A DNA stretch of 64,000 bases from Halostagnicola kamekurae (GTDB lineage Archaea > Halobacteriota > Halobacteria > Halobacteriales > Natrialbaceae). The stretch covers positions 248,001 through 312,000 of the forward strand of contig NZ_FOZS01000001.1 of assembly GCF_900116205.1 (NCBI RefSeq), written 5' to 3'. Positions 1-64,000 of this stretch are shown one piece after another (position 1 is the stretch's first letter; every line of letters starts with the position of its first letter). Position numbers and translations under genes: made by a program. The notes below the pieces were generated by a model. That model was given only the letters and a program-made list of their open reading frames with translations, was not told the origin of the DNA and made no database searches.

Positions 1-118
1 CGGTCTCGCCGCTTTTGACGTCGACGTTCACGTCCTCGAGCGCCTGTACTTTCCCGTACGAGACCGAGAGATTCTCGACCGAGAGAACGGTGTCGATCTC
101 CTGTTTCGTCGTGCTCAT
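1..118 (-). CDS. livF: LivF-type ABC transporter ATP-binding protein (partial, N-terminus only)
   Basis: Only the first 39 codons lie in the window; the gene runs off the left edge. The visible start reads MSTTKQEIDTVLSVENLSVS, then YGKVQALEDVNVDV, the usual opening of an ABC ATPase before Walker A. Its ATG overlaps the stop codon of the preceding livG-like gene (ATGA), so the two are probably translationally coupled. By family knowledge, LivF pairs with LivG as the second ATPase of a branched-chain amino acid or organic-acid importer. No catalytic motif is visible in this fragment, so the call rests on the start and the operon context. Confidence 0.8.
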   Translation of the reverse strand, partial: MSTTKQEIDTVLSVENLSVSYGKVQALEDVNVDVKSGET

Positions 119-891
119 AGTTCCCCTCCGAGGTAGGCTTCCTGTACCGTCGGATCGTTTCGAATCTCCTCGGGAGATCCTTCGGCGATCTTTTCGCCGA
201 AGGAAATGACGACGACCCTGTCGACGAGATCGAGGAGTCCGTGCATGTTGTGGTCGATGACGATCAGCGTCATTCCGTCTTCGCGAAGCGACCGAAACAG
301 CGCCGCTGTCCGCTCGACCTCCTCGGGCGTGAGCCCGGCGAACGGTTCGTCGACCAGCAGGAGGTCCGGCTCGGTCCCGATCGCCCGTCCGACCTCGAGT
401 CGGAGCAATCCGGCGTGGGGAAGTTCGTCTGGCGTCTGGTGCATGTGTTCGCTCAGCCCGACCTGCTGGCAGATCTCTCTGGCCCGGTCCTCGACGGTAG
501 TGCGGAACTCGTCGAACGAAAACAGCTCGTTCGGAACCATCGACAGCGAAACGTTCTCGAGGACGCTCCGGTCCTCGAGCGGTCGGAACGTCTGGTAGGT
601 TCGTGCCAGTCCCTTCTCGACGAGCGCGTACTGCGGTACCCCCGTCACGTCTTCGTCTCGATAATAGATCGCCCCGTCGGTCGGCGGAAAGGCCCCCGAC
701 ACGCAGTTGAACGTCGTCGACTTGCCGGCACCGTTCGGGCCGATAAAGCCCAGGATCTCTTCCTCGCGGACCGAAAACGACAGATCGTCGACCGCGACGA
801 CGCCGCCGAAGCGCTTGGTCACGTTCTCGAGGCGGAGGACCTCGTCCGTGCGTGCTGTGCCATCGATCGATTGCGTAGCGTGTGAACTCAT
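115..891 (-). CDS. livG: LivG-type ABC transporter ATP-binding protein
   Basis: A 258-residue ATPase that would drive import through LivH/LivM at the cytoplasmic face. Walker A is GPNGAGKST at about residues 52-60, a Q-loop region follows in ARTYQTFRPLEDRSVLENV, and Walker B is LLLVDEPFAGL, followed by a switch histidine in VIDHNM. The signature motif is unusual: where LivG proteins normally have LSxGxQ, this one reads LPHAGLLRLEVGRAI. It lies 12 nt after livM and overlaps livF, so it is the middle gene of a livM-livG-livF operon. Length is normal for the family. The substrate cannot be read from the ATPase. Confidence 0.9.
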   Translation of the reverse strand: MSSHATQSIDGTARTDEVLRLENVTKRFGGVVAVDDLSFSVREEEILGFIGPNGAGKSTTFNCVSGAFPPTDGAIYYRDEDVTGVPQYALVEKGLARTYQTFRPLEDRSVLENVSLSMVPNELFSFDEFRTTVEDRAREICQQVGLSEHMHQTPDELPHAGLLRLEVGRAIGTEPDLLLVDEPFAGLTPEEVERTAALFRSLREDGMTLIVIDHNMHGLLDLVDRVVVISFGEKIAEGSPEEIRNDPTVQEAYLGGEL

Positions 892-903
892 TGGTGGTTC
901 CTC

Positions 904-1929
904 TCAGGTAGTTGGGTTCGCGCGTCGATCTCGCAACTCGAGGATCTTGCGGCTCAGCGCTCCCAGCCCCGGAATGAGTCCTTTCGGCAGGAAGAACAGG
1001 ACGAGCAACGCGAGCGTGAAGAAAATCACCATCGAGACGTGACTGAACGTCGTTTGCAGGAAGTCGCGAACGAAGTAGTAGGCGATCCCGACCGCTGCGG
1101 GGCCGGTGATCGTCCCCATCCCGCCGAGGATGCTGATCAACACGACTTCGATGCTAACGACGACAAACAGGAGGTTGCTTGGTGATGGGTTACCCGCCAA
1201 GTGAACGAACGCCGCTCCGGCGAGTCCGCCCACCGCACCGCTCATCGTGAACGCGAACACTTTGAACTTGGCTGGGTTGATGCCCGAAGCCAATACTGCG
1301 TCCTCGTCCTCTCTGATCGCGGTAAAGATATCGCCGACGTACGAGCGAGTGAACACATAAAACAGCGCAAAAATTCCCAGGAAGAACATGAGAGTGACAT
1401 AGTAGTCCACGAACACTTCCTGATCGAATGGCGTTCTGAACCCGATAGTCGTCAGGATCGATGCGACCGTATCGCCGACGGGAACCAGTCTCTCGGGGTT
1501 TCTGAGTCCCGCTTCGCCGCCGAGATATCCCGGGAAGATATTGGCTATCTGAACCAATATGAGCGGAATAATGAGCGTGATGAGCGCGAGGTACGGTCCT
1601 CGAAGCCGAAGCGCCGGAAACCCCACGACGACCCCGAGAAGGCCCGCGACGACCGTCCCCACCATGATTGCGCCGATCGGTGTGATTCCGAGATGGAGAT
1701 TTACGAGCGCTGCGGTGTACCCCCCCGCCGCGAAGAACATACTGTGGCCGAAACTCAACTGCCCGGTATACCCTGAGACGTAGTCCCAGCTCATCGCGAA
1801 CATGCCGAGAAACAGTGCCCCTGTGAGTTGATCCACCGTGAGAACGCCGGTTAGAAACGGTGCAAACAGCAACCCTCCCAGACAGACGATACCCACTATG
1901 TGCCGTGGTTCGAGATCTAAACGTGTCAT
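904..1929 (-). CDS. livM: LivM-type ABC transporter permease
   Basis: A 341-residue, strongly hydrophobic membrane protein with about eight to ten predicted helices. The family segment GYTGQLSFGHSMFFAAGGYTAA near residue 55 and SILGGMGTITGPAAVG near residue 267 are typical of LivM. It would form the translocation channel with LivH. It is the first gene of the leftward livMGF unit. A TATA-like element on the minus strand at about 1968-1980 would put the transcript start some 20 nt before this ATG. The partner permease LivH is encoded divergently rather than next to it. Confidence 0.9.
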   Translation of the reverse strand: MTRLDLEPRHIVGIVCLGGLLFAPFLTGVLTVDQLTGALFLGMFAMSWDYVSGYTGQLSFGHSMFFAAGGYTAALVNLHLGITPIGAIMVGTVVAGLLGVVVGFPALRLRGPYLALITLIIPLILVQIANIFPGYLGGEAGLRNPERLVPVGDTVASILTTIGFRTPFDQEVFVDYYVTLMFFLGIFALFYVFTRSYVGDIFTAIREDEDAVLASGINPAKFKVFAFTMSGAVGGLAGAAFVHLAGNPSPSNLLFVVVSIEVVLISILGGMGTITGPAAVGIAYYFVRDFLQTTFSHVSMVIFFTLALLVLFFLPKGLIPGLGALSRKILELRDRRANPTT

Positions 1930-1965
1930 GTCATCACTTACCCTCTCGTTAGAGAAGTCTCAACA

Positions 1966-2032
1966 TGGTACTTATATCTTGTTATCGGTTCGGTATCGAC
2001 GATCAGGTGTGTTACCAACACACTTATTTAGG
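1966..2032. promoter_or_regulatory. Divergent liv promoter region with 17-bp palindrome (operator candidate)
   Basis: The gap between livM and livK holds two opposing promoters. On the minus strand, GATATAAGTACC at about 1968-1978 is TATA-like for livM. On the plus strand, CTTATTTAGG at about 2023-2032 is TATA-like for livK, 22 nt before its ATG. Immediately upstream of the plus-strand TATA box is a perfect inverted repeat, GTGTGTT-ACC-AACACAC (2007-2023), covering the BRE position. That placement suggests a repressor or activator site controlling at least livKH. The regulator is unknown; the IclR protein encoded at 13634 is one candidate. Confidence 0.55.
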
Positions 2033-2053
2033 ATGGTGCGCATCTCAGCAATT

Positions 2054-3331
2054 ATGCGTGATAACGCAACCCAGGGTATCGACAGACGGCAGTTTGTCGG
2101 AATGATCGGTGCAGGAGCGACCGTCGGCGTCGCCGGCTGTCTCGGTGGGACAGACAGTCGCGGCGGCGGAAGTGGCGTCCAGATCGGGCTTCTCGCGTTC
2201 GAACCGGGAAGCGCCCCGCAAGGAACTGCACAGGAACAGGCGGCTCAAATGGCGGTCGACGAACTCAACGACGACGGCGGGTTGCTCGGCGAGGATATCG
2301 AACTTCACGTCGCTAACACGCAGGGTGACACGACGACCGCCGAGGACCGCTATCTCGAGTTCGTCGTCGAGGACGGCGTCGATATGACGACGGGCGTGTT
2401 CCAGACCGAGATAATGATCAATCTCATGGATAACGTCGCCCAGCACGAGGTCGTCCACATCAGCGGTGGAAACACGTCGCCGGAGATCTCGCGGTTCCTC
2501 GCCGAGGACTACGATCAGTACAAGTACCACTTCCGCCCCTACGGAAACGCGGAAATCTGGGTGGAGTCGGTCGCCGAGTTCGCCGGCTACATGCACGAAG
2601 CGGAGGATTGGGACACGATCGGCGTGCTCAACGAGGAGTTCGAGTGGACCCAGCCGTTCTCCGACGATCTCCCCGGACTGCTCGAGGAACAGGGTATCGA
2701 CGTTCCGTACAACGAGCGCTACCCCGGCAACACCGACAACTTCACGCCGCTTTTCGACAGCCTCGAGTCCGAAGGCGTCGACGCGGTCTTGATGAGTATG
2801 GCTCACACCGCCGGCCCCGCACAGATTCAGTGGCGCGACGAGGAACGGGACTTCGCCATCGCGGGCCTGATCTCGCAGATCAACGATCCGGGCGCACACG
2901 AAGCGTTCGACGGCGCGACCGAGTTCGCGATGAGTAACACGCCCGGCGTCCACAAGGCGGAACTCTCCGATCAGACGACGACGTTCGCGCAGAACTACTA
3001 CGACGAGTACGGGGTCTACCCGAACGACGCCTTCTCCTACGCCACCTACGACGGCATCAAGATGTGGGCCGAAGTCGTCGCACAGGAGGAGACGACCGAC
3101 TCCGAGACGATCGTTCCGGCACTCGCCTCACATACCTACAAGGGAACGCGCGGAACGATCGAGTTCAACGGCGAAGACAGCGAGTTCCCCCACGACGCGA
3201 AGTTCGGCGAGGACCGCCTTCGCCGGGTAAACTTCCAGTGGCAGGTCAACGACGACGGAAACGGTGTGCAGGAAGTCATTTACCCAGAAGACCTGGCGAC
3301 GTCGGACTACCAGGAACCAGCGTGGTTCTGA
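2054..3331 (+). CDS. livK: LivK-type substrate-binding lipoprotein, Tat-exported
   Basis: A 425-residue periplasmic-type binding protein of the branched-chain amino acid/amide family (type I fold). The start at 2054 is preferred over upstream frame extensions because it gives a clean Tat lipoprotein signal: DRRQFVGMIGAG, then VAGC lipobox at about residues 25-28 and a GGTDSRGGGSG linker. The mature part contains QAAQMAVDELNDDGGLLG, the usual first ligand-binding segment. It would be anchored outside the membrane and deliver substrate to LivH/LivM. LivH follows 3 nt later. The ligand is unknown; with an acyl-CoA ligase operon nearby, an organic acid is as plausible as leucine. Confidence 0.92.
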   Translation: MRDNATQGIDRRQFVGMIGAGATVGVAGCLGGTDSRGGGSGVQIGLLAFEPGSAPQGTAQEQAAQMAVDELNDDGGLLGEDIELHVANTQGDTTTAEDRYLEFVVEDGVDMTTGVFQTEIMINLMDNVAQHEVVHISGGNTSPEISRFLAEDYDQYKYHFRPYGNAEIWVESVAEFAGYMHEAEDWDTIGVLNEEFEWTQPFSDDLPGLLEEQGIDVPYNERYPGNTDNFTPLFDSLESEGVDAVLMSMAHTAGPAQIQWRDEERDFAIAGLISQINDPGAHEAFDGATEFAMSNTPGVHKAELSDQTTTFAQNYYDEYGVYPNDAFSYATYDGIKMWAEVVAQEETTDSETIVPALASHTYKGTRGTIEFNGEDSEFPHDAKFGEDRLRRVNFQWQVNDDGNGVQEVIYPEDLATSDYQEPAWF

Positions 3332-3334
3332 CGC

Positions 3335-4192
3335 ATGGTCGACATCGTCGGTATCGCAGCGAACACGCTCATCCTCGGTTCGCTGTACGCGCTCATCGCG
3401 ATCGGGTTCACGCTGGTGTTCGGCGTCGCGGGACAGGCGAACCTCGCCCACGGCGGAACCATTACGATCGGTGCGTTCACCGCCTGGTACGTCGCCGGCA
3501 TGGGCTACGGCGTCTGGATCGGTCTGCTTGCGGCCGCCGTCACCGGTGCGCTCTTTCACGTCATCCTGCATAGTTTGCTGGTCAAACACACGGAGGACCC
3601 GGTCAACGTCCTAATCATCACGCTGCTGTCCTGGCTGGTCATCGAGTACTCCTTCCGGGCGGCGGTCGGCACCAATCCGCGATCGGTCCCGTCAATGCTC
3701 GACGGCGCCACGTCCATCGGGGGCGTCTCCTTTCTCTACAACAACCTGCTGATCTTCGCCGTCTCGTGGCTGTTCATCATCGGCCTGTTCGTCTTCATCA
3801 ACCACACGAAGCACGGACAGGCCATCATCGCGACGGGGATGAACGAGAAAGGGGCGGCGCTGGTCGGTATCGACACCGACAGGATCACGCTCCTGGTCTG
3901 GGCGCTTGCGGGTGTCTTCGCGGGCTCGGCCGGCGTTCTCTACGGCACCTTCCGCGCCGCCTCCTACGACATGGGAATGACGCCGCTGACGCTCGCGTTC
4001 GCGATCGTCATCCTCGGCGGTATCGGCTCGATTCGGGGAAGCCTCATCGCCGCGTACGTCATCGGCTTTCTCGAGGTGTTCACTACGTCCGCCATCTCGC
4101 CGCGGCTGAGCGGCATGACGGCGCTGATTCTGATCATCCTCGTGTTGCTCTACAAGCCGACCGGCTTCTACGGCCGGGAACTGCCGACCTGA
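3335..4192 (+). CDS. livH: LivH-type ABC transporter permease
   Basis: A 285-residue membrane protein with about eight hydrophobic helices. The opening NTLILGSLYALIAIGFTLVFG and the later VILGGIGSIRGSLIAAYVIG are characteristic LivH segments. It is cotranscribed with the binding-protein gene 3 nt upstream. It would pair with LivM, which is encoded in the divergent unit along with both ATPases, so all five importer parts (K, H, M, G, F) are present. No odd codon use or truncation was seen. Confidence 0.92.
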   Translation: MVDIVGIAANTLILGSLYALIAIGFTLVFGVAGQANLAHGGTITIGAFTAWYVAGMGYGVWIGLLAAAVTGALFHVILHSLLVKHTEDPVNVLIITLLSWLVIEYSFRAAVGTNPRSVPSMLDGATSIGGVSFLYNNLLIFAVSWLFIIGLFVFINHTKHGQAIIATGMNEKGAALVGIDTDRITLLVWALAGVFAGSAGVLYGTFRAASYDMGMTPLTLAFAIVILGGIGSIRGSLIAAYVIGFLEVFTTSAISPRLSGMTALILIILVLLYKPTGFYGRELPT

Positions 4193-4344
4193 CGCGGCTC
4201 TTTTCGTTTCGATCGCGCCCTTCGACACGCGAGCGCACGCAGCAACGTTCTCGACTCGATCCCGCGGACGCCGAGTTGCGAGTCCGGCCGCCCCGTTTTC
4301 GGCGACTCGTTCGCCGGACCTTCGTTTCGTCCGCCCGGCCAGTA

Positions 4345-4354
4345 GTTATATTTC
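4345..4354 (+). promoter_or_regulatory. TATA box of the soluble transducer gene
   Basis: GTTATATTTC is centred about 29 nt before the ATG at 4379, the spacing expected for a leaderless haloarchaeal transcript. It indicates that the transducer has its own promoter even though it follows livH on the same strand. Confidence 0.6.
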
Positions 4355-4378
4355 CACCCTCTGTGAACAAGTTCGCGA

Positions 4379-5710
4379 ATGACTGGCAGACGTCTCTTGC
4401 TCCCAGACCGCCTCGAGTCGCCCGACGGCGCGGGCGAAGAATCGATCGAAGCCGTGCGAGCGGAACGTGATTTCTGGCGATCGCTCTTCGAAGGGCTGGT
4501 CGAGGAGTTTCCGGAACCGATTCTCGTCGTCAACGACGACGGTGCGATCACCCACTGGAACGACGAGAGCGCGGAGTTAACCGGCGTTTCCGACGGCGAC
4601 GCGCTCGGCGAACAGGCGCTGGACGTGATCGGCACCGAGGGCGTCGAGGAGACGCTGGCCGAAGAGATCGCCAGAACGGGCGAAGCGATTCAGGAGTCGG
4701 AGATCCGATCCGGCGGCCCGCCGGACGATCAGTGGCACATCCGCACGGCCGGCGTTCCGCTTCGAACGCCCGAGGGCGAGTCGATCGGTGCCTTCGAGTA
4801 CATCACGATCGTGACGGAACTGGTCGAACAGCGCGACGAACTCGAGGAGGTACAGACGGCGATCAGCGACATCGTCGACGGCGCGGTCGACGAACTGCTG
4901 GCCGCCGCGGAGACGAACGCGGAGACGACCGACGAGGTCGACGAACTGGCCGCGGCGCAGGTCGAGAACCTCGCGGAGGTGCGAAACGAGATGGAGTCGC
5001 TGTCGGCGACCGTCGAGGAGATCTCCGCCAGCGCCGAGGAGGTCAGCAGCCAGAGTCAGACTGCCGCCGAACTCGCCGACGAATCGAAGGACGCGACCGC
5101 CGATATCGTCTCGATCATCGACGACGTCCGCGACGCGACCGACACGCTTTCTGCGACGACCCAGAACCTAGAACAGCGGATGCAAGAGATCGACAAAGTC
5201 GTCGACGTGATCGACCAGATCGCCGACGAGACCAATCTGCTGGCGGTCAACGCTAACATCCAGGCCGCGCAGGTCGACTCCGGCGCGGCGGGCTTCGCCG
5301 TCGTCGCCGACGAGGTCAAAGCGCTCGCCGACCAGTCGAAAGGCGAGGTCGGAACGATCGAGGAGATCGTCGACGACGTTACCCAGAACACCACGGAAAC
5401 CATCGACAACGTCGAGACGACGATCGAGCGCGTCGACGACGCCATCGAGCGAGCCAGAGCCGTCGACGAAAAACAATCGGAGATCAAATCCGCCGTGGGC
5501 GAGGCAACGACCGGGATCGAACAGATCGCCGACGCCACCGACGACCAGGCCGCCACCGCACAGGAGGTCACGACGATGCTCGGCAACTCCCTCGAGCAGA
5601 TCGAAGCCGTCGCCGCCGAAATCGAGACGCTCGCGGAAACGAACGACCAGCAGGCCGCGAAGGTCCGCGAAGTCAGAGACGAGGTCGCGGAACTCGAGTC
5701 GGAACTGTAG
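4379..5710 (+). CDS. Soluble PAS-domain methyl-accepting transducer-like protein
   Basis: A 443-residue protein with no membrane helix. Residues about 25-150 form a PAS domain (EPILVVNDDGAITHWNDESAELTG). From about 155 to the end it is an alpha-helical coiled coil of the chemotaxis signalling type, with the hairpin tip around residues 275-315. The tip is divergent: the family core NAAIEAARAGExGRGFAVVA is here NANIQAAQVDSGAAGFAVVA, so the acidic and arginine residues that normally contact CheA/CheW are altered. It lies 187 nt after livH on the same strand. It may sense a redox or metabolic signal, possibly linked to the transporter (inference), or may have lost standard CheA coupling. Confidence 0.85.
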   Translation: MTGRRLLLPDRLESPDGAGEESIEAVRAERDFWRSLFEGLVEEFPEPILVVNDDGAITHWNDESAELTGVSDGDALGEQALDVIGTEGVEETLAEEIARTGEAIQESEIRSGGPPDDQWHIRTAGVPLRTPEGESIGAFEYITIVTELVEQRDELEEVQTAISDIVDGAVDELLAAAETNAETTDEVDELAAAQVENLAEVRNEMESLSATVEEISASAEEVSSQSQTAAELADESKDATADIVSIIDDVRDATDTLSATTQNLEQRMQEIDKVVDVIDQIADETNLLAVNANIQAAQVDSGAAGFAVVADEVKALADQSKGEVGTIEEIVDDVTQNTTETIDNVETTIERVDDAIERARAVDEKQSEIKSAVGEATTGIEQIADATDDQAATAQEVTTMLGNSLEQIEAVAAEIETLAETNDQQAAKVREVRDEVAELESEL

Positions 5711-5891
5711 CCGTCCCTTTTCGGGCTACTACACGAAAGTCGTCTTGGGCGCCTGAGACGATTCACCACGGCCGTCTGGCTTGATAATCTCGATCGTTTA
5801 GAGACATTCCCGAGCGGGACACATCCGTTAGCTGATTGTGTTGGTCGCGTAAGATATCTTTATGTATGTTACCATATAACTCGATACTTGA

Positions 5892-7730
5892 ATGCATTTA
5901 GACAGCCACACGCGTCTGCGTCGACGCCGATTACTGCTGTTGCTCGGTGCCGGAGCGACGACGGGAATCGCCGGATGCTTCGAATCCGAGGAGACGTCCG
6001 AGGGCCCGGTAGACGGACGGACCGAATCGAACGTCATGATCGAGATGCGCGACGGCGTGGAACTCGCGACGGATATCTATCGACCGGCGGCCGACGGCGA
6101 GTATCCGGCCCTGCTGATGCGAACGCCCTACAACAAAGCCGAGGAAAGTATCCCTGCCGGGACCGACATCGCAGTCGAGAACGGGTATGCCGTCGTTTTA
6201 CAGGACGTCCGTGGCCGATTCGATTCGGACGGGACGTTCGATCCGTTCGTCTTCGAAGCCGAAGACGGATACGATACGATCGAGTGGATCGCCGACCGAT
6301 CGTGGAGCGACGGACAGGTCGGCATGCTGGGCAGTTCCTACGTCGGAATGACGACCTGGCAGGCGGCGTTGGCCGACCCGCCGGCCCTCGAGGCGATCGC
6401 TCCGATGATCACACCCAGCGATTACTACGAACACATCAAGTATCCCAGCGGCGCGTTCGAACTCGCCAGTGCGTTCGGGTGGACGATGCAGGTCATCTCT
6501 CAGGGAATGGAGGGCGGCCAACTCGAGGACGCCGATCCGGAAGCGATCGAGACGTTCACCGAGGAGGTCGCCGCGAATCCGATGGAGTACATGCGATACC
6601 GTCCCCTCGAGGAGATACCCAGCTTCGACGAACTCGCACCGTACTGGCACGACTGGCACCAGCACTCGACGTACGACGAGTTCTGGGCGGAACTCGACGT
6701 CACGAAGGGGATCGACGGCGTCGATCTCCCGGTCTTACACGCCGGCGGCTGGTACGATATCTTCTTGACCGGCCATACCGAGGTGTATCGCTCGATTCAG
6801 GACGACGGTAGCGAACGGATGCGCGAAAACCACCACATGATAATCGGCCCGTGGGACCACCTGACATTCGGAACGTCGGAGACGACCGTTGGAGACCGCG
6901 ACTTCGGCGACCAGAGCGCGTCAACGATGGTGTCCGAACGGATTCTCCCCTGGTTCGACCACCACCTCAAGGGCGAAGAGACCGGGGCCACGAGGTACCC
7001 CGATGTCGAATACTTCCAGATGGGAGACGACGAGTGGCGCGAAGACACTCGGTGGCCGCCGGATCACGAGCCGACGACGTATTTCTTGACGAGCGACGAC
7101 GGAGCGAACTCGAGACACGGCGACGGAAAACTGACCGAGTCGTCCGTAAAGTCCGGTTCAACCGTCGATAGTTACGAGTACGATCCCACAGATCCGGTTC
7201 CCTCTGTCGGCGGTCCAGTATTGAACCCAGCGGTCGTTCCGCCGGGGGTCAGGGATCAATCTACTGTCGAGGAACGCGCGGACGTGCTCGTCTACACGTC
7301 CGAAGCACTGCCGGAGCCGGTTTCTGTCGCCGGGCAACCGTCGGTCGCGCTTTTCGCCTCGAGTTCCGCACCGGACACCGACTTCACGGCGAAACTCGTC
7401 GACGTCGAGCCCGACGGATACGCCGCGAACATCACCGAAGGCGTCGTCCGCGCTCGCTACCGCGAGTCGCTTGAGGACCCGTCGTTCATGACGCCGGGAA
7501 CCGTCTACGAGTTCGACCTCGACCTCTGGCCGACCGCACACACGTTCGCTCAGGGCCATCGCATCCGATTGGAACTGAGTAGCAGCAACTTTCCGCGGTT
7601 CGACCGCAATCCGAACGCAGAAATCGACGAGATTTCGAAAGCGACCGAAGACGACGTACAGTCTGCGACACAGCAGGTACTCCACGACGAGGACCGACGT
7701 TCTCGGCTGACGCTTCCAGTCGTCGATTGA
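5892..7730 (+). CDS. CocE/NonD (X-Pro dipeptidyl-peptidase S15-like) hydrolase, Tat lipoprotein
   Basis: A 612-residue alpha/beta hydrolase of the cocaine-esterase/acyl-peptidase group. The N-terminus has LRRRRLLLLLGAG and an AGC lipobox near residue 28, so it should be exported by Tat and lipid-anchored. The triad is visible: Ser in GSSYVG (about 149), Asp in GGWYDIF (about 287) and His in GPWDH (about 322). The C-terminal jelly-roll (VSVAGQPSVALFASSSAPDTDF and RIRLELSSSNFPRFDRN) is intact. It stands alone between the transducer and the acyl-CoA ligase operon. It could release an acid outside the cell that the Liv-type importer takes up (inference); the actual ester or amide substrate is unknown. 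Confidence 0.9.
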   Translation: MHLDSHTRLRRRRLLLLLGAGATTGIAGCFESEETSEGPVDGRTESNVMIEMRDGVELATDIYRPAADGEYPALLMRTPYNKAEESIPAGTDIAVENGYAVVLQDVRGRFDSDGTFDPFVFEAEDGYDTIEWIADRSWSDGQVGMLGSSYVGMTTWQAALADPPALEAIAPMITPSDYYEHIKYPSGAFELASAFGWTMQVISQGMEGGQLEDADPEAIETFTEEVAANPMEYMRYRPLEEIPSFDELAPYWHDWHQHSTYDEFWAELDVTKGIDGVDLPVLHAGGWYDIFLTGHTEVYRSIQDDGSERMRENHHMIIGPWDHLTFGTSETTVGDRDFGDQSASTMVSERILPWFDHHLKGEETGATRYPDVEYFQMGDDEWREDTRWPPDHEPTTYFLTSDDGANSRHGDGKLTESSVKSGSTVDSYEYDPTDPVPSVGGPVLNPAVVPPGVRDQSTVEERADVLVYTSEALPEPVSVAGQPSVALFASSSAPDTDFTAKLVDVEPDGYAANITEGVVRARYRESLEDPSFMTPGTVYEFDLDLWPTAHTFAQGHRIRLELSSSNFPRFDRNPNAEIDEISKATEDDVQSATQQVLHDEDRRSRLTLPVVD

Positions 7731-7871
7731 TCTCGGGCGCGCCGAGGGCGATTCGAACGCCGGCTGACGACGCGCTCGAGGTCGTCACCGAACTTCGAGT
7801 CGAGAAACTGCGTATGAAGAACGAATCGAGTCCGCCGTTCCGAATCTACCGAACCGAGTCGATCCGATCCG

Positions 7872-9500
7872 TTACTCCTCGAGTGGCAGTCCGTCGTACT
7901 CCTCGTCGAAGTCCTCGCGCAGGACCTTCTTGTTGAACTTCCCGGTCGTCGTCTTCGGGATCTCCTCGACGAAGACGATCTTATCGGGCATCCACCACTT
8001 CGGATAGCGCTCGCGGAGGTGCGCTCGGAGTTCGTCGCCGCTCACGTCATCTGCGGACGCGACGACGTAGGCGACCGGTCGTTCGTCCCACTTCTCGTGT
8101 TCGACGCTGATGACCGTCGCCTCCTCGACCGCGTCGTGGGCCATCAGTTCGTTCTCGAGTTCGATCGAGGAGATCCACTCGCCGCCGCTCTTGATGATGT
8201 CGTCGAGTCGGTCGACGACCTCTATGTAGCCGTACTCGTCGATGGTGCCGACGTCGCCGCTCTTGAACCAGCCGTCGTCGGTGAACGACTCGGCCGTGGC
8301 CTCCGGTCGGTTGTAGTACTCGTCGATGAGCCAGGGCGCGCGGGCCTGGATCTCGCCGGAGGATTCCCCGTCGTGGGGGACCTCCTCGCCGTTCTGGTCG
8401 CGCAGGCGGATCTGCACGCCTGGAGCGGGCAGTCCTGGTTTCATCTGCTGTTGATACTGGCCGCTCTCGTCTAATTCCTCCTTGACCTCGGTGGTGGTCA
8501 TGGTGTTCACGAGGTTCGGCGCGGCCTCGGTCATCCCGTAGCCCTGGTAGATCGGCGCGCCGATCTCCTTGTCGAACTTCTCCATGAGCCACTCTGGGGG
8601 CGAACTGCCGCCGGTCAGGACCCGATCTAAGCTCTCGAGTTCGATGTCCTCGCGCTCGTCGTAGAAGCTGGCCATCTCGCGCCAGACCGTCGGGACGGCG
8701 GCGGTGATTGTGACGCCCTCCCGATCGATCAGTTCGGCGATCTGCTCGGAGTCGGTCTTCGGCCCCGGCAACACGAGTTTCGAGCCACACAGCGTCGCGG
8801 TGTAGGGCAGGCCCCAGCCGTTGACGTGGTACATCGGCACGACGGGCATGACGGCGTCGTTCTCGCTGATTTTGAAGACGTCGATGTGGCTGTGGGTCAG
8901 CGTGTGCAGGTAGATGTTCCGATGGGTGTAGGCGACGCCCTTCGGGAGTCCGGTCGTCCCGGAGGTGTAGCAGATGCCCGCCTCCCGTTCCTCGTCGATC
9001 TCCGGCCACTCGTAGTCGGTCTCGTGACCGTCGAGGAGCTCCTCGTAGGACTGGATCGGCTCGAGGTCTGTCTCGGGCACCTCGTCGTCGAGGACGACGT
9101 AGTGCTCGACGGTCTCGAACTGATCCGCGACGTTCTCGACGGTCTCGACGAACGCTGGATCGACGAAGACGACCTCGTCTTCGGCCTCGTTGACGATCTC
9201 GACGATGTGCTCGTCGGGGAGCATGTGGTTCGTCATGTGGATGCTCCGGCCGCTACAGGACAACCCGAAGTAGAGCTCGTAGTGGCGGTGGTGGTTGATC
9301 GCCATCACCGACGCCCGGCTGCCCATCTCGAGGCCGAGTTCGTCGAGCGCGTTCGCGAGCTGAGCCATTCGATCCGCCGCCTCGTTGTACGTGTAGCGAT
9401 GGGTCGTTCCGTCTTCTTCCTCCGAGACGATCTCCTTGTGGCCGAACTGGGAGACCGCCCGATCGAGCATGACCTGCAGCGTGAGTTCGTAGTCTTTCAT
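7872..9500 (-). CDS. Acyl-CoA ligase (AMP-forming, fatty-acid type)
   Basis: A 542-residue adenylate-forming enzyme that would activate a carboxylic acid to its CoA thioester with ATP. The P-loop YTSGTTGLPKG is at about residues 178-188, the A5 motif reads YQGYGMTEAAP, and the C-terminal hinge and catalytic lysine region reads SGGEWISS and TTGKFNKKVLRE. Length is normal for medium/long-chain ligases. Its ATG overlaps the stop of the DUF35 gene (ATGA), making it the last gene of a four-gene operon. The acid it prefers cannot be read from sequence alone. Confidence 0.93.
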   Translation of the reverse strand: MKDYELTLQVMLDRAVSQFGHKEIVSEEEDGTTHRYTYNEAADRMAQLANALDELGLEMGSRASVMAINHHRHYELYFGLSCSGRSIHMTNHMLPDEHIVEIVNEAEDEVVFVDPAFVETVENVADQFETVEHYVVLDDEVPETDLEPIQSYEELLDGHETDYEWPEIDEEREAGICYTSGTTGLPKGVAYTHRNIYLHTLTHSHIDVFKISENDAVMPVVPMYHVNGWGLPYTATLCGSKLVLPGPKTDSEQIAELIDREGVTITAAVPTVWREMASFYDEREDIELESLDRVLTGGSSPPEWLMEKFDKEIGAPIYQGYGMTEAAPNLVNTMTTTEVKEELDESGQYQQQMKPGLPAPGVQIRLRDQNGEEVPHDGESSGEIQARAPWLIDEYYNRPEATAESFTDDGWFKSGDVGTIDEYGYIEVVDRLDDIIKSGGEWISSIELENELMAHDAVEEATVISVEHEKWDERPVAYVVASADDVSGDELRAHLRERYPKWWMPDKIVFVEEIPKTTTGKFNKKVLREDFDEEYDGLPLEE

Positions 9501-10039
9501 TGTGCGTCACCTCGTGGGACGAACCGATAAAAGACCCGTTCTGACGCACTCCCTCCCTCGACGTCGACGATCTTCAGCGAGACCGGATCGCCGATCTCGA
9601 GGTCGTCGTATCGAGCGCCGTCGATTCGCGCCGAGAGCTTGATCTCGCCCAAATCGACGATGGCGACGACGAACGGCGACGTGTCGTGATAGCCAAGCGG
9701 CGTCCCGCCGCGGGACTCGCTGAACGCGAACAGTTCGCCCTCGTGAGGCAGGTCGACGTACTCGAGGTCGTCGCCCGTACACTCCGGACAGACGATTCGC
9801 GGCGGGAAGTGTATCTCGCCACAGTCGCGACAGCGGGTCGTCGTGAGCCTGCCGTCGTCGAGGTTGTCGTAGAACTCGGCGATCTGCGTGTGCTCTGGCG
9901 TCTGTCGCTCGTAGAAATCGAGCAGATCGGGAAGCTCGATCTCCGTGGGGATCGATACGGTCTCTCTGGGGACCGATCCGCTCGCGTCGCTCGAGCCGGA
10001 CGGATCGGTCGAATCGGTGGTGTCTTGCTGGTCTGTCAT
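9497..10039 (-). CDS. DUF35 Zn-ribbon/OB-fold protein, thiolase partner
   Basis: A 180-residue protein. After an acidic, serine-rich N-terminus it has a rubredoxin-like zinc ribbon with two pairs of cysteines (CRDCGEIHFPP...CPEC, about residues 79-98), then an OB-fold segment that includes FAFSESRGGTPLGYHD and ends near VFYRFVPRG. In archaea and actinobacteria, DUF35 proteins form complexes with thiolase-like enzymes and hold CoA substrates. Here it overlaps the thiolase gene upstream and the ligase gene downstream (both ATGA), which supports that role. Confidence 0.9.
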   Translation of the reverse strand: MTDQQDTTDSTDPSGSSDASGSVPRETVSIPTEIELPDLLDFYERQTPEHTQIAEFYDNLDDGRLTTTRCRDCGEIHFPPRIVCPECTGDDLEYVDLPHEGELFAFSESRGGTPLGYHDTSPFVVAIVDLGEIKLSARIDGARYDDLEIGDPVSLKIVDVEGGSASERVFYRFVPRGDAQ

Positions 10040-11235
10040 TGTGGATCACGCCCCAGCGTCATGACGCTGTGAACTGACGCGCTGCCGCTCAAGTTGTGGA
10101 TGAGCCCGGTCGTGGCGTCTTCGACTTGCCGGTCGCTCGAGACGGTGCCCTGGAACTGCTGGGTGATCTCGAGGGCCTGGGAGACGCCCGTCGCCCCGAG
10201 CGGGTGGCCACAGCCGAGCAGGCCGCCGCGCGTGTTGACCGCCACGTCCCCGTCGATGTGGCTCCGGCCGTCCTCGATGAACTGGCCGCCCTCGCCGCGC
10301 TCGCAGAAGCCGAGTTCCTCGTACTCGATGATCTCGCTGATCGAGAAGCAGTCGTGGACCTCGGCGACGTCGATCTCCTCGAGCGGGTCCTCGATCCCCG
10401 CCTGCTCGTAAGCGTTCTGGGAGGCCTCGCGGGCCTGCGGCCACCCGTCGTAGGACGGCAGGTTGTTGATCGAGTTACCCGCCATCGAGGACTGACCGCT
10501 GCCGGTGATCCAGGCGGGCGTATCGGTGACTTCGCGGGCTTTCTCCTCGCTCATCACGATCACGCCCGAGGCGCCGTCCGTGATGCCGCTGCAGTCATAG
10601 AGGTGCAGCGGCGGTGCGATCTCCGGGGATTCTTCGACGTCCTCGGGATCGATCTCGCGCTGGAACTGCGCGAAGTCCGTCTTCGCGGCGTTCGACTTGT
10701 TCTTGGCCGCGACTTGCGAGAGCTGTTCTCGAGTCGTGCCGTGCTCGTGCATGTGTCGCTGGGCGTACCAGGCGAAAAACGGCGGCGCGGAGAGCCCGTT
10801 GACGCCGTCGAACTCCCGGTCGAGCACGTTCGACATCGAGGCCTGCATCTCGGGCATCTGTTCTTTCCCGAGGTTCATCTTCTCGACGCCGAGGACGAGC
10901 GCGGTGTCGAGTTGCCCGGCCGCGATGGCGAGCCACGCGTAGCGAAGCGCGGCCTGGCCACTTGCACAGGCCAGTTCCGTTCGCGCGATCATCTCCGTCA
11001 CGTCGATGCCGAGCAGTTCGGCGACCAGCGGCGCGACGTGCGATTGGAACGCGAACCGCTCGGGCTGAACCGCGCCGACGAACAGCCCCTCGATGTCTTC
11101 GGGACCGACATCGGGAACCGCGTCGAAGGTCGCCTTCCCGCCCTCTTGGGCGAGGTCCTTCCAGCTCGCGTCGCGGTCGCCCCAGTCCGAGGTGCCGCCG
11201 CCGACGATTGCGACGTTGCGGGTCATCTCACTCAC
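10036..11235 (-). CDS. Thiolase (SCP2/acetyl-CoA acetyltransferase-like)
   Basis: A 399-residue thiolase-fold enzyme for cleavage or formation of 3-ketoacyl-CoA. The nucleophilic cysteine lies in ELACASGQAALR (about residue 92), the histidine in EVHDCFSISE and the second Cys/His in GLLGCGHPLGATG. The start is either GTG at 11235, which overlaps the upstream stop by 8 nt, or ATG at 11226, 2 nt after it (MTRNVAIVGGG). The downstream partner is DUF35. This archaeal subgroup lacks the long loop of bacterial biosynthetic thiolases, and its chain-length preference is unknown. Confidence 0.92.
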   Translation of the reverse strand: MSEMTRNVAIVGGGTSDWGDRDASWKDLAQEGGKATFDAVPDVGPEDIEGLFVGAVQPERFAFQSHVAPLVAELLGIDVTEMIARTELACASGQAALRYAWLAIAAGQLDTALVLGVEKMNLGKEQMPEMQASMSNVLDREFDGVNGLSAPPFFAWYAQRHMHEHGTTREQLSQVAAKNKSNAAKTDFAQFQREIDPEDVEESPEIAPPLHLYDCSGITDGASGVIVMSEEKAREVTDTPAWITGSGQSSMAGNSINNLPSYDGWPQAREASQNAYEQAGIEDPLEEIDVAEVHDCFSISEIIEYEELGFCERGEGGQFIEDGRSHIDGDVAVNTRGGLLGCGHPLGATGVSQALEITQQFQGTVSSDRQVEDATTGLIHNLSGSASVHSVMTLGRDPQ

Positions 11236-13198
11236 CCGTAAACTCCGGCTCGCGGTTCTCCCTGAACGCCGTGACGCCCTCGTACATGTCGTCGGTGGTC
11301 GTCAGCAGGGCGAACGACTGCTTTTCCATCTCGAGGGCCGTCTCGAGGCTGGCCTCCTGTCCGTCGTTGATGACCTGCTTCGCGGCCTTGAGCGCGACCG
11401 GCGGGCCGGTGACGAGATCCGAGACCACGTCGTCGACGACATCCTCGAACTCCTCGTCGGCGACGGCGTGGTTCAGGATGCCCCACTCTTCGGCTTCCTC
11501 GGCACCGATCTTGAGACCGCGGAACACCATCTCCTTCGCTCGGTTCTCGCCGACGAGCCTGACGAGTCGCTGGGTCGCGCCGCCGCCGGGGATCAGGCCG
11601 AGATCCGTCTCGGGCGTGCCGATGGTCGACCCCTCCTTGCCGATCCGGATGTCACAGGCCAGCGCGAGTTCGATGCCCGCGCCGAGACAGAAGCCGTCGA
11701 TCTTCGCGACCGTCGGCCGGTCGAACTCGTAGACGGTGGTGAACACGTCGTCGGGATCCATGATGTCGACCGGTTCGCCGGCGGTGAAGCCGGTGATGTC
11801 CGCCCCGGAGCTAAATGCTCGATCTCCAGCGCCCGAGAAGACGACGCAGCTCACCTCGTCGACGTCGACGTCGGTCAGCAGGCGGTCGATCTCGGCGAAC
11901 ATGTCTTCGGACATCGAGTTCAACCGCTCCTGCCGGTCGAGGGTCACGTCGAGGACGCCCTCGTCGGTGAGTTCCCAGTCGAGGTAGTGATACGGCGGAT
12001 CCGTTCGGTAGTCGTAGAACCCTTTGCCGGCGTCCTCGCCGGTGTGTCCCTCCTCGACGAGTTCGACGAGGTACTCCGCCGGCTCGTAGCGGTCGGCACC
12101 GTACTCCGCGTGTAGTTCCTCGAGTTTCTCGAGGACGGCATCGAGGCCGACGCGGTCGCCGCGCCGGCACATCCCCTCTGGGAAGCTGCCGCCGAGGCGG
12201 AGTCCGATATCGATCGCTTCGGGCGTCGCCACGTCGTTGCCGACGAGCCACGCCGCGTTGTTGATCATAACCGCCTCGGTTCGGAGGGTGTCGAAGTCGC
12301 CGGCGTCGGTCGGCCCGTAGTCGACGCCGTCAGCGTCGTCGCGACCCGCCTCGCCGCTTTCGTATTCGTAGAACCCCTTCCCGGTCTTCTTCCCGAGGTG
12401 CTCGTTTTCGACCTTCTCGGCGACCACGGGCGGAACGGGCTGGTCGGAGGCGTCTCGGAAGTGATAGCCGATGTCGATGCCGCCGAAGTCGTTGAGTTCG
12501 AACGGCCCCATCGGGTAGCCCCGCTCGTAGACCATCGTCGCGTCGGCGGTTCGAACGTCCGTCTCGTCGTTCGAGAGCATCCAGGCCGCCTCCTCCATGA
12601 ACGGCACGAGGACGGTGTTGACGACGAAGCCGTGGACGTCTTTGTGAACGTGGATCGGTCGCTTGTCGACCGACTCGGCCCACTCGTAGGCGCGCTCGGC
12701 GTACTCCTCGCTCGTGGCCTCACCGCGGATGACCTCGACGAGGTCCATCTTCACCGGCGGGTTGAAAAAGTGCAGTCCGACGACCTGCTCGGGCCGATCG
12801 GTCGCGGTTGCGATCTCCGAGATGGAGAGACTCGAGGTGTTCGACGCCAGAATCGCGTGCTCGGGCGCGTGTTCGTCGACCGTCGAGAAGGTATCTCTCT
12901 TGATATCCATCTGCTCGGGGACGGCCTCGATCACCAGATCCGCGTCCGAGACGGCGTCGGCCAGATCGGTGGTGGTTTCGATCCGCTCGAGGACCGCGTT
13001 GGCGTCCTCGTCGATCTGGCCCTTCTCCGCGAGCTTTCCGACGCTCCACTCGATGTTCTCGTAGCCGTCCTGTACGAGGTCTGTTTCGATATCGCGCATC
13101 GTAACTTCGTAGCCGCCGATCGCGGCGACCTCCGCGATGCCGTGTCCCATGCTTCCCGCGCCGAGAACCGCGACTCGTCTCACCGTGTCAATCGTCAT
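11228..13198 (-). CDS. 3-hydroxyacyl-CoA dehydrogenase / enoyl-CoA hydratase fusion
   Basis: A 656-residue bifunctional beta-oxidation enzyme. Residues 1 to about 390 are a 3-hydroxyacyl-CoA dehydrogenase: NAD-binding GAGSMGHGI at the start and a catalytic His in GLHFFNPPVKMDLVEV. From about 405 a crotonase domain follows, with oxyanion-hole segments FSSGADITGF and GAGIELALACDI and glutamates in GAGIE and TPETDLGLIPGGG. The start at 13198 is chosen because the Rossmann motif follows directly; the upstream 44 codons are not protein-like. The domain order (HAD first) is the archaeal form. It is the first gene of the catabolic operon. Confidence 0.93.
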   Translation of the reverse strand: MTIDTVRRVAVLGAGSMGHGIAEVAAIGGYEVTMRDIETDLVQDGYENIEWSVGKLAEKGQIDEDANAVLERIETTTDLADAVSDADLVIEAVPEQMDIKRDTFSTVDEHAPEHAILASNTSSLSISEIATATDRPEQVVGLHFFNPPVKMDLVEVIRGEATSEEYAERAYEWAESVDKRPIHVHKDVHGFVVNTVLVPFMEEAAWMLSNDETDVRTADATMVYERGYPMGPFELNDFGGIDIGYHFRDASDQPVPPVVAEKVENEHLGKKTGKGFYEYESGEAGRDDADGVDYGPTDAGDFDTLRTEAVMINNAAWLVGNDVATPEAIDIGLRLGGSFPEGMCRRGDRVGLDAVLEKLEELHAEYGADRYEPAEYLVELVEEGHTGEDAGKGFYDYRTDPPYHYLDWELTDEGVLDVTLDRQERLNSMSEDMFAEIDRLLTDVDVDEVSCVVFSGAGDRAFSSGADITGFTAGEPVDIMDPDDVFTTVYEFDRPTVAKIDGFCLGAGIELALACDIRIGKEGSTIGTPETDLGLIPGGGATQRLVRLVGENRAKEMVFRGLKIGAEEAEEWGILNHAVADEEFEDVVDDVVSDLVTGPPVALKAAKQVINDGQEASLETALEMEKQSFALLTTTDDMYEGVTAFRENREPEFTGE

Positions 13199-13406
13199 CA
13201 CGTAAATCTGCGTGTTTCGATCCCATATATCTTTGGAACCTCTGCGTAGAACGCCTGCGCTTTGCCGTCTATTGGTGGATTTATGCCGACCGATCGCTCC
13301 CAAACGCTGGCGGCTCGGGAGACAGCCCATTCGGTTGGCGACCTCGAGTGAAATCCGTCTAAAATACTTAGAAACAGGGCTGGACGCTGTGCCATGACGA
13401 ATTCTT

Positions 13407-13472
13407 CAGGAACTATCCTGTAATAAACGCCGCATCAGCACCGAGTTACAATCATATTACTGTAAAACAGTA
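13407..13472. promoter_or_regulatory. Two palindromes in the operon/IclR intergenic region
   Basis: The 435-nt gap between the catabolic operon and the IclR gene is AT-rich at its centre. It contains a perfect inverted repeat TACTGT-AAA-ACAGTA (13458-13472) and a shorter one, CAGGA-ACTA-TCCTG (13407-13420). IclR proteins bind short palindromes near divergent promoters, so these are candidate operators for control of the operon and of iclR itself. No other gene is visible in the gap. Confidence 0.45.
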
Positions 13473-13633
13473 TGTATCGGTTGCGAAAATCCGTCTATCT
13501 TAGTTGGACGCTATCTAGTTACTCGTTCTACACCTCTCCTCTGGACTCGTCCAAGCGTGTCGTTTTGCCGCGAACCACCGATCCGTCCAATATGACCGAA
13601 CGGCTTAACAGGAACAACGTACTTGGTAGTTTT

Positions 13634-14395
13634 ATGCCAAGTGCAACGCCCTCGCTCACGTCGGTCCAGCGGGCCTTCGACGTCATCCGGTTGCTCTGGG
13701 AAACCAACGGCGCGGGCCCGTCGGAGATCGCCGCGCGGATGGAGATCCCGAAAAGCACCGCGCACGTCTATCTGCGGACCCTCGAGTCGACCGGCTACGT
13801 CGTCAATCGGGGCGGCGAGTACTCGCTCAGTTACAAGTTCCTCTCGACGGGGTCGCGGATCAAGTACCGAAGCCGGATCTACCAGGTCTCGAAACTCGAA
13901 CTCAAGCGTCTGACCGAGGCGACCGGCGAACTCGTAACGCTCGTGATCGAAGAAGCCGGTCGGTCCGTGATCCTCCACGAGGAGTTCGAAGATCAGTCCC
14001 TCGAGCTGGGTATCTATCCGGGGATGACGTTCCCGTCGCACTCACACGCACCCGGGAAGACGATCCTCGCTCACATGTCCGACGAACGGCTCGAGGAGGT
14101 TCTCGAGACGCGCGGCCTCCCGAAGGTGACCGAACAGACGATCACGGACAGGGAGACGCTGCTCGAGGAACTCGCGGAAATTCGAGAGCAGGGGTATGCA
14201 GTCGACTGGGATCAGCAGGTCGATGGTATGGGTTTGCTCGCGGTTCCGATCGTCGTCGAGGGTACTCTCAAGGCCTGTCTCGGTATCGCCGTCCCGACCG
14301 GCCGGCTCAAGAACGAGTCCTACCAGCAGACGCTCCTGCGCGAGGCGGAGGAATCGGCCGATACGATCAGAATCAAGTATCGGTACGGCCAGTGA
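13634..14395 (+). CDS. IclR-family transcriptional regulator
   Basis: A 253-residue regulator with an N-terminal winged helix (SVQRAFDVIRLLWE, then GPSEIAARMEIPKSTAHVYLRTLEST) and a C-terminal ligand-binding domain containing HSHAPGKTILAHMSDERLEEVL. The start at 13634 matches the usual IclR length; upstream codons in the same frame read into an AT-rich leader that is unlikely to be translated. It is divergent from the acyl-CoA degradation operon, which it probably controls in response to a small acid or acyl-CoA (inference from context). A second palindrome upstream of livK could belong to the same regulon. Confidence 0.92.
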   Translation: MPSATPSLTSVQRAFDVIRLLWETNGAGPSEIAARMEIPKSTAHVYLRTLESTGYVVNRGGEYSLSYKFLSTGSRIKYRSRIYQVSKLELKRLTEATGELVTLVIEEAGRSVILHEEFEDQSLELGIYPGMTFPSHSHAPGKTILAHMSDERLEEVLETRGLPKVTEQTITDRETLLEELAEIREQGYAVDWDQQVDGMGLLAVPIVVEGTLKACLGIAVPTGRLKNESYQQTLLREAEESADTIRIKYRYGQ

Positions 14396-14896
14396 CCGAC
14401 CGACCGGCTACGGTGGGCTGACTTCCGCCGATCGGTCTCGAACGACCTGTGAATAGATATAATCTGACATTATATGAGTCATATTTGAAAACTTACTACT
14501 ATTTGGTTCGACTGGTCGACATCGTTCTCGTTGTCCACTCCGGACGACCGAACGACCGAAAACACGCGTACTATACGTTTAAGCTCTGTATTCGTATCCA
14601 TATCTGGGACTCATTCACGAGCGATTCGATTCATGATAACAACTCTCACTGGAACTTTTCCGGGCTGAAACTAGCTATATACGCCTCTTCTCGCGCTCTT
14701 ATACTATTTTGTTTGTCGAGTTCGAAAGAGCTGCGATGAAAATAATATATTTGATCTATCTAGAACTATTGTATATATAGAGTCTGGTAGTTTTGCCATT
14801 CCAGATACTGATTCAGTCTCCCGCGCCAGTCACTCGCGCTTCGAGCGCCTCGAGATGGCCGAAACTATAACGCCCTCTCGCTCGAGAGGGGGTCGT
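14396..14896. other. AT-rich intergenic stretch
   Basis: About 500 nt without a supported gene. From roughly 14455 to 14800 it is far more AT-rich than its surroundings. A 96-codon frame at 14449-14739 on the plus strand is open, but its product is basic and poor in Asp/Glu, unlike a haloarchaeal protein, so it is not called. The end of the stretch has a TATA-like ACTATAAC (14864-14871) and a 7-bp hairpin CCCTCTC/GAGAGGG (about 14873-14890). Confidence 0.5.
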
Positions 14897-16000
14897 GTGA
14901 CACTTTCGGCTTCGTCGGCGATAGGCCCCGATCTCCTCCGGTTGCTCGCCGTCCCGATTTTCGCGTGGGTCGCGTACCGCGATCTCAAAACGCGGCGCGT
15001 CTCGAGTACCGTCTGGATTCCGCTGTCCGCACTCGGAGCGGCCCTGCTCGTCTGGGAGGGGTGGCTCGCCTGGACGGCCGGTTCGACCGTCTGGTTTCTG
15101 GACTTTCTCCTGCCGGCTGCGGTGAGTCTCGGCGTCGTCGTCCCACTCGCGTACCTGTTCTGGTGGTTCGGCGGCTTCGGCGGTGCGGACGCCAAAGCGT
15201 TGATGACCATCGCGTTGCTCTTCCCGACGTTCCCGCGGTACGTCGTCGGTTCCGTGGGGCTCCCGATGTCGACGACGCCCGTCGGCGCGTTCTCCTTTAC
15301 GATCCTCACGAACGCCGTGCTGATCGGCATCGCGATTCCGGTCGCACTCGCCGTCCGGAACGCCCTCTCCGGTCGCATCGCACCGGTGATGTTCGTCGGC
15401 TGGCCGATCTCCTGGGAGCGAGCGACCGAAACCCACGGCACGCTCCTCGAGTCGCCGAGCGTGCTCAGCCGCCGCGGACTCGATCTGGACGCGTTGCGCA
15501 TGTACCTCCGGTGGCGGGGCTGTTCGCTCGCCGACGTTCGATCCGATCCCGAGACGTACCGCGACCCCGAGTCGCTGCCCGACGATCCGAACCGGCCGAC
15601 CGACGGGGCCGTCGGCGCGGCGGTTCGAACCGATGGGGGTGAATCCCTCGAGTCGCCGCCCGGCGAGTCGGGACAGTCCGACTCGAGCGAGATCCAGCCA
15701 CAGACACCCGCAAAATCGGACCGGTCGACCGACGACGAGGAACTGTCGTTCGTCGACGAATCGTCCGCCGACGAACCCGAACCGGCGATCGACGACCCGT
15801 GGGGTGCCGAGGCGTTCCTCGAGGACATAGATCACACGGCCTACGGAACCTCGGCTGCGGAGTTACGCTCTGGGCTCGAGACCCTGACAGAAGAAGAGAC
15901 GGTCTGGATCTCGCCGGGAACGCCGTTTCTGGTGCCGGTGTTCGTCGGACTGGTGATCGCGCTGGTCTACGGCGACCTGCTCTTCGGTCTGTTCGTCTAG
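14897..16000 (+). CDS. Archaeal prepilin peptidase (A24 family, PibD-like)
   Basis: A 367-residue membrane aspartyl protease that trims class III signal peptides of archaellins and pilins. The two catalytic aspartates are visible in AYRDLKTRRV near the N-terminus and in the GxGD-type GGFGGADAKAL about 80 residues later. At least six hydrophobic helices are present, with a long acidic cytoplasmic insert (about residues 200-300) before a final membrane segment. The GTG at 14897 is preferred because a TATA box (ACTATAAC) sits about 28 nt upstream; an ATG at 14855 is the alternative and would add 14 residues. No pilin genes are adjacent. Confidence 0.85.
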   Translation: MTLSASSAIGPDLLRLLAVPIFAWVAYRDLKTRRVSSTVWIPLSALGAALLVWEGWLAWTAGSTVWFLDFLLPAAVSLGVVVPLAYLFWWFGGFGGADAKALMTIALLFPTFPRYVVGSVGLPMSTTPVGAFSFTILTNAVLIGIAIPVALAVRNALSGRIAPVMFVGWPISWERATETHGTLLESPSVLSRRGLDLDALRMYLRWRGCSLADVRSDPETYRDPESLPDDPNRPTDGAVGAAVRTDGGESLESPPGESGQSDSSEIQPQTPAKSDRSTDDEELSFVDESSADEPEPAIDDPWGAEAFLEDIDHTAYGTSAAELRSGLETLTEEETVWISPGTPFLVPVFVGLVIALVYGDLLFGLFV

Positions 16001-16075
16001 GACCGGCCGTTTTTCGTCGTGACTCGAGTCGTTCGATCGGTAGTCAGGGGGTCGATCGGTTTTCGCGGAAGCGAT

Positions 16076-16315
16076 TCAGCTCGTGCGCTCGTACAACGGG
16101 ACCAGCACCGTCCAGAGGACCACGATGGCCGCGCCGCCGGCGATGATCCCGAGCCACAACTCCCCGGTGCCGGTCGGCGGTCCTCGCGTAATCGCGAGCG
16201 CGATTCCGCCGAGCAACAGGAGACAGCCGAGAAGCGTCGCCACCTCGAGCGCCGCCGCGACGGGGTGTTGCCGTGCCAGCGCAGCCAATCTGGTAAATCC
16301 GCGTGCCGGACTCAT
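16076..16315 (-). CDS. Small two-helix membrane protein, function unknown
   Basis: A 79-residue protein with two hydrophobic segments (about 23-42 and 51-72) and short charged ends. I do not recognise a family. It lies between the prepilin peptidase, whose stop is 76 nt away on the opposite strand, and the ABC-2 permease. Frame and base usage fit a haloarchaeal gene. Confidence 0.6.
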   Translation of the reverse strand: MSPARGFTRLAALARQHPVAAALEVATLLGCLLLLGGIALAITRGPPTGTGELWLGIIAGGAAIVVLWTVLVPLYERTS

Positions 16316-16396
16316 ACTTCTGGCTCACACTCGAGGGGCAAAACGCTCACGGCAGTTCGGGGTCGGCGAACCGCCGCGGCAGCCGACGCTTCGAGC

Positions 16397-17188
16397 TTAC
16401 GATCCGATATCGCCTTGAGCGAACAGCACGCTCGCGAGGAACACGAGCACCGTCGTCGCGGCGAGTAAGACCACCGCTCCGCCCCAGTCGTAGGTGCCGT
16501 CGACGAGGATCGCGGTCGGATCGTAGTAGTGAGTCGGACTAATCGAGCCGATCCACTCGTAGCCGTCGGTGCTGGCGGTGATCGACTCGATCAGGAACAG
16601 TACGAAGACGGTCGCGATGGCGAGTCGGCTCGCGACGCTCGCGCGCGTCACCACCACCGATATCGCGAGTCCGATCGCCGTACACGCGAGCAGGTAGGGA
16701 ATCGAGAGGAGATGGACCATCGCCAGATCCGCGACCGAGATCGACTCGCCGATGGCGAGGACGCCGCCGTAGACGGCGACCGGAACGATTGCGTTGAGCG
16801 CGAGCACCGGCACGCAGAGCGCGGCGAAGGTCTCGAGGACCACCCGACCTCGCGAGACCGGCAGCGAGAGGACGAGATCCATCCGGTCGCGCTCGACGTC
16901 GCCCGCGATCGAACTCGCCGCGGCGTAGGCGACGTAGAGCCCGAGCAGGAGCAACCAGACGAACTGGTAGACTTCGATGGCGAGAAAGCCCTCGATCGTC
17001 CCGATGGCCTGTATCCCGAACGCTTCCTGAAACGCCGGCGGATAGGCCTCGACGAGCCCCTCGAGGTCGGCGTCCCCGAAGGAGGGGAAAAACGCGAGAA
17101 ACACGAGGGAGAGCACCCCGATTCCGACCGCGAGCGCGACCGTCCCGCGAAGCCGTCGTTCGGCTTCGTAGCGAGCGATCTCAAGCAT
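16397..17188 (-). CDS. ABC-2 type transporter permease
   Basis: A 263-residue membrane protein with six predicted helices, starting MLEIARYEAERRLRG at 17188. The longer upstream frame is the shadow of the repetitive ATPase tail and is rejected. The segment SIAGDVERDRMDLVLSLPVS is typical of ABC-2 permeases of the NosY/ABC2_membrane_5 kind. Its start overlaps the end of the ATPase gene by 8 nt, so the two form an export pair. Likely substrates for such pairs (drugs, ions, lipids) cannot be narrowed here. Confidence 0.88.
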   Translation of the reverse strand: MLEIARYEAERRLRGTVALAVGIGVLSLVFLAFFPSFGDADLEGLVEAYPPAFQEAFGIQAIGTIEGFLAIEVYQFVWLLLLGLYVAYAAASSIAGDVERDRMDLVLSLPVSRGRVVLETFAALCVPVLALNAIVPVAVYGGVLAIGESISVADLAMVHLLSIPYLLACTAIGLAISVVVTRASVASRLAIATVFVLFLIESITASTDGYEWIGSISPTHYYDPTAILVDGTYDWGGAVVLLAATTVLVFLASVLFAQGDIGS

Positions 17189-18284
17189 CGGTCTCCTCCG
17201 ATCGCGGGCGATTTTCGGCCCCCGAATCGTCCGTCGACCGCCGTTCCTCGGCCCTCGACTCGCTACCGCTGTCGGTCGTCGATTCGTTGCGTTCGTCGGC
17301 CGCCGGATCGTCGCGTTTGTCAGCCGCTGGTTCGCCGCGTTCGTCGGTCGCCGGTCCGTCTGCCGTCGGTTCGTCGCGGTCGCCGGTCGCCGCCGCGTCG
17401 CTCCCCTCGTCCGTGGTCCCGTAGTAGTGCATGAAGATGGTCTCGAGTGAGGGCTCGTCGATCTCGACATCGAGCACGTCGTAGCTCGTCAGGTGCGAGA
17501 GTAACGCGTTGTACTCGCCCGTGTAGGTGAACGTAACTGACCGCCCCGCCCGCTCGAGGTCGGTCGCGCCGTCGATCGGCTCGAACTCGTTCTCTCCCTC
17601 CGCGAGGCGAAGCCGGACCTGTTTCCCGCCGCGGTCGAGCAGGGCCTCGACGTCCTCGAGCGCGACGAGTCGCCCCTCTCGGAGGATGCCAACGCGATCG
17701 CAGACGCGCCGGACCTCGCTCAGGACGTGCGAGGAGAAGAAGATCGTCGTCCCGCGGTCGCGTTCGTCCCGGAGGAACTCGAGCAGCCGCTCCTGTTTCA
17801 GCGGGTCGAGTCCCGAGGTCGGCTCGTCCATGATGACCAGGTCCGGATCGTGCATGAACGCCTGGACGAGCGCGAGCATCTGTCGGTTGCCGCTCGAGTA
17901 CTCCCGTATCTCTCGGTCGAGCGGCGGGGTGAACAGTTCGAGGAGTTCCTCGCGGCGGCTGTCGCCCCGGATCGACCCGAAGTACTCGAGGACCCGCCTG
18001 CCGGTCGACTTTTCCTCGAAGCCCAGATCCGCCGGCAGGTAGCCGATCCGGCGTTTCGCCTCGATGAGCGCCCGCTCGTCGCGAATGTCAGCACCGAGCA
18101 CGCGAGCGGTTCCGGCCGTCGGCTCGAGCAGTCCGAGCAGGAGCCGGATCGTCGTGGTCTTGCCGGCTCCGTTCGGGCCCAAAAATCCGAAGATCTCGCC
18201 CTCCTCGACGGTGAACGCGAGGTCGTTCGCCCCGAGGACCTCTCCGTAGTCTTTCGTCAGCCCGTCGACGTCTATCGTTCCCAT
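17181..18284 (-). CDS. ABC-2 type transporter ATP-binding protein with repetitive acidic tail
   Basis: A 367-residue ATPase. Walker A is GPNGAGKTT (about residues 35-43), the signature-equivalent region reads EYSSGNRQMLALVQA and Walker B is LVIMDEPTSGLDP. The normal ABC and accessory region ends near residue 300 (MHYYGTTDEG). The last ~65 residues are a low-complexity acidic tail with imperfect eight-residue repeats (DERGEPAA, DKRDDPAA, DERNESTT), matched by repeats in the DNA at about 17281-17400. The tail is unlikely to be catalytic. The gene is coupled to the permease downstream. Confidence 0.9.
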   Translation of the reverse strand: MGTIDVDGLTKDYGEVLGANDLAFTVEEGEIFGFLGPNGAGKTTTIRLLLGLLEPTAGTARVLGADIRDERALIEAKRRIGYLPADLGFEEKSTGRRVLEYFGSIRGDSRREELLELFTPPLDREIREYSSGNRQMLALVQAFMHDPDLVIMDEPTSGLDPLKQERLLEFLRDERDRGTTIFFSSHVLSEVRRVCDRVGILREGRLVALEDVEALLDRGGKQVRLRLAEGENEFEPIDGATDLERAGRSVTFTYTGEYNALLSHLTSYDVLDVEIDEPSLETIFMHYYGTTDEGSDAAATGDRDEPTADGPATDERGEPAADKRDDPAADERNESTTDSGSESRAEERRSTDDSGAENRPRSEETDA

Positions 18285-18428
18285 GGGTACTGTTTACATC
18301 CCGCAGGTGATAAATTTCGCCGACAAATGAGTCGCTCGAGGCTCGTTCGCGTTCGATCTTCCGGGTCCGGATCGTTCGCGTTCAGGCTCGAGCTCGTTAG
18401 ACTCGAACCCATAAGATACCTGTCTCGT

Positions 18429-18848
18429 TCAGACTCGAGACTCGATCGTCTCGGCGATATCGTCTAACTCCTTGTCCGCGAGGTCGGGTCTGTCGCCCGC
18501 GACGGCGTGGATCGGGCCGCCGCCGTCGCCCTCGAACCGGGGGACGATGTGACAGTGGACGTGCGGTACTTCCTGGCCGGCCGCCTCGCCGTTGTTGAAC
18601 GCGACCGTGCTCGCGTCGGCGTCGACGCTGTCCTCGACGATCGGGACCAGCTCGTGGATCGTCGCGTAGAGATCGGACGCGACGTCGTCGGGAACGTCGT
18701 TCAATCGCTCGTACTCCTCTTTGGGAATCACGAGGGTGTGTCCTGGCGCGAGCGGATTCGCGTCGAGGAAGGCCACTGTCGTCTCGTCCTCGTAGACGAT
18801 GCGTGCGGGAATGTCGCCGTCGACGATCTGGCTGAAGATGGTTCCCAT
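18429..18848 (-). CDS. HIT-family nucleotide hydrolase/transferase
   Basis: A 139-residue histidine-triad protein acting on nucleoside phosphoramidates or dinucleotides. The triad reads HVHCHIVPR at about residues 98-106, and the opening IFSQIVDGDIPARIVYEDE is a typical HIT start. The ATG at 18848 is chosen because the family begins there; the longer frame upstream is not conserved-looking. It stands alone, about 145 nt from the ABC operon. Confidence 0.92.
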   Translation of the reverse strand: MGTIFSQIVDGDIPARIVYEDETTVAFLDANPLAPGHTLVIPKEEYERLNDVPDDVASDLYATIHELVPIVEDSVDADASTVAFNNGEAAGQEVPHVHCHIVPRFEGDGGGPIHAVAGDRPDLADKELDDIAETIESRV

Positions 18849-19064
18849 ACGCCAGTGTGTGTCGCCTCGCCGTAAGAAGGTTACCCGGTCCGGATTGGCA
18901 GTTTGGTGGGTGCTCGAGCGGCCCTCGGTCGGTACAGGAGAGAGACGTCTCACTCGAGACGGTACGGGTCCGTCCGGTGGCACCTCGATGGAAGTGGTGA
19001 CCACCGAACCGGTGTGCGGATATGAAGGGCGAGACGTTTTATCGGCGGTCGTTGCAAGTCCGGT

Positions 19065-19352
19065 ATGGGAAACGACGAACCCGAGACCGAAGCGGAATCG
19101 GCGGACGACGAGACGGAACGCGAAGGTGAGCGAGTGATGAGCCGGCCGGACGGTGCGGCGATCCTCCGCGAAGTCGCCGACGGCGTGGAGAACGGGACGA
19201 TCGACATCGAAGGCGACGACGGTTTCACGGTCGCGGTTCCGGAGCGATTCGAACTGGAAGTCGAGTACGAGGTCACGGACGACGAGGCCGAGTTCGAAGT
19301 CGAACTCGAGTGGCCGATGGAAGACGGCGAACCGGTATCGCCGGACGAGTAA
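19065..19352 (+). CDS. Amphi-Trp domain-containing protein
   Basis: A 95-residue acidic protein. After a 25-residue charged N-terminus, it has the amphi-Trp-type domain (SRPDGAAILREVADGVENG, then alternating acidic beta strands ending in LEWPM). A TATA-like GTTTTATCG at about 19033-19041 lies about 28 nt before the ATG, consistent with a leaderless transcript. The family is widespread in haloarchaea and its role is not established. Confidence 0.75.
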   Translation: MGNDEPETEAESADDETEREGERVMSRPDGAAILREVADGVENGTIDIEGDDGFTVAVPERFELEVEYEVTDDEAEFEVELEWPMEDGEPVSPDE

Positions 19353-19575
19353 CGCGATTGGTGGCCGACGGAGTCCAGCGGCTACGAATCCGCCGAAACA
19401 CGGCCGGTGGCGAGAACCCACCCCTCGAAGGATAGTTCGGGCCGATAAAACGGACGGGACACGGAGCGCTGTTCGGTTCGCATCGGTAGCGAGCGTGTCT
19501 CTCACAGCAACACGAGCAAGAAAATAGGATATCAGTATCGGACTCAGCTTCGGCGGTCTGCTGCTCGAGCACCCC

Positions 19576-19731
19576 TCAGAGGTCAGGTGAACCGACCTGA
19601 CAGCCACACGGCGAACAGACGTGCTCGGTCGGCCCGCGGCTCGTGATTCGAGTAACCGGCGTGTCACACCGCGGACACCGCGGTAGAAACGACGGCTCGC
19701 GCTCGTCTGGCTCCGAAGGTTGCTCGCTCAT
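19576..19731 (-). CDS. Small zinc-ribbon protein (51 aa)
   Basis: An ATG at 19731 opens a 51-residue frame reading MSEQPSEPDEREPSFLPRCP, then RCDTPVTRITSRGPTEHVCS and PCGCQVGSPDL. The cysteine pattern CPRC...CSPCGC is a compact zinc ribbon, and the acidic N-terminus fits a halophile. Many haloarchaeal genomes carry one-domain zinc proteins of this size, some involved in stress or swarming. It diverges from the candidate structured RNA that begins about 100 nt away. It is easily missed because of its length. Confidence 0.75.
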   Translation of the reverse strand: MSEQPSEPDEREPSFLPRCPRCDTPVTRITSRGPTEHVCSPCGCQVGSPDL

Positions 19732-19797
19732 AGACACCTCACGCGCAGCTTTTTGGGCGCGCCGGCCAGTTGATAGCGGTACGGCTGTCGTGCGAGA

Positions 19798-19807
19798 CGT
19801 TTATATC
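19798..19807 (+). promoter_or_regulatory. TATA box of candidate structured RNA
   Basis: CGTTTATATC is a good haloarchaeal TATA element. Initiation about 25-28 nt downstream would begin at the GGTTTC (19830-19835) that opens the first hairpin of the candidate RNA. Confidence 0.5.
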
Positions 19808-19829
19808 TCGGTAGAATCAACGCAAACAT

Positions 19830-19935
19830 GGTTTCAACCCTATCCGGGTTAGAAACCGCGCCTCGGATGTCTTCACCATCCGGGGCATTTCAGCGCATGC
19901 CCCTCGCGACTGTAGACGCGCGGTTTCTATCTTGT
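19830..19935 (+). ncRNA. Candidate structured non-coding RNA
   Basis: About 100 nt that are non-coding but rich in paired segments. (1) GGTTTCAACCC (19830-19840) pairs with GGGTTAGAAACC (19846-19857), 11 bp with one bulged A. (2) CGGATG/CATCCG (19864-19881). (3) GGGGCAT/ATGCCCC (19882-19903). (4) TAGAAACCGCGC (19850-19861) pairs perfectly with GCGCGGTTTCTA (19918-19929), 12 bp enclosing hairpins 2 and 3. Stems 1 and 4 share bases 19850-19857 and so exclude each other. A U-rich run follows (CTTGTTTGTTG). With a TATA box in the right place, this looks like a transcribed RNA. I cannot assign a known family. Confidence 0.5.
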
Positions 19936-20048
19936 TTGTTGTCGGGTAGTCACTTATACTATTGGGATTCGGGCGGGCAGAAACAGCTCAGGCTCTCATT
20001 CTGTATAACGTTCTTCACTCAAAAATACAGACTGTCTCTACCGAGTCG

Positions 20049-20468
20049 TTATTCTGCGTAAATTGTATTGCATGTGGGCTCAAAAAGTAATTCGCCTTCA
20101 TGTGTCTGATATATACTAACACCGCCAGCCGATCTTGTGGCTTTATCTTCGCAGTACGTCGTCGGCCAAGTATACTCTACTGAATTTCCATCGTCTATTG
20201 CCACGGAGAGTATTGTCGGATTTCCAGTAAATGGTTCAGTGACTTCTTCAGACTGTTCGCCTTCTAAGTTGAATTCCCGTTGGTAGAGTACGCTTTCCTT
20301 GTCATTTGTAACTGTTACAGAGAACGTATGCGCCAAATCTTCCCTGTTATAAATTCGCACTTCATGTGCGAGTTTTTTTGAAAATACGCCTGTACACCCA
20401 GCGAGCGCGATAGTCGAGGCTATTCCGCTTGCCATGAGGAGTTCTCGACGAGTCGTGGAGGGTTGCAT
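20049..20468 (-). CDS. Tat-exported lipoprotein, function unknown (low GC)
   Basis: A 139-residue protein with a Tat lipoprotein signal (TTRRELLMASG, then LAGC at about residues 22-25). The mature part has alternating hydrophobic strands (HTFSVTVTNDKE, ILSVAIDDG), suggesting a beta-sandwich, and two cysteines, CED and CNT, near the C-terminus. Codon use is much more AT-rich than in neighbouring housekeeping genes, which suggests transfer. A TATA-like GCTATTAAG on the minus strand near 20497-20507 fits the start. No function is recognised. Confidence 0.8.
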   Translation of the reverse strand: MQPSTTRRELLMASGIASTIALAGCTGVFSKKLAHEVRIYNREDLAHTFSVTVTNDKESVLYQREFNLEGEQSEEVTEPFTGNPTILSVAIDDGNSVEYTWPTTYCEDKATRSAGGVSIYQTHEGELLFEPTCNTIYAE

Positions 20469-20575
20469 GCTAACTGATGACTGATTACGCTCACTTAATA
20501 GCTTGACATTTCTGGCGGTTTTCGGCTAAGCAGTTCTTGACACGTCCCTGTCGGCGTTCCGCGTCGACGCACAGT

Positions 20576-20905
20576 CTACTCCGTCGCGCGTGTCCGGACA
20601 ACGGCCCCCACGACCGCATCCATCACGACGAGAAACGCCAGAAGTCCAGCGACGGCCACGGAGAAAAGGCCGAAAAAGCCGCCCCAGTAGACACCACCGG
20701 ACGAGTTCAGACCCTCCACGGCGGCCCACATCGAGACGAAGAGGCAGGGCACCGCGAAGGTAGCGAGCACGATGTCAGTGGGCTCACGGGTGTACATCCC
20801 TCGGACAAGTACCGCAAGTTCGACGAGCAACGGGAGTACGAGGAGGGTCAGCGATCCAACATTGAGTAGGGGGAGAGAAAGCAGGTGTGAAGGTGGCAAT
20901 AGCAT
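20576..20905 (-). CDS. Four-helix membrane protein, function unknown
   Basis: A 109-residue hydrophobic protein with three to four predicted helices (about 2-21, 22-37, 45-62, 74-98). No family is recognised. It sits in the same accessory stretch as the low-GC lipoprotein and shares its orientation, about 107 nt upstream. The start could be slightly downstream of the first ATG. Confidence 0.55.
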   Translation of the reverse strand: MLLPPSHLLSLPLLNVGSLTLLVLPLLVELAVLVRGMYTREPTDIVLATFAVPCLFVSMWAAVEGLNSSGGVYWGGFFGLFSVAVAGLLAFLVVMDAVVGAVVRTRATE

Positions 20906-21141
20906 AGATACGATGACATTTGAGCACTGGCTATTATTTTTTTTCGATCTTGTGGCGTAGATTATTGGTGGATCATAGCGCAGTTCCGAGGATTGTTTCA
21001 GACGATTCGTACGTTCCCGAAAGCCGTCGTGTAGATGGTCGACGACTCCGCCTTGCGGTCGGCCAGCAGGAGTCGAATCGTCGATTCGGCGGCTTTCGCT
21101 GGCGGCACATGGCGGTTGCCGGTGTCGCGGTCAGCCAGAAT

Positions 21142-21157
21142 AAATCACGGGTGATTT
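21142..21157. terminator. Palindrome downstream of the uracil-DNA glycosylase gene
   Basis: AAATCAC-GG-GTGATTT (21142-21157) is a near-perfect inverted repeat located 11 nt after the glycosylase stop. It could form a 3'-end hairpin or be a protein-binding site; its position favours transcript termination or processing. Confidence 0.35.
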
Positions 21158-21167
21158 GCCCGCATCT

Positions 21168-21875
21168 TCACTCGAGCACGTCCTCGAGCGTCTCCCGAAT
21201 CGCCTCGAGATACGCCGCGGGTTCGTAGCCGAGTCGGCCGATCCAGACGTCTTGGTACGACGGATGCAGTATCGGCACCAGCCAGACGTCGAGTCCGTCA
21301 CAGCGAATCGGCTCGAGGACGGTCTCGAGAAAGCCCTCGAGCGATCTCCCCGCTGCTTCCAGCACCGTCGCCGTCGCGTGTTTGCCGGTCGCGAGCACCG
21401 CGTCGGGGTCGACCGTCTCGAGTTCGGTCAGCAGGTGGGTGCGGCAGGTTTCCCGTTCCTCGTCGGTCGGCTCCCGGTTGGTCGTCGGGTCGTCCGAATC
21501 GGCGGGAAAGCACTTGACGGCGTTCGTGTAATAGGCGTCCTCGCCGTAGCCGATCCGCTCGAGCATCGACCGAATCCGCCGTCCAGAGTGCCTCGAGGTG
21601 TAGGCTTTTCCCGTCCAGTTGCCGCCCCGCCAGCGATCGGCGTCGGGGTTGCCGAAGCCGGGTGCCTCCCCGACTACGACGATGTTCGCCTCGTGACTGC
21701 CCGTTCCCCACGAGATGCACTCGCGGGAGTCGACCAGCGCCGGACAGCGCGCGCACTCGGCCTCGAGGACGTTTCGCCGCCCCGGAAACTCGGGATCCGT
21801 CCCAGAACTCGCATCGGGCACGCTCGAGGCGAGGCGGCGCTCGAATTTGACGCCTTCGCTCGACTCTCGCGGCAT
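21168..21875 (-). CDS. Uracil-DNA glycosylase, family 4/5-like (Fe-S)
   Basis: A 235-residue base-excision repair enzyme. The first motif is VVVGEAPGFGNPDADR, and the last is LHPSYQDVW, where the His-Pro-Ser loop contacts DNA. Four cysteines suited to a 4Fe-4S cluster are visible: two in AECARCPAL, one in AVKCFP and one in RETCRTHL. The loop after GEAPG is longer than in classical family 4 enzymes. The start at 21875 (MPRESSEG) is chosen because the alternative at 21932 would overlap the divergent gene head to head. Confidence in the family is high; in the start it is moderate. Confidence 0.85.
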   Translation of the reverse strand: MPRESSEGVKFERRLASSVPDASSGTDPEFPGRRNVLEAECARCPALVDSRECISWGTGSHEANIVVVGEAPGFGNPDADRWRGGNWTGKAYTSRHSGRRIRSMLERIGYGEDAYYTNAVKCFPADSDDPTTNREPTDEERETCRTHLLTELETVDPDAVLATGKHATATVLEAAGRSLEGFLETVLEPIRCDGLDVWLVPILHPSYQDVWIGRLGYEPAAYLEAIRETLEDVLE

Positions 21876-21930
21876 TCGCTCGCCGATCCGATAGACAAGT
21901 TTACAGTCGCCCGGTGGGTAGGTGACCTCC

Positions 21931-22158
21931 ATGAACGCAGAACTGGGGGTCGAACTCGTCACGCTGGTACTCTACACGATCGGCGCTGGCGTTCTCACCG
22001 CGGGCGGTCTCGTCGTCGAGTACGCGAGCTTTCAACACATCGCTGCCAGCGAGGGGACGCTCGCGCTGTGGCTCGCCGCCATCGGCTTCGTGATGCTCTA
22101 CGCGGGTATCTACGGCATCGGATATCAGAAACTGCTCGCGAACCTGGTCCGAAACTGA
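21931..22158 (+). CDS. Small membrane protein, function unknown
   Basis: A 75-residue protein with two hydrophobic helices (about 8-27 and 42-65). The ATG at 21931 gives the most natural start; a GTG 9 nt upstream is possible. It is divergent from the uracil-DNA glycosylase and lies about 95 nt before ileS on the same strand. Conserved small membrane genes are common at such places in haloarchaea, but I do not recognise a named family. Confidence 0.65.
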   Translation: MNAELGVELVTLVLYTIGAGVLTAGGLVVEYASFQHIAASEGTLALWLAAIGFVMLYAGIYGIGYQKLLANLVRN

Positions 22159-22252
22159 GTTCGCCGCCGCGTCGAGATGTCTTCGGCCGGTCGCTCTATG
22201 GCCGACCTGCGATATCGATTCCTCTTTACTTCCCCAGCGAATTAGCACAGCC

Positions 22253-25200
22253 ATGAGCAGGTTCGGCGAGGTCGACGACCAGTACGACCCCGAAGCGGTT
22301 GAGCAGCGGGTCTTCGAGTACTGGGACGACGTCGACGCCTACGAGCAAACGGTCGAGCATCGCGCGGACGGCGAGTCGTTTTTCTTCGTCGACGGCCCGC
22401 CGTACACCTCCGGGTCCGCCCACATGGGGACGACCTGGAACAAGTCACTGAAAGACGTCTACATCCGCTACCTTCGGATGTGCGGCTACGACGTGACGGA
22501 CCGGCCGGGCTACGACATGCACGGCCTCCCGATCGAAACCCAGGTCGAGGAAAATCTCGGGTTCGAGAACAAAAAGGACATCGAGGAATTCGGCGAGGAG
22601 AACTTCATCGACGCCTGCAAGGAGTACGCAGAAGAGCAACTCGAGGGGCTCCAGGAGGACTTCAAATCCTTCGGCGTCTGGATGGACTGGGACGATCCCT
22701 ACAAGACCCTCTCTCCGGAGTACATGGAGGCCGCCTGGTGGGGCTTTTCGAAGGCCGCAGACCGCGGGCTCGTCGAGAAGGGCCACCGCTCGATATCGCA
22801 GTGTCCGCGCTGTGAAACCGCCATCGCGAACAACGAAGTCGAGTACGAGGACGTCGAGGACCCCTCGATCTACGTCAAATTCGACCTCGAGGATCGAGAC
22901 GGATCGATCGTCATCTGGACGACGACCCCGTGGACCATCCCCGCCAACACCTTCGTCGCCGTCGACGAAGAGGGCGACTACGTCGGCGTTCGAGCGGAGA
23001 AAGACGGTGAGGAGGAACTCCTCTATCTCGCCGAGGCCAAACACGAGGAAGTCCTCAAAGAAGGTCGCTACGAGGACTACGAGGTCGTCGAGGAGCTGAC
23101 AGGCGAGGACCTGCTCGGCTGGTCTTACGAGCACCCGCTCGCCGAGGAGGTCCCCGACCACGTCGACGTCGAGGGCGCGCTCGAGGTCTACGCCGGCGAC
23201 TACGTCGACACTCACGGCGACGGCACCGGGCTCGTCCACTCCGCGCCGGGCCACGGTGAGGAGGACTTCGAACGCGGGACGGAACTCGACCTGCCGGTCT
23301 TCTGTCCCGTCGGCGGCGACGGCGTCTACACCGACGAAGCGGGTACGTACGAGGGTCAATACGTCAAGGACGCAGACGAGCAGATCATCGCCGATCTCGA
23401 GGCCAAGGGCGCGATGCTCGCCGCCGGCCACACCCACCACAGCTACGGTCACTGCTGGCGCTGTGACACGGGCATCCTTCAGATCGTCACCGAGCAGTGG
23501 TTCATCACGATCACCGACGTCAAAGACGAACTCCTCGAGAACGTCGAGGACAGCGAGTGGCATCCAGACTGGGCGCGGGACAACCGCTTCCGGGACTTCG
23601 TCGAGGATGCCCCTGACTGGAACGTCTCCCGCCAGCGCTACTGGGGGATTCCGCTCCCCGTCTGGACGCCCGAGGGGCGGGACGACGACCAGGACATGAT
23701 CGTCGTTAGCGACCGCGAGGAACTCGCAGAACGCGTCGATCAGGATATCGACGCCGAGACGGTCGATCTCCACAAGGATACCGTCGACGACCTGACGATC
23801 ACCGAGGACGACACGACCTACACCCGCGTTCCGGACGTCTTCGACGTCTGGCTCGACTCCTCGGTCGCCTCGTGGGGCACCCTGAACTACCCGTCGGACG
23901 AGACCGAATTCGACGAGCTCTGGCCCGCTGACTTCATCCTCGAGGCTCACGACCAGACGCGGGGCTGGTTCTGGTCCCAGCTCGGAATGGGCACGGCGGC
24001 GATGGGCGAAGTGCCCTACGACGAGGTCCTCATGCACGGCCACGCGCTCGACGAGGACGGCCGCAAGATGTCCAAGTCGGTCGGCAACGTCGTCGAACCC
24101 GACGAGGCCATCGAGCGCCACGGTTCGGATGCGATGCGGCTGTTCTTGCTCTCGGCGAACCCGCAGGGAGAGGACATGCGCTTCTCGTGGGACGAGATGG
24201 CGACCCTGGAGAACCAGCTTCGAACCCTCTGGAACGTCTTCCGGTTCCCGCTACCGTACATGCGCTTGGACGAGTTCGACCCCACCGAGAGCGACCTCGA
24301 GTCGCTCGAAGACGACCTCGAACTGGTCGACGAGTGGATCCTCGCGCGCCTGCAGTCGACCAAAGCCGAGATGACCGAGGCCTTCGAGGAGTTCCGACAG
24401 GACCGCGCGCTCGATGCGCTGCTCGAGTTCGTCGTCGACGACGTCTCCCGCTTTTACATTCAGGCTGTCCGCGAGCGGATGTGGGAGGAAGACGACAGCG
24501 CCTCGAAGGAGGCCGCCTACGCGACGATCTACCGCGTCCTCCGAGAGACAGTCGCCCTGCTCGCACCCTACGCGCCGTTCATCACCGAAGAGATCTACGG
24601 CACGCTCACCGGCGAGGACGAACACGACACCGTCCACATGTGCGACTGGCCCGCGGTCGAGGAAACCTGGGAGGACCCGGAACTCGAGACCGACGTGGCA
24701 CTGCTGCGCGCCATCGAGGAGGCGGGTGCGAACGCCCGCCAGCAGGCCGGTCGCAAGCTCCGCTGGCCGATCACGCGCGTCGTGGTCGCCGCGGACGACG
24801 ACCGCGTCGTCGAGGCCGTCTCCCGCCACACCGACTTGCTCGCGGATCGGCTCAACTCCCGCGAGGTCGAACTCGTCGAACCGGGCGAGCAGTGGGGCGA
24901 ACTCGCCTACAGCGCCGAAGCGGACATGAGCGAACTCGGTCCCGCCTTCGGCGGCCGCGCCGGCGAGGTCATGACCGCGCTCAACGAGGCCCGCGTCGAG
25001 GAGCCGACCCTCGAATCGCTCGAGTCGGCGGTCGAGGACGCACTCGAAGACGGCGAGGAGATCACCGACGAGATGGTCTCGTTCGTCACCGAGACCCCCG
25101 ACGACATCGCCGGCACCGCGTTCGGCCTCGACGGCGACGACCGCGGCGTCGTCTACGTCGACGCCTCGCTCACCGAAGACATCGAGAGCGAAGGCTACGC

Positions 25201-25459
25201 TCGGGAGGTCGTCCGCCGGGTTCAGGAGATGCGCAAGGAACTCGATCTCGATGTCGAAGAGCGCATCGCGCTCGACCTCGAGATCGAAGACGACCGCGTC
25301 GCCGACCTCGTCGCCGACCACGACGAGTTGATCCGCGAGGAAGTCCGCGCCGACGAACGCGGGTCGCTCGAGGACGGCTACCGCAAGGAGTGGGATGTCG
25401 AAGGTGTTACGATGGAGATCGCGATCGAGTCGCTGTCGGTTGCGGAAGCCTCGGATTAG
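22253..25459 (+). CDS. ileS: Isoleucyl-tRNA synthetase
   Basis: A 1068-residue class I synthetase that charges tRNA-Ile. The HIGH motif appears as HMGT (about residues 57-60) and KMSKS as GRKMSKSVGNVV (about 604). The CP1 editing domain includes TTTPWTIPANT. The anticodon-binding and C-terminal zinc-less domains are of the archaeal/eukaryal type. A TATA-like CTCTTTACTT lies about 30 nt upstream. Its last 14 codons are copied, slightly changed, about 135 nt downstream (see the repeat entry). Confidence 0.97.
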   Translation: MSRFGEVDDQYDPEAVEQRVFEYWDDVDAYEQTVEHRADGESFFFVDGPPYTSGSAHMGTTWNKSLKDVYIRYLRMCGYDVTDRPGYDMHGLPIETQVEENLGFENKKDIEEFGEENFIDACKEYAEEQLEGLQEDFKSFGVWMDWDDPYKTLSPEYMEAAWWGFSKAADRGLVEKGHRSISQCPRCETAIANNEVEYEDVEDPSIYVKFDLEDRDGSIVIWTTTPWTIPANTFVAVDEEGDYVGVRAEKDGEEELLYLAEAKHEEVLKEGRYEDYEVVEELTGEDLLGWSYEHPLAEEVPDHVDVEGALEVYAGDYVDTHGDGTGLVHSAPGHGEEDFERGTELDLPVFCPVGGDGVYTDEAGTYEGQYVKDADEQIIADLEAKGAMLAAGHTHHSYGHCWRCDTGILQIVTEQWFITITDVKDELLENVEDSEWHPDWARDNRFRDFVEDAPDWNVSRQRYWGIPLPVWTPEGRDDDQDMIVVSDREELAERVDQDIDAETVDLHKDTVDDLTITEDDTTYTRVPDVFDVWLDSSVASWGTLNYPSDETEFDELWPADFILEAHDQTRGWFWSQLGMGTAAMGEVPYDEVLMHGHALDEDGRKMSKSVGNVVEPDEAIERHGSDAMRLFLLSANPQGEDMRFSWDEMATLENQLRTLWNVFRFPLPYMRLDEFDPTESDLESLEDDLELVDEWILARLQSTKAEMTEAFEEFRQDRALDALLEFVVDDVSRFYIQAVRERMWEEDDSASKEAAYATIYRVLRETVALLAPYAPFITEEIYGTLTGEDEHDTVHMCDWPAVEETWEDPELETDVALLRAIEEAGANARQQAGRKLRWPITRVVVAADDDRVVEAVSRHTDLLADRLNSREVELVEPGEQWGELAYSAEADMSELGPAFGGRAGEVMTALNEARVEEPTLESLESAVEDALEDGEEITDEMVSFVTETPDDIAGTAFGLDGDDRGVVYVDASLTEDIESEGYAREVVRRVQEMRKELDLDVEERIALDLEIEDDRVADLVADHDELIREEVRADERGSLEDGYRKEWDVEGVTMEIAIESLSVAEASD

Positions 25460-25594
25460 AACTGCCGAGCGGTGCGAGGCAGCTTTTTAGACCAGGTTTT
25501 TCGAGGAGTGGTAAGCGATAGCGAACCCGACGAGAAAAAGGTGGATGCCGAGATCGCGATCGAGTCGCTGTCGGTCGCGGAAGCATCGGACTGA
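25415..25594 (+). repeat. Direct duplication of the ileS 3' end
   Basis: Bases 25415-25458 at the end of ileS reappear at 25550-25593 with about three changes. Both copies encode EIAIESLSVAEASD followed by a stop. The second copy is in frame with a GTG at 25508 and could give a 28-residue acidic peptide. Between the copies lie two oligo-T runs and a segment (ACCAGG...GAACCCGACGAG) that looks like a dispersed intergenic repeat. The second copy is probably a relic of recombination with another ileS or of local duplication, not a gene. Confidence 0.75.
25484..25501 (+). terminator. Oligo-T terminator of ileS
   Basis: Two T5 runs (25484-25488 and 25497-25501) follow the ileS stop within about 40 nt. 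Archaeal RNA polymerase terminates at such oligo-T tracts without needing a hairpin. Confidence 0.45.
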
Positions 25595-25706
25595 TCGCCG
25601 TCGCGTGGGCGAATGCGACGGCTACTCGTCGCCGTTCTGTTGCGTATCGGACCGTTTCAAAACACGATTGTTCTCGCTCGAGACCGTTCGCGTCGTCGAT
25701 CGGCCG

Positions 25707-26771
25707 TCAGCGATCGTCGGAGCCGCTCGCGAGGAAGGATCCGTGGGCCGTCCACAGCTTCTCGGTCTCGACGGAGGCGTCGACGACGAACGTCCAGCCG
25801 TCGCGGTAGACGCCCTCGTTCTCGAGCGACCCCGATCCCGAGGTCGCCTGACTGACGATGTCTACGACGGTGTCGACCGAGAGTCGGTCCGGGTCGGCGA
25901 CGATGCCGTACCGGAGCCGACTTCGCGTCGGGCCCGCCTGCAGGGCGACGCCGGTGGCTCGTGCGGCCCGAACCGCGGACCTGAACGCTTCCGGCGCGTC
26001 GGTCAATCGATCACACAGCGCCTCCCGCGTCGCCGAGTCCAGCGACGCACACGCGACGGCGTGTCCGGAGAGCAGGGATGGGAGCGAGCCGTACGTCTCG
26101 TTCAGATCGAGGTTCGCCTCGCTCGAGCGCGACCGGTCGTCGGCGACGAGCGCCGCGTCGACGTGGGTTCGGGCGTCGGTGGATTCGCTTCCGTACCCGA
26201 CAGCGAGCGTCGAGTCGCCGAGACCGATGGCGTAGGGTTTGTCCTCGGCGGCGAGCCGATCGGCCGTCGTCGGGTCGTCGGTCGTGGGCGTCGTGGTGGT
26301 ACTCGAGCCGGTTCCCGTCAAACTCTGCGGAGCGCCGTCGATCTCCATCCGGTGGCGGTCCCCGTCCGAGCCGACCTCGGACAAGCCGTACGCCCCGGCT
26401 TCCGTTCTGATCGCTCGCCTGTTGAACGAGCCGGTTGCGACAGCACAGCCGCCGGTGATCGTTTCGCCGTCGAGCGCCGCGCTCGCGCTGACGCGTTCGA
26501 CGTCCTCGAGCGAGACCGACGAGTAGCGTCGGCGGAGTTCCTCGAACGGGGCTCTGGCGGCCTCGGGAAGGCCGGTAACGTCCAGTATCGACCGGTCGAC
26601 GCTTGCGATAGCCGTCGTTTCGGCGTCGGCGACCGCTCCGGCGTCGTACCCGTACTGGGTTCCCAACGCCGCCGATCGCGCGTTCGGTGTGGCACCGGCT
26701 GTCCCGCTGGCGATGGCTCCGACGCCGGCGACCGCGAGGGCGCGACGGAGCAGCGACCGTTTCGATAGCAT
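25707..26771 (-). CDS. Secreted haloarchaeal protein, function unknown
   Basis: A 354-residue protein with an export signal: SKRSLLRRALAVAGVGAIASGTAGA, a twin-arginine followed by a hydrophobic stretch, with no lipobox cysteine. The mature part is acidic, rich in Ala/Ser/Thr, and includes a TTTTPTTDDPTTAD linker near the middle. It has two regular alpha/beta-looking halves but no recognised motif. It lies between the ileS tail and prs, in the same orientation as prs, 86 nt from it. Confidence 0.75.
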   Translation of the reverse strand: MLSKRSLLRRALAVAGVGAIASGTAGATPNARSAALGTQYGYDAGAVADAETTAIASVDRSILDVTGLPEAARAPFEELRRRYSSVSLEDVERVSASAALDGETITGGCAVATGSFNRRAIRTEAGAYGLSEVGSDGDRHRMEIDGAPQSLTGTGSSTTTTPTTDDPTTADRLAAEDKPYAIGLGDSTLAVGYGSESTDARTHVDAALVADDRSRSSEANLDLNETYGSLPSLLSGHAVACASLDSATREALCDRLTDAPEAFRSAVRAARATGVALQAGPTRSRLRYGIVADPDRLSVDTVVDIVSQATSGSGSLENEGVYRDGWTFVVDASVETEKLWTAHGSFLASGSDDR

Positions 26772-26857
26772 CGACCGAGAAAAGACGCGACTCTCTTATA
26801 AGTATGCTGTCGGATTTTCTCGCCGAGAAACTGCTCGAGTTGGCCCCGGTGACGAGA

Positions 26858-27706
26858 TCACAGTTCCTCGGCGATGGCCGGCGCGACTGAGACCGAACTG
26901 ACCGGCCGTTCGACCGTGTCGGTCCCGTAGATCGCTTCGACGCCCGCACTCGAGAGCTTCGTATAGGCGTTGTGGACCAAAAGCGGGTGAACGCAGGTGA
27001 CGAACACGCGGTCGACGCCGCGCTCGGCGAGGACGGCGACGGCCTCGCTCATCGTCGACCCCGTCGCGATGATGTCGTCCGTGACGACGACGTCCCGGCC
27101 GGCGACCTCGACGTCGCTCGGAGTGATTTCGACCTCGGTTCCCGAGCGCCGCGTCTTCTCGAAGTAGTCCGTCTCGCCCGCACCGTAGGCGTCGCGGACC
27201 GTCTCGGCGAGGTCTATCGCTCCGGCGTCCGGCGAGAGGAACACGGGGTCCTCGAGCGCGTCGGGCAACGGTTCCGCGAGGCGTCCCGCGGCGTCGACCG
27301 CGGTCGCCGTCGGTTCGAAAAACTCGCAGACGTCGCGCTCGTGAGGAGTGACCGTCAGCACGCGATCGGCGCCCGTCGAGATAGCGCGAGCGACCGCTCG
27401 AGCGGAGATCGGGTGTCCCGGTTCGAACGCGTCGTCCTGCCGGCCGTATCCCATGTAGGGGAGCACCGTGACGACTTCCTCGGCCCCCGCTTCGCGGACT
27501 GCGTCCTGCAGTTGCAGGAGTTCGACGTGCGCGTCGTTCGAGACCGTCGACGCGACGACGACGGCCCGGTCGCCGTCGAACGCCGGGACCGCGGCGAGCG
27601 TTTCCCCGTCCGGAAACCGATCGTAAGTGGCGGTCGCGAGCGGTTCGTCGAGAACGCGGGCGAGCGAGGCGGCGAGCGACTGCGAGGCAGATCCGCTGAC
27701 GATCAT
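26858..27706 (-). CDS. prs: Ribose-phosphate pyrophosphokinase (PRPP synthetase)
   Basis: A 282-residue enzyme making PRPP from ribose-5-phosphate and ATP for nucleotide, histidine and tryptophan synthesis. The ATP/Mg segment reads YMGYGRQDDAFEPGHPIS (about residues 82-100) and the PRPP loop reads VVVTDDIIATGSTMSEAV (about 202-218). The start MIVSGSASQSL at 27706 matches the short archaeal form; the longer frame upstream reads through a duplicated 18-bp segment (about 27750-27785) and is rejected. Confidence 0.92.
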   Translation of the reverse strand: MIVSGSASQSLAASLARVLDEPLATATYDRFPDGETLAAVPAFDGDRAVVVASTVSNDAHVELLQLQDAVREAGAEEVVTVLPYMGYGRQDDAFEPGHPISARAVARAISTGADRVLTVTPHERDVCEFFEPTATAVDAAGRLAEPLPDALEDPVFLSPDAGAIDLAETVRDAYGAGETDYFEKTRRSGTEVEITPSDVEVAGRDVVVTDDIIATGSTMSEAVAVLAERGVDRVFVTCVHPLLVHNAYTKLSSAGVEAIYGTDTVERPVSSVSVAPAIAEEL

Positions 27707-27805
27707 ACTCGCAGAGTCTGGCCGCTGGCTAAACCCGTTTTCGTTCTCCGTCTCTGATCCGTTCAGCGTCTCTGATCCGTTCAACGATGCAGCGGCCGTG
27801 TGTCC

Positions 27806-28357
27806 TCACTCCGCTTCGGTCGCGTCGTCAGCGTCGGCGTCGCCCGACCCGCACGGACCGCCGGAGGTCCCGCTCGCCATCGTCACGCTGCCGTCGCTCC
27901 TGACGCTGATGAACAGGTTGAAACAGTCCGGATCGTTCCAGTCGGCCGGCGTCACCTCGCGAACCGAGTCGCCGTCGAGGCGCGCGACGACGCTGAACGA
28001 GCCGGGTTCGCTGGGCCAGTTTCGCTCGAGGGTCGTGCTATCACCGCTGGTCTCGAGGGTCTCGGTGGTCCACTCTTCTATTTCGCCGCCGAACTCGACG
28101 ATAACGTCGACCGTGTGGCTCGTCTCGTCCAAGTTTTCGACGGTGATGTCTCCGAGTATAGTGCCGGTCTGTGCAGTCGATCCCGATTCGTCTGTCCCAC
28201 CATCGGGTCCGCCGCTTTCGTCGCCGGTGGTTTCGTTCCCACCGTCGTCTGTCGCCCCATCGGGGTCGCCGTCGCCCGATCCCATGCACCCGGCGACCGC
28301 ACCCACCGCCGTCGTACTTGCGACGGCCAGCATCTGCCGTCGTGTTCGATCTCCCAT
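27806..28357 (-). CDS. Tat lipoprotein, function unknown
   Basis: A 183-residue protein with a Tat lipoprotein signal (GDRTRRQMLAVAS, AGC near residue 23) and a long Gly/Asp/Thr-rich linker to about residue 65. The folded part has an Ig-like strand pattern (ITVENLDETSHTVDVIVEF) and two cysteines (DPDCFN and GGPCGSG) that could pair. It resembles haloarchaeal secreted beta-sandwich proteins of unknown role. It stands alone between prs and the propeller-like gene. Confidence 0.78.
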   Translation of the reverse strand: MGDRTRRQMLAVASTTAVGAVAGCMGSGDGDPDGATDDGGNETTGDESGGPDGGTDESGSTAQTGTILGDITVENLDETSHTVDVIVEFGGEIEEWTTETLETSGDSTTLERNWPSEPGSFSVVARLDGDSVREVTPADWNDPDCFNLFISVRSDGSVTMASGTSGGPCGSGDADADDATEAE

Positions 28358-28405
28358 CGATCCATCCTATAAATTCCGTCACAGTAAGCCTTCGTCAGAC
28401 GCGCG

Positions 28406-29320
28406 TCACACGTCGCCATCGGCTTCGACCGTCGGAACCGCGATTCCCGTCACGCCGGTGACGCCGAGGACGTGAGGCCGCCAGCCGGTGTCGTCGGCCG
28501 CGAAAACCGTCCCGTCGGTCGAGACCGCGTAGACGGTGTCGCCGTAGCCGAACCCGACGATCGCATCGCTCGAGGCCGCGCCCCCATCGCTGTCGTCCGA
28601 TCCGCCGGCGGTTGCCCACTCCTCGTCCCGAACCCAGTCTCCCGCCTCGTCACCGTGGGCCGCGTATTCGTAGACGACCCCGTCGGAGACCGCGTGCGCC
28701 TGCTCTAGGTGACCCGACTCGCTGCCCGGATCGGCCGCGACGATTTCCGTGGAGCCGGATCTAATCTCCATCCACCCGTTGCCGAGTTTGTACAGCCCCG
28801 ACTCGGTCGCCGCGAGCGGAACCCCGGCGGCGGAGACGTCGCGAACGTCGCTCAGTCCCGCGTGATCGAGCCCGCCGTCGTGGACGCGGTAGACGCCGCG
28901 GTCGGTTCCGAGCAGGTCGCCGTCCATCGCCTGTACGTCGGCCTCGAGAGAACCAGAGAGCGTCTCCCAGCCCTCGGCGTCTCGCCCGTCGCCACCGTCC
29001 AGTCGGGCGATACGGCCGTCGGGTCCGGCCGCGAGGAGCGCGTCTCCGTGGTAGCTCGCGGCCACAGCGGGGCCAAATTCCGTCTCGGCGAACGAGTCGG
29101 GATCGGTCGGATCCGCCACCAGCACGTCCTCGTCGGTCGCGACGGCGATCGAACCGGGACAGGCGGCAACGTCTCGCGTCTCCGCTCGGTGACAGAGCGA
29201 AAACTCGCCGACGGCGCTGTCCGACAGTCTCACGTGGACGACTCCCATCGAACTCCCGACGTAGGCGTCGAGTGCGCCCCCGCTCTCGCCGTAGACGCGT
29301 TTTTCGTCGATCGTGCTCAT
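28406..29320 (-). CDS. HVO_0234-type beta-propeller-like protein
   Basis: A 304-residue cytoplasmic acidic protein with repeated units of about 40 residues of the form hydrophobic strand, DxD, hydrophobic strand (for example VLVADPTDPDSF, LLAAGPDGRIARLD, LLGTDRGVYRVHD, VYAVSTDGTVFAADD), as in beta-propellers. I recognise it as the haloarchaeal HVO_0234-like family, whose role is unknown. The start at 29320 (MSTIDEKRVYG) is chosen because upstream codons are not conserved-looking. It is divergent from the phosphohexomutase gene, which begins 160 nt away. Confidence 0.75.
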   Translation of the reverse strand: MSTIDEKRVYGESGGALDAYVGSSMGVVHVRLSDSAVGEFSLCHRAETRDVAACPGSIAVATDEDVLVADPTDPDSFAETEFGPAVAASYHGDALLAAGPDGRIARLDGGDGRDAEGWETLSGSLEADVQAMDGDLLGTDRGVYRVHDGGLDHAGLSDVRDVSAAGVPLAATESGLYKLGNGWMEIRSGSTEIVAADPGSESGHLEQAHAVSDGVVYEYAAHGDEAGDWVRDEEWATAGGSDDSDGGAASSDAIVGFGYGDTVYAVSTDGTVFAADDTGWRPHVLGVTGVTGIAVPTVEADGDV

Positions 29321-29480
29321 ACTCGAGCCCTCGGCCGGGAGCGTCGAAAACATTCTGCTTGGCGACGGCGCCGCGTCGTCCGTTCTACGTGGCGACGGGC
29401 TGTGGTTGACTCGGCTGTGCGAAGCCCGAAGGGAGCACCGTCCGGAACCACTTTGGGGCGTCCGCGCCCAGTGTTCGTCG

Positions 29481-30845
29481 ATGAAAGTGTTCGGATCGAG
29501 CGGGACCCGGGGCGTCGCCAACGAGGAACTGACGCCGGAGTTCGTCCTGCGCGTCGCCAAAGCCGCGGGCACAGCCTGGGACGTCGACCGGATTGCGATC
29601 GCTCGAGACACTCGCCACACCGGCCGCATGCTCGCCGATGCGGCCGCCAGCGGCATCGTCAGCACCGGGACCGACGTCGATCGACTCGGGATTTTACCGA
29701 CGCCGGGCGCGCAGTTTTACGCCGAGCGCGAGGGCGTTCCGACGATCGTCATCACGGCCTCGCACAACCCGCCCCAGTACAACGGCGTCAAACTCGTCGG
29801 TAGCGACGGCGTCGAACTGGCGATCGACGACCTAGAGCGCATCGAGGAGGCGCTGCTCGCCGAGTCGTTCGACGTCGCCGCGTGGGACGAAACCGGCCGG
29901 AGCCGCGACGTCGACGGCGTGCGACGGGACTACATCGACGAACTGCGCTCTGCCGTCGACGGCGAGAAAATTGCCGCCGGCGACCTGACTATCGCCCTCG
30001 ATCCGGGCCACGGCGCGGGCTCGCTCGTCAGCCCCGAGTTCTTCCGCGATCTCGGCTGTCGCGTTATCACCGTCAACGGACAGGCCGACGGTCACTTCCC
30101 CGGCCGCGACCCCGAACCGGTCCCCGACAACCTCGAGGACCTCGGCCGACTCGTCCGCGCGACCGACGCCGACGTCGGGATCGCCCACGACGGCGACGCC
30201 GACCGGGCCATCTTCTTCGACGAAACCGGCGAGTACGTCGAGGGCGACGCGACGCTCGCAGCGCTCGCCGCGGCCGAACTCGAGCCCGGCGATACGACCG
30301 TCTCCGCGGTCAACGTCTCCCAGCGGCTGGTCGACGTGGTCAACGACGTCGGCGCGTCCATCGAACTCACGCCGATCGGCTCGACGAACATCATCACGCG
30401 GATCGAGGAACTCGAGGAAAACGGTCGGCGCGTGCCGGTCGCAGGCGAAGGAAACGGCGGCATTTTCTTCCCCGGATTCCGCCTCTCGCGGGACGGGGCC
30501 TTCACAGCCGCTCGATTCCTCGAACTCGTCGCCGATCGGTCGGTGAGCGACATCGTCGAACCCTACGGCGGCTACGCCAACGTCCGCCGCAACATCGAGT
30601 ACGACTCGACGGCCGAACGCGACGCGATGATCGACGCGGCGGCGAACCAGGCCAAAACCTCCGATGCAGAGCTCAACACGCGCGACGGCTACCGTCTCGA
30701 TCACGGCGACGCCTGGGTGCTCGCCCGCCCCTCCGGCACCGAACCACTCGTCCGGATCTACGCGGAGGCCCGCGACTCGAGTCGCGCCGAGGAACTCGCG
30801 GGCGATATGTACCGGGCGCTGGCCGAAGCGAAAAACGACGCCTGA
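29481..30845 (+). CDS. glmM: Phosphohexomutase (phosphoglucosamine/phosphomannomutase type)
   Basis: A 454-residue alpha-D-phosphohexomutase that would interconvert sugar 1- and 6-phosphates for cell-surface glycan precursors. The phosphoserine loop reads TASHNPPQYNG (about residues 93-103), the Mg site DGDADRA (about 237-243), and the phosphate-binding loop RPSGTEPLVRIYAEA near the C-terminus. The start MKVFGSSGTRGVANEEL at 29481 is the family start. Whether glucosamine-1-phosphate is the true substrate cannot be decided from sequence. Confidence 0.9.
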   Translation: MKVFGSSGTRGVANEELTPEFVLRVAKAAGTAWDVDRIAIARDTRHTGRMLADAAASGIVSTGTDVDRLGILPTPGAQFYAEREGVPTIVITASHNPPQYNGVKLVGSDGVELAIDDLERIEEALLAESFDVAAWDETGRSRDVDGVRRDYIDELRSAVDGEKIAAGDLTIALDPGHGAGSLVSPEFFRDLGCRVITVNGQADGHFPGRDPEPVPDNLEDLGRLVRATDADVGIAHDGDADRAIFFDETGEYVEGDATLAALAAAELEPGDTTVSAVNVSQRLVDVVNDVGASIELTPIGSTNIITRIEELEENGRRVPVAGEGNGGIFFPGFRLSRDGAFTAARFLELVADRSVSDIVEPYGGYANVRRNIEYDSTAERDAMIDAAANQAKTSDAELNTRDGYRLDHGDAWVLARPSGTEPLVRIYAEARDSSRAEELAGDMYRALAEAKNDA

Positions 30846-31089
30846 TCTCGCCACCCCCCCTCTCTTTACGCGTCGCGCTCCTCACCGTTCCGTCGCGAGC
30901 ACGCCGCTGGCTCGAGTCGAAGCCCACCGATCGGTCCCGGATCCATCGCCGCGGTCATCGCGATTCCGCTCGCGAGCAGGTGATAGGCACAATCGGAACG
31001 AGGAGGCTGTGGCTCATGGGCGGTCGTTCGTCCGCATCCGTGGAAATACTCCGCCGCGTGCTGGTTCGTATTGCCGGACGTGGAGTCGA

Positions 31090-32241
31090 CTACACCGGAT
31101 CGTCGACCTCGAGGGCCGCCTCTAACTGCTCTCGTTCGTTTCGAAGCGCCTCGAGTTCGTCCTCGACCTGCCCGTCGGCCAGCCGCCTGCGCTCGTCGGG
31201 CGTGAGCCGGTCGACCGCCTGAGCCGCCGTCTGCAGCCGGTCGTAGTCAGAATCGCGGGCGAATAAGCGAACCTCTCGCAGCAGCGATACCGTCTCCTCG
31301 TCGGCGATCCGGTCGACAAACGGCCGGTACTCGCGCGTCTGCCGGCGGAGGACGCCCGCGGGCTCGGGCGGCCAGCCGACGGTCAACGGCTCGGCGTCGA
31401 TGCCGTCGAGGTAGGTCTGCTGGGTGGCCACCTGCCGCTTGAGTTCGTCGGCGTCGTCGACGTAGTGAGACAGCTTCGAGCGGGTGTACTCGGCGTACTC
31501 GAGCAGTTCCTCGACCGTGTACTCGCCCGCGGGATTCGTCTCGACGTAGGACTCGAGGTCTGCGGGGGGCAGTTCGTACTCGACGAACGGATACCAGCGC
31601 GTTCGACTCAGGAACGCGAACACCTCCCGTGCCGAGGCGTTGCTTCGATACTCCTCGAACGCCTCCCGAACCGCCTCGTCGTAGGCTTCGATCGGCTCCC
31701 GAAGCCGCTCGACCGGCGCGTCGAAATCGGCGTGAGAGAGCTCGAGCAACCGTTCGGCCTCCGCGAGTTCGTCGTCGATCTCCCCGAGGCGCTGGCTGGC
31801 GTTCGTCCGGGCCGCACCCAGCGCCTCGCGCGCGGCTTCGCGCTCGTCGATCAGGTCCGCGTACTGCTTTGCCGGCTCGAGTTCGGCTTCAGCCTGCTCG
31901 AAGTCGGACTCGCTGAGCCGGCGCTTGTCGATCGCGTCGAGCGCGGCCTCGAAGGCTTCTCGACCCCGAAGATCGTCGTCGAGCCCCTCCACGAGCGAGT
32001 CGAACTTCCCCTCGAGTTCGATGTAGGCCTGGAAGTTCTCCCGGCCGGTGCCGGTCGCGCGGTCGACGTACGATTCCAGTAACTCGGTCGCGTTTCGGTA
32101 GGCCGCCGCGGCGTCTTCGACCGCCGCCTCGTCGCCGCCGCCCTGTCGTTCGATTCGTTGCTGTGCCGTCTCGAGTCGCTCGCGGGCGTCTCGCAGCTCC
32201 GCGAGCGCCTCGGAGTCCGCGCGATGAACGGATTCGCTCAT
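31090..32241 (-). CDS. Haloarchaeal coiled-coil protein, function unknown
   Basis: A 383-residue very acidic protein that is almost wholly alpha-helical, with heptad-like stretches at about residues 8-40, 85-180 and 355-380. A more globular part near 200-240 reads FAFLSRTRWYPFVEYELPP. It belongs to a family of haloarchaeal proteins of unknown function; I see no enzyme motif. Its stop is 244 nt from the phosphohexomutase stop, with the genes convergent. Confidence 0.75.
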   Translation of the reverse strand: MSESVHRADSEALAELRDARERLETAQQRIERQGGGDEAAVEDAAAAYRNATELLESYVDRATGTGRENFQAYIELEGKFDSLVEGLDDDLRGREAFEAALDAIDKRRLSESDFEQAEAELEPAKQYADLIDEREAAREALGAARTNASQRLGEIDDELAEAERLLELSHADFDAPVERLREPIEAYDEAVREAFEEYRSNASAREVFAFLSRTRWYPFVEYELPPADLESYVETNPAGEYTVEELLEYAEYTRSKLSHYVDDADELKRQVATQQTYLDGIDAEPLTVGWPPEPAGVLRRQTREYRPFVDRIADEETVSLLREVRLFARDSDYDRLQTAAQAVDRLTPDERRRLADGQVEDELEALRNEREQLEAALEVDDPV

Positions 32242-32319
32242 TGTGTTTGGAGTGTCGGTGTGGGTTCGCTATCTCGAGTGGCGGTGTGGTTCGTCGCGGC
32301 GCTCCGACGCGACTCGACG

Positions 32320-32706
32320 TTACTCGTAGACCGCGTCGGGGTCGAACACCTGCTCGCCGACGTTTTCGCCGTCTACCGTTCGATAGAAACACGACCGGTG
32401 GCCCGTGTGACAGGCCCCGCCCTCCTGCTCGACGAGATAGAGCAGCGTGTCGGCGTCGCAGTCGACTCGAACCTCCGCCACCTGCTGGGTGTGACCGCTG
32501 GTCTTGCCCTTCTCCCACAGTTCCTCGCGGCTCCGCGAGTAGTAGTGGGCTCTGCCGGTCTCTCTCGTCCGCTCGAGGGCGTCCGGAGAGACGTACGCGA
32601 GCATCAACACGTCGCCCGACTCGGCGTCCTGGGCTATCGCCGGAACCAGCCCGTCGTCGCCGAAATCGACGTCGATATCGTCGTCCATACTCCGAGGAAA
32701 GTCCAT
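32320..32706 (-). CDS. hisI: Phosphoribosyl-AMP cyclohydrolase
   Basis: A 128-residue histidine-biosynthesis enzyme, third step. The zinc and Mg ligands are visible: [11 protein letters not shown] and [14 protein letters not shown], together with [11 protein letters not shown]. The start is either 32706 (MDFPRS) or 32688 (MDDDID); both suit the family length. It stands apart from other his genes, as is usual in haloarchaea. It lies 78 nt downstream of the coiled-coil gene start. Confidence 0.92.
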
Positions 32707-32866
32707 CGAGAGCGATAGGTCTTTTGCTGCACTCGAGATTCTGGGAACGGTGGGATTCGATCCGCAGTCGGACGGGTGATCGGTTCGTGACTCGCCGTTT
32801 CGATTCGCGAACTTGAGTGGCACGTCGATATGTTTATCCGCTGTCTCTGCGTATGTGTATGTGTAC

Positions 32867-33094
32867 ATGGGGTCGAAAACCATCTCGCTAACCGAAGACG
32901 CCTACAATCGGTTGAAAGACCACAAACGCGAAGACGAGAGCTTTACCGACGTGGTCAACCGCCTCACCGACACCGAGGCGAACCCCCTCGAGTCGGCGGG
33001 GAAGTTCCCCGGACTCGCCGCCGATCGCGACGAGTTCCGCGAAAAATTCGATCAGGACGTTACGGAGAGAGAACGTGAACTGTTTGGACAGTAA
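32867..33094 (+). CDS. vapB: VapB-type antitoxin
   Basis: A 75-residue protein beginning [16 protein letters not shown], a ribbon-helix-helix-like DNA-binding start common to haloarchaeal VapB antitoxins, followed by a helical toxin-binding tail ending EREREL. It overlaps the PIN-domain toxin gene by 20 nt, the classical layout for coupled toxin-antitoxin pairs. A TATA-like ATGTTTATCC at about 32829-32838 lies 30-35 nt upstream. Confidence 0.88.
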
Positions 33095-33479
33095 CGCGCT
33101 CGTCGATTTTCTGGACCCGACGACCGAACATCACGACGACGCTCGGTCGTTTATAGAGGACCGGCCGTCGCGAGCGTGGTTCGCCCCGGCAGTTGTGATA
33201 TACGAGATCTACCGATACCGAGCGCGTCAGGCCGGTCCCGATGGTCTTTCCGAACTCGAGAATAGTCTCGAGTGGCTCGACACTGTCGCGCTGACGTACG
33301 ACGCGGCACGCGAGGCGGCACTAATCGACGCCGAGTTGCTGGCCGCCGGAACGCCGATCAATCAGATGGACGTGCTGATCGCGGGCGTCACCCGCGAGGC
33401 CGGCGGAACGCTCGTGACTCGAGACGGCGACTTCTCCGCCGTGGAAGGTCTCGCGGTCGAGAGCTACGTCGAGGACTGA
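33075..33479 (+). CDS. vapC: VapC-type PIN-domain ribonuclease toxin
   Basis: A 134-residue PIN protein. The acidic catalytic residues are visible in [11 protein letters not shown] (first Asp), VIYEIYRY (Glu), INQMDVLIAG (Asp) and VTRDGDF (Asp). It would cleave RNA when not bound by the antitoxin encoded just upstream. All key residues are present, so the toxin is probably active. It is a short accessory module between hisI and the metalloprotease gene. Confidence 0.92.
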   Translation: MNCLDSNALVDFLDPTTEHHDDARSFIEDRPSRAWFAPAVVIYEIYRYRARQAGPDGLSELENSLEWLDTVALTYDAAREAALIDAELLAAGTPINQMDVLIAGVTREAGGTLVTRDGDFSAVEGLAVESYVED

Positions 33480-33635
33480 TCGGCTCGGCGAACGATCCCA
33501 CACGTACCGGCGGGTCAGGTACTCTCGCGTTGAGTCGTGGCCGAGCTCGGGTAGATCGGAGTGGCGGACTCCGGGTGTTGGATACGTGACACGCCGGACA
33601 TCAGAGTTTTCTACTCGCTTGCCGGACAGTCAGGC

Positions 33636-34652
33636 GTGTCAACCGCTCGTCTCGCGCTCGCGCTTGTCGTGCTCCTCGCCCTCTCGGGCTGTGCGAGCGT
33701 CCCAATCGATCCGATGGGCAACGAACCCGCGCCGAATACCGCGGACGTACACTCCGAGAATCCGTACGGGAAGGACACGCTCACGGTCGGTCTCGACACC
33801 AGCGCGGCCGAGCGAAACGTCACTCCGCTCGTCGCGAACGCACTCGCATACTGGGAGGAAAACGCGAGCGAGTACGCGGGCTATCCGATCGAGTACACGC
33901 TCGAGCCCGACACGACGAATCCCGACGTACAGATCGACTGGCGGGAGAACATCACTGCCTGCGATGGGTTCGATACGCGCACGATCGGCTGTGCGGATCT
34001 CGTCACCGATCGAGCGCCCGCTACGACCGAGATCGCCATCGAAGCCGGCTGGACGAACTCGAGCACCGAGGACACGCTCATCCACGAACTTGGGCACACG
34101 CTTGGACTCGATCACGACGACGAGCCCCAGCCGATCATGCAGGCCACCGAGAGCGTGACGCCGGCCGAACAACGCCCCGAGGTCACGCTCTTGCTCGATC
34201 GGAAGTACCACGATCACGAGACGGCTCGCGAACAAACCGAGCGCGCACTCGACTACTGGGACGAGTGGGCCGACGGCAATCTCGAGCAAACCGTTTCCTA
34301 CGACCTGCAAACGACCGAAATCGACGTCGGCTCCGAGTCGGGGAGTACCACCGACCCCGCTCGATCCGATTCGATCGATGCCGACCGCTCGGAGAACGTC
34401 TCGGTCGTCGTCGCCGATGACCGCGAGTACTGCGACGCGAACGAATCCGCGTCGTGTGCGGGCGTGTCGGAACCCGAAATCGACACCGACGACTACAGCG
34501 TGGGGCTGGCGATACCCCGCGCGGATACGATCGGCTGGTTCGTCGGCTACTACCTCGGCGCGTTCCACGGCCTCGAGTCCGAGGAGTACCCCGACCCGTT
34601 CCAGACTCGAACCGTCGAACACGTCTCCGGGGAGTGGTGGGCTGGCGAGTGA
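33636..34652 (+). CDS. Matrixin-like zinc metalloprotease lipoprotein
   Basis: A 338-residue exported protein. The GTG start at 33636 gives a short lipoprotein signal (STARLALALVVLLALSGC) of the Sec type, unusual beside the Tat lipoproteins elsewhere in the window. The zinc site HELGHTLGLDHDD (about residues 149-161) is the matrixin/metzincin HExxHxxGxxH pattern, with a downstream Met in IMQATE serving as the Met-turn. The C-terminal half (about 185-338) lacks a recognised domain and has an AFHGLESEEYP segment. It may process cell-surface or secreted proteins. Start choice is moderate; an in-frame GTG at 33561 exists. Confidence 0.85.
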   Translation: MSTARLALALVVLLALSGCASVPIDPMGNEPAPNTADVHSENPYGKDTLTVGLDTSAAERNVTPLVANALAYWEENASEYAGYPIEYTLEPDTTNPDVQIDWRENITACDGFDTRTIGCADLVTDRAPATTEIAIEAGWTNSSTEDTLIHELGHTLGLDHDDEPQPIMQATESVTPAEQRPEVTLLLDRKYHDHETAREQTERALDYWDEWADGNLEQTVSYDLQTTEIDVGSESGSTTDPARSDSIDADRSENVSVVVADDREYCDANESASCAGVSEPEIDTDDYSVGLAIPRADTIGWFVGYYLGAFHGLESEEYPDPFQTRTVEHVSGEWWAGE

Positions 34653-34659
34653 AAGCGGG

Positions 34660-35466
34660 TTAGAGGCTCGCCTGCAGCAAGAAAAGCGTCGCGTTGTAGC
34701 CGCCGTGGATCCACATTACCAGATAGAGATTGTTGTACCGCTCGTAGAGCCAGCCGAAGGCAAGCGACAGGACGAAGACGACCCCGAGCGAGACGACGGC
34801 GGCCGAGAGCGTCGTCGTGAGGTACGCCATGAGGTGCAAGCTCGAGAACAGCAGCGAGGTCCCGACGATCGCTCCGGTAGAGCCGAACGCGGGGCGCATG
34901 TAGTTCTGGATTAGCCCCCGGAACAGCAACTCCTCGGCGGGGCCGATCACGAGAATCGAGATGACGGCGAGTGCGACGTAGTAGTACGGCGAGACGTCGC
35001 CGCCGATCAGCGAGTGTTCCGAGGCGGAGATTCCGAGCGCGGAACTGGCAAGCGAGAGCGCGGCCTGGAGCACGACGAGTCCGGCGATGGCGAGGAGACT
35101 CACGCCGATCTGGCGAGGCGTCGGCCTCGAGAGCCCGAACTCGGGTTTCGGTATCCAGCCGCGTGCGGCCGACAGCGCGGCGAGCCCGAACGCGCCCAGT
35201 CCCAGCAGTCCCGACTCCAGGCCGGCGAGGAGGACGTAGCTCTCGCCCTCCATGATCGAGTTGAACTGCTCGACGGTCCCGGTGGTCGCGGCCAGGTAAA
35301 GCATGGCCCCGATCATCAGCACGATGAGGACGGCGAACGTGAAGACGTACGCGCCGACGATATATCCGATCGATCCCAGCACCGCGATCAGCCCCGACCG
35401 CGAGGGGGGACCGGTTGGCGGGGACTGCTCGGGAGCGCTCGTCGGATCCGACTGTGGGTCGTCCAT
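34660..35466 (-). CDS. CPBP-family intramembrane glutamic protease (CAAX-like)
   Basis: A 268-residue membrane protein with about eight helices. The active-site motif reads PAEELLFRGLIQNYM (EExxxR, about residues 180-187), with the second-motif His in LFSSLHLMAYL (about 212) and a final histidine in MWIHGGYNATLF. All catalytic groups are present. In haloarchaea such proteins are thought to act on membrane substrates or prenylated peptides; the substrate here is unknown. It is convergent with the metalloprotease gene (8 nt between stops). Confidence 0.88.
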   Translation of the reverse strand: MDDPQSDPTSAPEQSPPTGPPSRSGLIAVLGSIGYIVGAYVFTFAVLIVLMIGAMLYLAATTGTVEQFNSIMEGESYVLLAGLESGLLGLGAFGLAALSAARGWIPKPEFGLSRPTPRQIGVSLLAIAGLVVLQAALSLASSALGISASEHSLIGGDVSPYYYVALAVISILVIGPAEELLFRGLIQNYMRPAFGSTGAIVGTSLLFSSLHLMAYLTTTLSAAVVSLGVVFVLSLAFGWLYERYNNLYLVMWIHGGYNATLFLLQASL

Positions 35467-35533
35467 ACTGACTATCGGGGGATCGGAACGAAGAACGTGC
35501 CGGTCGCGGAAGCTCCGAACGGCGAGCGGGCGC

Positions 35534-37120
35534 TCAGCTCTGGCCGTTCAGGGTGATGTCCGAGACGCCGATGATCCGGTCGTCGGCCTCGAGCTCCGCT
35601 CGAGCGGCCTCCGGAATGTCGCTGTCGACGTTGTAGACGGTGAGCGCCTCGCCGCCGATGGTCTCGCGGGCGTTGAACATCCCGGCGATGTTGACGCCGT
35701 GTTTGCCCATGATCGAACCGATGAGGCCGATGACGCCCGGTTCGTCGGTGTTTCGCGTGATGACCATCCGACCGTGGGGGATCGCGTCCACGCGGTAGCC
35801 GTCGATGCGGACGATCCGGGGGTCGTTGCCGGCGAAGAGCGTTCCGTCGACCGATAGCTCCGAGTCGCCGTTGCCGACGGTCACGGAGATCAGGCTCTGG
35901 AAGTCGGCGGCCTGTCGGGTCTTCGATTCGGTGACGTCGACGCCGCGATCTTCGGCGATCTGGGGCGCGTTGACGGTGTTGACCTGCCACTCGAGCGGTT
36001 CGAAGACGCCCTTGAGTGCGCTCGCGGTGACGAACTCGATGTCTTCGTCCGCGATGTCGCCCTCGTAGGTCACCTCGACGCTTTCGGTGCGACCGTCGAG
36101 CAACTGGGCGGCGACCTTACCAGCGGTTTCGGCGAGGTCGATGTACGGCTCGACGCGCGGGAACGCGCTCTCGTCGATCGAGGGGGCGTTCAGCGCGTTC
36201 GCGACCGGCTCGCCCTCGATGGCGGCGACGACCTGCTCTGCGGTCTGGGTGGCGACGTTCTCTTGGGCGGCCTCCGTCGACGCGCCGAGGTGGGGCGTCA
36301 CGATCACGTCGTCGACGAAAAGCAGCGGCGAGTCCTCGGAGAGCGGTTCCTCGGCGAAGACGTCAAGTGCGGCCCCCTCGAGGGTGCCGTCTTCGACTTT
36401 CGCCGCGAGCGCGTCCTCGTCGACGACGCCGCCGCGGGCGCAGTTGATCAGGTAGCCCCCCTCGAGCAGGTCGAGTTCCTCGTCGCTGATGAGCCCCTCT
36501 GTTTCGGGGGTCAGCGGCGTGTGCACGGTCACGAAGTCCGCCGCCTCGAGACACGCTTCGAATTCGACGAGCTCGGCGCCGATGCGTTCTGCACGATCCT
36601 CCGAGATGTACGGGTCGTAGGCGACGATGTCCATCCCCATCGAGTCGAGTTTCTTCGCGACCTCCTGGCCGACGCGGCCGAGGCCGACGACGCCGAGGGT
36701 CTTGTCGTCGAGTTCGGTCCCGAGGTAGTCGCTTTTGGCCCACTCGCCGTCCTTCAGGCGGACGTGTGCCTGCGGAATCGATCGCGCGGCCGCGAACGTC
36801 ATCGCGACGGTGTGTTCGGCCGCCGCTCGGACGTTGCCCTCCGGCGCGTTCGCGACGATCACGCCTTCGTCGGTCGCGGCGTCGATGTCGATGTTGTCGA
36901 CGCCGATGCCCGCCCGGCCGACGATCGCCAGGTCATCGGCGGCCTCGAGGACCGTCTCGGTGACCTCCGTCCCGGAGCGAACGATGAGTCCGTCGGCGTC
37001 CGAGACCGCCTCGAGGAGCGCCTCGCCCTCGAGTTCGTATGCCGTTTCGACGTCGTAGCCGGCGTCCGTGAGGACCTCGAGCCCCGCGTCAGCGATAGGA
37101 TCCGTAACCAGAACCTTCAT
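35534..37120 (-). CDS. serA: D-3-phosphoglycerate dehydrogenase
   Basis: A 528-residue first enzyme of serine synthesis. The NAD-binding motif is VGLGRVGQEVAKKL (about residues 143-156), the catalytic Arg lies in NCARGGVVDEDAL and the His in VTPHLGAST (about 277). An intervening allosteric domain and a C-terminal ACT domain (EPGVIGLIGSIMGKHGVNIAG) complete the long form. The start at 37120 gives MKVLVTDPIADAGLEVL. No serB gene is adjacent. Confidence 0.95.
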   Translation of the reverse strand: MKVLVTDPIADAGLEVLTDAGYDVETAYELEGEALLEAVSDADGLIVRSGTEVTETVLEAADDLAIVGRAGIGVDNIDIDAATDEGVIVANAPEGNVRAAAEHTVAMTFAAARSIPQAHVRLKDGEWAKSDYLGTELDDKTLGVVGLGRVGQEVAKKLDSMGMDIVAYDPYISEDRAERIGAELVEFEACLEAADFVTVHTPLTPETEGLISDEELDLLEGGYLINCARGGVVDEDALAAKVEDGTLEGAALDVFAEEPLSEDSPLLFVDDVIVTPHLGASTEAAQENVATQTAEQVVAAIEGEPVANALNAPSIDESAFPRVEPYIDLAETAGKVAAQLLDGRTESVEVTYEGDIADEDIEFVTASALKGVFEPLEWQVNTVNAPQIAEDRGVDVTESKTRQAADFQSLISVTVGNGDSELSVDGTLFAGNDPRIVRIDGYRVDAIPHGRMVITRNTDEPGVIGLIGSIMGKHGVNIAGMFNARETIGGEALTVYNVDSDIPEAARAELEADDRIIGVSDITLNGQS

Positions 37121-37282
37121 GCGCGAGTCAATTGCGTCGACAGGGTAAACCCTTCCGTTGTGTCCGAAGCTGGCAAAAACTACCACGGGTACGGATCGAC
37201 GCGCTCGCGGAACGACTTCGCTCGGCGTTCCGGCCGGACAGCACGGTTTTGTCCTCTGGCCGCGTACTGGGCGCGATGACCC

Positions 37283-37546
37283 GTGACCCCTCGAAAAACC
37301 CAACTCCCAGATAGGAAACGCGCCCGGAGTCGCCAGCGCGCTCTCAGCGCCGAACTCGAGCAGATGACGGCGCGCTTGGAGGCGACCGAACGCCGCCTCG
37401 GCCGCCTTCAGAACACCCTCAGCGCCGTCGCCCGCGAGGCCGGCGTCTCGATGGACGGCCCCTGTGGCCACTGCGGTCGGAGCCACCTCATCGTCGCGGA
37501 CGGCACGCTGCGCTGCCCGTCGTGTGGCTACCGCCGGTCGCTGTAG
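37283..37546 (+). CDS. Small coiled-coil zinc-ribbon protein
   Basis: An 87-residue protein starting at GTG 37283. Residues about 18-50 form a coiled coil (SAELEQMTARLEATERRLG), followed by a zinc ribbon with CGHC and CPSC pairs. No family name is certain. It is divergent from serA and lies 120 nt before the PPC-domain gene. The four-cysteine ribbon supports a real gene; the exact start is less certain. Confidence 0.65.
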   Translation: MTPRKTQLPDRKRARSRQRALSAELEQMTARLEATERRLGRLQNTLSAVAREAGVSMDGPCGHCGRSHLIVADGTLRCPSCGYRRSL

Positions 37547-37666
37547 GGCCGCTCGAGACGCGAGACGAGAACCGCGTGCTGACTGCCGATCTCCGGGATC
37601 GTCCGAACACCCGCTCGTCTCTCACGATCGGTGGTATTTTTCTATCGCGGGATAGTGGTGCGTGGT

Positions 37667-38086
37667 ATGAACTACAGCGAAGTCGAGACGGACGCGGAGT
37701 ACGTCGCCCGCCTCGAGACGGGAGCGGACTGGCGGGCTGAGATCGAATCGCTGGCGGCCGAGGTCGACGCCGGCGCGGCGTGGTTTACCGCACTGGGTGC
37801 TGTCCAGGACGCCGAACTCGCCTTCTACGATCAGAACGACCTCGAGTACTATACGATCGACGCTGACGAGCCGCTCGAGGTCGCGAGTTGCGTGGGCAAC
37901 GTCGCCTGGCTGGACGACGAGCGGTTCGCGCACACGCACGTCGTCCTCTCGGACGCCGACGGCGAGACGATTTCCGGCCACCTCAACGAAGCGACGGTCT
38001 GGGCCGGCGAAGTGTACATGCGCGTCTTCGAGGACGACCTGGTGCGCGAATACGACGAGACGACCGCGCTCGATCTCTGGCTCTGA
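37667..38086 (+). CDS. PPC domain (DUF296) DNA-binding-type protein
   Basis: A 139-residue protein of the plants-and-prokaryotes-conserved (DUF296) fold. Recognisable segments are WFTALGAVQDAELAFYD and THVVLSDADGETISGHLNEA, the latter holding the His residues expected for metal binding. The start at 37667 follows a short promoter-like TTTTTCTATC. It ends one base before the ATG of the DP2 polymerase gene, so the two are probably cotranscribed, an arrangement that links it to replication genes by context only. Confidence 0.88.
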   Translation: MNYSEVETDAEYVARLETGADWRAEIESLAAEVDAGAAWFTALGAVQDAELAFYDQNDLEYYTIDADEPLEVASCVGNVAWLDDERFAHTHVVLSDADGETISGHLNEATVWAGEVYMRVFEDDLVREYDETTALDLWL

Positions 38087-38087
38087 G

Positions 38088-41000
38088 ATGCGCGAGGCAG
38101 ACCGGCAGTATTTCTCGCGACTGGAATCGCAACTCGACGAGGCGTTCGACGTCGCCGAGACCGCCAAGCAACGCGGCGCGGACCCCGAACCCGAGGTCGA
38201 GATTCCGGTCGCCAAGGACATGGCCGACCGCGTCGAGAACATCCTCGGCATCGACGGCGTCGCCGAACGCGTCCGCGAACTCGAGGGCCAGATGAGCCGC
38301 GAGGAGGCGGCCCTGGCGCTCGCGGAGGACTTCGCGGAGGGCGACGTCGGCGACTACGAGACGCGAGCCGGCAAGATCGAGGGCGCGGTTCGCACGGCCG
38401 TCGCGCTGTTGACCGAAGGCGTCGTCGCCGCCCCTATCGAGGGCATCGACAAGGTCGAACTCCTCGAGAACGACGACGGCACGGAGTTCGTCAACGTCTA
38501 CTACGCCGGACCGATCCGCTCGGCGGGCGGCACCGCGCAGGCGCTTTCGGTGCTCGTCGGCGACTACACGCGCGCGCTCGTCGGCATCGACCAGTACAAC
38601 GCCCGCTCCGAGGAGGTCGAACGGTACGCCGAGGAGATCTCGCTGTACGACAAGGAGACCGGGCTGCAGTACTCGCCGAAGGATCCCGAGACGAAGTTCA
38701 TCGCCAAACACCTCCCGATCATGCTAGACGGCGAGGCGACCGGCGACGAGGAGGTCTCCGGCTTTCGCGACCTAGAGCGGGTCGACACCAACTCCGCGCG
38801 CGGCGGGATGTGTCTCGTGCTCGCGGAGGGGATCGCGCTGAAAGCGCCGAAGATCCAGCGGTACACTTCCCAGCTCGAGGAGATCGACTGGCCCTGGCTA
38901 CAGGACCTCATCGACGGCAACTACTACGAGGACGACGGCGACGACGAGGACACCACGGACGAGTCGGAAGCAAACGCAGACGACGAAACGGACACCGACG
39001 GCGAGGCCGATGCCGAAGCCGCCGGCGACGAAGACGGCCCACTGCCCGAGTCGGCCGGCCCGGTTCGGCCCGATCCCTCGAAGAAGTTCCTCCGGGACCT
39101 GATCGCCGGTCGGCCGGTCTTCTCTCATCCGAGCGCGAAAGGCGGTTTTCGACTGCGCTACGGCCGATCGCGCAACCACGGCTTCGCGACCGGCGGCGTC
39201 CACCCGGCGACGATGCATCTGGTCGACGACTTCCTCGCGACCGGCACGCAGATCAAGACCGAGCGACCGGGGAAAGCCCACGGCGTCGTCCCCGTCGACT
39301 CCATCGAGGGGCCGACCGTCAAACTCGCGAACGGCGACGTTCGACGCATCGACGACCCCGAGGAGGCCCTCGAGATCAGAAACGGCGTCGAGGAGATCCT
39401 CGACATCGGCGAGTATCTGGTCAACTACGGCGAGTTCGTCGAGAACAACCATCCGCTTGCGCCTGCCTCGTACGTCTTCGAGTGGTGGATTCAGGACATG
39501 GACGAGGCCGGTGCGGACGCCCAGGCGCTGCTCGACGATCCGCGGATCGACGCCGAACACCCGCCCGCCGAAACCGCCCTCGAGTGGGCCGAAGAGTACG
39601 ACGCGCCCCTCCACCCCGAATACACCTATCTCTGGCACGACCTGGCCGTCGACGACTTCTGTGCGCTCGCCGAGGCGGTCGCGAACGCCCGCATCGAAAA
39701 CGCCGGCGAGACGCTCGTCGTAGAGCGCTCGGAGACGGTTCGAGACGCCCTCGAGACGATCATCGTCGAACACCGCCAGCGCGAGGATCGACTCGAGGTT
39801 GACGACTGGCTCCCCCTGGCGCGGACGCTCGGGGTCGTTCGCGACGAAGCCGGGGAGTTGACTCGAACGTGGACCGACGACGACCTCTCGGAGCGAGCGC
39901 GCACGTGGGGTCGTTCGGAGAAGACGGACTCCGGCGGCGAGCGGGACTCGAGCGGCGGCGAGAACGCGATCGAGGCGGTCAACGAGGTCGCACCCTTTAC
40001 CGTCCGCGAGCGCGCCCCGACCCGGATCGGCAACCGCATGGGTCGACCGGAGAAGTCCGAGAGTCGCGACCTCAGTCCCGCGGTTCACACCCTCTTTCCC
40101 ATCGGGGAAGCCGGCGGTGCACAGCGCGACATCGCCAAGGCCGGCAAACACGCCGACACGATGTCCGACACGCCGGGCGTCGTCGAGATCCAGATCGGCC
40201 GCCAACGCTGTGTGTCCTGCGAGACGGAGACGTTCAAGAACCGCTGTCCGGACTGTGGCGCTCGAACCGAACCCGACTACCGCTGTCCGTCCTGTGACTC
40301 GGCGATCGAACCGGACGAGGCCGGCCGCGTCGAGTGCGACCGCTGTGACACCGAGGCGACCTGCGTCGAACCCCGAGAAATCGACCTCAACGAGGAGTAC
40401 CGAGACGCACTCGAGACCGTCGGCGAACGCGAGAACGCCTTCGACATCCTGAAGGGCGTCAAGGGGTTGACCTCCGCGGACAAGATCCCGGAACCGATGG
40501 AGAAGGGGATTCTACGGGCGAAACACGACGTTTCCTCGTTCAAAGACGGCACCGTCCGCTACGACATGACCGACCTCCCGGTCACGTCGGTTCGCGCGAG
40601 CGAACTCGACGTCGACGTCGGCCAACTGCAGGCGCTCGGCTACGAGGAGGACATCCACGGCGAAGCGCTCGTCCACGAGGACCAACTGGTCGAACTCAAA
40701 GTACAGGACATCGTCCTCTCGGACGGCGCGGCCGAGCACATGCTCCAGACGGCCGATTTCATCGACGACTTACTCGAGCAGTACTACGGCCTCGAGCCCT
40801 TCTACGAACTCGAGGAACGCGAGGAGCTAGTCGGCGAACTCGTCTTCGGGATGGCTCCGCACACGAGCGCTGCAACTGTCGGAAGGGTGATTGGTTTCAC
40901 GAGCGCGGCAGTCGGATACGCTCATCCGTACTTCCACGCCGCAAAACGGCGGAATTGTGATGGTGACGAAGACTGCGTGATGCTCCTCATGGACGGCCTA

Positions 41001-41702
41001 TTGAACTTTAGTATGAGTTTTCTGCCAGACCAACGCGGGGGGAAGATGGACGCGCCGCTGGTCATGTCCTCGAGAATCGATCCATCCGAAATCGACGACG
41101 AGGCACACAACATCGACGTCGTCTCGAGATACCCCCGCGAGTTCTACGAGGCGACCCTCGAGATGGCAGATCCCGGCGAAGTCGACGTACAGATCGCCGA
41201 GGAAACGCTCGGCACGGACCAGGAGTACACCGGTTTCGAGCACACCCACGACACGAGCGACATCGCGATGGGGCCCGACCTCTCGGCGTACAAGACGCTG
41301 GGGTCGATGATGGACAAGATGGACGCCCAGCTCGAGCTCTCGCGCAAGCTCGAGGCCGTCGACGAGACGGACGTCGCCGAGCGGGTCATCGAGTACCACT
41401 TCCTGCCGGACCTGATCGGTAATCTGCGGGCGTTCTCCCGGCAGGAAACGCGGTGTCTCGACTGCGGCGAGAAGTTCCGCCGAATGCCCCTGACCGAAAC
41501 CTGTCGAGAGTGTGGGGGTCGGGTCAACCTCACCGTCCACCAGGGCTCGGTGAACAAGTACATGCAAACCGCGATCGAAGTCGCCGAGGAGTACGACTGC
41601 CGGCCCTACACGAAACAGCGTCTGGAGGTGCTCGAGAAGTCCCTCGAGAGTATCTTCGAGAACGACAAAAACAAGCAGTCCGGCATCGAGGACTTCATGT
41701 AA
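38088..41702 (+). CDS. polC: DNA polymerase II (D-family) large subunit DP2
   Basis: A 1204-residue catalytic subunit of archaeal DNA polymerase D. Visible parts are an acidic insert (about residues 280-325), a central zinc-finger region (CVSCETETF...CPDC...CPSC...CDRC, about 705-760), the conserved catalytic block NCDGDEDCVMLLMDG near 955, and a C-terminal zinc finger (CLDCGEKF...CRECGG, about 1122). Inteins are often found in this block in other archaea; none is present here. The stretch 40854-41033 around it has anomalous codon use (25 of 60 codons end in A/T). The gene starts 1 nt after the DUF296 gene stop. The small subunit is not in the window. Confidence 0.95.
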   Translation: MREADRQYFSRLESQLDEAFDVAETAKQRGADPEPEVEIPVAKDMADRVENILGIDGVAERVRELEGQMSREEAALALAEDFAEGDVGDYETRAGKIEGAVRTAVALLTEGVVAAPIEGIDKVELLENDDGTEFVNVYYAGPIRSAGGTAQALSVLVGDYTRALVGIDQYNARSEEVERYAEEISLYDKETGLQYSPKDPETKFIAKHLPIMLDGEATGDEEVSGFRDLERVDTNSARGGMCLVLAEGIALKAPKIQRYTSQLEEIDWPWLQDLIDGNYYEDDGDDEDTTDESEANADDETDTDGEADAEAAGDEDGPLPESAGPVRPDPSKKFLRDLIAGRPVFSHPSAKGGFRLRYGRSRNHGFATGGVHPATMHLVDDFLATGTQIKTERPGKAHGVVPVDSIEGPTVKLANGDVRRIDDPEEALEIRNGVEEILDIGEYLVNYGEFVENNHPLAPASYVFEWWIQDMDEAGADAQALLDDPRIDAEHPPAETALEWAEEYDAPLHPEYTYLWHDLAVDDFCALAEAVANARIENAGETLVVERSETVRDALETIIVEHRQREDRLEVDDWLPLARTLGVVRDEAGELTRTWTDDDLSERARTWGRSEKTDSGGERDSSGGENAIEAVNEVAPFTVRERAPTRIGNRMGRPEKSESRDLSPAVHTLFPIGEAGGAQRDIAKAGKHADTMSDTPGVVEIQIGRQRCVSCETETFKNRCPDCGARTEPDYRCPSCDSAIEPDEAGRVECDRCDTEATCVEPREIDLNEEYRDALETVGERENAFDILKGVKGLTSADKIPEPMEKGILRAKHDVSSFKDGTVRYDMTDLPVTSVRASELDVDVGQLQALGYEEDIHGEALVHEDQLVELKVQDIVLSDGAAEHMLQTADFIDDLLEQYYGLEPFYELEEREELVGELVFGMAPHTSAATVGRVIGFTSAAVGYAHPYFHAAKRRNCDGDEDCVMLLMDGLLNFSMSFLPDQRGGKMDAPLVMSSRIDPSEIDDEAHNIDVVSRYPREFYEATLEMADPGEVDVQIAEETLGTDQEYTGFEHTHDTSDIAMGPDLSAYKTLGSMMDKMDAQLELSRKLEAVDETDVAERVIEYHFLPDLIGNLRAFSRQETRCLDCGEKFRRMPLTETCRECGGRVNLTVHQGSVNKYMQTAIEVAEEYDCRPYTKQRLEVLEKSLESIFENDKNKQSGIEDFM

Positions 41703-41780
41703 TCCGTCGGTCCGCACTAAATGGACCCAACGGTCACATACTGCTGTCCCTTTATGCAGGCTCGTGTGGTCGCCTAGGCC

Positions 41781-42074
41781 ATGGCCGACGACACGACACG
41801 CCTTGGATTCGGAACGAACGTCTACGCCGAGGATGGGACCAAGGTCGGACGGATCCGTGGATTCGATGAAAACGGGTTCTACGTCACGCTCCGAGAGGGT
41901 ATCGAGGGAATGAGCGTCGAACACGTCCGCTCGGGCAAGGAGTTCGGCGAAGCGGAACTCATGTGGCGCTGTCAGGTGTGTGGCGAGATGGGCAAACTCG
42001 ACCACGATATCCCCGACACCTGCCCGTCGTGTGGCACCGGCAAGGAGGACATCTACTACTGGACCGAGGACTGA
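41781..42074 (+). CDS. Rubredoxin-like zinc-ribbon protein (haloarchaeal DUF7130-like)
   Basis: A 97-residue protein. The N-terminal half is a PRC-barrel-like beta domain (GTNVYAEDGTKVGRIRGFDENG) and the C-terminal half a rubredoxin-like zinc site (CQVCGEMG...CPSCG). A TATA-like CCTTTATGC at about 41749-41757 fits a leaderless start. It is in the same orientation as the DP2 gene, 78 nt behind. Function is unknown; the family assignment is from memory of haloarchaeal genomes. Confidence 0.75.
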   Translation: MADDTTRLGFGTNVYAEDGTKVGRIRGFDENGFYVTLREGIEGMSVEHVRSGKEFGEAELMWRCQVCGEMGKLDHDIPDTCPSCGTGKEDIYYWTED

Positions 42075-42176
42075 CCACCGCCTCACCCTGCCGTACTCGC
42101 CAGTCACCGCCATCCACTTTTGTTCTCCTCGAGCGGAGGCGAAAACGGTTTCACCGCGCTGGTTCCACCTCGAGCC

Positions 42177-43097
42177 ATGCAGATCGTCGTCTTCGGGGCC
42201 GGAAGCCTCGGCAGTCTCCTCGGCGCGGTGCTCGCGCGCGAACACGAGGTCACGCTCGTCGCGCGCGAGGCCCACGCCGACGCTGTCCGCGCGGACGGGA
42301 TTCGACTCGAGGGCGAACTCGAGGCCGTCGTCCACCCGCGCGCGACGACCGACGGCGCGGGGCTCGAGGCCGACCTGGCGGTGGTCGCGGTCAAAGCCTT
42401 CGACACCGAGTCGGCGGCGAAAACGTTGGCGACGGGTCGCTTCGATGCGGTGCTCTCCGTTCAGAACGGGATGGGAAACGAAGCGACGCTCGCCGAGTCG
42501 CTCGAGGCACCGGTTCTGTCGGGAACCGTGACTTACGGCGCGATACTTCGAGAGCCCGGCTTCGTCGAGTGTACGGGGGTCGGCGAGATTACCCTCGGCC
42601 CGCGCGACGGCGGCCGCTCTTCGCTCGCGACGGCGGTCGGCGAGGCGTTCGAACGAGCGGGCCTCGAGACGACAGTCGCCGAGGACATGCCGGTTCGACG
42701 CTGGCGAAAGCTCGCGGTCAACGCCGGCATCAACCCGATCACCGCGCTGACGGCGACCGAAAACGGCGCGGTGCTCGAGTCGCCGGCGAACGCCGTCGCC
42801 CGCGCCGCGACGCGCGAAACGGCCCGAACCGCTCGCGCGACCGGCGTGTCGCTCTCGAACCGGGACGCCCTCGAGGCGATGGAATCAGTGGCAGCGGAGA
42901 CGCGGGCGAACACCTCCTCGATGGCACAGGACGTCCTCGCCGGGCGGCGAACGGAGATCGATTCGATCAGCGGCTACGTGGTCGACCGAGCGGCCGAACA
43001 CGGGCTCGAGGTCCCGACGAATCGACTCCTCGCGGATCTCGTTCGAACGTGGGAGAGAGAACACGCGCGGATAGCGCTCGGCGACGGGCGGAGCTGA
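42177..43097 (+). CDS. panE: 2-dehydropantoate 2-reductase (ketopantoate reductase)
   Basis: A 306-residue NADPH-dependent reductase of CoA biosynthesis. The Rossmann motif VVFGAGSLGSLLGAVLA opens the protein, and the catalytic Lys lies in RWRKLAVNAGINPITAL (about residue 181). The C-terminal helical domain includes RTEIDSISGYVVDRA with the conserved Glu. Length and motifs are normal. It follows the zinc-ribbon gene by 102 nt. Confidence 0.93.
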   Translation: MQIVVFGAGSLGSLLGAVLAREHEVTLVAREAHADAVRADGIRLEGELEAVVHPRATTDGAGLEADLAVVAVKAFDTESAAKTLATGRFDAVLSVQNGMGNEATLAESLEAPVLSGTVTYGAILREPGFVECTGVGEITLGPRDGGRSSLATAVGEAFERAGLETTVAEDMPVRRWRKLAVNAGINPITALTATENGAVLESPANAVARAATRETARTARATGVSLSNRDALEAMESVAAETRANTSSMAQDVLAGRRTEIDSISGYVVDRAAEHGLEVPTNRLLADLVRTWEREHARIALGDGRS

Positions 43098-43330
43098 ACG
43101 CGTGAACCCGAGAAACTGGCAGGAACGGTTACGGGACGCGAGACTGTCGCGATTGAACGGCGGCGGGACGCGAGCAATCGAGACAACGGCGGGACAGATT
43201 CGAGCGAACGCTACGACGGCGATACGGATGCGAGCGAGCGACTCGAGCGTGTGACTCGCGATACGGTCACTGTATCCGCCGAATACTGTAGAAAACGAAC
43301 GATTCGAGACGAACGGGTGCTCGAGCGGCG

Positions 43331-43690
43331 TTAGAACGGAGCGGCGGGTCCTTCGTCGGATTCGCCGGCGTCGTCGTCGACGGTTTCGCCGGGGAACGAC
43401 GGCGTCGCGCCGCCCATCTCGTCGCCGCCAGCGCCGGTGTGGGCGTTTACCTTCTCGATTTCGGGAATCTCCTTGACCATTCGGCTCTTGATCGCCTGAA
43501 TCGTCATCGGGGAGATACCACAGCCGCTGCAGGCGCCCCCGAGCGCGATGGTGACTTCGCCGGTTTCGCGGTCGATGTCCCTGATTGCCGCGCTCCCGCC
43601 GTGCATCTGAATCTGGGGGAAGTTCCGGCGCAGGAAGTTCGACACGTTCTCCTTGAGGTCGTCGCCGTCGTTCTGGGTTTCCGTGCTCAT
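43331..43690 (-). CDS. NifU C-terminal domain Fe-S scaffold/carrier protein
   Basis: A 119-residue protein with the NifU-type motif LGGACSGCGISPMTIQ (CxxC at about residues 54-57), used to hold a transient Fe-S cluster. The N-terminal part includes RRNFPQIQMHGGSAAIRDID. An acidic, Gly-rich tail follows the domain. It would deliver or assemble clusters, for instance for ferredoxins. It stands alone. Confidence 0.9.
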   Translation of the reverse strand: MSTETQNDGDDLKENVSNFLRRNFPQIQMHGGSAAIRDIDRETGEVTIALGGACSGCGISPMTIQAIKSRMVKEIPEIEKVNAHTGAGGDEMGGATPSFPGETVDDDAGESDEGPAAPF

Positions 43691-43791
43691 GGATTCGTGT
43701 TGGGAGCGAACGTCCTTAGACCTTCCGCAGTGTCAGGTAGTCACTCGGTCTCGCCTGCGGAGTTTTATCGGCGCGATCCGGCGAACCGAGA

Positions 43792-44106
43792 TTAGACGTC
43801 GAATATCCGCTCGAGCTGGGATTCGATCTTCTCGACGTGTTCCTCGAGAACTCGCTCGAACCGCTCTCGCTCGACGACGACGCCCGTCAGCCGATCGTAG
43901 GGGTCGTCGGGGAGTTCGACGCGAAACTCCCCGTCGCCGGCGTAGAACGGCTCGCTTTCGTTCAGCACCTGCTGGTCGATAGCGTGGACGAGCTCGGAAT
44001 CGTACGTGTCGTTCATCTGGCTGAACGCGTTCTTGTAGGCCTGCTGGAGTTCGGGGAAGTAGTTCGCGTACTTGTCCTCGAACTTCTCGGGATCGAAATC
44101 GACCAT
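43792..44106 (-). CDS. Small conserved haloarchaeal protein (DUF5783-like)
   Basis: A 104-residue protein that opens MVDFDPEKFEDKYANYFPEL, contains FRVELPDDPYDRLTGVVVE in the middle, and ends in a coiled-coil helix (EEHVEKIESQLERI). I recognise the opening from a haloarchaeal family of unknown function (DUF5783, from memory). The start at 44106 is preferred over the longer frame, which has no similar appearance. It stands alone. Confidence 0.7.
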   Translation of the reverse strand: MVDFDPEKFEDKYANYFPELQQAYKNAFSQMNDTYDSELVHAIDQQVLNESEPFYAGDGEFRVELPDDPYDRLTGVVVERERFERVLEEHVEKIESQLERIFDV

Positions 44107-44294
44107 ACCGGGACGAAGGCACAGCGTGACTAAAAGTGAGGCGATCGGTCGACTCGAGGTCTCGGTACGCGGTCGGCTCAGAACGCTTCCGCCCAGTAAA
44201 CCGTCTCGATCGCTGATACGGTATCGGGTACCTACATAGGTGGGATGAACTCGCAGGCCAAACGAGCACCCGGCGCAGTCGCGTCCGCTGTGAT

Positions 44295-44684
44295 ATGTCA
44301 CTGACCCAGCGGTCGCTCCCACCGGAGGAGCTACCGCCGAACTGGGGACCGGTAGAGCAGAGCGAGGATCGGATCGCGTATCGCCATCGCGCTCCGCGGG
44401 TGACGCTGTTTGCGGCGTGCGTTCCCGCCGATCGGTCTCATCCCTCGCTCGGTCTGAGCCGTTACTGGGAGCTGCGGTACCGCTACTCGGTCGGCGAGTG
44501 CTCCACGACCGAGCTGGTCGGCCGCGTCACGACCTGTAACGCCGCGATCGAGGGACTCCGCCGGTGCATGCTACACGTCCACGAAACGGTCGAATCGCCC
44601 GATAGTCCGCTCGACGTCTGTGCCACGCTGGGATCGGTCTCACTGCCGGCACCCATTCCCGACGAACCGCTGGGGAATTCGTAG
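44295..44684 (+). CDS. Small haloarchaeal protein, function unknown
   Basis: A 129-residue protein with a mixed alpha/beta pattern, including WELRYRYSVGE and CNAAIEGLRRCMLHVHETV. It has four cysteines without a clear metal pattern. No family is recognised. It is divergent from the DUF5783-like gene. An imperfect palindrome, CCTACATAGG, lies about 60 nt upstream. Confidence 0.6.
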   Translation: MSLTQRSLPPEELPPNWGPVEQSEDRIAYRHRAPRVTLFAACVPADRSHPSLGLSRYWELRYRYSVGECSTTELVGRVTTCNAAIEGLRRCMLHVHETVESPDSPLDVCATLGSVSLPAPIPDEPLGNS

Positions 44685-44841
44685 CCTTCGGCGGTCGTCT
44701 CGAAATTCTATATACCATAATGTAGTTTACTGCAAAACATTCGTTCGTTCCCGTGAGAACGAGCACCCTCGCGAGAACCTTTTTCGACCCTCGTACGGCC
44801 GTTTTTCGAGTGCCGGTGTCACTCGAGCCGAGTCGCGCTCC

Positions 44842-46539
44842 CTAATCGTGGACGAGCACGTCCAGTACGTCGGGTCCGTCGTGGGCCAGCGCCTCCGAAA
44901 TGGCCGATTCGATCTCGTCGGGCGTTTCAACGAGTCGCGCGTGCGCACCGTGGCTCTCTGCGCTCTGAACGAGATCCACGGCGGGTTCGAAGTCCATCCC
45001 GACGTACTCGAAGTCCTCATCGGTGCCGCCGTAGAGTCTCTGCATGTTGTCCTTGAGAATCCGGTAGTTGCGGTTGTCGGCGACGACGACTGTCAGATCG
45101 AGCCCGTACCGAGCCGCCGTGTAGACGCTGTTCGGATAGTAGAGGTACGAGCCGTCTCCGACGTACCCGATCACGTCTCGTGACTCCTCGCGCATCGATT
45201 CCGCCAGGGCCGCGCCGACTGACGCAGGAAGTCCGTACCCGAGCCCACCCCCCTTGTTCGAGAGCAGCTGCTGTGGCGAGAACGGAAACCTCGTCAGCAG
45301 CGGATACTTCGACGTCACGCCTTCGTCGACGATCAACGCGTCCGGGGCGACGGCCTCGAGCGCGTCGACGAGTTCGTGTTTTCCCGCCCTGGTTTCGCCG
45401 TCTGGCTTCTCGTCGACGCCCATCGACTCTGCGGCCTCGTCCATCGATTCGCGTACCGAACGGACGTGCTCGAGGCGCGTTTCGTGTTCACCTTCGGAGA
45501 GACGACTCGAGACGCGATCCGCGAGGTCGGCCATGACGGCACCGGGATCGCCGATCACGGCCGCGTCGGCGCGCTGGTTCTTTCCGACTTCCCAGGGGGC
45601 GTCGCTCAGGTGGATGCAGGTCGTGTCCGCGTCGACCAGCGGGTCGTCGTGACGCAGTAGCGTCGTGTTCGACGATACGCCGGCGAAGACGAGCGTATCC
45701 GTCTCGAGCACTTTCGACGCGATTTCTTCGTTCGGCGGGACGAACGAAATCCACTGGTCGTGGTCGGTCGGGAAGTTGATCTCGCTGGTCTGTATCTCGC
45801 CGTGGACCCGCGCGCCCGCCGCCTCCGCGAGGTCGACGGCCGCGTCGACGGCCTGCTCGCCCGCTCGAGCGACGTGGTCGCCGACGATCAATGCGGGATC
45901 GTTCGCGTCCGCGAGCAGGGCCGCTGCGCGCTCTATCTGGTCGTGATCGCCGCCGCCTGCGGTCGGTATCGGCCCGAGCGGCTCGATCGCCTCCGGATCG
46001 ATTTCGGCGCGCATCACGTCCATCGGGAGGCCGAGGAAGACGGGGCCGGTGGGCGGCGTCAGCGCGACGCGAAACGCCCGACGGAGCATCGTCGGCAGGG
46101 CGTTCACGTCGAGTACTTCCTCGGACCACTTGCAGAACTGCTGGGTCAACTCGAGCAGGTCACCGGAGAGGATCGGTTCTTCGTGTCGAAAGTCGCGTTC
46201 GTGGTTGCCGGCGGTGACCACGAGCGGGGCCCCGGCCATCTTCGCGGCGTAGACGTTCCCCAGCCCGTGTGCGAGTCCGGGTGCGATGTGGAGGTTTACG
46301 ACCCCGGCGGGATTGATCGACGAATCGTCGTCCGCGTGGTAGCGTCGCGTACTCGCGTAGCCTCCCGCCATCCCCACCGCGACGTCCTCGTGCAGCCCCA
46401 GTACGTACTCGAGGTCGCTCTCGGCCAGCGCGTTCAACACGGGGAGTTCGGTCGTTCCCGGATTGCCGAACACGTGCGAGACGCCGTAGGACTCGAGGGC
46501 ATCCACGAACAGATCAGCACCAGTGTACTTTGGTACCAT
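44842..46539 (-). CDS. ThDP-dependent enzyme (benzoylformate decarboxylase/acetolactate synthase-like)
   Basis: A 565-residue thiamine-diphosphate enzyme. The N-terminal domain carries HVFGNPGTTELPVL and the conserved Glu in LGLHEDVAVGMAGGYA. The C-terminal ThDP-Mg motif reads GDGSYLYYPNSVYTAARYG, ending at ADNRNYRIL. The absence of an acetolactate small subunit and the LHEDVAVG pattern favour a 2-keto acid decarboxylase such as benzoylformate decarboxylase over acetolactate synthase. The start at 46539 begins MVPKYTGADLF. No pathway partners are adjacent, so the substrate is open. Confidence 0.88.
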   Translation of the reverse strand: MVPKYTGADLFVDALESYGVSHVFGNPGTTELPVLNALAESDLEYVLGLHEDVAVGMAGGYASTRRYHADDDSSINPAGVVNLHIAPGLAHGLGNVYAAKMAGAPLVVTAGNHERDFRHEEPILSGDLLELTQQFCKWSEEVLDVNALPTMLRRAFRVALTPPTGPVFLGLPMDVMRAEIDPEAIEPLGPIPTAGGGDHDQIERAAALLADANDPALIVGDHVARAGEQAVDAAVDLAEAAGARVHGEIQTSEINFPTDHDQWISFVPPNEEIASKVLETDTLVFAGVSSNTTLLRHDDPLVDADTTCIHLSDAPWEVGKNQRADAAVIGDPGAVMADLADRVSSRLSEGEHETRLEHVRSVRESMDEAAESMGVDEKPDGETRAGKHELVDALEAVAPDALIVDEGVTSKYPLLTRFPFSPQQLLSNKGGGLGYGLPASVGAALAESMREESRDVIGYVGDGSYLYYPNSVYTAARYGLDLTVVVADNRNYRILKDNMQRLYGGTDEDFEYVGMDFEPAVDLVQSAESHGAHARLVETPDEIESAISEALAHDGPDVLDVLVHD

Positions 46540-46866
46540 GGCTCGTTCTATCGGGACGGGGGACAAAAAGCGACCCGTCGTTCGCGATCTGATCGCCAGT
46601 TCGGCCCTCTCACTGGTGCATATATTCCATAATGCTATACAGAATCGGGATCGGCGATCGGTCGAAGCGTCTCTCGACTCGGTGACGACGGGCCGCGCTA
46701 CAGGTGAGCGAGGCCGACTGGTTCGGGTCGCCTCGAGGCGATTTACGAGCGGTCACCGCCTCGGAGTTCCGTGGTATTCGTCGGTATCGGTTCTGACACG
46801 AAAACCCGCGCAGACCGAGAGCTTATGGGTGCGACTGTCCTATCGCGTACAGCGACAGTCGGCCTC
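46540..46866. promoter_or_regulatory. Divergent promoter region with 8-bp inverted repeat
   Basis: This 327-nt gap separates the divergent ThDP enzyme and PHP genes. AT-rich DNA near 46618-46640 (CATATATTCC) could serve the leftward gene. An inverted repeat CGACTGTC (46832-46839) / GACAGTCG (46854-46861) ends 5 nt before the PHP ATG and could be an operator or an RNA hairpin masking the start. No gene is seen in the gap. Confidence 0.4.
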
Positions 46867-47619
46867 ATGAACTCGTATCTCCCACTTGCGGTCGATTTTC
46901 ACGTCCACTCTGAGGAGTCCTACGACGGCCACGAGCCGATCGAGCTGATCTTAGAACACGCCGCGGATATCGGCCTCGACGGCGTCGTGATCACGGACCA
47001 CGACGAGATCGACGAGTCGATACGGGCGGCGACCCTCGCTCCGGAGTATGGCCTGATCGGCATTCCGGGCGTGGAAGTGTCGACCTGCCACGGTCACCTG
47101 CTCGCGATCGGCGTTCGCGAACGCCCCGATCCCGGCCTGCCGTTCATGGAGACCGTTCGTCGCGTGCGCGACCTCGGCGGTATCGCGATCGTCCCTCACC
47201 CCTTCCAGCGCTCGCGCCACGGCGTCCGCAAACGCTATCTCGAGGACGCCGACGCGATCGAAGTCTACAACTCGATGGTCTTTACCGGCTACCGAAATCG
47301 CCGCGCGCGAACGTTCGCGCGGCGGCGCGGTTACCCGAAAATCGGGGCCAGCGACGCTCACTACCTCCCGAACGTGGGGAGGGCGTACACCGAAATCCTT
47401 GTCGAACCGACCGCCGAAGCCGACACCAAAGCCGATATCAACGGCGACGAACTCGTCGAGGCGATCCTCGCAGGCAACACGCAGATCCGGGGCAAGCGCA
47501 CCCCGATTCGAAAGAGCTCGGTCCAGTACGCGAAAGGCGCCGTTCGGAAGTCGACGTACATGCTCACCAAGCGAGCGCCGCTTATCCCGACGATTCCGGC
47601 GTCGATGGACCGGTCGTAA
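46867..47619 (+). CDS. PHP-domain phosphoesterase
   Basis: A 250-residue PHP protein. Metal-binding motifs are DFHVHSEESYDGHE (about residues 9-22), ITDHDEID, VEVSTCHGHL, PHPFQRSRHG and GASDAHY. It is a stand-alone PHP hydrolase, the same superfamily as histidinol phosphatase and polymerase proofreading domains. Substrate is unknown. The start at 46867 is preferred because it places the motif near the N-terminus. It is convergent with the DHH gene, with one base between the stops. Confidence 0.88.
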   Translation: MNSYLPLAVDFHVHSEESYDGHEPIELILEHAADIGLDGVVITDHDEIDESIRAATLAPEYGLIGIPGVEVSTCHGHLLAIGVRERPDPGLPFMETVRRVRDLGGIAIVPHPFQRSRHGVRKRYLEDADAIEVYNSMVFTGYRNRRARTFARRRGYPKIGASDAHYLPNVGRAYTEILVEPTAEADTKADINGDELVEAILAGNTQIRGKRTPIRKSSVQYAKGAVRKSTYMLTKRAPLIPTIPASMDRS

Positions 47620-47620
47620 G

Positions 47621-49174
47621 TTACTCGAGTTGTTCGCCGACGATCTCGTCGGCCCGTTCGATGAACGCTGGCGGTTTTCCGGCCGGCACCGTCGCTCCGG
47701 CGGCGACGTCGTGACCGCCGCCGTCGCCGCCGACGGCCCCTGCGGCCTCGCTCATCACGACCGAGAGGTCGAGCCCGTTTCTGACGAGACTGTGAGTCCC
47801 TCGAGCGGAGACTTTGATTTCGCCGTCTTCGCCCTCGCTCCCCGTTTTTTCGGCGAACGCGAAGATCGGTTTGTCGGTGGCGATGCCGTCGTTGCCCATC
47901 GCCATTCCCGCGACGATGCCGACGATGGTCTCTCGAATGCGGTCGCCCGCGTCGAACCACTGGACGTGTTCTTCGGTCGTCACGCCCTCCTGTGTGACCA
48001 GATCGATCCCCTTCGAGAGGTTTTTCCGGTGATTTTGAAGCAGCGTTCGAGCGCGCTCGAGCGCTCCCTCGCGGTTTCCGAGACAGACGCCTAGGCCGAC
48101 GTCGGCCCTTTCGTATCGCGCTGTAGCGTTTAAGAGCGTGGAGAACTCGCTGGCGTCTCGCAGTTCGGTTCCGACCGGTTCGCTGCTCAGCACGTAGGAG
48201 GTACCCACGAGCCCGTCGATTTTCGACGCCGGAACGCCGCTCGAGACGGCTCGCTTTACGAGCGCGCTCGCGACCGTCTGTTTCTCCTCGCCGGTCAGTC
48301 CGGCCCACCGACGCCACTCGCCGTCTCGTTTCAACTCGAGATCGAGCCCGTCGAGAAATCGGAGCGCGCCGTTCGAGTCGTTCGAGATGCCGGGGATGTA
48401 GACGTCGGTGGCGTACTCGAGCAGCTTCGGCAGCGGACGGGTCTGCTTGCCGTAGATCGCGAGGTCGGTCGCGGTCTCGAGGACGCCGGCCTCGACGCCC
48501 TCTTCGACGATTCGCTCGTTTGCCCCGTGGAGTTCGCCGCCGGCGGCCTGCATGTCGCCGACGGCCCCGACGACGGCGAGCGCGGCGAGGTCGCGGTTGT
48601 CCGACCGGGCCGTTGTCCCGCCAGCCGGCGGCCCGTTCGCTGCGGTGTGGTCGCTTGCGGCGGCCCCGCCGGATTCGGCTTCGACTCCGCCGTCGGTCGC
48701 CACGGTTCCGTTCGGCGATTCGCTGCGCTCGGCCGTCTCCGCGAGCGCCCGCGCGAGGACGTAACTCGCTCCCGCGCCCGATAGCTCCGACGCCCCGTTG
48801 ATCCCGAACAGGAGCGGGTTGAGGTGGTACTCGGTCTCTCTGTCCGCGGGCTGGTGGTGGTCGGCGATGACGGGCGTGAACGCGCCCGCGTCCTCGTGCT
48901 CGCCGATCACGTCGAGCTGGCCGCTCCCGAAGTCGGTGAACAGGACGGTCTCGTACTCTCTTGCCGCGATGGCTGCGATCGCTTCCTCGTCGAGTTGTTT
49001 CTCGAACACCGTCTCGAAGGGGATCTCCGCGCGCTCGAGCGCGCTCGCGGCGATCGCCGCGCTGGTGAGCCCGTCGGCGTCGATGTGGGAGGCAAGCAGG
49101 ACGTCGTCGGCCTCACACAGCCGGGTCGCACACGCTCGGGCGCGGTCTTCGAGTTCCGGAACGGGGCCTGACAT
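47621..49174 (-). CDS. DHH/DHHA1 phosphoesterase (RecJ-like)
   Basis: A 517-residue protein with RecJ-type motifs: HIDADGLTSAAI (about residues 29-40), LFTDFGSGQ, IADHHQPAD (about 100-108) and a DHHA1 glycine-rich C-terminal segment (GDGGGHDVAAGATVPAG). It could be a single-strand exonuclease or a nano-RNase; archaeal relatives associate with the replisome (GAN/RecJ), but here the neighbours do not settle the role. A low-complexity Ser/Gly/Ala insert (about 140-190) is typical of haloarchaeal versions. Confidence 0.9.
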   Translation of the reverse strand: MSGPVPELEDRARACATRLCEADDVLLASHIDADGLTSAAIAASALERAEIPFETVFEKQLDEEAIAAIAAREYETVLFTDFGSGQLDVIGEHEDAGAFTPVIADHHQPADRETEYHLNPLLFGINGASELSGAGASYVLARALAETAERSESPNGTVATDGGVEAESGGAAASDHTAANGPPAGGTTARSDNRDLAALAVVGAVGDMQAAGGELHGANERIVEEGVEAGVLETATDLAIYGKQTRPLPKLLEYATDVYIPGISNDSNGALRFLDGLDLELKRDGEWRRWAGLTGEEKQTVASALVKRAVSSGVPASKIDGLVGTSYVLSSEPVGTELRDASEFSTLLNATARYERADVGLGVCLGNREGALERARTLLQNHRKNLSKGIDLVTQEGVTTEEHVQWFDAGDRIRETIVGIVAGMAMGNDGIATDKPIFAFAEKTGSEGEDGEIKVSARGTHSLVRNGLDLSVVMSEAAGAVGGDGGGHDVAAGATVPAGKPPAFIERADEIVGEQLE

Positions 49175-49224
49175 GCGTCTCTGTCGGTTGTGGGTCGGCT
49201 TCCCGGATAAATGTGCGGTCGACG

Positions 49225-49974
49225 CTACTCGAGTTCGGCGACCGTCTCTCGCGCCAGCGTCTCGAAGGTCGCTTCGCTCGCGACGACGTCGACGTCGACG
49301 CCGAGTTCGGCCGCCGTCTCCGCGGTCGGCTCGCCGATGACGCCGACGACGGCGGCGTTCAGACCATCGAGCGCCGCGAGCTCGCCGTTCCCCCCACCGT
49401 TCGCTCGCGCCTGCGCGGCCTCGAGGAAGTGTTCGACGGTCAGCGACGAGGTGAAACAGACCGCATCGAGATCGCCCTCGGCTGCCAGATCGACTGTGCT
49501 ACCGCTGCCGTCGGGGCGGACGAGCCGGTAGAGGATCGTTTCGTGGACGTACGCGCCGGCGGCCTCGAGGCCGGCGAGCAACACGTCGCTGCCGTGGTCG
49601 CTGCGGGCGACTTCGACGCGCGCTCCGTCGACCGCCTCTGTGAGTTCGTCAACGAGTCCGCTCGAGGTGTACTCCTCTGGGACGATGTCCACGTCGTAGC
49701 CGACTCTGCGGAGCGCGTCCGCGGTCGCCGGGCCGATCGCACAGACGCTCGAGTCGCCCGGCTCCCAGCCGGCCTCGGCGACGAGTTCCGCGCCCGTCTT
49801 GCTCGTCAGGACGACGAAATCGGCGTCAGTCCGCGGGGCGACGTCGGTGGGATCGACAGCGAGCATCGGATCCGGCGCGGGGTCGACGCCCAGCGACTCG
49901 AGCACGGAGACGGCGTCGTTGATTCGGTCGTCGTCGGGGCGAAAGACCGCCACCGTCGGGTTCGCTTTCGACAC
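49225..49974 (-). CDS. hemD: Uroporphyrinogen-III synthase
   Basis: A 249-residue enzyme cyclising hydroxymethylbilane to uroporphyrinogen III. The sequence is poorly conserved across this family, but the two-domain pattern is visible: VAVFRPDDDRINDAV at the start, VLTSKTGAELVAEAG, CAIGPATADALRRVGYDVD, and VCFTSSLTVEHFLEAA. It follows the methyltransferase gene by 3 nt, and hemC precedes that, so context makes the call firm. Confidence 0.92.
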   Translation of the reverse strand: MSKANPTVAVFRPDDDRINDAVSVLESLGVDPAPDPMLAVDPTDVAPRTDADFVVLTSKTGAELVAEAGWEPGDSSVCAIGPATADALRRVGYDVDIVPEEYTSSGLVDELTEAVDGARVEVARSDHGSDVLLAGLEAAGAYVHETILYRLVRPDGSGSTVDLAAEGDLDAVCFTSSLTVEHFLEAAQARANGGGNGELAALDGLNAAVVGVIGEPTAETAAELGVDVDVVASEATFETLARETVAELE

Positions 49975-49977
49975 GAT

Positions 49978-50889
49978 TCACTCCTCCGCGCCCGTTGCGG
50001 GCGTCTCGTAGTCGTTTTCGATGAACTCGACGACGGTCTCGCGCGTCGCGGCCACGTCGCCGATCACAGTCACCGCGGGCGGGGAGATCTCCTCCTCGTC
50101 GCGAACGTCGACGATGGTCTCGAGGGTTCCGGTCGCGACCCGCTGGCCCGGCCAGGTGCCCCGCTCGATCAGCGCGACGGGCGTTTCGGGAGCCGTGCCC
50201 GCCTCGAGCAGCGCTGCTGTGTAATCCGGCAGCCGACCGACGCCCATCAGGACGACGATGGTGCCGCCCGTGGCCGCGAGCGCGTCCCAGTCGACCGCCG
50301 AGTCGTCTTTCGTGGGGTCTTCGTGTCCGGTCACGAAACTCACGGAGGAGGCGTGATCGCGGTGGGTGACGGGAACGCCGGCGACGGCCGGGGCGGCGAT
50401 CGCCGAGGTGACGCCGGGGACGACCTCGAACGGAACGCCGCGTTCGGCGAGGTACTCGGCCTCCTCGCCGCCGCGGCCGAACACGAACGAGTCGCCGCCT
50501 TTGAGCCGAACCACGTCTTTCCCCTCGCGGGCGAGTTCGACGAGGCGCTCGTTGATTTCCGACTGGGGCGTTCGCTCGCCGCCAGCTCGTTTACCGACGT
50601 CCTCGCGGCGGTCGTCGGGGAGCGTGTCGATGATCTCCGGACCGGGGAGCTTGTCGTGGAGGACGACGTCGGCGTCCTCGAGCAGCCGCTTTGCCTTGAC
50701 CGTCAGCAGTTCGGGATCGCCGGGGCCGCTCCCGACCAGCGAGACGGTTCCGGTGACCGTCTCTCCCGTCGAACTCGATCCCGCGTTCGAGTCGGTTCCC
50801 CCGTCCGTCTCCGGTTCCGCGTTCGAGTCCGCCTCTGATCTCGCATCCGAGTCCGTCTCCGCGTCCGCCGCGTTCGCGTCGGTCGTCAT
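49978..50889 (-). CDS. cobA: Uroporphyrinogen-III C-methyltransferase
   Basis: A 303-residue SAM-dependent enzyme making precorrin-2 for siroheme, archaeal heme and cobalamin. After a 45-residue Asp/Glu/Ser/Thr-rich N-terminal tail with no domain, the enzyme starts [17 protein letters not shown], followed by [16 protein letters not shown] and [12 protein letters not shown]. These are the standard SUMT motifs. Its ATG overlaps the hemC stop. Haloarchaea make heme from siroheme through the Ahb route, so this enzyme is on the heme path as well. Confidence 0.93.
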
Positions 50890-52058
50890 CACTTCCCCTC
50901 CGGCTGGTCGTCCGCGTCGGCCTCGGCGTCGTCTCGAGCCGCCTCGATCAGCGCCGCCGCGCCGCGGTCTTCGAGGTCCCGGGCGAACTCGGCGGCCGCG
51001 TCCGCGTGGCTCTCGGCGGGCAGCTCTCGCGTCGCGATCACGGACTCGTCGCCGTCGCGGTCGAACACGGAGACATTGGTCTGGACGTACTCGCCCTGTA
51101 CGACCGCGTACACGCCAATGGGTGCGATACAGCCGCCGCCGAGCTCCGCGAGGACCGTCCGCTCGACGGTGGTCTCGACGCGACTCCGCGGGTGGTCGAT
51201 CGCTGCGTGAACGTTTTCGGCCGTCTCCCCGTCGGTCGCCGTCACCGCCAGCGCGCCCTGTCCCGGCGCGGGAACGAACGTCTTCGTCGGGAGCCGCTCG
51301 TACTCGACGTGGTGGGCGAGCCCGCTGCGCTCGAGGCCGGCCTCCGCGAGCACGATGGCGTCGTAGTCCGTCTCGACCTCTCGGCCGAGGGCCTGTTTTT
51401 CGATCTCCGAGAGGTCGTCGAACCACTCGTCGACGGTCCGGTTATCGGCCGCGTCGTCGTCTTCGTCGCCAGCTTCGTCGGTATTTTTGTCCTCGTAATC
51501 CGGCTTGTAGCCGCCAGTGTCTCCCTTGCGCTCCTTGTCGGCCTCGCTTCGTTCCGCGTGTTCTTCCTGAAGCGCGGGCGCGAGGAGCTTCTCGAGTCGC
51601 GTGTCGACGTTGCCTCGCAGGGGCGCGACCTCGAGATCCGGCCGCTTCGAACGCAGTTGTGCCCCTCGCCGGAGACTCGAGGTGCCCACGGTGGCCCCCT
51701 CGGGAAGCTCCTCGAGTGTGGTTCCGTCCGGGGTCACGAGAACGTCCCCCGGCTGTCCGCGTTCGGGAACCGCCGCCGTGACAAGCTCTGGGGGCTGTTC
51801 GGTCGGCATGTCTTTCATGGAGTGGATCGCGCCGTCGAGGTCGCCCTCGAGCACCCGCTCGTCGAGTTCGCGCACGAACGCGCCCGTCTTTCCCAGCCGG
51901 TGGATCAACTCGTCGCGAATCTGGTCGCCCGTCGTCTCGACGGTGACGAGTTCGACCTCGTAGCCCCGGTCCTCGAGTTGCTCGGCGACGAGGGCCGCCT
52001 GCCGCCGAGCGAGCGCGGACCCCCGCGTCGCCAATCGTAATCTCCCGCGTGTTCTCAT
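50889..52058 (-). CDS. hemC: Hydroxymethylbilane synthase (porphobilinogen deaminase)
   Basis: A 389-residue enzyme that polymerises four porphobilinogens. The start reads [15 protein letters not shown], and the cofactor-binding Cys lies in [14 protein letters not shown] (about residue 308). A long acidic insert of about 40 residues (near 165-205, [20 protein letters not shown] and beyond) separates the domains, making it longer than bacterial HemC. It heads the hemC-cobA-hemD operon, overlapping cobA by 3 nt. Confidence 0.94.
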
Positions 52059-52194
52059 AGACACTGATCCGGGCCTCGAGTATGAAAAGCGCACGCTCTG
52101 TCCCTGCTCGCTCGAGCGAGCGGATTGGTGGGCATTCGCACGGCGAAGATGTTCGACAGGATGCTTTAGTCCCCGTAACTGAAATGACCTGTCG

Positions 52195-52563
52195 ATGCCC
52201 GAACGCACGCTCTACGAACGTCTCGGTGGCGAAGACGCGATTGCAGCCGTCGTCGACGAGTTCTACGACCGCGTCATGGCGGACGAACTGGTCGCGGGGT
52301 ACTTCGACGATGTCGATATGCAGAAACAGCGCGCACATCAGGCACAGTTCATCAGTTCGGTCGCCGGCGGCCCGGTCGAGTACTCCGGCGGGGAGATGGC
52401 GGCCGTCCACGACGACATGGGGATCACCCCCCCGGAGTTCCAGGCGATCGCGACCCACCTCGACGACGCGCTTCGGACGTTCGACGTCGACGAAGACGAC
52501 CGCCAGGCGGTCCTCGAGGAGATCGCGAGCTACGAAGACGCGGTCGTGACGGCCGCAGATTGA
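52195..52563 (+). CDS. Truncated hemoglobin, group I
   Basis: A 122-residue 2-on-2 globin. Family marks are LYERLGGEDAIAAVVDEFYDRVM, with the B10 Tyr in EFYDRV, SVAGGPVEYSGGEM, and the proximal F8 His in AVHDDMGI (about residue 72). It would bind heme and handle O2, NO or nitrite. It is divergent from hemC and convergent with hemL, inside the tetrapyrrole gene block, so its synthesis may be linked to heme supply (inference). A TATA-like GCTTTAGT lies about 30 nt upstream. Confidence 0.92.
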   Translation: MPERTLYERLGGEDAIAAVVDEFYDRVMADELVAGYFDDVDMQKQRAHQAQFISSVAGGPVEYSGGEMAAVHDDMGITPPEFQAIATHLDDALRTFDVDEDDRQAVLEEIASYEDAVVTAAD

Positions 52564-52840
52564 CCGTTACTGCCGTGGACTGATCGCCGTCGCCCAGGCG
52601 GACCGGCCGTTCCGTGCGCACGGCAGGTGCTCGCTCGAACGAACGGATCCGCCCACCTCTCTTCCTGACTGGCGAACGAACTATCTCAACGGATACCCTG
52701 CGAAAAAACGCCGGATTCCCTGTATTCACCCGACTAGCGCCCTTCCACTTTGTGGACCACCACCCGACCACTTGTAGATGGGGGTTCGATGCAGATTCTG
52801 AGACGGTTAGTATATATTAAATACGCGCCGTATCTGGCGG

Positions 52841-54187
<1,347 letters not shown>

Positions 54188-54374
54188 GTACGGGCGTTAC
54201 GTATCGCTCGTCAAAGTAGTATCGGGGTCGCTCGACGCGAATCGATCGAGATCGAAAACAGGTCCACCGGCGACCGTTTCGCTCGAGTACAGTCCGCACC
54301 GAAACGGTGGATGTGACGGCCGAGAACTCGAGTGAGCGATGAACCGACTCGAGAGCGTCTTGTGCCGCGGTTCG

Positions 54375-54437
54375 TCTCGCGTCGCAGGCCGTTTCGCGCC
54401 GCGGCACATCTCGCGTCGCAGGTCGTCTCGCGCCGCG
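54375..54437. repeat. 34-bp-period tandem repeat after the amt stop
   Basis: Two 29-nt copies (54375-54403 and 54409-54437) differ at only two positions, and a partial third copy continues to about 54360. The period is 34 nt. They begin directly beyond the amt stop at 54439. They are GC-rich and not part of any supported gene. Confidence 0.7.
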
Positions 54438-54438
54438 A

Positions 54439-56202
54439 TCAGACCGCGTCCGTTCCGGTGGCGCCGGTTCGGACCTGCGTCGCACTTTCGACGGGGAGCA
54501 CGAAGATCTTGCCGTCGCCGGGTTCGCCGGTGTTCGCTCCCTCGCGAATCGCGTCGACGACGTCTTCTGCGGGAACGTCCGCGACGACGCACTCGATTTT
54601 GACCTTCTGGTGGAGGTCGACCGTGTACTCCTCGCCGCGCCACTGCCCCTTCTTGGCGGGTTGGGAGCCGCGTCCGGAGACGTTGGTGACGGTGAGCGAC
54701 GGCGCACCGGCTTCTGCCAGCTCCTTTTTCACCGCGCCGAGTCGGTCGGGACGAACGATGGCGGTGACCATCTTGATCTCGCCGTCGTTCGGAGCGCCGC
54801 CGTCGGAACGGAGTTCCGACGAGGATCGCGATTCATCGAATCGCTCACCGCCATCCGTCCGGATCTCGCGCTCTCCGCCGTCGGTCGCGACGTCGGGCTG
54901 GCCGAACTCGGGGTAGGTGTCGACGCCGTGTTCGGAGACGTCGAGTCCCTCGCGCTCGTGGTCGGACGAGACGCGGGCCTGTCCGACCGCCTTGAACGCG
55001 CCGAAGACGACTGCGGTCGTCGCGACCGTCCAGACGCCGATGACGGTGACGCCGACGATTTGTGCGAGCAGTAGATCGGCCGAGAAGCCGTTGACGTGGA
55101 AGAACGGAAGCAACAGCGCGCCGATCACACCCGCGGAGCCGTGAACGGGGAACACCGCGCACACGTCGTCGATCTTCAGGCGCTTCTCGACCAGGCTGAA
55201 CACGATGGGCAGCTGTGCGCCGGCGATGAGGCCGGACAGCAGGCCGCCGTACCAGGTAACGACGTTCGCCGAGGCGGTGACGCCGACGAGGCCCGCGAGC
55301 AGACCGTTTGCGACGTACAACGTGTCGACTTTGCCGGTCATGTACAGCGCGACCGCACCGGCACCGATCGCACCCGCGGCCATGCCGAGCGTCGTGTTGA
55401 GCGCGACGCGGCCGACCGTTTCGTACGCGCCGAGGACGAGTTCGCCGCCCTCGACCGCGAACACGGTCGACGCGGTGCCGACGTTGAAGCCGTACCAGCC
55501 GAACGCGAGGATCAGGGTCCCGAGTGCGGCGAAGGTCAGCGAGTGACCGGGGATCACGTTCGGCGTTCCGTCGCTGTTGTACCGGTCCATGCGCGGACCG
55601 ATGATCCAGGCTGCGGTGAGGCCGGCGATGCCACCCATGCCGTGGACGATCATTCCGCCCGCGAAGTCGGAGAACCCGACGCCGATAACGTCCGCGATGT
55701 ACCCGTTCGCTGCGCCGTCGTTGATGGCCAGGAGGCCGCCGCCCCACGTGAAGCCGGTGACGACGGGGTAGATGACGGCTGCCAGCAAGAGCGTGTAGCT
55801 CACGTACGCGCGGAGCTTCGCGCGACCGGCCACCGCCCCGCTGACGATGGTCGCAGCCGTCATCGCGAACACCGCGCTGAACAGCCAACTGACCCAGTCG
55901 TTAGGCGAACTCGAGTCGAGCGCCGCGAAGATACTCTCGAACTCGCCGCCGCCCGTTACGGATCCGACGAGTGCGTTCACGCCGAACCCGACGAAGAAGA
56001 ACGCGATGACGCCGACGCTCCACGTGAGCAGGTTCTTCGTCAACTGGTTCGCGACGTTCTTCGAGCGAACCTGCCCCGCCTCGAGCATGGCGAAGCCCGC
56101 GTGCATGAAGAAGATCAGGAAGGTGGCGATCAACACCCACATGAGGTTGACTCCATCGACGATGACCTCAGGATCGACCTGTAGCGGCGTCGCTTCGATC
56201 AT
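54439..56202 (-). CDS. amt: Ammonium transporter fused to a C-terminal PII (GlnK) domain
   Basis: A 587-residue protein. Residues 1 to about 410 are an Amt channel with eleven helices and the conserved twin histidines in [12 protein letters not shown] and [12 protein letters not shown]. After an acidic linker of about 60 residues, residues 476-587 are a complete PII protein: [19 protein letters not shown], a T-loop with [15 protein letters not shown], and [22 protein letters not shown] normally blocks Amt as a separate trimer, so here the gate is built in. The gene has a Shine-Dalgarno GGAGG 7 nt before the ATG and overlaps the stop of a short leader gene. Confidence 0.95.
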
Positions 56203-56276
56203 GCCATTTCCTCCGTGTTGGTTACTGCTCCGAAACTCCCCATACGTTCGTCCACCTCGAATCGATTTTCACTCAT
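56199..56276 (-). CDS. 25-residue leader gene upstream of amt
   Basis: ATG at 56276 opens [25 protein letters not shown] and ends in a TGA that overlaps the amt start (ATGA). A clear Shine-Dalgarno sequence, GGAGG (56283-56287), sits 6 nt before this ATG, which is uncommon in haloarchaea where most genes are leaderless. A second GGAGG inside the frame serves amt. The arrangement suggests translational coupling or attenuation of amt. The peptide has no recognised domain, and whether it has a function of its own is unknown. Confidence 0.6.
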
Positions 56277-56312
56277 GATTTTCCTCCAAATCACGTTTTA
56301 GCTTCATGCTCC

Positions 56313-56325
56313 TGTATAATATAAG
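56313..56325 (-). promoter_or_regulatory. TATA box of the leader-amt transcript
   Basis: On the minus strand CTTATATTATACA is a strong TATA element about 40-48 nt before the leader ATG, so the transcript would carry a leader of about 20 nt containing the Shine-Dalgarno sequence. Confidence 0.55.
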
Positions 56326-56743
56326 GGTTAGCGTTTACGAGCGTCTATTAATCAAGTGTAATAGTTCCATCCGTCAGAATCTAGAGGTGGTTTAATCTGT
56401 ATAAGGGTATTGGAGCGGCCGGATTTTTCGACTGGTGGTTATACAGTGACCGTTCGTCAACCGGATTTCCCGCCGGTCGAGGGGCACCGCGACGCCACTG
56501 CGGGCTAGAAACCCGGTTTATCCGCCCGCGCGCGGCAGGTATTGTCACGACCTCCGGGCTCGAGGCGGTGCGTGACTGTTCGTCGAAATTGGTCGGATCG
56601 AAACCGCCGCTTCGATCCGTGCGACGCTCCGTTCGATCACGTTTTCGGACATATCGGCAGATACGCCCGCCGATCGCGCGCTATCTGTGAAAATTGTAGT
56701 TTCGAACTCGGAACGCGGTCACGCTCGAGCGGACGCCTCGAGG
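56326..56743. other. Intergenic region between amt promoter and hemB stop
   Basis: About 420 nt with no supported gene. It starts AT-rich (a second TGTATAAGGGTA-like element near 56397-56408 resembles the one in the amt promoter) and becomes GC-rich. A short palindrome GAAACC-CGGTTT is near 56508-56520. Nothing further was recognised. Confidence 0.4.
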
Positions 56744-57766
56744 TCACTCCCGAAGTCGAGTGGCGACGTCCTCGGCGAAGTAGGTCAGAATCAGGTCCGC
56801 ACCCGCGCGTTTGATCGAGAGCAGCGACTCGAGGGCGACTTCCTCGAGATCCAGCCATCCCTTTTCGGCGGCAGCGTGGAGCATGGCGTACTCGCCCGAG
56901 ACGTTGTAGGCGGCGACGGGGTGGTCGAACTCCCGGCGCAGATCGGCGACGATGTCGAGGTACGGGAGCGCCGGTTTGACCATCAGCACGTCTGCGCCCT
57001 GCTCGACGTCGAGTTCGACCTCCCGAATCGCCTCGCGCGCGTTCGCGGGATCCATCTGGTAGTGACGGCGATCCCCGAAGGAGGGTGCGCCATCTGCCGC
57101 GTCGCGGAACGGGCCGTAGAAGGCGCTCTCGTACTTCGCGGCATAGCTCATGATCGGGACGCGTTCGAACCCGGCCTCGTCGAGCGCGCCGCGAATCGCC
57201 CCGACCATGCCGTCCATCATGCCACTCGGCGCGATCATGTCCGCGCCGGCCTCGGCGTGGGAGGTCGCGATTTTCTCGAGGCTCTCGAGGGCCGCGTCGT
57301 TGTCGACCGTCGTGGTCGCCTCGTGGCCGTGGATCGGTTCGTCGACGCCTCCGTTCTCGGCGCGAAGGTCTTCCTCGAGCGGGCCGCAGTGGCCGTGATC
57401 GGTGTACTCGCAGAGACAGACGTCAGTGATGACGTAGGCGTCGGTCTCGCTCGTAATCCGCCGGGTCGCCTCCTGAACGACGCCGTCTTCGGCCCAGGCG
57501 CGCGTCCCCTCGGGGTCTTTCGATCGCGGGATTCCGAACAGCATGACGGCCTCGACGCCGGTCTCTCTGACCTCCTCGACGCGAGCCACGGCCTCGTCGA
57601 TCGGAACGCGCTCGTGGCCCGGCATCGACTCGATCGGAACCCGTTCGTTCGTCGTCGCGTCGACGAACACCGGGGCGATCAGATCCGACGGCTCGAGGCT
57701 CGTCTCGCTCACCAGCGGCCGAATACGATCCTGGCGAAGCCGCCGCGGACGATGAGTAAGCTCCAT
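56744..57766 (-). CDS. hemB: Porphobilinogen synthase (delta-aminolevulinate dehydratase)
   Basis: A 340-residue enzyme condensing two 5-aminolevulinates. The zinc-binding segment [14 protein letters not shown] (about residues 115-128) marks the zinc-dependent type. Schiff-base lysines lie in [19 protein letters not shown] (about 208) and [10 protein letters not shown] (about 262). The start [12 protein letters not shown] at 57766 is the family start. Five direct repeats lie upstream (57834-57929), so its expression may be specially controlled. Confidence 0.95.
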
Positions 57767-57833
57767 GTCTGCACATTCGTCGGGTCGCGCAAAAGGGATG
57801 CGTTCGCCGCGATCCGTCACCGGTACAGCGACC

Positions 57834-57929
57834 GGTCAGTTCTCCTCGTACGACAGGGTTCATCTTATACGACGGTTTTCGACTCACACGATGATTTTAC
57901 CCCACACGACTGGCTTTCGCCTCACACGA
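57834..57929 (-). promoter_or_regulatory. Five ~19-bp direct repeats upstream of hemB
   Basis: On the minus strand, repeat units begin at 57929, 57909, 57891, 57872 and 57853, spaced 20, 18, 19 and 19 nt. Each starts TCGTGTG or a close variant (TCGTATA, TCGTACG), followed by an AG/GG and a GAAA-like core. They fill the space between the DCC-family gene stop and hemB, about 70-165 nt before the hemB ATG. The regular spacing of nearly two helical turns suggests cooperative protein binding. Confidence 0.55.
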
Positions 57930-57933
57930 CGAT

Positions 57934-58317
57934 TCAGTCCTCGCGGGCGGGCGGCGTTCGGCTCACGATCCGTCCGAACAGATCCCTGTTGTCCGCCACT
58001 CGTCGGTAGAGCGGTTCTCGAGCCCCCTCGGTGCCGGGAAACCGCCGGAAAGCGACCGCGAGGTGTCGGGTGGGCGTCTCGAGTCGCGTGCCGACCTCCT
58101 CGATCGCTTCGCCACAGGAGTAGACGCTCTCCTGCGTGAGGAGGTGGGCACACTCCTCGTAGTCCTCGGGAAGCCGAGCCAGTTGATCGGGCGTGAGGTC
58201 TCGAAAGCCGACGAGCTCGAACTCGCCGCGTTCGGCGGCGAACTCCGCACACCAGGTACAAAAGCCGCAGTCGTCGTCGAAGACCAGCCGCGGCGGGGCC
58301 GACTCGAGCGCGCTCAT
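57934..58317 (-). CDS. DCC-family thiol-disulfide oxidoreductase (DUF393)
   Basis: A 127-residue thioredoxin-fold-like protein with the family motif LVFDDDCGFCTWCAEFA (DxxCxxC, about residues 11-27). DUF393 proteins are thought to shuttle disulfides; the partner is unknown. A third Cys pair is suggested by EECAHLL and VYSCGEAIEEVG. It is upstream of hemB in the same orientation but separated by the repeats, so it is probably a separate transcript. Confidence 0.88.
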   Translation of the reverse strand: MSALESAPPRLVFDDDCGFCTWCAEFAAERGEFELVGFRDLTPDQLARLPEDYEECAHLLTQESVYSCGEAIEEVGTRLETPTRHLAVAFRRFPGTEGAREPLYRRVADNRDLFGRIVSRTPPARED

Positions 58318-58510
58318 ACGGGCTATCGAACTCGAATTACCAAAAGCGTTGAGCCCGGAACGGGCGCTCGCACGCGCTCGTTCGACGGGGCGGTCCGCCC
58401 GTGTCTCATCGGTTCACAGCTGTCGCTCGAGATAGTATTAGTCGTGCTATACGCCAGCGAATGCTACCCCTTCTGACGATTCGCCTGCGTGTACAGGAAC
58501 ATACATTTAA

Positions 58511-58864
<354 letters not shown>

Positions 58865-58889
58865 ATCGGTCTCGCTTTCTCGTCTCTTC

Positions 58890-59054
58890 TCACTCGGCGC
58901 GGTCGACGTCCACGCGCTCTTTGAGCGCCTCGAGGCCGTCGGCCTCGGCGAGTTCCTGCAACCGCTCGCGGAAGTGTTCCTCGCAGAGGCCCACTTTGAG
59001 TCCATCGGACTCGGCCGCAAATGCGGCTTCGCGGTCGCAGTAGTGGCAATTCAT
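58890..59054 (-). CDS. Small zinc-finger protein (DUF6757-like)
   Basis: A 54-residue protein starting MNCHYCDREAAFAAESDG, with a CHYC pair and a later CEEHF, giving a C2CH zinc finger, then a helical tail. It is convergent with the ferredoxin gene, 26 nt between stops. The family is known from haloarchaea without a defined role. The start at 59054 puts the first zinc pair at the N-terminus, as usual for the group. Confidence 0.8.
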   Translation of the reverse strand: MNCHYCDREAAFAAESDGLKVGLCEEHFRERLQELAEADGLEALKERVDVDRAE

Positions 59055-59112
59055 ACCCGTTCGTTTGGGCCGAACGACATTGAACCCTCCGCTCCCGGTT
59101 GAAACTCCCGTT

Positions 59113-59889
59113 TCAGCCCGCAAGTTCGAGTTTCTGCCACTCTTCGGCGGTCAGCCCGGCGACGCCCAATCGGTCGTCGTGTGCGTCGCTTCCACCGGTG
59201 ACGGCGAGCGAGTTGGTCTCGATCGCCCGCTCGACCGGCTCGAGATCGACGGGAGCGCCGTAGGGGTAGTACAATTCGACGGCGTCTAAGTCGGCCGTCA
59301 GCGCGAGGGCCCGTTCCGGATCCGAATACCGGAGCGGGTGGGCCAGCGAAACGATCGCCGCGGCCTCCGAGAGGAGCCGTTGGCCGCGCTCGAACGACGG
59401 GATTTCCCGCGGCACGAAACACGGTCCGCCGCCGCCGATCAGTTCGTCGAACGTCCCGTCGTAGTCGTAGTCGGTGTCGGGGTGGTCCGCGACCGCGCGA
59501 GCGACGTGCGGTCGGCCGAAACCGTCTCCGACGGTGACGCCGAGATCGACGCCGAGTCGATCCTCCACGCAGTCGACGATCGCCCGCCCGCGCTCGCGGC
59601 GGTTCGTCTGGATCCCCTCGAGCATCGCCTCGAGGTCCGGCGTGGGCTCGAGTCCGTACCCGAGCAGATCGACGCGCAGGCCGTCTCCCGTCTCGACGCG
59701 GAGTTCGATCCCGTGGACGACCGTCACGCCGTCGCGTTCGATCACCGGTTCGTCGAAGGGCTGGCGTCGATCGTGGTCGGTGACTGCGACGACCTCGACG
59801 TCGTTTCTGCGGGCGGCCTCGGGTACGGCCTCGAGTTCTACCCCCCCGTCCGAGCGAGTCGTGTGGACGTGGAGATCGGCGTATGGCAT
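59113..59889 (-). CDS. PHP-domain phosphoesterase (YciV/RNase AM-like)
   Basis: A 258-residue PHP protein with DLHVHTTRSDGG at the N-terminus, AVTDHDRRQ, VHGIELRVE, GFGRPHVARAV, LAHPLRY and TGGSDAHDDRLG. The helical insert and the GxPHxA segment match the YciV/TrpH group, which includes a 5'-3' exonuclease acting on 3',5'-bisphosphate nucleotides. It is distinct from the PHP protein at 46867. It stands alone. Confidence 0.9.
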   Translation of the reverse strand: MPYADLHVHTTRSDGGVELEAVPEAARRNDVEVVAVTDHDRRQPFDEPVIERDGVTVVHGIELRVETGDGLRVDLLGYGLEPTPDLEAMLEGIQTNRRERGRAIVDCVEDRLGVDLGVTVGDGFGRPHVARAVADHPDTDYDYDGTFDELIGGGGPCFVPREIPSFERGQRLLSEAAAIVSLAHPLRYSDPERALALTADLDAVELYYPYGAPVDLEPVERAIETNSLAVTGGSDAHDDRLGVAGLTAEEWQKLELAG

Positions 59890-60029
59890 ACTCGTCTCGA
59901 ATCGCTCCGGTCCTAAAGCGGTTTCTCACGACCGCGCGCTCGCGTTCGACGCCGCGGATCGACCGTGTTCTAGGACGACTTAGGCATATAATCTCTACCG
60001 CTCTCCTAAAGAACGATTATGGACAATGT

Positions 60030-60041
60030 TTATAATTATCG
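60030..60041 (+). promoter_or_regulatory. TATA box of the DUF5789-like gene
   Basis: GTTTATAATTAT lies about 27 nt before the ATG at 60062, supporting that start and a leaderless transcript. An inverted repeat AACGAT...ATCGTT (about 60013 to 60045) flanks it. Confidence 0.55.
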
Positions 60042-60061
60042 TTCACACAGGTTAGGGCGTA

Positions 60062-60349
60062 ATGTTGCGCAATGGCACCGGCGAGATGATCGACACGCAC
60101 GAGTATCCCGCGACGACCGAAGAAATGATCGAGGCCTACGGGGACCGAACGCTCGAACTCCCGAACGGCTCCGAATCCGTCGAGGAGGTACTCGCGCGCC
60201 TCGATTCGGAGACGTTCGAGTCCGCAGAGGAGGTCCGCTTTGCGGTCTACTCCGCCGTGAGTCAGAAGGCGATCGGCCGCGTCGGCTACAGTGACCGCGA
60301 CCCGACGCCGCTGGGAAGCCCGTACGCGCCAGAACAGTTATCGTTCTGA
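60062..60349 (+). CDS. DUF5789-like small haloarchaeal protein
   Basis: A 95-residue acidic protein. The middle (LELPNGSESVEEVLARLDSETFESAEEVRFAVYSAVSQKAIG) and the end (PYAPEQLSF) resemble haloarchaeal DUF5789 proteins, which have a conserved pattern of AIGxxG near the C-terminus. Function is unknown. The TATA box spacing supports the ATG at 60062 over one at 60086. Confidence 0.7.
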   Translation: MLRNGTGEMIDTHEYPATTEEMIEAYGDRTLELPNGSESVEEVLARLDSETFESAEEVRFAVYSAVSQKAIGRVGYSDRDPTPLGSPYAPEQLSF

Positions 60350-60491
60350 GACGAGCGGTTCCCTGCTTCGCGATTGACTGTTTTCGGTTTCGCTGTACGG
60401 CGTAGCGCTGTACCGTTCAGTCTAGATCAAGTACATAGTGTTCAGCAGAGCTAGTCCAGCGACTAGCATGAAGAGTGAGGGTAGTGACGAA

Positions 60492-60884
60492 TCAGGCAGT
60501 ATTCGGGGCCTTGGGTCGGCCAGTGTCTATCAACAGGTAGGCCACAGGCAGACAACACGTGAAGGTTATCGGCCACACAACGAGTTGCGTGATTGGGTCG
60601 GGTGGTGAAACGACGGCACTGATAGCAACTCCGCCGATGCCGGCGACAGCGACGACCTGGGCGTAGTACTCTCGGCGAGATCGGGGGCCCGTGCGATCAT
60701 GATGCCGCCGCCACCAGAACACGTAGTATAGGATACTTCCCAGTGGTGCACACACAGCCCACAGAAACGGGTGAGCACTGCCACGGGCGCGGGCATCACG
60801 GACGATCCAGACAGTGAACGCCATCCAGACAATGACGAGGAGTCCACTGCTGAGTATGGCGATGAGATGGCCACCGGAGAGCAT
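60492..60884 (-). CDS. Membrane protein, function unknown
   Basis: A 130-residue protein with three to four hydrophobic helices (about 5-27, 40-58, 75-92, 97-118) and a basic loop (WWRRHHDRTGPRSRR) after the second helix. The HPFLWAVCAPLGSILYYVFW segment is common in small haloarchaeal membrane proteins. No function is known. It is the left member of a three-gene cluster of leftward membrane genes in a lower-GC patch. Confidence 0.7.
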   Translation of the reverse strand: MLSGGHLIAILSSGLLVIVWMAFTVWIVRDARARGSAHPFLWAVCAPLGSILYYVFWWRRHHDRTGPRSRREYYAQVVAVAGIGGVAISAVVSPPDPITQLVVWPITFTCCLPVAYLLIDTGRPKAPNTA

Positions 60885-61010
60885 ACGGTGTCGCTCGAGT
60901 GGACCGGGTGTAGTTCTTTCGTTGGTCTGTCGTTTCTCTGCAGCCAGCGGCTCTGTTGAAAGCCTCCCCAGTTGACAAATTCTGATAAGGCTCCGGTGAG
61001 CACTGGAATA

Positions 61011-61355
61011 TTATTGTTGATCTTCAACACTTCGTTGCGACCGAATTCCGCCGGTCACAGTACCGACTCCGACGAGAAAGAGGACTCCTCTGGTGAGCGG
61101 GCTCCAGCCATCGAGGAGAACTGCGGTAACGAGAGATAGCGCTCCGAGTCCAGTCATCACGTATCCGAACTTCTCCGGGCGAGCGGCAATGATGAGAATA
61201 CCGAGTCCCGTAAAAATCGGATAGAGACTGATAACTCCCATCTCATAATATATCTGCCCGACAATACCGAGAGCGAAGGTCAGCAACGCCAACCCGATCC
61301 ACGGATACTGCCATCGTTCCACCATTATTGGATCTAGATTGGCATACTGAAACAA
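61011..61355 (-). CDS. Membrane protein, function unknown
   Basis: A 114-residue protein with three to four hydrophobic helices (about 16-36, 40-58, 64-81, 86-102) and a charged C-terminus. An internal ATG at residue 11 (MVERWQYPW) is an alternative start. It is more AT-rich in codon use than the flanking genes. It lies between two other small membrane genes of the same orientation. Confidence 0.65.
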   Translation of the reverse strand: MFQYANLDPIMVERWQYPWIGLALLTFALGIVGQIYYEMGVISLYPIFTGLGILIIAARPEKFGYVMTGLGALSLVTAVLLDGWSPLTRGVLFLVGVGTVTGGIRSQRSVEDQQ

Positions 61356-61483
61356 TATGTCTTCTGAAACCCCTCTTCGGTGTCGTGATCGAACTCCGAT
61401 TTATCTCCGTCGTTCGTGTACCGCCCAATTCCCAGCACAATCAGTGAGTGTCAGAGCCATTCTATGACGTGGGATACTCAACT

Positions 61484-61663
61484 TTATGCACGGTGGTTTA
61501 TCCACCCACCCCATACTATGAGCACGAGGCCTCCCAAGAGATAGACGAGACTGGGCGGGCTGTAAGTAATAATATTCATCCATCGACCGACACCATATCC
61601 GATTAAAGCGAGACCAAGGCACAACTGGAGGAGCGGTTCTATACGACCTACCATTGTATTCAT
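61484..61663 (-). CDS. Very small two-helix membrane protein (59 aa)
   Basis: ATG at 61663 opens a 59-residue frame reading MNTMVGRIEPLLQLCLGLAL, with helices at about residues 9-26 and 37-54 and a short loop, ending WINHRA. The clean two-helix pattern in a low-GC patch with similar neighbours supports a real gene. A shorter start at 61654 (second Met) is possible. No family is recognised. Confidence 0.5.
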   Translation of the reverse strand: MNTMVGRIEPLLQLCLGLALIGYGVGRWMNIITYSPPSLVYLLGGLVLIVWGGWINHRA

Positions 61664-61713
61664 TCCCCTATGTCATGTTACTTATCAATGGCGGTCAAGA
61701 TACTCGAGCGCGC

Positions 61714-62748
61714 TCAATCGAGAAACTCGAGCGCGTCGCCTAGCTCGAGCGGGACCGATCCCTTCCGGTAGCCCTCGACGTGGCCGTCCGGTCGGGCGCG
61801 GTAGACGACCGCGGGGCGGTGACGAACGTCGGGTTGCTCGCCGCGAACCGCGTTCCAGCTGTCGTCGCGGAAGCTCGAGCAGTCGACGAACAGCACCGCG
61901 CCGCCGCCGTGTTCGGCGAGCTGGCCGCTCGTCTTGGTCTCTGCGGTATCTCGAACCGCGGCGACCGGTCCCGAGGCGGCCCTGTTTCCGGGCGGCTGCG
62001 GGCGGGTGACTTCGACGAGGACGTTCGTCGACCCGTCTTTCGCGCGGTAGTCGAGCGAGTGTCCCGTCGTCACCTCGATCTCGGGGACCACGTCGTAATC
62101 CGCGTCGACGAGGATTTTCGCGGCGATGAACTCGCCCATCGAGGCGCTCATGCGAACGCGGTCGACGTGATCGCTGGTGCCGAGTTTCCCCGCCATGACG
62201 TGTCGGTACTCATCGAGCGTGCCGGTGGTGAAGAACTCCTCGAAAAAGCCCATCGCGTCGCGTCGACCGGCGTCGGGAAAACCCGCCGCGTGCTCGCGGA
62301 AGAACGCCCGCGTGGACTCCCGTCCATCCTTGGACATGAACACGGGGAGGAAGAACCACGAGAGATGCGGATACGCCTCGAGCCACGGGTCCTCCTCGTA
62401 CAGCGTCTCGAGGAGTTCCCGCTGTGCCCACCGCGAGACGTGATAGGGGACCTCGCCCCAGCCGAACTTGTCGGTTCGCCACAGCGCCGACGGCGTCTCG
62501 GTGTTGCCCATCCAGTAGGCCTCCCCGTCGTTTCGGGCGAACAGCGCGATATCGCCGTTTGCCATCTCGAAGCGGTGGGTGTCCCAGCCGCCGTTGATGT
62601 CGAATTTGGGGGTAACAGCTCGAGCGCCGATGTTGTTCCGAAGCGGTTGCAAAATCTCTCGACGGACCCGTTGCTCGCTCCAGTGAGCGGGCGAATAACG
62701 GAAGCGAAGCGGCCGTGCCACGCCGTACAGTAGGTGCTGGTCTCGCAT
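61714..62748 (-). CDS. DUF5784-like protein with nuclease-like C-terminal core
   Basis: A 344-residue protein of a haloarchaeal family of unknown function (DUF5784, from memory). The N-terminal 200 residues are mixed alpha/beta and rich in Trp/Phe. From about residue 205, MGEFIAAKILVDADYDVVPE is followed by SLDYRAKDGSTNVLVEVTRP, a helix, Asp, strand, ExT/R arrangement that recalls the PD-(D/E)xK nuclease fold with the usual Lys replaced. This is a pattern match only; a nuclease role is an inference. It stands alone. Confidence 0.75.
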   Translation of the reverse strand: MRDQHLLYGVARPLRFRYSPAHWSEQRVRREILQPLRNNIGARAVTPKFDINGGWDTHRFEMANGDIALFARNDGEAYWMGNTETPSALWRTDKFGWGEVPYHVSRWAQRELLETLYEEDPWLEAYPHLSWFFLPVFMSKDGRESTRAFFREHAAGFPDAGRRDAMGFFEEFFTTGTLDEYRHVMAGKLGTSDHVDRVRMSASMGEFIAAKILVDADYDVVPEIEVTTGHSLDYRAKDGSTNVLVEVTRPQPPGNRAASGPVAAVRDTAETKTSGQLAEHGGGAVLFVDCSSFRDDSWNAVRGEQPDVRHRPAVVYRARPDGHVEGYRKGSVPLELGDALEFLD

Positions 62749-62866
62749 ACGTCTTCCCTTCTGGCTCTCCTCTCATTTTCTGTGAGGTACTGCGTTTCCT
62801 ACGTGTCTCCGGCCGATTTAACCGTTACCTTGATAAGAGAGAACTACCTACATGGGTATAGTTACC

Positions 62867-63040
62867 ATGTCAATGGGTGCCTATGACGAAGACGAGCACG
62901 AGCGACGTGAAAAACAAGCTTCCAAAGTCGATACCGACTTCGACGACGAGCGGACGATCCACCATGGAACCGTCGAGTACGATTCCGGAGATTCCGCCGA
63001 GGAACTCCTGAACAAGTTCGAGGAGATCAAATCGGACTAG
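62867..63040 (+). CDS. DUF5786-like small acidic protein
   Basis: A 57-residue protein, MSMGAYDEDEHERREKQASK, then a conserved tail SAEELLNKFEEIKSD. I recognise it as the haloarchaeal DUF5786 type; function unknown. The start at 62867 is preferred to the ATG at 62852 because family members begin MSMGAYDEDEHE. About one third of residues are acidic. Confidence 0.8.
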   Translation: MSMGAYDEDEHERREKQASKVDTDFDDERTIHHGTVEYDSGDSAEELLNKFEEIKSD

Positions 63041-63158
63041 TGGCGACCGGCTCCTTTTCCGCCGCAATCTACCGCCGTACCGGCGGGACTACCGAGTCCG
63101 AACGGGGGAACGACTTTGACAGTTCCGTACCGAGTGTTCGCTATGAGCGCTGATTTCT

Positions 63159-63413
63159 ATGGGTACTGATTCGTGTGACGGCTGCGGGCGTCCGGTCTCC
63201 GTCGCGGGCGGCGTCGCCAACATCTGGACGTTCGGCGAAAACGACGGCAGCGACGGGACGGCGATGACCCTCGAGCTCGCGGACGGCTCGAGTCACCTGC
63301 TTTGCTACGCGTGTCTCGAGGCGTTGCCCGACGAGCCGACGGTCGAGGACGTGGAGAACTTGGAGCCGACCGACGATGGCTCTGTCGTTCGCTCAGTCCG
63401 GTCGGATCGCTGA
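63159..63413 (+). CDS. Small zinc-finger protein, haloarchaeal
   Basis: An 84-residue protein with SCDGCGRPVSVAGGVANIW and HLLCYACLEALP, giving two CxxC pairs for zinc. It starts at 63159. The first half looks like a treble-clef or ribbon with a beta hairpin. The family is known in haloarchaea without defined function. A nine-codon frame (63144) overlaps its start and is not called. Confidence 0.7.
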   Translation: MGTDSCDGCGRPVSVAGGVANIWTFGENDGSDGTAMTLELADGSSHLLCYACLEALPDEPTVEDVENLEPTDDGSVVRSVRSDR

Positions 63414-63494
63414 TCGTCGATCCGAATCGGGTTCGTCGCCTCGAGTGGTCTCGAGCGACGACTGCTGCGAGAACGGAAGCGATTCGTCGAGAAC

Positions 63495-63580
63495 GGAAGG
63501 GGTGGGATTCGAACGCCACGAGGCCAGAGGGCCTCCGCGGGCCAGGGGCCCACGGTGCTCTTCCGCTGAGCGACCCTTCC
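63495..63580 (-). tRNA. tRNA-like gene with abnormal anticodon arm
   Basis: Minus strand, 86 nt. A perfect 7-bp acceptor stem (GGAAGGG/CCCTTCC), D-arm GCTC-AGCGGAA-GAGC and T-loop GTTCGAAT are present, so the tertiary D/T-loop contacts are possible. The anticodon arm is odd: CCGTGGGCC and GGCCCGCGG can pair over 9 bp, leaving only CCT as a loop; a 7-nt loop is possible only with a shifted stem and no U33. The variable arm is long (GAGGCC-CTCT-GGCCTC) and the T-stem needs a bulged C. A TATA-like CAAATACG about 26 nt upstream fits transcription. It could be a decayed class II tRNA or a tRNA-like RNA. Confidence 0.6.
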
Positions 63581-63750
63581 ACGTTCAGGATCGATGGGAT
63601 GTTTCGTATTTGTAATCGAGCGCCTACCGGGTGGTAGGCGGCGATTTCGGCAGCCGATCGGGGATCGTCGACCGTCCGTCGCCGGTCTCGAGATTCACCG
63701 ACGGCGACGGTCCGGTGGTTTTAGGATCGAGCCCCGCCGTGGTTCGAACG

Positions 63751-64000
63751 GTGAACACCGAGCGGATCTTCGAGGAGTTTCCCGCGCCGAGCTATCGCGG
63801 TGCGCAGGAGTCGGCCCTCCGTGACATTCGCGACGCGTTCGAGGCCGGCAACGACGTGGTGCTCGTGCGCGCGCCCACGGGCAGCGGCAAGTCCCTGCTG
63901 GCTCGAGCGATCGCCGGCTGTGCCCAGACGATAGAGGAGGCGGACCCGAGCGAGCCGTCGGGGGCCTACTACACGACGCCGCAGGTGTCGCAACTCGACG
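63751..64000 (+). CDS. XPD/Rad3-like ATP-dependent DNA helicase (partial, N-terminus)
   Basis: The first 83 residues of a superfamily 2 helicase; it runs off the right edge. The start reads VNTERIFEEFPAPSYRGAQE from GTG 63751 (another in-frame GTG lies at 63739). Walker A is RAPTGSGKSLLARAIAG, followed by GAYYTTPQVSQLD (motif Ia region). The haloarchaeal form is usually annotated as an ATP-dependent DNA helicase of the Rad3/DinG group. The Fe-S domain is beyond the window, so the exact subgroup is not confirmed. Confidence 0.88.
   Translation, partial: MNTERIFEEFPAPSYRGAQESALRDIRDAFEAGNDVVLVRAPTGSGKSLLARAIAGCAQTIEEADPSEPSGAYYTTPQVSQLD

Follow-up and report, generated by a model that had tools for sequence, protein, structure and literature searches.

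Bacterial plasmid and toxin-antitoxin systems use antisense control of a structured leader. In plasmid R1, where CopA/CopT works with tap-repA, as in ColIb-P9 with its Inc RNA and repY-repZ, an antisense RNA is set against a structured leader, a leader peptide provides the coupling and the loop sets the specificity. In the published picture, 72% of the protein-coding transcripts of Haloferax volcanii are leaderless, and translational control through structured leaders has been judged not typical of haloarchaea (PMC4983044). Archaeal riboswitches are almost unknown; the fluoride riboswitch is cited as the sole case established by experiment (PMC8241225).

Here we analysed an element at 19798-19935 of a stretch of 64,000 nt from Halostagnicola kamekurae (the window). 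The original prediction had taken it for a plus-strand RNA with competing folds. We consider it probable that the element serves instead as the 5' leader on the mRNA of an operon of the minus strand and that a model of an antisense-controlled, coupled leader ORF holds as a whole. Functionally, antisense-controlled translation of such an ORF, in the manner of CopA/CopT-tap-repA or Sok/mok/hok, would be the best mechanism for it. Like the R1 system, the locus has a structured leader (on the predicted mRNA), a leader ORF coupled by its architecture (although absent from most distant loci), a predicted antisense RNA complementary to the leader and a loop sequence that may set specificity; it differs in being archaeal, in its approximately 15 chromosomal and plasmid copies, in fold and sequence, and in a main gene that encodes a zinc-ribbon or SWIM protein, not a replication initiator. 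As in the well-known hok/mok/Sok systems, a small protein follows an upstream ORF to which it is coupled (here by architecture), an antisense RNA (here predicted) overlaps the leader, and the families are multi-copy; however, the product here is a soluble zinc ribbon or SWIM protein with no hydrophobic toxin, and the leader fold is unrelated. Riboswitch leaders are similar in being covarying, structured and adjacent to a start codon, but here the loop is hypervariable, an antisense partner is probable and Rfam returned no match at E <= 5 (19700-20060) or at the gathering score over the window. Among open-licence papers we found no description of this leader family. The RNA, its archaeal setting, its multi-copy scale and its zinc products appear to be new, within a class of mechanism known in bacteria.

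The stems noted in the original prediction are real, fold better than shuffled sequence and covary in homologues. Its 11-bp hairpin at the 5' end (GGUUUCAACCC...GGGUU-A-GAAACC) is present with one bulge, and its perfect 12-bp long stem is contained in a 15-nt inverted repeat, 19850-19864 with 19915-19929, that is 93% complementary. Both use the strand 19850-19857, which bears out the competition for the same bases, and both of the hairpins said to be enclosed, 19864-19882 and 19882-19903, lie within the long stem. Compared with dinucleotide shuffles, the plus strand gave z = -3.5 (19826-19940) and -4.4 (19847-19935), and the minus strand gave z = -5.4, the best of both strands. Four helices recur across copies of the family. 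P0 (5' GGCUUC... with GAAGCC; 19830-19857) would form the 5' end of a predicted plus-strand antisense RNA and excludes P1. P1 joins the same middle strand to a 3' GGCUUCC; on the minus-strand mRNA its 5' strand would be 19915-19929 and its 3' strand, shared with P0, 19850-19864. P2 (CGGGUG-loop-CACCCG; 19864-19882) carries a loop at 19870-19876 that is hypervariable between copies, and P3 (GGGGCAU...AUGCCCC; 19882-19903) has a GAAA conserved on the minus strand.

A covariance search, which the original prediction had proposed as a check, found homologues with compensatory changes in both competing stems. In an alignment of 63 sequences (A1), P1, P2 and P3 together were 92.6% paired, P2 alone 100%, with both-side changes at 9 pairs against 2.7 in shuffles; for P0, P2 and P3 the figures were 92.1% and 7 pairs against 1.5. 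The class-wide alignment (A2), which takes in distant loci, had both-side changes at 20 of 21 pairs and a covariation score of 0.337 against 0.110, although it was fitted by the structure model with ten weak reverse-strand matches included and hence leans towards structure. The apical stem of P0 keeps its pairing despite 69 different sequences among 72 copies, and exchanging the halves of this stem among copies, a control on 70 divergent copies, lost 3.6 kcal/mol. In Halostagnicola the third letter of GGCUUC has become U with matching changes in three strands (GGUUUC/GAAACC/GGUUUC), as would be expected if one strand pairs with both of the others.

The two folds differ in the strand on which they are best formed. 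Of 99 copies, P0 folded better on the plus strand in 80 and on the minus strand in 13, while the P1-P2-P3 body, in 98 copies from Natrialbaceae, favoured minus 76 times and plus 22 times. Over the nine pairs of P1, non-Watson-Crick combinations were A:C on plus, equivalent to G.U on minus, 76 times and G:U on plus once, a count that may be inflated by transition bias at drifting positions, the shared strand being nearly constant. Wobble pairs across all three helices in the class favoured minus by 38 to 10, and exchanging 3' P1 strands between copies cost 1.8 kcal/mol when folded as the minus strand, compared with 0.9 as the plus strand. The body of 30 distant loci preferred minus in 24 and plus in 6; the preference of P0 is weak outside Natrialbaceae (18 plus, 12 minus in these 30). 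From these wobble patterns we infer, with the support of the folding counts, that P1 is best placed in a minus-strand mRNA and P0 in a plus-strand antisense RNA. The competing folds thus seem to belong to opposite strands, and their competition is unlikely to be a switch within a single molecule. The claim of a structured RNA with mutually exclusive stems survives, through its homologues and compensatory changes, and the claim of a switch within a single plus-strand RNA probably does not, since the wobble pairs split the strands.

The strand split also makes the TATA box of the original prediction, which is indeed present on the plus strand as TTTATATC at 19800-19807, more likely to be the promoter of an antisense RNA. 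It sits in a dyad, CGAGA-N8-TCTCG (19793-19810), whose arms change together (51 A/T and 40 G/C against 5 others in 96 copies, counted over related sequences in which the events are not independent). This TATA lies inside the leader ORF described below (ORF1), and the implied plus-strand 5' end falls opposite the ORF1 start codon; the predicted +1 is near the start-codon complement. Outside Natrialbaceae the antisense promoter is weak. We rejected the dyad as coding sequence (an RDINVP frame): stops interrupt the frame and the arms covary.

On the other side of the element, 19951-19966 reads CCAATAGTATAAGTGA on the minus strand, with a TATA at about 19955-19958. In an alignment of 78 copies this box never varies, and its distance to the P1 5' end is constant. 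At distant loci, 24 of which were compared, A/T-rich boxes are most frequent between -35 and -26 relative to the start of P1, where up to 54% of loci have at least 6/7 A+T against a mean of 10% over all windows, and in some of them CGAAAG or GGAAAC stands upstream; the BRE and TATA motifs of haloarchaea are CGAAA and TTWT (PMC4983044). On this support we infer a minus-strand promoter that would start the mRNA near 19929. The conserved TATA2 was also considered as an outward plus-strand promoter, on the grounds of dyad symmetry, and rejected: BRE/TATA boxes of distant loci point minus there. At distant loci, palindromes that are perfect or nearly so and different at each locus (L162, L172, L175, L176, L177, L181) occur upstream of the leader, near the TATA and the predicted start; they resemble private operators, for example CCTTCACAAGTACTTGTGAAGG in L177.

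From its predicted +1 the structured leader would run leftwards (19929 to 19830, minus strand) to a start codon, the complement of CAT at 19827-19829, which is held in a conserved CATGG. That codon opens ORF1, a 33-aa leader ORF (MFALILPRYKRLAR...; 19728-19829, minus strand), inside the interval that no protein frame had been thought to explain. The ORF1 stop overlaps, as ATGA, the ATG of a 51-aa zinc-ribbon protein (CPRC...PCGC; 19576-19731, minus strand), for which searches of Pfam and NCBIfam gave nothing above cut-off. An overlap of exactly 4 nt (ATGA or GTGA) was kept in 48 of 63 scorable copies, and in 10 of 16 within this genome; most of the remainder overlap by 8 or 11 nt. ORF1 itself has 21 different lengths in the scorable copies, and the relative frames of the two ORFs are distributed 55/20/3. 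This is the usual architecture of translational coupling, and coupling is predicted from it. The tiny zinc-ribbon protein of the original prediction is present, probably not as a mere divergent neighbour but as a member of the operon that the element would lead. Haloferax volcanii has small zinc-finger proteins (PMC6562870) that are likewise very small, one-domain and haloarchaeal, with no family-level match to the present ones; the abstract describing them mentions no structured leader.

A small CxxC...PCGC zinc-ribbon ORF stands just beyond the element on the minus strand in most copies: a simple CxxC scan was positive in 78 of 114, a number that takes in a few other CxxC ORFs, and inspection found more. 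A few copies have no recognisable zinc ribbon, so its presence is not required for the leader or antisense RNA to be retained. Six Halostagnicola loci (L008, L049, L050, L054, L084, L137) have the zinc ribbon fused behind a weak HalOD1-like domain.

With 19780-19960 as query, BLAST found four full copies at 90-100% identity and weaker ones in the same genome. Of 100 relatives, 36 had a match, and apart from one marginal case these belonged to the same family. Copies occur on chromosomes and on plasmids; the matches on haloarchaeal plasmids had no annotated feature beneath them. A pattern scan placed the element in Halostagnicola, Natrinema, Halopiger, Natrialba, Halovivax, Natronorubrum and others within Natrialbaceae, and a profile HMM run on the fetched loci gave 114 near-complete copies, or 93 once those more than 95% identical were removed. 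A covariance model (R1) found 16 places in the genome itself, 15 of them strong. Together with a broader model (R2) it found the leader in 199 of 391 genomes of the haloarchaeal class and 66 of 86 genera, at a threshold of E <= 1e-4 per genome with E-values that are rough, calibration having been shortened; in one distant genus a single genome can have as many as 16 places. Halobacterium plasmid pNRC200 held no copy at E <= 1e-4. Distant families keep the layout, the structure sitting directly before a minus-strand gene, and at most of the translated distant loci the same ATG opens an ORF of at least 48 codons, many of them Cys-rich (SWIM, zinc ribbon); a distant zinc ribbon at L178 bears the same signature. 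A leader ORF of its own is characteristic of Natrialbaceae, the first ORF of most distant loci being the zinc protein itself.

Leader and zinc ribbon together act like a cassette of about 420 bp (19570-19990 in the window; also L001-L004 and L110) with unrelated flanks within one genome. Similarity stops at the zinc-ribbon stop codon and about 25 nt past the minus-strand TATA, and a non-exhaustive look saw no terminal repeats. A pair of decayed partial copies (L005 1501-1555, L006 1501-1539) was also seen, one reduced to the zinc-ribbon side and the plus-strand TATA, with no start codon left, and one reduced to the 3' P1 strand and the minus-strand TATA. Two Halomontanus plasmid copies have a TFIIB-family gene (L112 6438-7349, L114 6438-7349) some 300 nt from the element, past its minus-promoter end. 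Haladaptatus plasmids (L219 and others) carry up to 27 SWIM-protein-like places each, some truncated and some with a leader. Distant leader-preceded SWIM-type proteins (L164, L177) resemble halovirus proteins (phrog_17897; ORF10 of Halorubrum virus BJ1), which suggests exchange between the leader module and viruses. The halovirus SWIM genes were rejected as leader carriers, lying inside operons without room for a leader, and the element DNA had no match in a phage collection.

The P2 loop, 6-7 nt long, is different in nearly every copy. Among the copies of six Halostagnicola genomes, none of 166 within-genome pairs had a loop in common, against 36 of 839 between-genome pairs; among pairs at least 95% similar elsewhere, sharing was 0/23 within and 16/77 between genomes (Fisher p = 0.02). 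A cruder test over 24 mixed genomes found loop identity no lower within than between genomes (1.2% vs 0.7%), so the signal of orthogonality belongs to the similarity-controlled Halostagnicola set, where it lends modest support to copy-specific recognition by the loop.

In the mechanism that we propose, the promoter at about 19955 would start an mRNA near 19929 whose leader folds P1 around P3 and P2 and ends at the ORF1 start codon, with translation of ORF1 coupled through ATGA to that of the small zinc-ribbon protein. Driven by the TATA at 19800, an antisense RNA would start opposite that codon, bear P0 at its 5' end and be complementary to the entire leader. Complementary P2 loops, and P3 loops, would probably nucleate pairing of the two RNAs by kissing, and the pairing would block translation of ORF1 and hence of the coupled zinc protein. 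Variation of the P2 loop would keep the approximately 15 paralogous pairs of one genome from cross-reacting. Extended to the whole class, the proposal becomes one of archaeal sense/antisense pairs, some 15 of them in this genome, built on a common scaffold but with private P2 loops. They would serve as mutually insulated switches, and each would control one coupled leader ORF together with its zinc microprotein; in that full form we offer it only tentatively.

Several of the same observations would fit a cis-acting leader of the riboswitch kind, in which the P1-P2-P3 junction binds a metal ion, a metabolite or the zinc protein, P1 trades with a P0-like hairpin at the AUG to switch translation, and the plus-strand promoter is incidental. 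The leader position, the three-helix junction with its conserved GAAA in P3, the competition of P1 with a hairpin abutting the start codon and the mostly zinc-protein targets all agree with it. We nevertheless think it unlikely, as variability is greatest in a loop of 6-7 nt that is not the same from one paralogue to the next in a genome, the wobble pairs of P0 are on the strand opposite to that expected of an mRNA hairpin, and about 15 copies per genome would have one ligand in common. A type I toxin-antitoxin module, with the zinc protein as toxin and the plus-strand RNA as antitoxin, would account for the mok/hok/Sok-like layout, the multiple copies on chromosome and plasmids and the decayed partial copies; it is made very unlikely by the nature of the products, which are soluble zinc proteins, charged, of various unrelated types and with Cys pairs but no hydrophobic segment, and by the survival of copies without the protein.

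Least probable is a stand-alone small RNA, the fallback of the original prediction, taken here as transcribed from the plus strand and acting in trans through its variable P2 loop; the zinc-ribbon gene would then be no more than a divergent neighbour. Its good plus-strand TATA with a covarying dyad, the selection of P0 on plus and the lack of a close plus-strand gene downstream speak for it; yet P1 favours the minus strand, the minus-strand start codon and ATGA coupling are conserved, and distant loci place the structure directly before a minus-strand gene. The absence of a close downstream gene on the plus strand, correctly noted at the outset, ceases to be a puzzle because the main RNA would be the leader of the minus-strand operon. 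A plus-strand leader of a downstream gene was rejected, such ORFs being inconsistent and often absent.

The preferred reading, a minus-strand leader under antisense control, bears on how haloarchaeal genes are thought to be translated. A conserved, multi-copy structured leader that occurs in roughly every second haloarchaeal genome sampled and in three quarters of the genera, unannotated wherever checked, conflicts with the leaderless picture of haloarchaeal mRNAs. If the model is true, archaea would gain a class of genes with leader peptides and antisense control, and the paralogues would offer ready-made sets for tests of RNA-RNA specificity within one cell.
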